A DNA stretch of 16,463 nucleotides from Deltaproteobacteria bacterium (GTDB taxonomy: Bacteria; Desulfobacterota; DSM-4660; Desulfatiglandales; HGW-15), in NCBI GenBank assembly GCA_019308985.1, contig JAFDHB010000078.1, positions 1 through 16,463 on the forward strand, written 5' to 3'. Shown piece after piece: positions 1 through 16,463 of this stretch. Position 1 is the stretch's first letter. Each line of letters starts with the position of its first letter. Made by a program: the position numbers and the translations under genes. The notes under the pieces are model-generated. The model did no database searches and was not told where the DNA came from. It saw only the letters and a list, made by a program, of their open reading frames with translations.

Positions 1-713
1 TAGAAGAATGGGAAAAAGGGTCAAGGAAAGTGGCGTTCTTCAAGGATCTATCCAGTGCCCTCAGGGAGGCTGATTTGGTGATCGAGGCCGTACCCGAGGA
101 TCTTGACCTGAAACGCAAAATCTTTGAGCAGATGGACAGATTCGCGCCTAGACACTCCATTCTTGCGACCAACAGCTCCTCCATACCCATCTCGAGGATC
201 GAGACTGTTACAGGGAGGCCTGAATTGTGCCTGAACATCCATTTCTACTCCCTTGCAATGGGGGTCAACATGGCCGACGTGATGGGTGGAAAATACACTT
301 CAAGAGAAACTCTTGAGAAGGCAAAGACATGGTTGCGTTCCATGGGCTGTGTCCCGCTACCTGTCAAGAAAGAGATAAAGGGCTTTTGTTTCAACCGTAT
401 CTGGAGGGCAATCAAACGGGAGGCCCTGTACATGTGGGCAGGCGGGTTCGTGGATTTCAGGGATATTGACAGGGCTTGGATGATCGCCTACGGGACTCCC
501 CAGGGGCCCTTCGGCATGATGGACAGGGTGGGGCTTGATGTGGTCTACGACATCGAGATGAGCTATTACCGGGAGACCGGGGACCCGAAAGACCATCCAC
601 CGCAAGCGCTCAAGGACATGGTGGACCGAAAAAAGCTTGGCATAAAGACAGGAGAGGGTTTCTATTCCTATCCTGGTCCGGAGTACAGGAGTCCTGGATT
701 TATGCGCGGGTAG
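1..713 (+). CDS. 3-hydroxyacyl-CoA dehydrogenase, 5'-truncated by the window edge
   Basis: The frame is already open at the left edge and a GTG at 30 is internal, so the true start lies upstream. The visible part holds the end of the NAD-binding domain (DLVIEAVPEDLDLKRKIF, then the ATNSSSIPIS stretch) and the whole C-terminal helical domain, ending in the usual KLGIKTGEGFYSYP. The family oxidises L-3-hydroxyacyl-CoA to 3-ketoacyl-CoA with NAD+ in beta-oxidation and related anaerobic pathways, in the cytoplasm. The catalytic His is present in NIHFYSLAMGVNMADVM, but the usual HFFNP is HFYSL and the catalytic Glu twelve residues after the His is Asp. This suggests a divergent subfamily with an unusual substrate. 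No terminator is obvious after the stop. Family assignment is firm; substrate is unknown. Confidence 0.9.
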   Translation, partial: EEWEKGSRKVAFFKDLSSALREADLVIEAVPEDLDLKRKIFEQMDRFAPRHSILATNSSSIPISRIETVTGRPELCLNIHFYSLAMGVNMADVMGGKYTSRETLEKAKTWLRSMGCVPLPVKKEIKGFCFNRIWRAIKREALYMWAGGFVDFRDIDRAWMIAYGTPQGPFGMMDRVGLDVVYDIEMSYYRETGDPKDHPPQALKDMVDRKKLGIKTGEGFYSYPGPEYRSPGFMRG

Positions 714-785
714 GATATCTCATCTTGGATGGTCAGGATAGAATGGGGGATGAAGTGTTATTAGAAGTCATCTCGAGAAATGCCC

Positions 786-815
786 TTGAAAACAACCTCT
801 TCTTCTTGATATAAT
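786..815 (+). promoter_or_regulatory. sigma-70 promoter of the small lipoprotein gene
   Basis: TTGAAA (786-791) and a perfect TATAAT (810-815) are separated by 18 bp. Transcription should start near 822, just ahead of the AAGGAGA ribosome binding site at 827-833. This leaves a very short leader. Confidence 0.7.
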
Positions 816-841
816 TTACAAAAAACAAGGAGATAGAGGCC

Positions 842-1021
842 TTGAAGAAAATCATCATCTACGCTGTCTTGCTACTATTCATGGCAATGGGGACATCAAG
901 CTGTGGGTACCTGATCGTAGCCGGGGCAGGGGCCGCAGGAGGGTATATGCTGAAGGACAAAGGCTACAAGGTCCAGAGCCCGGTGAAAAAGGAAAAACAG
1001 GAAGAAAAAGATCAGAAATAA
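842..1021 (+). CDS. Small lipoprotein, 59 aa, unknown function
   Basis: The start is TTG, chosen because AAGGAGA (827-833) lies 8 nt upstream and a good sigma-70 promoter precedes it. The N-terminus is a signal peptide: KK, a hydrophobic stretch IIIYAVLLLFMAMG, then TSSC with a Cys at residue 21 as the probable lipidation site. The -3 position is Thr rather than the common Leu, so the lipobox is imperfect. After the Cys comes a Gly/Ala-rich hydrophobic segment (VAGAGAAGGYMLKDKGYKV) and a Lys/Glu-rich hydrophilic tail. The mature protein would have fewer than 40 residues, anchored to a membrane. It is convergent with the transporter gene that follows and is probably a single-gene transcript. 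I do not recognise a function. Confidence 0.7.
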   Translation: MKKIIIYAVLLLFMAMGTSSCGYLIVAGAGAAGGYMLKDKGYKVQSPVKKEKQEEKDQK

Positions 1022-1162
1022 CACTTCCCTCCGCCTTTGGCTGTGAGGAGGCGCACTCCAAGCCTGATATTTCGACAGGGAGGAATATCATTGAGATCTC
1101 CAGCAGCGCGTTTGTCAATGGAGGGGTGACATCAACTCCTCCCCACTCATTCTCGCTCTTGA

Positions 1163-2770
1163 CTAGATCCTCTTTTCCATCACGGCCCTCGCCGCCTCCA
1201 GGATCCCTTGAGGGAACCCTACCACATTGTATATGACCAGGAATCCGAGGACCCAGACCACGACAAGGGACAGGACCCAGAGGATGAATCCATATTTCAG
1301 GAAATCCATGGGATGGATCATCTTTTCCCCCGTGTCCGGGTAGACTCCCAGCCCGTAAACAATGGCGTTATTGGGTGTCCCCACTATCAGGAAGTGGGCA
1401 AAGGATGTGGCGAAGGCAACGGCCAGGCCTACGGCCCAAGGTTCCCCTTCCACCCCGGTCATTATGCCCATGGGGATGACGATGGGCCCCAGCAGGGCGG
1501 TGGTGCCCGCGTCAGACATGAAGTTGGTCATCAGGCCGGACAGGCCGGAGAGCCCTATCCAGAGGCCGAGACCCTGGCTCATCCCCACGAACCCGAGGAT
1601 TTTCAGGAAGGTCTGTGCCAGCCACAGGGCGGCCCCACTCTCCTTCAGGAGAGCACCGAGCGTCAATGCCCCGCAATACATGAACCAGGCATCCCAGGAA
1701 ATGCCTGCCAGGATCTTTCTCCACTCAGTGGTCCTGAATAGGACAGGGATGAGAAGCGCCAGGAGGGAAGGACCTCCCAGTCCGAGTTCCTCTCCCCCCG
1801 CAATCCAAAGCAGGAGGATGAGCAGGAGCATTCCGAAGGTGATGTATTCCGGGTAGGTCATCTTGCCCATCCTGGCGGTCTCTTCCTTTATGGCAACGAG
1901 ACCCGGGGTCAAGTCCTTTGTCTTGATCTTTCTGCCGAAAAGGGCCAGCATGTAAACGGCTACAATGATCCCGAGGACGGGAACCATGGGCATCCCGTAT
2001 TTCATCCATGTGAAGAAATCCATGGGGACATCGTATTCGCTCCAAAACCCCATCATAATCACGTTACGGCCACCTGCCGCGGGCGATCCAACCCCACCCA
2101 CGTTGAGGGCATAGCAAAGGGTGAACAGCAAGAATTTCGCCAGGGCCGGATCATGCTCCACCCTCCCTCCTCTGCTGTTTGCGGAGACGGCGCCGAAATA
2201 GACCGCCGCCATCACCGGGGTCATGAACGCACACATGGCATGGGCTGAGATGAATGACCCCACTACGGCCATGCTTACGGACAAGACGAAGACCGGGACC
2301 AAAAAGCCCCTGGTCCACCCCAACAGCCAACTGGCAAGCCGTTTGTGGAGTCCCACGTCCACTACCGCCACCCCCATGGCCAGCACGCCCAACAGGAACA
2401 TGGGGGCGTCACCCGCGAAGGTCTTACCGATCATCCCACGGGGAAGCAGGTGAAGGAAATATGCCAGAATGGGCATCAGTATCCCTGTAAGGCCGATCGG
2501 GATGGCCTCGGTGGCGAAAAAGATGACGGCCATGGGTATGATTCCTAACACGATCATTGTCTTGCGGGCCGCCTCGGCGGTAGTGTGGGCCACGCCCCAG
2601 TCGTTCATTTTTTCAGCAAAGCCGTATTTTTCCACCACCTCGACTACGGAGTCCGGTATGGGTAGGATAAAGCCTATCAAGACAAAAACAGCTACACCCG
2701 CACTCAGCCATAGCGTTCTATCGGACAACACGCTGCCTCCACCCGTATGGTGTTCCATCTCATGGTCCAT
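1163..2770 (-). CDS. SLC13/DASS-family anion (dicarboxylate/sulfate-type) transporter
   Basis: This 535-aa inner-membrane protein has a short hydrophilic N-terminus and many hydrophobic segments; the first is at about residues 21-39. Family landmarks are the repeat-1 re-entrant segment FISAHAMCAFMTPV (173-186), NVGGVGSPAAGGRNVIMMGF (223-242), LTNFMSDAGTTALLGPI (repeat 2, 413-430 region) and the signature IVGTPNNAIVYGLG (462-475). DASS proteins import di- or tricarboxylates or sulfate, usually with Na+. The Ser-Asn-Thr triplets that build the Na+/substrate sites in the family appear here as SAH and SDA, so cation and substrate cannot be assumed. Ribosome binding site AAGGAGGG lies about 10 nt before the ATG. 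It lies 98 bp beyond the terminator of the signalling operon, on the same strand, so it probably has its own promoter. Confidence 0.85.
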   Translation of the reverse strand: MDHEMEHHTGGGSVLSDRTLWLSAGVAVFVLIGFILPIPDSVVEVVEKYGFAEKMNDWGVAHTTAEAARKTMIVLGIIPMAVIFFATEAIPIGLTGILMPILAYFLHLLPRGMIGKTFAGDAPMFLLGVLAMGVAVVDVGLHKRLASWLLGWTRGFLVPVFVLSVSMAVVGSFISAHAMCAFMTPVMAAVYFGAVSANSRGGRVEHDPALAKFLLFTLCYALNVGGVGSPAAGGRNVIMMGFWSEYDVPMDFFTWMKYGMPMVPVLGIIVAVYMLALFGRKIKTKDLTPGLVAIKEETARMGKMTYPEYITFGMLLLILLLWIAGGEELGLGGPSLLALLIPVLFRTTEWRKILAGISWDAWFMYCGALTLGALLKESGAALWLAQTFLKILGFVGMSQGLGLWIGLSGLSGLMTNFMSDAGTTALLGPIVIPMGIMTGVEGEPWAVGLAVAFATSFAHFLIVGTPNNAIVYGLGVYPDTGEKMIHPMDFLKYGFILWVLSLVVVWVLGFLVIYNVVGFPQGILEAARAVMEKRI

Positions 2771-2815
2771 GTGAAAAGCCCTCCTTCATCCGTGACCCCC
2801 AGCCCATATCAACAG

Positions 2816-2833
2816 GGGCATTGTTTATCCCAA
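2816..2833 (-). promoter_or_regulatory. Weak candidate sigma-54 (-24/-12) promoter of the transporter
   Basis: Read on the minus strand the sequence is TTGGGATAAACAATGCC. The invariant GG and GC are present with exactly 10 bp between them, but the -12 box is ATGC rather than TTGC and the -24 box lacks the CAC. A start near 2806 would give a 36-nt leader containing the AAGGAGGG site. The match is poor enough to occur by chance. Confidence 0.25.
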
Positions 2834-2868
2834 CATGGGTTCGTGCAAAGATTCACAAAGTAGTCCAT

Positions 2869-2892
2869 AAAAAATCAACCGCTGAGGGTTGA
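2869..2892 (-). terminator. Intrinsic terminator of the signalling operon
   Basis: On the minus strand TCAACC and GGTTGA form a 6-bp stem around a 6-nt loop (CTCAGC), followed directly by six T. It lies about 110 nt past the stop of the last receiver gene and before the transporter. The stem is short, so termination may be partial. Confidence 0.6.
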
Positions 2893-3003
2893 CCTAAACG
2901 CAACTCGAGCTACGTAAAGGTCAAGAGGCTGTTTCTTGAATACGTTACATATTTGAACCTGGTCGCAAGGCATAATATCAGGGATATCAACATCCACCGA
3001 TCC

Positions 3004-3447
3004 TTATTCCTCCTTCAAAACAGAGCGGGGCGAAGATATGATCTGCTTCACTTTTGCCTCTCGGATTCGCTCTTCCTGCTCGGCCTTTCTCTCGTAAGCC
3101 CTCTCGATCTTGGAGACAAGCTCCTCGGTGCTGCAGGGTTTCATGAGATAATCATAGGCGCCAAGCTTCATCCCTTCGATGGCCGTCTCCACGGTCCCAT
3201 GGCCCGTAAGCATAATTACCTCGGTGAGCGGCTTTATCCTCTTGATCTCACGCAAAGTAGCCACTCCATCCATGCCTGGCATGAGAACATCCAGGATGAC
3301 AACGTCAAAGTTGTAGTGCTCGATCTTCTCCACGGCTTCCTCTCCGCTGAGCACGGTTGTCACATCATATCCGCGAATGGTCAAGCGTTCGGACAGGGTA
3401 TCGAGAAATTCCTTCTCGTCATCCACAAGCAGTACACGGATTCTCAT
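3004..3447 (-). CDS. Single-domain response regulator (receiver) with a charged C-terminal helix
   Basis: This is a 147-aa CheY-like receiver. The acidic pair is D9-D10, the phosphorylation site D53 (VVILDVLMPG), the switch Thr T81 (MLTGHG) and the conserved Lys K103 (YLMKP). There is no DNA-binding or enzymatic output domain. After the receiver a highly charged segment of about 30 residues (ERKAEQEERIREAKVKQ) is likely a helix or coiled coil for partner contact. The ATG has AGGAGG about 8 nt upstream. It is the last gene of the minus-strand cluster, 37 bp after the kinase-like gene, and is followed by a terminator. It probably accepts or carries phosphate within the local relay. The receiver assignment is certain; its partner is inferred. 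Confidence 0.92.
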   Translation of the reverse strand: MRIRVLLVDDEKEFLDTLSERLTIRGYDVTTVLSGEEAVEKIEHYNFDVVILDVLMPGMDGVATLREIKRIKPLTEVIMLTGHGTVETAIEGMKLGAYDYLMKPCSTEELVSKIERAYERKAEQEERIREAKVKQIISSPRSVLKEE

Positions 3448-3484
3448 ATTCGGGCCTCCTTGGAAATCCCCTCAACCGGCTGGA

Positions 3485-4150
3485 TCAGGGGAGGTTTTCT
3501 TTAGGGACGATGATCACAAGCTCTTCTGCCCCCGTGTCAGTCTTTAAATCGGCACCCAGCGCGGTGAGTATGGCCTTTTCCCCCTTGCCTGGAAAGCCCT
3601 TGGAAAGAATTTCTCCCAGGGCTTGAAGCCGACTCATCTTGAGCTGCGCGCCTTGCTGTGTCTCCTCGGCCGTGAGCCCGATCCGCTTGCCATCTCCCGC
3701 TGCGTCCATGGCGAAGCGGACACAAAGCCAAACAAGGTTTTTCAGAAGAAAAGGGTTTGTCTTGATCACTACAGGGCGCGGAGGAGGCAAGAATTCCAGC
3801 CCTATGCCCCGCATAGAGGCTGATCTGCGGCTGAGAGCGACCATGAGCTTCAGGGTTGCGCCCAGGTCCACCTGCTTCACCTGCTCGTCGACGCTGTGGG
3901 CAAGCAGATTCAAGTCCTTGACAATCCCATCCGCCCTGTGTATCTGCGCAGTGATCTTCTCGGCCAGGGACTTAAAGCGTTCACCTTCCAGCGGCCGTCC
4001 TCGCTCCGCCATCTCACAAAAGTCCTTCAGGAGGCCTGCGGATTCGTTGACAATCGCCAATGCGTTCTTGAGTTCATGGGAGATGGAGGCGGTCGCCTGC
4101 CCGAAAAATTTCAAGCCTTCATGACAAAGGATGTCCCACTTATGTTCCAA
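3485..4150 (-). CDS. Histidine-kinase-like protein with HisKA box but degenerate ATPase domain (possible phosphotransfer protein)
   Basis: This 221-aa cytoplasmic protein has no membrane segment. The dimerisation/phosphoacceptor helix is intact: ASISHELKNALAIVNES, with His25 and the ExxN arrangement. The second half aligns by eye with the ATP-binding domain of the full kinase at 4501-6249. However, the N-box Asn pair is replaced by Arg145-Phe146 (VRFAMDAA), there is no DxGxG box, and the GTGLG lid is absent, with only FPGKGEK left. It should therefore be unable to use ATP but could still carry or remove phosphate, as Spo0B and ChpT do. The start is TTG, with GGAGG 5 nt upstream lying inside the last codons of the preceding receiver gene, which stops 1 nt before. 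Translation is probably coupled. The helix after the His matches the neighbouring kinase closely (NESAGLLKDF against NEKAGLLKDL), suggesting duplication and decay of that kinase. Confidence 0.8.
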   Translation of the reverse strand: MEHKWDILCHEGLKFFGQATASISHELKNALAIVNESAGLLKDFCEMAERGRPLEGERFKSLAEKITAQIHRADGIVKDLNLLAHSVDEQVKQVDLGATLKLMVALSRRSASMRGIGLEFLPPPRPVVIKTNPFLLKNLVWLCVRFAMDAAGDGKRIGLTAEETQQGAQLKMSRLQALGEILSKGFPGKGEKAILTALGADLKTDTGAEELVIIVPKENLP

Positions 4151-4151
4151 T

Positions 4152-4520
4152 TCAACCTCCTTGCTCTTCCAGGACCTGCTTCATTTTTTGGATCAGGACC
4201 TGGATATCCACCGGTTTTACGAGGTAATACTTGGCTCCTGCCTCCGCCGAGCCCATTCTGTAATCGTTTTCAGAGCCGTGGCCGGTCATGAAGATGAACT
4301 TCATCTTGGGAAATTTTTTCTTCAACATCTTTTCAAGCTCGATCCCGCTAATCTTGGGCATCTTCACGTCTATGACCGCCACATCGTAGGTCCCGCGTTC
4401 AGCCATTCGCAGGGCCTCCTCTCCGCTCACGGCCCAATCTGCACCTATCCCTCGAAGAGAGAGACGTTCCGCCAGGGTGGAGACCAGCTCCTTCTCATCA
4501 TCAACTAGGAGTACTTGCAT
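4152..4520 (-). CDS. Single-domain response regulator (receiver)
   Basis: This 122-aa receiver has all key residues: D7-D8, phospho-accepting D51 (VAVIDVKMP), T79 (FMTGHG) and K102 (LVKPVD). There is no output domain and almost no tail. The ATG overlaps the end of the kinase gene by 20 bp, with AAGGA just upstream inside that gene. The stop sits 1 nt before the start of the degenerate kinase-like gene. It is thus sandwiched between a working kinase and a putative phosphotransfer protein, the position expected for an intermediate of a phosphorelay. The receiver assignment is certain; the relay role is inferred from position. Confidence 0.92.
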   Translation of the reverse strand: MQVLLVDDEKELVSTLAERLSLRGIGADWAVSGEEALRMAERGTYDVAVIDVKMPKISGIELEKMLKKKFPKMKFIFMTGHGSENDYRMGSAEAGAKYYLVKPVDIQVLIQKMKQVLEEQGG

Positions 4521-6249
4521 GGTTTTCCTTCTGTTTTTCTTTCATCCGACGGGGTAAGGTAACGGTAAAGGTTGTTCCTTTTCCAACTTGACTCTCTACG
4601 CTGATCTTCCCCCCGATCTCCTGCACGAGACCGTAGGTGATGGAAAGGCCGAGGCCCGTGCCTCCACGCTTGGTCCTCGTTGAGAAAAATGGCTCGAAGA
4701 TGTGCTTGAGGTCTTGCTCCGGAATGCCGCACCCGTCATCAGCAACAGTAACTGAAACGAATCCGTCCCGCAGAGGGCTCACCTTCACATCCAAGTGCCC
4801 GCCGTCGCTCATGGCCGTGAAAGCGTTGTTGAACAGGTTGAGGAAGATCTCTTGGAGTTTGCCTCGGTCGCTCTTGATCTCAGGTAGATCCGGGGATACC
4901 TCTACCGAGACATGAATGGACCTGTATTCCGCCTCCTTCATCAAGAAGCCCAGTACCTCATGGATGAGTTGCCCCAGATTGACGCTTTCAATGCTTACCT
5001 CCATGTGCCGCGCAAAGCTGAGCAGTCGCTTGGTGATCCTGGCGCATCGGTCAACGGCCTGGAGAATCGAGTCCACCAGCCCCATCAATTTTTCCTCTTT
5101 GCCCTGTCCCTTTTCAAGCTCAAGGAGGTCTTTCAGCAGTCCGGCCTTTTCATTTATGATGGCGAGGGGGTTGTTGATCTCATGGGCCACTCCGGCCGCC
5201 AATCGCCCGATTGAGGCCATCTTGCTGGCGTACTCGACCTCGTGCAAGGCCATGAGTCGCCTCTGGTCCGCCAGATAGATCCTGTTTACCAAATAAGTGG
5301 TTCCGCCCAGGATCAGGACCAGGATGGCGAATATGCTGGCGCCTAGGAACCAGGTAAGCTGCATCCGGGTCTTCTCCCAAGGCTTCATCAGATCTTTTTT
5401 TTGCTTGATCACCATGAGGATGAAAGGCGAATTCGGAATGTAACGGTACCCCACGATAAGGGGGACCCCTCTTGGATCCGTCGTTTCGTACACGCGGGTT
5501 TTAGGGGAGTACTCTGGCACTAGCAGGGAAAGCCTTTCCAGTACCCCGCCATGGTAAAGAGAAGGGGTCTGAAGTATGCCCTCCCGGTTTATGAGAAAGG
5601 CATCACCCTTGCCCGCCATTTCCAGGCCGGAGAGCAATTCATTGAACTTTTCCGTATCCAGGGTCGCCCTGACCACGTAGAAGAGCCCGCTCGGCAGTTT
5701 TCTCTTAACGGAAATGACCAGGTGAGGAATACCCCGGTATCCCAAAAACACCTCGCTGACGTAAATACCCCTGGCTAATACCTCTTTATACCACTCCTGG
5801 TCGCTGTAGTTTCTATCCTCGAGATCATAGGGCCCAGCGTAGGATCTCTGATTGCCCATGGGGTCTATGACTCCGAGGTCAAGGAAACCCCCGAAGGCCT
5901 TCTTGAGGTTTTCCAGGATTGAGGCGAGCCTCGCATGGTCATTCAGCTCCTCAAAGGGATTCTCATGGGCGACGAAGCTGAGTGCAGCTCTCCGCTCCTC
6001 AAGAAAATAGGTGATCGTTCGGCGGGTATTAGAGACGAGCCTGGCTGTGCGGAAAAGGATCTCCGACTCCGTGGCCTCCTTCGACAACCTGTAATCCACG
6101 AGGCCCATAAAAAGCAGAGGGGCAAGGACTACAATCGTGGTGAGGAGGACCGTCATCACCCATATACGGCGGAAGTTGAAAAGGTGCCTGCCCGTCCCCA
6201 CTTCGGGGTGATGCCAAAACCGTGGTTTCAGGTGTTCTATAACTGACAT
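4501..6249 (-). CDS. Membrane sensor histidine kinase with Cache-like periplasmic domain
   Basis: Domains of this 582-aa protein in order: cytoplasmic N-terminus (1-30); TM1 (about 31-53); a periplasmic region of about 245 residues with dCache-like features (GVIDPMGNQRSYAGPYDL, NYSDQEWY, GDAFLINREGILQTPS); TM2 (about 297-325); HisKA with His356 in AAGVAHEINNPLAII; and HATPase_c with N475 (LNLFNNA), the ADDGCGIP box (503-510), EPFFSTR and GGTGLGLSI (529-537). All catalytic motifs are intact, so this is the one competent kinase of the cluster. Cache domains bind small extracellular ligands such as organic acids; the ligand here is unknown. The upstream gap is 48 bp and no good ribosome binding site precedes the ATG, so expression may depend on read-through from the receiver gene before it. 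There is no HAMP domain between TM2 and HisKA. Confidence 0.93.
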   Translation of the reverse strand: MSVIEHLKPRFWHHPEVGTGRHLFNFRRIWVMTVLLTTIVVLAPLLFMGLVDYRLSKEATESEILFRTARLVSNTRRTITYFLEERRAALSFVAHENPFEELNDHARLASILENLKKAFGGFLDLGVIDPMGNQRSYAGPYDLEDRNYSDQEWYKEVLARGIYVSEVFLGYRGIPHLVISVKRKLPSGLFYVVRATLDTEKFNELLSGLEMAGKGDAFLINREGILQTPSLYHGGVLERLSLLVPEYSPKTRVYETTDPRGVPLIVGYRYIPNSPFILMVIKQKKDLMKPWEKTRMQLTWFLGASIFAILVLILGGTTYLVNRIYLADQRRLMALHEVEYASKMASIGRLAAGVAHEINNPLAIINEKAGLLKDLLELEKGQGKEEKLMGLVDSILQAVDRCARITKRLLSFARHMEVSIESVNLGQLIHEVLGFLMKEAEYRSIHVSVEVSPDLPEIKSDRGKLQEIFLNLFNNAFTAMSDGGHLDVKVSPLRDGFVSVTVADDGCGIPEQDLKHIFEPFFSTRTKRGGTGLGLSITYGLVQEIGGKISVESQVGKGTTFTVTLPRRMKEKQKENHASTPS

Positions 6250-6297
6250 AAGCGGATGTATGCAGGGAAATAGACTCCGGGGCCTAGGCTTACCCTG

Positions 6298-6753
6298 CTA
6301 TTCTTCCTCTTCGCGGTCCAGGATTTCTCTTGCCGTTTCAAACTCCCCCGCTTCTGCAAAGGCCGCCGCTGCCATGGGGCCTTCCACTTTGCTCCTGTAA
6401 GCCCGCTTGATGGTATTGACAAGTTTTTCGATATCCACCGGCTTTTGCAGATATTCAAAGGCCCCCAGCCGACGGGCCTCCTTCTCGTCCTTTTCCGTGC
6501 CGTGACCTGTGAGGATGATGACCTGCACACTGGGATAGGCCTCCCTCACTCGGCGCAGTACCTCTATACCATCTATACCCGGCATCCTCAAGTCCAAGAC
6601 CATCACATCGGGGACCTGATCGTTTACGATTTTGAGGGCCTGCTCCCCGTTCAGGGCTACGTCTGAGCCGAGATCCCGCATCTGAATCCGCTCGGACAGC
6701 GCCTTGACGAACTCCTCTTCGTCGTCTACCAGTAGGACCTTGATCTCTTTCAT
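6298..6753 (-). CDS. Response regulator (receiver) with a C-terminal FAEAGE tail
   Basis: I chose the ATG at 6753 (151 aa) over an in-frame GTG at 6783, because GGGGGA lies 10 nt before this ATG and the receiver fold begins at MKEIKVLLVDD. Key residues are D10-D11, phosphorylation site D54 (MVLDLRMPG), T82 (ILTGHGT) and K104 (LQKPVD). After the receiver a tail of about 30 residues carries MAAAAFAEAGEFETAREIL and ends in DREEEE. The same tail motif occurs in the next two upstream proteins. There is no DNA-binding domain. It lies 48 bp before the kinase gene. The receiver assignment is certain; the role of the tail is unknown and probably involves partner docking. Confidence 0.9.
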   Translation of the reverse strand: MKEIKVLLVDDEEEFVKALSERIQMRDLGSDVALNGEQALKIVNDQVPDVMVLDLRMPGIDGIEVLRRVREAYPSVQVIILTGHGTEKDEKEARRLGAFEYLQKPVDIEKLVNTIKRAYRSKVEGPMAAAAFAEAGEFETAREILDREEEE

Positions 6754-6810
6754 TGCTTTGCTTCCCCCTAAGTAATATTTCACTCTGACCGGACATTTCC
6801 TTCGAGTACC

Positions 6811-7362
6811 CTATGCGGGGTCAAGAACGGGTCTTTTTCTTGCTGCTTTCTCCTTCCTTTTTTTCCTGGGAGATGACCTCTTTTCGGCGATGAACTCCAT
6901 GGCGATCTCAGGTTCGCCCGCCTCAGCAAATGTCGTGGCCGCCATCATCTTTTGAAAGCGCCCGGGGAGTGATTCTCTTGCCTTTTCCTTCGCCCTCTTT
7001 TCTCTGCATGCCTCCCGGACCCGCAGAACCAGAGAATCCAGGTTAAGGGGTAAAAGGAAATCGTCAAAAGCACCAAGTTTCATTCCCTCTATGGAAAGGG
7101 AAAGATCTTCGGACCCGTTCAACAGGATGACCTCTGCAAGGGGCCGGATCTTTTTGATTCTTCTTAGAAGGTCCATGGCTTGTCGCCCCGGCCTCTTCAC
7201 ACCCAGCAGGACGACGTCCACATTGCGGCTTTCGAGGATCCTCTTTGCCTCGGCCTGTGTTTCCGCCTCCAAAATTTTGCAGTCCTGGAGCCGCAGACGT
7301 TCACGCAGACTCCGGCGTAAGAGAGGTTCCGTTTCGATAATCAGTAAAGTGGCATCCTCCAT
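6811..7362 (-). CDS. Pseudoreceiver protein with FAEAGE motif and basic tail
   Basis: This 183-aa protein keeps the length and hydrophobic pattern of a receiver but has lost every active-site residue. The acidic pair is Glu10-Thr11 (LLIIETEP), the phosphorylation site is Gly54 (VVLLGVKRPG), the switch Thr is Asn82 (ILLNGSED) and the conserved Lys is Leu104 (FLLPLN). It cannot be phosphorylated in the normal way. Residues from about 140 carry MMAATTFAEAGEPEIAMEF, followed by a very basic tail (SSPRKKRKEKAARKRP) that might contact nucleic acid or an acidic partner. The ATG has only a weak ribosome binding site and lies 26 bp after the small FAEAGE gene, so translation may be coupled. Likely an adaptor or scaffold; this is inference. 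Confidence 0.85.
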   Translation of the reverse strand: MEDATLLIIETEPLLRRSLRERLRLQDCKILEAETQAEAKRILESRNVDVVLLGVKRPGRQAMDLLRRIKKIRPLAEVILLNGSEDLSLSIEGMKLGAFDDFLLPLNLDSLVLRVREACREKRAKEKARESLPGRFQKMMAATTFAEAGEPEIAMEFIAEKRSSPRKKRKEKAARKRPVLDPA

Positions 7363-7388
7363 TCATCCGACCATATGATCATCCAGAC

Positions 7389-7577
7389 TCAGACCCTGGC
7401 CACCACATAAAAGACGCGGACGCCCTTTAGTCCCACCGCCTCCAAGAAACTATCGAGCCTTTCGGGCCTTCTGGAGAGCGCCTCCCCGGCCATGATGCTT
7501 GAGGCCGTGTCAAATTCCCCCGCTTCGGCAAAGCTGATCGCCACAAAGGCCTTTTGCAGCTTTTCAAACCACTTCAT
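7389..7577 (-). CDS. Small stand-alone FAEAGE-motif protein, 62 aa
   Basis: Start ATG with a near-perfect AGGAGG 5 nt upstream, and a strong sigma-54-type promoter just before it. The first half, MKWFEKLQKAFVAIS followed by FAEAGEFDTASSIM, matches the C-terminal tails of the two proteins encoded just downstream (FAEAGEPEIAMEF and FAEAGEFETAREIL). The second half (DSFLEAVGLKGVRVFYVVARV) is hydrophobic, predicted beta-rich and unique within the cluster. There is no signal peptide or membrane helix. It is the first gene of the putative sigma-54 transcript running to the terminator at 2869. The function is unknown. A free copy of a tail module could compete with, or bridge, the tailed receiver and the pseudoreceiver; this is speculation. 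Confidence 0.8.
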   Translation of the reverse strand: MKWFEKLQKAFVAISFAEAGEFDTASSIMAGEALSRRPERLDSFLEAVGLKGVRVFYVVARV

Positions 7578-7611
7578 GATCTCCTCCTTTACGCAGGTTA
7601 CCTTTTGTTAG

Positions 7612-7627
7612 AGCAAGACCCGTGCCG
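7612..7627 (-). promoter_or_regulatory. Sigma-54 (-24/-12) promoter of the phosphorelay operon
   Basis: On the minus strand the sequence reads CGGCACGGGTCTTGCT. It matches TGGCAC-N5-TTGCW at all but the first base, with the obligatory 10 bp between GG and GC. Transcription should start near 7601, leaving about 24 nt of leader that contains the AGGAGG site of the 62-aa gene. The gene for a sigma-54 activator lies about 0.9 kb upstream on the same strand. Confidence 0.75.
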
Positions 7628-7670
7628 AAAAATTTCAACTGCAATTCCAATTGGTTGCGGTGAGGCAATA

Positions 7671-7751
7671 ATGAAGGAAGCAAGTTGGGACGTATTGAGA
7701 CACATGCTTGTTTTATCTTGAAACATTATGAGCCATTTTTGCTTCCTTTAT
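7671..7751. promoter_or_regulatory. Inverted 13-bp repeat pair upstream of the sigma-54 promoter (candidate activator sites)
   Basis: ATGAAGGAAGCAA (7671-7683) and TTGCTTCCTTTAT (7739-7751) are inverted copies with one mismatch. They lie about 70-82 and 138-150 bp upstream of the predicted start at 7601, the usual range for enhancer sites of sigma-54 activators. The distal copy overlaps the 3' end of the receiver gene. Each copy is not itself a palindrome, which is unusual for a Fis-type dimer site. Confidence 0.4.
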
Positions 7752-8084
7752 CTTTTGAATCAGTTCGTCAACGTCCACCGGCTTCATCAGGTAGTCAAAG
7801 GCTCCTAGATGCATCCCCTCGATACCTTCTTTGCTGGTCCCCTTTCCCGTCAGGAGGATAACAGGCACCCTCGGTTCCTTCAGCTTCATTCTTTGAAGGA
7901 CCTCCAACCCTCCCAGTCCGGGCATGAGTACATCCAGTACCACTACGTCGGGCGGGTCCATCTCCAAAAGCCGAAGGCCCTCTTCCCCGTCAAGGGCGGT
8001 CTGTGCCTCAATTCCCCTCAACCTGAGTCTTTGGGCCAGGGTCAAGAGGAATTCTTCCTCGTCGTCTACCACCAGTACTTTCAA
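7713..8084 (-). CDS. Single-domain response regulator (receiver)
   Basis: This 123-aa receiver is complete: D7-D8, phosphorylation site D51 (VVVLDVLMPG), T79 (LLTGKGT) and K101 (YLMKPVD). The domain ends near the C-terminus (KMAHNVSR), with no output domain. The start is TTG, overlapping the stop of the Nitro_FeMo-Co gene by 4 bp (TTGA), with a GGAGG-like stretch upstream inside that gene, so the two are translationally coupled. It forms one unit with the FeMo-Co-domain gene and probably the activator gene, separate from the sigma-54-driven unit that starts 135 bp further on. The kinase at 4501-6249 is the nearest candidate phosphodonor. Confidence 0.92.
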   Translation of the reverse strand: MKVLVVDDEEEFLLTLAQRLRLRGIEAQTALDGEEGLRLLEMDPPDVVVLDVLMPGLGGLEVLQRMKLKEPRVPVILLTGKGTSKEGIEGMHLGAFDYLMKPVDVDELIQKIKEAKMAHNVSR

Positions 8085-8434
8085 GAGCCTCTTCCTCCCT
8101 CCTTATATAGGATTTCTCCTGCATGGAGTGACCCCTTGCAGAACCTCTCCAGGGCCGCTTCATAGGGACCAATCACTGAGTCCAGGACTTCCACCCGCTT
8201 CCATCTCAAATACTGGTAGTACTCTTCCTCAATTCCACCGCACATGACCACCTGGGCCTCCTCCGTCAAGATCAGGTGGCAGAGTTGTTCCGCAGAGGCC
8301 TGAGGGAGAACCACCGTCTTCTCATGGATCCTCTCTTTGTTTTCATCCAAAGAGACGATGAGCACCTCTGTTGCCAGGTCGAATCGGGGCGCCACATCGT
8401 TGCCATATAGGGGAATAAGGAGCTTTTTGCTCAT
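8081..8434 (-). CDS. Nitro_FeMo-Co (NifX/NafY/NifB C-terminal-like) domain protein
   Basis: This 117-aa protein shows the dinitrogenase iron-molybdenum cofactor domain pattern: LLIPLYGNDVAPRFDLATEVLIV at the start (beta strand, then the APRFD motif), a central VVMCGGIEEE with Cys65, and a closing IGPYEAALERFCKG with Cys98; Cys52 is a third cysteine. Family members bind or carry metal-sulfur clusters (FeMo-co precursors, or the Mo-Cu cluster of the orange protein), but many have no known cargo. No nif genes are in the window. It lies 70 bp after the sigma-54 activator gene and overlaps the next receiver gene by 4 bp, so a sensory or regulatory role is more likely than nitrogenase assembly. The ribosome binding site is weak. 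Confidence 0.8.
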   Translation of the reverse strand: MSKKLLIPLYGNDVAPRFDLATEVLIVSLDENKERIHEKTVVLPQASAEQLCHLILTEEAQVVMCGGIEEEYYQYLRWKRVEVLDSVIGPYEAALERFCKGSLHAGEILYKEGGRGS

Positions 8435-8504
8435 GTTTGACTAATCCTATTTCTCCAAGGCTCCGCCAAACTCATCCTGAGGCCGAGACAGGCACGCGGC
8501 CTTT

Positions 8505-9914
8505 TCAACCAATCCCGTGTTGCTTCATTTTTCTCCAGAGCGTGCTTCTCCCCCAGCCCAGCAGAGAAGCAGCCTTGTTGCGCCGACCCCTTGCCTTGAG
8601 CAGGGCATCCATGATCATCCTCTTCTCCATTGACGCCCACGTCTGTCCAGGGTCCTCTCCCACTCCTTGGCCCAGAGAAGAAACAAAAGGGCCTGAATCC
8701 ATTTCCTCACCGCTTGAAGGTGAGGTGGGGGAGGGTGCCGTCTCAGTCAAGTAGGCCGGGAGGTGCCTCGGGAGAATCACGGTGCCCTGGCAAATATTTA
8801 CTGCGTACTCGACCACATTCTTCAATTCCCGCACGTTACCAGGATAGGAGTAACCCGTGAGGAGCTCAAGAGACTTGCTGGAGAATCCCTTGATCTTTTT
8901 CCCAAATTGGGCTGCAAAGGCGTTCAAGAAATGGTCCAGGAGCAGTCGCACATCCTCTCCCCGCTCCCTCAACGGGGGCAGGTGGACCCGGACCACATTG
9001 AGTCTGAAAAGGAGATCTTCCCTGAACTTTCCCTCTTTAACCATCCTCTCCAGGTCGCGATTCGTGGCTGCAATCACCCTGACATTGGCCCGGAAACCTC
9101 TTGTGCTGCCGAGTGGATATACGATCTTATCATCCAAAAAGGTGAGCAGTTTCACCTGGAGTGCCAAAGGCAGGTCACCAATCTCCGTGAGATAAAGGGT
9201 ACCGTTGTGAGCCATCCGAAATCGTCCAGGCCTACTTTCGGTCGCCCCGGTAAATGCCCCTTTCTGGTGTCCAAAGAGCTCAGACTCCAACAGGGTCTCG
9301 GGCAATGCCCCGCAATTGACCTTTACAAAGGGCCCCTTGGCCCTATCAGAAGAGCGATGTATCTCTTCCGCTACCAGGTCCTTGCCGGTGCCCGTTTCTC
9401 CGGTAATAAGAACCGAGGAGTCGCTCTGGGCGAGAAGGGGGAGGAGATGAAAGATCTTCTCCATCTTGGGGCTTCTACCGATGATTTGGCCGAAGCTGTA
9501 AGCTTGGCCTTTCTTTTGGACCAATTCTTTGAGTGGTCGCAAGTCTTCCACGCTTTCCACGAAGCCGGTGACTACTCCATCTGGATCTCGCAAGGCCGCC
9601 ACGGTGATTCGGATCGGAATAAGTTGGCGTTCCCGATTGATCATGTCGCTCTCCACACACCGGGAGTCGTATTCATCCCCCAATCCGCGCACAGGGCATC
9701 CTTGAATACAGGCCCTGATACGCAGGATGTGAGAACAGGGAGAACCTGTGGCCTCATCGCAGGAAAAACCCGTGAGTGCCTCCATAGCACGATTGAGAAA
9801 CACGATTCTTTGCTTCAAGTCCAGGACGACTATGCCAAACGGGAGCTCGTCAAGAAGCCCGTCCAAGACAAAGGAGATGGAAAAAGGTTCTTTTGTCTCA
9901 GGCAAAACGCCCAT
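8505..9914 (-). CDS. Sigma-54-dependent transcriptional activator, PAS-AAA+-Fis
   Basis: Domains of this 469-aa protein: PAS (about 20-130, GIVVLDLKQRIVFLNRAM) with a cysteine group at C52, C60, C69, C73 and C86; AAA+ (about 142-375) with Walker A GETGTGKD (172-179), the sigma-54 contact loop GAFTGA (219-224), and FREDLLFRLN with PPLRERGED; then a loose Ser/Pro/Gly linker and a Fis-type helix-turn-helix (about 428-469, RRNKAASLLGWGRSTLWRKM). There is no receiver domain, so it is not a phosphorylation target in the usual sense. Walker B reads TLYLTEIGD: the Asp of the usual LFLDEIGD is Thr243, while Glu244 is kept. ATP hydrolysis may be altered. It is upstream of, and co-directional with, the signalling genes, and probably acts at the -24/-12 promoter at 7612-7627. 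The cysteines suggest a redox, metal or cluster signal. Confidence 0.92.
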   Translation of the reverse strand: MGVLPETKEPFSISFVLDGLLDELPFGIVVLDLKQRIVFLNRAMEALTGFSCDEATGSPCSHILRIRACIQGCPVRGLGDEYDSRCVESDMINRERQLIPIRITVAALRDPDGVVTGFVESVEDLRPLKELVQKKGQAYSFGQIIGRSPKMEKIFHLLPLLAQSDSSVLITGETGTGKDLVAEEIHRSSDRAKGPFVKVNCGALPETLLESELFGHQKGAFTGATESRPGRFRMAHNGTLYLTEIGDLPLALQVKLLTFLDDKIVYPLGSTRGFRANVRVIAATNRDLERMVKEGKFREDLLFRLNVVRVHLPPLRERGEDVRLLLDHFLNAFAAQFGKKIKGFSSKSLELLTGYSYPGNVRELKNVVEYAVNICQGTVILPRHLPAYLTETAPSPTSPSSGEEMDSGPFVSSLGQGVGEDPGQTWASMEKRMIMDALLKARGRRNKAASLLGWGRSTLWRKMKQHGIG

Positions 9915-9980
9915 TCTGGCCTCTACATTTTCGTTCAGCCCCGAGCCGAAACCGGCCGAGGTGCTGAAACATTTTGGAAA

Positions 9981-10009
9981 ATTTTACCAAAAAATGAAAC
10001 AACCGTAAA
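9981..10009 (-). promoter_or_regulatory. Possible sigma-70 promoter of the activator gene
   Basis: On the minus strand TTTACG (10004-10009) and TAAAAT (9981-9986) are separated by 17 bp, giving a leader of about 60 nt before the ATG at 9914. The -35 box is weak. The perfect palindrome at 10032-10055 ends about 22 bp further upstream. Confidence 0.3.
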
Positions 10010-10027
10010 CCTCCATATCTGGATGGA

Positions 10028-10061
10028 GTTCAGAGAAGGGGACGTCCCCTTCTCTGTGAAC
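10028..10061. repeat. Perfect 24-bp palindrome inside a longer hairpin
   Basis: AGAGAAGGGGAC (10032-10043) is followed at once by its exact complement GTCCCCTTCTCT (10044-10055). GTTC before and GTGAAC after extend the pairing with a 2-nt bulge. It stands alone between the activator gene and the repeat block. It could be an operator for the activator gene, a cruciform or a remnant of a mobile hairpin. It has no T tract, so it is not a typical terminator. Confidence 0.75.
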
Positions 10062-10179
10062 TCTTCCTTAACCCAAAATCCGCGATTGACGGTGTTTTGG
10101 CGATGAAACAAATTGAAAAACCTCGTTGGATCAGGTAGATATGAACTCGTAAGAAGTCTGAATATGCTCATTTCTGTCA

Positions 10180-10325
10180 TTCCTGCCCCGCATCTCAAGT
10201 ACGGGATAAACTCCGGCAGGAATCCAGTAATTCAAAGGCTTCTGGATGCCTTTGGATCGCGGTCCGGGGCATGCTTATCAAGTCCGGCATGACGGTTTTA
10301 GAACTTTTTGGGAAGCTATCAAACT
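10180..10325. repeat. Dispersed palindromic repeat unit, left of the TIR element
   Basis: This non-coding block holds a hairpin (AAAGGC and GCCTTT around an 8-nt loop near 10235-10254) and, at 10280-10324, a 44-bp segment beginning AAGTCCGGCATGACGG. That segment recurs inverted at 14313-14356 with about 84% identity. The readings it gives in several frames look like repeat translations, not proteins. Confidence 0.65.
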
Positions 10326-10582
10326 TGATGATCTCGTAAAAAGTCGAAATTGGGATGGCAAAGTAGAAAGCTTCAAGTTCAAGGCGAGCGAATCTCGTGT
10401 GATGAGGCGTACTTAGCGTACGCCGCAATCATTTACCCCGTTAAATAACTCCAGATTCAGAGGCCGTTGCCCCAACGATGTTCTTAAGTGCTCCTAGACC
10501 TCTGATTCAGCGCCACCAGTACCCATTAAACGGGGCAGGGATGAAGCGCAACGCAGGAATTCGACTTTTTACGAAGCCATCA
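10326..10582. mobile_element. 257-bp MITE-like element with 25/26-bp terminal inverted repeats
   Basis: The left end TGATGATCTCGTAAAAAGTC (10326-10345) and the right end, TGATGGCTTCGTAAAAAGTC read on the minus strand (10582-10563), are near-perfect inverted repeats. The element contains nested inverted pairs: CCCCGTTAAAT near 10437 with ATTAAACGGGG near 10525, GATTCAGAGG with CCTCTGATTC, and a GGCGTAC/GTACGCC hairpin near 10406-10424. It has no transposase gene, and I see no clear target-site duplication. Its right arm recurs at 16273-16334 with about 92% identity. The whole could fold into one long hairpin. Confidence 0.7.
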
Positions 10583-10600
10583 GGCTTTGAAACTGTAAGT

Positions 10601-11662
10601 CTATGGCATCCTGTAAACCATGGAATTGATGTTCATGCCTGCCCCCACAGACGCAAATACGGCTATGTCGCCGGAATGCAATCTATGGTTATCAAGCTTT
10701 CCTCTCTGCAAGAGATCAAACAGGGTGGGTAACGTGGCGACCGAACTGTTACCAAGCCAGGAAATCGTCATGGGCATGATGTGCGCAGGGATATCCTTGA
10801 TATTGTACAACTTGAACAGTCTTTTCAGTATGGCCTCGTCCATCTTTTGGTTTGCCTGGTGTATGAGGACCTTCTTCACATCCGTCAAAGTTACCCCGGC
10901 CCTGTCAAGGCTTTGTTTTACCACCTCAGGGACCGTCTTTACAGCATACTTATATATATCGTGACCACGCATTTTGAGGAACAGTCTGCCACTATTGAGA
11001 TTCGGGTTGTATGATTTGTCAATCCACAGCAGATAGGCTTCTTCAAAGGTATCGGATCTTGTCACATGAGCGAGGATTCCAGCATCCTCTTCCGTTGCTT
11101 CAACGAGGGCGGCCCCGGCTCCATCGGCATATATCATGCTGTCCATATCATGGGGATCCGAGAACCTTGACAGCGTCTCTGCGCCAATAACAAGAATCTT
11201 TTTGGCACCGCCTGACCTAATATAGTAATCGCTTAGCGTCATCCCGTGCAGCCAGCCGGCACAGCCGAAAGGAACATCAAAGGCTACGGTATAAGGATTT
11301 CTTATTCTCAGCTTGTGTTTCACCCGGGCGGCAATGGTTGGGACCATATCGGAACTCTTGCCGTCTACGCTCAAATCCCCTAAATTATGAGCGACTATGA
11401 TGCAATCCAGGGTTTCCTTGTCTACACCTTGCAGCGCCTGTTTTGCAGCCTGGAAGGCGATATCGGATGTATTTAAGCCGTCCTCAAGATATCTCCTTTC
11501 ATTTATGCATGTGATATCCTGGAACTGACTGATGATATCCTGATTGGACTTCTCAAGTCTTACCCCATCTGGTCCATAGAATTCATGGCGCAGAAAATGC
11601 TCGTTGGGTACCTTTAGGGTTGGAATATAGCAACCCGTGGCGGTTATTACGGAATTCGGCAT
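10601..11662 (-). CDS. Beta-ketoacyl-ACP synthase III-like (FabH-like) condensing enzyme
   Basis: This 353-aa thiolase-fold enzyme has the KAS III triad: Cys134 (AFDVPFGCAGWLHG), His268 (VLIHQANQKMDEAI) and Asn305 (ISWLGNSSVATLP). It ends in the family C-terminus (VFASVGAGMNINSMVYRMP). Such enzymes condense an acyl-CoA with malonyl-ACP or a related unit. The N-terminus (VPNEHFLRHEFYGPDG, then NERRYLEDGLNTSDIAF) and the SDPHDMDSMIYADGAG stretch remind me of a FabH-like group common in Bacteroidetes rather than housekeeping FabH, so a secondary role in lipid or aryl-polyene/resorcinol-type synthesis is possible. By eye the gene is less GC-rich than its neighbours. AAAGGAGG lies an unusually long 15 nt before the ATG, and no nearer in-frame start exists. 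It is flanked by repeats on one side and a long leader on the other. Confidence 0.88.
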   Translation of the reverse strand: MPNSVITATGCYIPTLKVPNEHFLRHEFYGPDGVRLEKSNQDIISQFQDITCINERRYLEDGLNTSDIAFQAAKQALQGVDKETLDCIIVAHNLGDLSVDGKSSDMVPTIAARVKHKLRIRNPYTVAFDVPFGCAGWLHGMTLSDYYIRSGGAKKILVIGAETLSRFSDPHDMDSMIYADGAGAALVEATEEDAGILAHVTRSDTFEEAYLLWIDKSYNPNLNSGRLFLKMRGHDIYKYAVKTVPEVVKQSLDRAGVTLTDVKKVLIHQANQKMDEAILKRLFKLYNIKDIPAHIMPMTISWLGNSSVATLPTLFDLLQRGKLDNHRLHSGDIAVFASVGAGMNINSMVYRMP

Positions 11663-11704
11663 GTTGAAACTGGTATACCTCCTTTAGGCTGGATGCAAAA
11701 AGGA

Positions 11705-11875
11705 TTATGCAAAGGCCCCCTTTTTTTCGGCTTTGTCATCAAGAGTCCAATGCGGAACCCGCTTTGGAGACGGCGACATGGTTGCCTCACTCCGAAGCTT
11801 GATGAAACTTTCCAATTTTTCAAAGCTCTCACCCTCAAAAAATAGGCCCACTTGGTGTCGGGCCTTGGAAATCAT
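11705..11875 (-). CDS. Possible 56-aa small protein in the FabH leader
   Basis: This open frame starts at ATG (MISKARHQVGLFFEG) and runs to a TAA at 11705, 42 nt before the FabH-like start. The composition is protein-like, rich in Glu, Lys, Ser and Phe (EKLESFIKLRSEAT, then VPHWTLDDKAEKKGAFA), and it lies on the same predicted transcript. Against it, there is no ribosome binding site before the ATG and the terminator-like hairpin lies within its first codons. It may be a leader peptide linked to attenuation, a gene remnant or chance. I recognise no family. Confidence 0.3.
   Translation of the reverse strand: MISKARHQVGLFFEGESFEKLESFIKLRSEATMSPSPKRVPHWTLDDKAEKKGAFA
11837..11865 (-). terminator. 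Terminator-like hairpin in the FabH leader (possible attenuator)
   Basis: On the minus strand AGGCCC (11865-11860) pairs with GGGCCT (11849-11844) around a 10-nt loop, followed by A and six T. It lies about 40 bp downstream of the predicted promoter and about 175 bp before the FabH-like start. It is therefore either an attenuator or the end of an upstream minus-strand transcript. Confidence 0.55.
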
Positions 11876-11903
11876 AAAGGTGAAACACGAATTGGATAAA
11901 CGA

Positions 11904-11934
11904 ATTATATCATATCTAGGGGCTATAGTGTCAA
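11904..11934 (-). promoter_or_regulatory. Sigma-70 promoter with perfect boxes and 19-bp spacing
   Basis: On the minus strand TTGACA (11934-11929) and TATAAT (11909-11904) are both consensus, separated by 19 bp, longer than the optimal 17. Such spacing often goes with low basal activity or activator dependence. The transcript would start near 11897 and lead into the FabH-like gene after about 235 nt. Confidence 0.6.
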
Positions 11935-12098
11935 TGCATTAATCGCACCCTGGGTAACGGTGTCATTTCCCTTGTCAAATGGAAGAAAACTGGGACGGCG
12001 AGTCACTTATTAGAGGGCCAAAACCGGCCATGAAACACTAGGAAGTGCGCATTTTTCAAGGAGCTGAGAAAGGGGCTTTCTTCAAGTCGAAAGTCATT

Positions 12099-13169
12099 TC
12101 AACCGGATCCATGGACTGTTCCGATATTGAGGCCGTATTGAAGGACCACATAGACCAGGTACACCCCCAGGAGCCAAGCACCCTGGCTTTTCCTGAAAAA
12201 ACCATCCTTGTCCTTGTGAATAAAGAACCTGAAGGAGTATAGGATCACCAGCATGGCAGGAAAATGAAAGAGATAGAAGTTCTCAGGGATCTCCAGGGGC
12301 CGTGCGGCTGCGGCAGCACCTATGACAAAGAAGCAGTTCAACACATCCGCACCGACAATGTTTCCCACGGTGATCTCGGGATGCCCTTTTCTGACAGAGG
12401 CTATCGCGGTCATCAGTTCCGGCACCGAGGTGCCGAAGGCCACCATTGTCGCCGCTATGACGTCTTGGGGCACGCCCAGCCTGAAGGCAATCTCGGATGC
12501 GCTGGGGACCAGGATCCTGGCACCTAGGACAACCATGAAGAGCCCGACCAGGAGCATGAGCCAGCACTTGGGAAGGCTCATAAGCTCAGATTCGTCCAAG
12601 GCTTCACCATCTAGCGCCAGGTCACCACCTTTTTTTGCCCAGAGATAGGTCATGTACATGTAGATACCCAGCAATGCCAGGAAAGAGAATCCGACCCCTC
12701 GACCCAGTACGGGGTCTCCTCTGACGGACAGGAGTATCAGGACCGAGAGGACAACCAGGAGAGTCGCCGCACCAACCTGGACCCACCCCGTTCGGTTAAG
12801 TATGTACTTGTTTACGGGTACCCGCGCCAAGATACAGGTCAAGCCGAAGATGAGGCCCGTATCCGCAATGATGGAGCCCACGCCATTGCCCAGGGCAAGC
12901 CCGGGGTCGCCCATCCATGCCGCCATGACGGAGACAACCGCCTCCGGGGTAGTAGTGCCAAGGGATATGATGGTTGCGCCTATCACGATCCTGGGCATCC
13001 CTGTCCGGCGTGAAAGATGGACCACTCCGTCGATCATCCAGTCCGCACCCTTTGACAGGACAAGGACGCAGGCGGCGATTACCACCAGCAAGGCCACGGT
13101 AGGGAGATCGGCTATGACGCCTTTGAGTACCGATTCATCCCCGATGAAACGAAAGATAGTATAAAGCAT
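12099..13169 (-). CDS. CaCA-family Na+/Ca2+ exchanger-like antiporter
   Basis: This 356-aa inner-membrane protein shows two inverted halves. The first alpha repeat is IVIGATIISLGTTTPEAVVS (61-80) followed by GNGVGSIIADTGLI; the second is VIAATMVAFGTSVPELMTAI (237-256) followed by GNIVGADVLNCFFVIG. The ion-binding glutamates are E76 and E251. A hydrophilic loop (about 179-198, KKGGDLALDGEALDESELMS) separates the halves. The family exchanges Ca2+ for Na+ or H+. The first repeat has GSIIAD where most members have GSNIFN, so selectivity may differ. A purine-rich GAGGAAAGGG precedes the ATG. It follows the HAD gene on the same strand after 224 bp and is probably its own unit. Confidence 0.88.
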   Translation of the reverse strand: MLYTIFRFIGDESVLKGVIADLPTVALLVVIAACVLVLSKGADWMIDGVVHLSRRTGMPRIVIGATIISLGTTTPEAVVSVMAAWMGDPGLALGNGVGSIIADTGLIFGLTCILARVPVNKYILNRTGWVQVGAATLLVVLSVLILLSVRGDPVLGRGVGFSFLALLGIYMYMTYLWAKKGGDLALDGEALDESELMSLPKCWLMLLVGLFMVVLGARILVPSASEIAFRLGVPQDVIAATMVAFGTSVPELMTAIASVRKGHPEITVGNIVGADVLNCFFVIGAAAAARPLEIPENFYLFHFPAMLVILYSFRFFIHKDKDGFFRKSQGAWLLGVYLVYVVLQYGLNIGTVHGSG

Positions 13170-13393
13170 TCCGCCCTTTCCTCTGAACCCCCGTCTCTCC
13201 TATTTCAGCCGATTGTCTCATGCTCCTTCCCGGGCCGGCGAACAATATGTACTCTTCCATCATCTGAGCTGCCTGCTGAAATTTTCCCCTTATGCCACGA
13301 AATAGGCTCTTGTTCAAGAAAAATCTCTTAAGTTTCTCTGGATTTGGCCCCTGAGGAACCGTGGCTTTAAAGTGCCGAATCCCGCCATGGTGG

Positions 13394-14143
13394 TTACTCC
13401 CCAAGGAGGGAGAGGAGTTCTTCCCATGAGGAAATCCTAGGGACGTGGGTGCCGGGGTCTTCAGCGTAAGAATCAGCGCCCATGGGCATGCGGCTCAGCC
13501 TGCGGTCCTTTACATAGGTAGTCCAAACGGGCTGGAGTCCTGCCCTTTCAGCCCCTATTATATCCGGCACCGGATCATCCCCAACATAGAGGGTTTCACC
13601 AGGCGCTACGCCGAAACACGAGACGAGGGTCTCGTATACCCTGGGATGTGGCTTGCGGAAACCCATTTCTCCTGATATGAGAATGACTTCAAACAATGGG
13701 GTCAAACCCAGTAGATCCAGGATCTTCCTGGCAGCCGGGGCATGGGTGAAATTGGATAAGAGACCGAGGGGATAATCTCTTTTGAGGCTCTGAAGCATTT
13801 CCAAGGTCCCGGGGACGAGGTGGCAGTGGGGAAAAAAGGCAGAAAAGTAAGCATCGACCGCCCTGCCGATAACCGGATCGTCAGGCCCCACGCTGTAACC
13901 CAGCTTTTGCAACGCGGCGCTTATCCAAAAGCGGTTATGGGTCTCTATACCCGTCCTCTGGCATTCTTCAAAGAATTCCAGGACAGTCTCCCCATATGTC
14001 CGGCCAAAGGCATCCTCCTCCAGAGAGAGACCGTTTCCCCGTAAGCTCCTGATAAGATTATCCATGGCCTCGCCAAGGGTATTGTTGTCGGAAAATATCA
14101 GGGTGTTGAAGAGGTCAAACCCTATGGCACTAATATTGTTCAT
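13394..14143 (-). CDS. HAD-superfamily hydrolase (subfamily IA type)
   Basis: This 249-aa cytoplasmic protein has the four HAD motifs: I, GFDLFNTLIF with nucleophile D10; II, LLSNFTHAP with S130-N131; III, GEMGFRKPHPRVY with K164; IV, YVGDDPVPDIIGAERAG with D189, D190 and D194. A helical cap lies between motifs I and II. In motif I the second Asp of the phosphatase pattern DxDxT is Phe12, as in haloacid-dehalogenase-like members, so a classical phosphatase reaction is not certain. GGGAG lies 9 nt before the ATG. It is divergent from the TetR remnant and followed by the antiporter gene. The substrate is unknown. Confidence 0.87.
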   Translation of the reverse strand: MNNISAIGFDLFNTLIFSDNNTLGEAMDNLIRSLRGNGLSLEEDAFGRTYGETVLEFFEECQRTGIETHNRFWISAALQKLGYSVGPDDPVIGRAVDAYFSAFFPHCHLVPGTLEMLQSLKRDYPLGLLSNFTHAPAARKILDLLGLTPLFEVILISGEMGFRKPHPRVYETLVSCFGVAPGETLYVGDDPVPDIIGAERAGLQPVWTTYVKDRRLSRMPMGADSYAEDPGTHVPRISSWEELLSLLGE

Positions 14144-14239
14144 ATGTCTTGCTCCCTTGCGTCTTTGATTGCTCCACCCGAGTGATTTTCAGTCTGAACA
14201 TGCAGCGGCTAGAGCAGAGGTATATTGCTAGAAGATGCA

Positions 14240-14256
14240 TTTCCTCCAGGAGGAAA
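14240..14256. promoter_or_regulatory. 17-bp perfect palindrome between the divergent HAD and TetR genes
   Basis: TTTCCTCC and GGAGGAAA flank a single A. Its place between two divergent genes, one of them a TetR-type regulator, fits an operator, but no half-site spacing typical for TetR is evident. The GGAGG within it is not followed by a start codon. Confidence 0.35.
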
Positions 14257-14312
14257 CACCCTTCGTGAGCGAAGAAATCCTACATAACATACTGGTCCCC
14301 ATGACGCAAATT

Positions 14313-14356
14313 TGACGGCTTCCTAAGAAGTCCCAAAACCGTCATGTCGGACTTTT
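14313..14356 (-). repeat. Inverted copy of the 44-bp repeat at 10280-10324
   Basis: The reverse complement (beginning AAGTCCGACATGACGG) matches 10280-10324 with about 7 differences in 44 bp, all transitions as far as I can count. The copy ends exactly where similarity to a TetR N-terminus begins (LFAEK at 14352), so it appears to have replaced the start of that gene. Confidence 0.6.
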
Positions 14357-14981
14357 TGCGGAAAAGAGTTACGCAGGGACTTCAATGAAGGACAGAGCAA
14401 AGGGGCTTAATGTGAGCATAGCTTCTGTCTATTATCATTTCAAAAACAAAGAACACATACTTTTCAACATAATCGAGTCAGCCGGCAATGACTTCTTGAT
14501 CGCTGTAAGGAAGGCTCAAGAGGCCTCGGATGACCCTCTGGAACAGTTGCAGGGTATGTTGATTTCCCTTGTCCTCCTGACAAAAGAGAAAAGAAACAGG
14601 GTTAAGGTATACGTGGAGGAGCAACATAATCTTTCGAAAAGGCTTTTGAACGTCATATATAAACAGCATCGAGAGATATATGATTGTTATGCAGAGCAAT
14701 CGAGAAGGGTCCATAGGGCGTATGGGAATTCCGTTGAGTCGGTTTCTGTCACCACCTTCGCTATCTTTGGTATGATGAACTGGTCCTACCGTTGGTACAA
14801 AGAAGAGGGGAAGCTGACCATCCAAGAGGTAGCTAAGAGACTCGCAAATATGCTATTCTATGGCATCCTAAGTAAGGATAAACGGCTGGCGTCTCCCCGA
14901 AAAGGCATCGGTCAGGGATATCGTAAGGGCTGTCGGCGTTTCCAACTCCACGGTCTACATCTATTTCAAGAACAAGGATGA
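14349..14981 (+). pseudogene. TetR-family regulator, unit 1: 5' end lost to a repeat, 3' end frameshifted
   Basis: TetR similarity begins upstream of the first ATG (14385): GLFAEKSYAGTSMKDRAKGL, then VSIASVYYHFKNKEHIL, the recognition helix. The first helix, which should precede LFAEK, is missing and replaced by repeat sequence with a stop at 14313-14315. No start codon exists in frame before 14385, so a protein from 14385 (198 aa) would have a damaged DNA-binding domain. The ligand domain runs to LANMLFYGIL (ending near 14870). The remaining residues (RLASPRKGIGQGYRKG) are out-of-frame reading of the HTH of unit 2. The frame should change near TCTCCCCGAAAAGG (14892-14905). The original was probably a double TetR regulator of fatty acid or acyl-CoA genes. 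Confidence 0.75.
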
Positions 14982-15462
14982 AATCCTCCACGAAATTATC
15001 GATCATATAGGCTCGATCCTTTTGAAAGAGCTTCGCTCGGCGATAGACAGGCAAAACGATCCTGTCAACTGTCTCGGAGAAATGATCTTCAGGCAGGTAT
15101 GCCTCATGAAAGAGAAACCGAAGGAAATAAAGATCTACCTTGAGGAGCAATACCAGCTACCCCCAAGGTTAAGGCGAAGGGCCCTAAAGCAGCACCGCCA
15201 GATCTTTGATGTCTATTACGACAAGGTTTGTGAACTGAAAGAACAGGGCCTGCTCCGCAAGCTGGACAGTACGGTCGCAACGTCCGGAATCTTTGCCATG
15301 ATGAACTGGGCCTATCGCTGGTTCAGAGACGGGGGCAGGCTTTCTATTGAAGATGTCGCCAGGGAGATCATATCCCTCTTTTTTCCCGGCATTTTCAAGC
15401 AAGGCGTCCTACCTGATGGAGGCAAGTTGGTGTTGGACGAATACATCCCCAGAAATAAGTAG
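14872..15462 (+). pseudogene. TetR-family regulator, unit 2, without its own start
   Basis: This frame follows a TAA at 14869-14871 and reads PEKASVRDIVRAVGVSNSTV, then YIYFKNKDEIL, a TetR helix-turn-helix, followed by a full ligand domain ending FFPGIFKQGV. It matches unit 1 along its length (KEIKIYLEEQYQLPPRLRRR against NRVKVYVEEQHNLSKRLLNV; IFAMMNWAYRWF against IFGMMNWSYRWY), so the two are tandem paralogous units. There is no ATG, GTG or TTG before TTG 15022, which lies after the HTH, and no first helix. It can only be made with DNA binding if unit 1 shifts +1 near 14895-14903, giving a fusion of about 358 aa. It is most likely a frameshifted or deletion-fused remnant. Confidence 0.75.
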
Positions 15463-15501
15463 ACGGAAGAATTATTGTTCGGAAATAGTAAGCGGTGGTA
15501 A

Positions 15502-15680
15502 ATGGAGAAGAAACAACTAGTCAAGGAAGTCGTTGAAAACATCGCAATCCTTAAGATCAACCGCCCCGACCAGGCAAATGCCTTGAATCGCGATCTTTTT
15601 TTGGGACTCAAGGCGGAACTGGATAATCTTGGGCGGGACCCTGGAATCAGGGTCGTGATCATCACCGGGGAAGGGGAGAA
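15502..15680 (+). pseudogene. Enoyl-CoA hydratase/isomerase, N-terminal fragment only
   Basis: From ATG 15502 the reading is the first strand-helix part of a crotonase: VENIAILKINRPDQANALN, then LRDL-type helix and IRVVIITGEGE, the point just before the oxyanion-hole AGaDl motif. Similarity stops there, at about 15678. The frame then runs on without meaning to a stop at 15786. About 200 residues, including all catalytic parts, are missing. The start has only a weak ribosome binding site. The sequence continues directly into a CoA-transferase in another frame, so a deletion joined two genes of what was probably an acyl-CoA degradation operon controlled by the TetR genes upstream. Confidence 0.8.
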
Positions 15681-16203
15681 GGAAGACTCTGTGGTGGTTT
15701 GCCAAACTATAACCGCTATGAAACGAAAGACGGGAAGTATATCGCCGTTGGTTCTCTTGAAACCAAGTTCAGGAACGCTCTCCTGAAGAAGCTGGGCAGG
15801 GAGGATCTCATCGCCGATAGAGGAGGGATCACCTCATCGGATGTAGATGAAACTGCCGGTGAAGTGCACTCTTTCTTCCGGAAGACTTTTCTGACCAAGA
15901 CCAGGGACCAATGGATGGAAGAGTTGGCGGATTGAACATCTGCGTAAGCCCGGCGAATACGCTCGAAGAGGCCTTGTCCCATCCCCAGACCCTGTTTCGA
16001 AAGATGGCTTGAGGGTCAAACACCCTTCAGCAGGAGATATCAAACAGATCGGCTCCCCTTTGAAATTTTCAGACATCTCTTTCGACGCAAACCGGATTCC
16101 GGCCCCGCGTCTTGGAGAGCACACGAGAGAGATATTGAGATCTCTGGGATATGGGGACAAGGAGATAGATGATTTGATAGCAAGGAACATCGTGAAGGAA
16201 TGA
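15681..16203 (+). pseudogene. CaiB/BaiF (family III) CoA-transferase or racemase, 3' part with two frameshifts
   Basis: Three consecutive frames give the C-terminal part of one family III CoA-transferase (possibly AMACR-like). 15681-15932 reads RLCGGLPNYNRYETKDGKYI, then AVGSLETKF and on to DQWMEELAD. 15935-16009 reads NICVSPANTLEEALSHP, then QTLFRKMA. 16009-16203 reads LRVKHPSAGDIKQIGSPLKF and ends in APRLGEHTREILRSLGYGDK. Single-base changes near 15933 and 16009 would restore one frame. The N-terminal half, including the catalytic Asp region, is missing. The family moves CoA between carboxylic acids or epimerises 2-methylacyl-CoA. This copy cannot be functional. Confidence 0.82.
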
Positions 16204-16272
16204 CGGGACACCTTAAGCTGAGCTACGGGAACACTTGTGGCCCCTAACCAATTTAAGAAGTGGGTCCAAGAT

Positions 16273-16463
16273 TGATGGCTTCGTAAAAAGTCCAATTTCT
16301 GCGTTCCGTTTCATCCCTGCCCCGTTAAATGGGCATTTTCCGCATTGAATCAACCCGAATTTCGCAAGGGTTGGGGCAAAACTCGGAATTGCAAACCCTT
16401 TTTGATCTTTTCTATTCACCTTTTTAGTGAATTGTTTTTCAAGGGTAGGGGAGCCTTTAGGCC
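16273..16463 (-). repeat. Second copy of the right arm of the TIR element, running to the window edge
   Basis: 16273-16334 matches the minus strand of 10582-10521 with about 5-6 differences in 62 bp, starting with the terminal TGATGGCTTCGTAAAAAGTC. After that similarity is patchy (TGAATCA and GTTGGGGCAA are shared), so the inner part has diverged or recombined. No gene is visible in 16204-16463. Confidence 0.65.
16366..16403 (+). terminator. Bipartite hairpin with T tract inside the right-hand repeat
   Basis: AAGGGTT (16366-16372) pairs with AACCCTT (16394-16400), and within it GCAA pairs with TTGC around a 9-nt loop. Five T at 16399-16403 follow. It could stop plus-strand transcription leaving the pseudogene zone, or it may simply be part of the repeat. 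Confidence 0.4.

Follow-up and report, generated by a model that had tools for sequence, protein, structure and literature searches.

What might four response regulators control when none of them is joined to an output domain? This question is raised by a set of genes on the minus strand of a 16,463-nucleotide contig (hereafter, the window) from a deltaproteobacterium that is probably a sulfate reducer. Ten components lie there head to tail (Table 1); open reading frames and Pfam matches confirmed, at the coordinates claimed, all those named in an earlier sequence-only reading, that is, four receivers, a dead receiver, a sensor kinase, a kinase-like protein without ATP-binding motifs (here, HPt), a free tail peptide, a Nitro_FeMo-Co protein and a sigma-54 activator, and a Pfam scan of the window likewise gave no receiver fused to an output domain. 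The gene list held for positions 3,004 to 9,914 and left out the DASS transporter that lies beyond them; neither this gene, the sigma-54 promoter-like site nor the FAEAGE tail common to pep, pRR and RR_C had been mentioned. Rfam and tRNA searches of the window found nothing, and sigma-70 promoters and terminators were no more numerous than in shuffled sequences.

Table 1 Genes and sites of the window, in order of position
Feature	Description	Position	Strand	Basis
DASS	DASS/SLC13-type (Na_sulph_symp/CitMHS) anion transporter, 233 bp downstream of RR_A	1163-2770	minus	Pfam
RR_A	Single-domain receiver	3004-3447	minus	Pfam and active-site alignment
HPt	ATP-dead HisKA protein, His25, TTG start behind AGGAGG	3485-4150	minus	Pfam, alignment, predicted fold
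RR_B	Single-domain receiver, overlaps HK gene	4152-4520	minus	Pfam and active-site alignment
HK	Membrane sensor kinase, dCache_1 - HisKA - HATPase_c, module-S type, 582 aa	4501-6249	minus	Pfam and tree
RR_C	Single-domain receiver with FAEAGE tail	6298-6783	minus	Pfam, active site, tail comparison
pRR	Pseudoreceiver with FAEAGE tail, 183 aa, active site E-T/G/N/L	6811-7362	minus	
pep	Free tail peptide with FAEAGE motif, 62 aa	7389-7577	minus	
Promoter	Sigma-54 promoter-like site TCGGCACGGGTCTTGCT, GG-N10-GC spacing, 36 bp before pep	7612-7628	minus	Conserved position
Box	Putative activator box ATGTTTCAA, ~98 bp above sigma-54 promoter	7718-7726	minus	
Box	Putative activator box ATGGCTCAT, ~108 bp above sigma-54 promoter, in RR_D 3' end	7728-7736	minus	
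RR_D	Single-domain receiver, TTG start overlaps NFC stop	7713-8084	minus	Pfam and active-site alignment
NFC	Nitro_FeMo-Co domain protein, frequent S54 partner	8081-8434	minus	Pfam and neighbourhood counts
S54	PAS / sigma-54 AAA+ / HTH_8 activator, no receiver	8505-9914	minus	Pfam

The 221-residue HPt is central to our answer. Its sole Pfam match is HisKA; in alignment, H25-E-x-x-N29 is retained, and the N-box Asn, the G1 Asp and the entire ATP lid/G2 stretch are missing. It belongs to a large family, found in 201 of the 291 genomes of the class, whose source annotations, where any name is given, read histidine kinase or hypothetical protein. Among 32 aligned members, the H, E and N of HExxN are invariant (His25, 32/32), HisKA is matched by all and HATPase_c by none. 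The motif is also linked to phosphatase activity. Structure prediction with fold search gave the monomer a confident kinase DHp-CA core fold. The kinase-like protein first picked out by its missing ATP-binding motifs can now be placed in an ATP-dead HisKA family. A HisKA-like hairpin with a phosphorylatable-type histidine, followed by a C-terminal kinase-fold domain without ATP-binding motifs, is the build of phosphotransferases of the ChpT, Spo0B and PhyT kind, and by this analogy HPt probably serves as a phosphotransferase in a relay. RetS/GacS and DivL, which are non-kinase or atypical DHp-CA proteins acting on partners, appear in its fold-match lists; in neither list do ChpT and Spo0B appear among the 50 matches given, which does not exclude them. 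Membership of the ChpT family itself (Pfam HPTransfase, PF10090) was rejected, with 0/32 matches at E <= 0.1. The family divides into two distinct forms, HPt and HPt2, and either form generally neighbours a kinase of its own; the one HPt2 scanned against PF10090 gave E 0.0079 and 16.4 bits, below the cut-off of 22.9.

Relatives of HPt are encoded at 324 places, the best 80 of which underlie our locus counts. The gene set recurs in related genomes, a point named in advance as one on which the earlier interpretation could fail. The core of HK, receiver, HPt and receiver is complete in 43 of the 60 loci whose contig covers it; in the other 17, HK stands without a receiver found before HPt (9 loci), no receiver follows HPt (5) or no HK lies just before it (3). 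Because these 17 loci each lack one piece beside HPt, gene order does not fix the wiring, and we rejected it as proof of the order of transfer. Two arrangements recur: module S, in the order TetR-SulP-receiver-HK-receiver-HPt-receiver, and module D, in the order sigma-54 activator-NFC-HK2-receiver-HPt2-tail peptide-pseudoreceiver-receiver-CBS-DASS. The window is a mosaic, comprising module D without HK2 and HPt2, plus the module-S relay and a DASS transporter; the components are thus conserved together, as the claim of a single system would have it, but the window fuses two separable modules. Of 20 fetched pRR loci, 18 hold both S54 and NFC, and a DASS-type transporter is present in 16 of the 20 stretches. 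Two minimal loci (L140 and L141) consist of S54-NFC-pRR-(CBS)-DASS without a local relay, which implies that S54 need not act downstream of one. This natural series of loci, with both kinases, one kinase or no local relay, bears on how relays are assembled and lost.

The locus also carries a candidate for what S54 controls. S54 combines an AAA+ sigma-54 domain and an HTH with a nearby -24/-12 promoter-like site, as expected of a sigma-54 activator and its promoter, and the proposal that the genes stand under a sigma-54 activator gains from the finding of this site, ahead of downstream genes, in the activator's own locus. The sigma-54 pattern alone is not significant in the window (10 matches, where 7.2 would be expected), and the site before pep is convincing because its position recurs across relatives: with a score fixed after the window site had been seen and before relatives were scanned, 17 of the 22 module-D loci had a site ahead of pep/pRR (the remaining five had none above the cut-off), whereas of the 229 other gene starts there only 5 had one. 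Across the 80 HPt loci, sites occurred at 3/103 RR_A starts, 1/12 S54 starts and 3/3 pRR starts. Upstream boxes of the form ATGNTTCAT numbered 30 in 16 of the 17 loci with a promoter site, compared with a mean of 2.5 and a maximum of 9 in 500 shuffles, a post hoc and partly circular count, as the motif was first read by eye from the same sequences; seven of the 16 loci have two boxes 10 bp apart and four have none. Exact inverted repeats were discarded as activator sites, the only ones common to two or three loci being AT-rich. In 22 of 22 aligned relatives, the PAS cysteines of S54 (C60, C69 and C73) and two cysteines of NFC (C52 and C65) are kept; a sequence search for a solved-structure relative of NFC found none.

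The receivers themselves are complete. RR_A, RR_B, RR_C and RR_D carry the full D-D/D/T/K set, and Response_reg is their sole domain above the Pfam cut-off, which makes them single-domain response regulators. Relatives, in five groups, have the complete active site in 56/57, 68/70, 51/53, 15/15 and 15/15 cases; the five incomplete ones are all short sequences of 48-108 residues. RR_C of L036, a SulP locus of Desulfonema magnum, is joined to Cytidylate_kin2. pRR, a pseudoreceiver, has the receiver fold without the active-site set: in 19 relatives the Lys is never kept and an acid stands at the second acidic position once, while Asp is still at the phosphorylation position in six. When 16 genomes were searched with pRR, every one gave matches to ordinary receivers at E <= 1e-10; at E <= 1e-42, a match was left in only three of them. 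pRR is probably unable to accept phosphate and probably serves as a competitor or scaffold fixed in one state. A separate match to pep of at least 49 residues adjoins the pRR gene in 10 of the 13 genomes examined, further matches in that search being the tails of pRR and RR_C.

The window HK has dCache, HisKA and HATPase_c domains, keeps HEINN and in a tree falls nearest to module-S kinases; its DHp helices are nearly identical to those of HPt around the His. Docking residues of HK and HPt from the same locus agree at 4.5 of six positions (61 loci), compared with 1.6 for seven other kinases. Agreement is equal within and across loci (4.54 versus 4.55), which indicates a shared surface and not locus-specific pairing, no sign of which was seen. 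Receiver-docking residues are kept in most of the 73 HPt scored, and the docking motif was found in only 5 of 19 sequences labelled HK2 (module D). The core receivers (205 proteins) fit E-[FL]-[TA]-R at 3.5 of four positions, compared with none of four in 21 others, a comparison biased by the choice of these controls for low similarity. The idea of one relay with branches receives partial support here, since docking residues are common to HK and HPt, and to the four receivers, as it would predict.

What might such a relay act on? The most recurrent kind of neighbour is an anion transporter: of the 45 loci whose upstream sequence extends for 6.5 kb or more, 36 have SulP in the same orientation, and SulP, DASS, DASS2 or TauE is present in 59 of the 80 HPt loci, although SulP genes number only about 1-5 per genome in 11 such genomes (rows counted). 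The window DASS is probably a sulfate importer; against NCBIfam TIGR00785 it scored 145.6 bits, below the cut-off of 198.6, and the DASS and SulP families carry other anions too. By comparison of genome lists, all 24 pRR genomes have dsrA, which we set aside as a test of the sulfate link, it being present in 255 of the 291 genomes of the class and hardly discriminating. Sulfate uptake is the first, energy-costing step of sulfate respiration. For its control in sulfate reducers we found only a proposal (PMC11887813, 2025), in which DASS/SulP clusters with two-component genes regulate sulfate uptake in Desulfobacteraceae. This was the only literature on these clusters that we found; the text of a transporter survey (PMC5840216) does not contain response regulator, histidine kinase or two-component.

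We propose that the genes of the window place an anion transporter under control in two layers, the first being transcription and the second phosphate, a reading of sequence evidence to which we give a probability of roughly 0.55. In the first layer, S54 with its partner NFC would bind the boxes ~100 bp upstream and fire the promoter before pep, giving a transcript that, from sequence conservation, may span pep, pRR, RR_C, HK, RR_B, HPt, RR_A and, less certainly in view of the 233-bp gap after RR_A, DASS. In the second layer, the dCache kinase HK would autophosphorylate and then phosphorylate a single-domain receiver, most likely RR_B because its gene overlaps HK and precedes HPt; His25 of HPt would accept the phosphate from this receiver and pass it to a second, most likely RR_A, with RR_C and RR_D as possible further ports on the same docking surface. 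By analogy, a relay of the ChpT/Spo0B/PhyT type, made from the sigma-54 promoter, likely tunes anion uptake. The weakest step is the end point, which, as no receiver carries an output domain, is presumably a protein contact on the transporter, a CBS-type partner or a pRR/pep/RR_C tail complex. More tentatively, and with the odds against it, the relay of bare receivers and an ATP-dead kinase may end outside transcription: phospho-receivers may join pRR and pep, with FAEAGE as docking tail, to gate the respiratory anion (sulfate) transporter or its CBS partner, so that uptake of the terminal electron acceptor would be tuned within seconds, while the sigma-54 circuit sets the amount of the set.

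Whether HPt passes phosphate on is where other readings diverge. HPt might be a phosphatase that drains the receivers, HK writing and HPt erasing without onward transfer, which we regard as unlikely. Several receivers per single kinase would suit a drain, as would the fully kept HExxN in 32 rows; some clostridial phosphotransfer-like proteins proved to be phosphatases (PMC11210211), and PhyP/PhyT was once proposed as one, although PhyT was then demonstrated as a transferase (PMC5898713). However, the Glu next to the His is invariant in those rows though no ATP reaction should remain, and HK keeps HEINN, so a separate phosphatase could be redundant. The near identity of the DHp helices would also fit a pseudokinase that pairs with HK through them and tunes it, carrying no phosphate, for which RetS/GacS and DivL in the fold lists offer models; a pure scaffold would need neither a His kept in 32/32 nor the docking residues kept in most of 73, and we consider this reading quite improbable.

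Similarly improbable, in our view, is that there is no relay, HK phosphorylating the receivers directly, spare receivers serving as sinks and S54/NFC alone controlling the transporter. The nine loci with no receiver found between HK and HPt, and the minimal loci, speak for it; against it, HPt and HPt2 are distinct forms that mostly have a kinase of their own next to them, and HPt is present across most of the class and in all 24 pRR genomes (P ~9e-5 if independent, although in the majority of these HPt2 lies within the very cluster that holds pRR). The published proposal, in which sulfate is sensed by the cache kinase and WalR-type binders of transporter promoters receive its phosphate, draws on similar clusters, a conserved cache domain and transporters abundant in proteomes (PMC11887813). 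We find it very improbable for these loci: L036 encodes three receiver proteins without a DNA-binding domain, no such domain is present in the window's four receivers or three scanned from another locus (L122), and the WalR-type combination of receiver and DNA-binding domain is absent from the window receivers and five scanned from L036 and L122. A relay through HPt remains our preferred account. The loci suggest uptake control through an unrecognised phosphorelay whose key protein is widespread in one class.

Several known systems resemble parts of this scheme. In the Bacillus relay, the single-domain receiver Spo0F passes phosphate to the degenerate-kinase phosphotransferase Spo0B, as proposed here; unlike the window, it ends on Spo0A, which has a DNA-binding domain, and has no transporter link. 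Caulobacter ChpT shares the HisKA-like hairpin, a C-terminal Bergerat-fold domain not binding ATP and a phosphate-shuttling His, but takes its place after the hybrid kinase CckA and has CtrA as its final target (PMC3433190), and its own Pfam domain is unmatched by module-S HPt. The Pak-SdrG-PhyT-PhyR phosphorelay of Sphingomonas likewise consists of separate proteins, and in it phosphate goes from a single-domain receiver to a degenerate kinase with demonstrated transferase activity; in contrast to HPt, PhyT is anchored in the membrane and has HRxxN, the motif of HWE/HisKA_2 kinases, and the last receiver of the relay, PhyR, exerts its effect via the sigma factor EcfG (PMC5898713). Closest in gene content are the clusters of PMC11887813, reported from many sulfate reducers, in which, as here, a DASS or SulP transporter stands beside a cache-domain kinase, with several response regulators, CBS proteins and, in the SulP cluster, TetR. 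The sequence-only reading knew of no system with exactly this set; such DASS/SulP clusters are in fact described, but the accessible text on them names no phosphotransferase, relay, dead receiver, sigma-54 activator or promoter. That text calls the regulators WalR-type promoter binders, a label for which the domains seen here give no support, and if our reading holds, the view that DASS/SulP cluster regulators themselves bind DNA would need revision.

The ten genes from S54, the PAS/sigma-54 activator, to receiver RR_A are arranged head to tail, all on the minus strand. Domain calls in the window are Pfam matches above the models' cut-offs; by this measure the four single-domain receivers RR_A to RR_D and the pseudoreceiver pRR each carry a receiver domain alone, bearing out the sequence-only reading that none is joined to an output domain.

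Candidate phosphorelay genes and neighbouring transporter in the window
Gene	Position	Strand	Domains or remarks
S54	8505-9914	minus	Pfam PAS-sigma54-HTH_8, plus AAA+ and lid models
NFC	8081-8434	minus	Pfam Nitro_FeMo-Co
RR_D	7713-8084	minus	Pfam receiver only
pep	7389-7577	minus	
pRR	6811-7362	minus	Pfam receiver only
RR_C	6298-6783	minus	Pfam receiver only
HK	4501-6249	minus	Pfam dCache_1-HisKA-HATPase_c
RR_B	4152-4520	minus	Pfam receiver only
HPt	3485-4150	minus	Pfam HisKA only
RR_A	3004-3447	minus	Pfam receiver only
DASS/SLC13-type transporter	1163-2770		233 bp beyond RR_A

Scanning genome contigs with an alignment of HPt, the HisKA protein, found 324 relatives, of which the best 80 were analysed as loci; their titles include Deltaproteobacteria, Desulfobacterales and Thermodesulfobacteriota. 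The receiver-HK-receiver-HPt-receiver order read from the sequence recurs around HPt in these loci: where the contig covers the region, sensor kinase, receiver, HPt and receiver stand in line in 43 of 60, the other 17 lacking a receiver between HK and HPt (nine), a receiver after HPt (five) or an HK just before HPt (three). Upstream sequence of 6.5 kb or more is available for 45 loci: in 37 of these it includes a receiver of the cytidylate-kinase-fused type, the fusion being confirmed by Pfam in four such receivers, and in 36 a SulP permease on the same strand. TetR occurs in 30 of the 80 loci, and at least one of the anion transporters SulP, DASS, DASS2 or TauE in 59; the other 21 lack all four within the sequence covered (many contigs end early). 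SulP genes are few in eleven of these genomes, about 1-5 in each, so chance accounts poorly for their association with the relay.

In four SulP-linked loci (L002:3039-4265, L003:5085-6314, L012:6496-7818 and L036:6417-7697) the first receiver is fused to the cytidylate-kinase-like domain PF13189, whose P-loop looks degenerate by eye and is followed by a BON-like-looking stretch, also judged by eye; this domain is perhaps a second dead enzyme of the same system. A gene of one cluster follows the relay in six loci (L003, L005, L010, L021, L037 and L064); it is a beta carbonic anhydrase in L010, the one scanned, which suggests that the transported anion need not always be sulfate.

The pseudoreceiver marks a second module. 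Of 291 genomes belonging to a single class, 24 carry it (E <= 1e-42), all of them among the 201 that carry HPt (E <= 1e-25; P about 9e-5 under independence), and most have HPt2, the HPt of this second module, in the same cluster. Stretches of at most 20 kb, fetched around pRR from 20 of these 24 genomes, revealed a usual order of S54-NFC-HK2-RR_D-HPt2-pep-pRR-RR_C-(RR_A)-CBS-DASS (module D), with S54 and NFC in 18 of the 20 stretches, HK2 in 16 and HPt2 in 14; 16 contain a DASS-type transporter, which in one case lies on the other strand. Loci L123 and L125 join module D, without HPt2, to the HK-RR_B-HPt-RR_A of the SulP-type module S, and the window is the same fusion without HK2. The HPt2 proteins group by tree in a clade of their own (13 sequences, support 1.0), and both HPt and HK of the window fall closest to their counterparts in the SulP-type module; the split between HK and HK2 has support 0.64, and the HK2 set (19 sequences, 15 loci) includes some other kinases. 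Short loci carry only S54-NFC-pRR-(CBS)-DASS (L140, L141) or pRR-CBS-DASS (L137, L138); in five genomes with loci of this kind the HPt relay is at another site, accompanied by TetR and SulP in three of them.

A sigma-54 promoter-like site lies at most 350 bp upstream of pep, the tail peptide, or of pRR in 17 of 22 module-D loci, including the window (7612-7628), compared with 5 of 229 other gene starts in those loci. The score and cut-off were chosen with the window's site already known but ahead of the scan of relatives; the 22 loci comprise the 20 fetched stretches, L046 and the window, the pRR genomes G011, G033 and G231 being left out. None of the 22 has such a site before the S54, RR_D, HPt, RR_C, CBS or DASS genes. 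Boxes resembling ATGNTTCAT stand above the site in 12 of 16 loci, paired 10 bp apart in seven of the 12 (both post hoc counts). Hence pep-pRR-RR_C and the genes that follow are most likely driven by S54. Three cysteines in the S54 PAS domain (residues 60-73, C-x8-C-x3-C) and NFC C52 and C65 are kept in 22 of 22 relatives; this pair of proteins may sense metal or redox state.

Active-site residues are complete in module S in RR_B (56/57), RR_A (68/70) and RR_C (51/53), and in module D in RR_D (15/15) and RR_C (15/15); the five incomplete receivers are short pieces of 48-108 residues. The Lys is absent from all 19 pRR relatives; the second acidic position holds an acid in one of them, and the phosphorylation position is Asp in six. 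The window's four receivers share the docking positions E-[FL]-[TA]-R, which pRR lacks; in module-S relatives of RR_A, D outnumbers E at the first of them. NAIE-x-L is common to HK and HPt in the window and, for the most part, in other loci. Judged against few controls, picked for low similarity, these common residues fit a single docking surface that several receivers share. A FAEAGE tail is common to the free peptide, the dead pRR and the live RR_C, whose families account for 41 of the 43 FAEAGE motifs present in frames of the window, the 80 loci and the 20 fetched stretches (101 stretches in all; L072 and L125 are one place counted twice). Several pep relatives are about 100 residues long and contain more than one match.

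With the parts, the missing ATP motifs, the predicted fold, the conservation and the promoter-like site as observations, phosphate would pass from HK through RR_B and HPt to RR_A, with RR_C and RR_D as putative side ports. Rival readings are that HPt works as a phosphatase, that it is a pseudokinase scaffold, or that there is no relay at all. The relay would act on the transporter. It is found with two different transcription regulators, TetR or S54, and its recurring neighbour is an anion transporter; for these reasons we consider a protein-level effect on transport likelier than a receiver that binds DNA.

Elsewhere in the window, a short enoyl-CoA hydratase start overlaps a CoA-transferase piece (15502-15935), both far shorter than their families; they read as leftovers of a deletion or of a join made in assembly. 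Inverted repeats of 88 nt (82%; 10503-10590 and 16265-16352) and 48 nt (83%; 10280-10327 and 14307-14354) are perhaps a dispersed repeat element. Two neighbouring TetR-type frames (14385-14981 and 15022-15462) share the C-terminal domain TetR_C_24, no HTH being detected in the second; they are perhaps a tandem duplicate.

PMC11887813 describes DASS and SulP gene clusters that also contain two-component genes, CBS proteins and TetR; it puts forward sulfate as the likely signal and classes the regulators as WalR-type. By term search, its main text lacks phosphorelay, cytidylate and receiver and has phosphotransfer once, in a reference title. In contrast to WalR-type regulators as named there, the receivers of the Desulfonema magnum SulP locus (L036) have no DNA-binding domain. 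The closest working precedent for the relay proposed here is the PhyT relay (PMC5898713).
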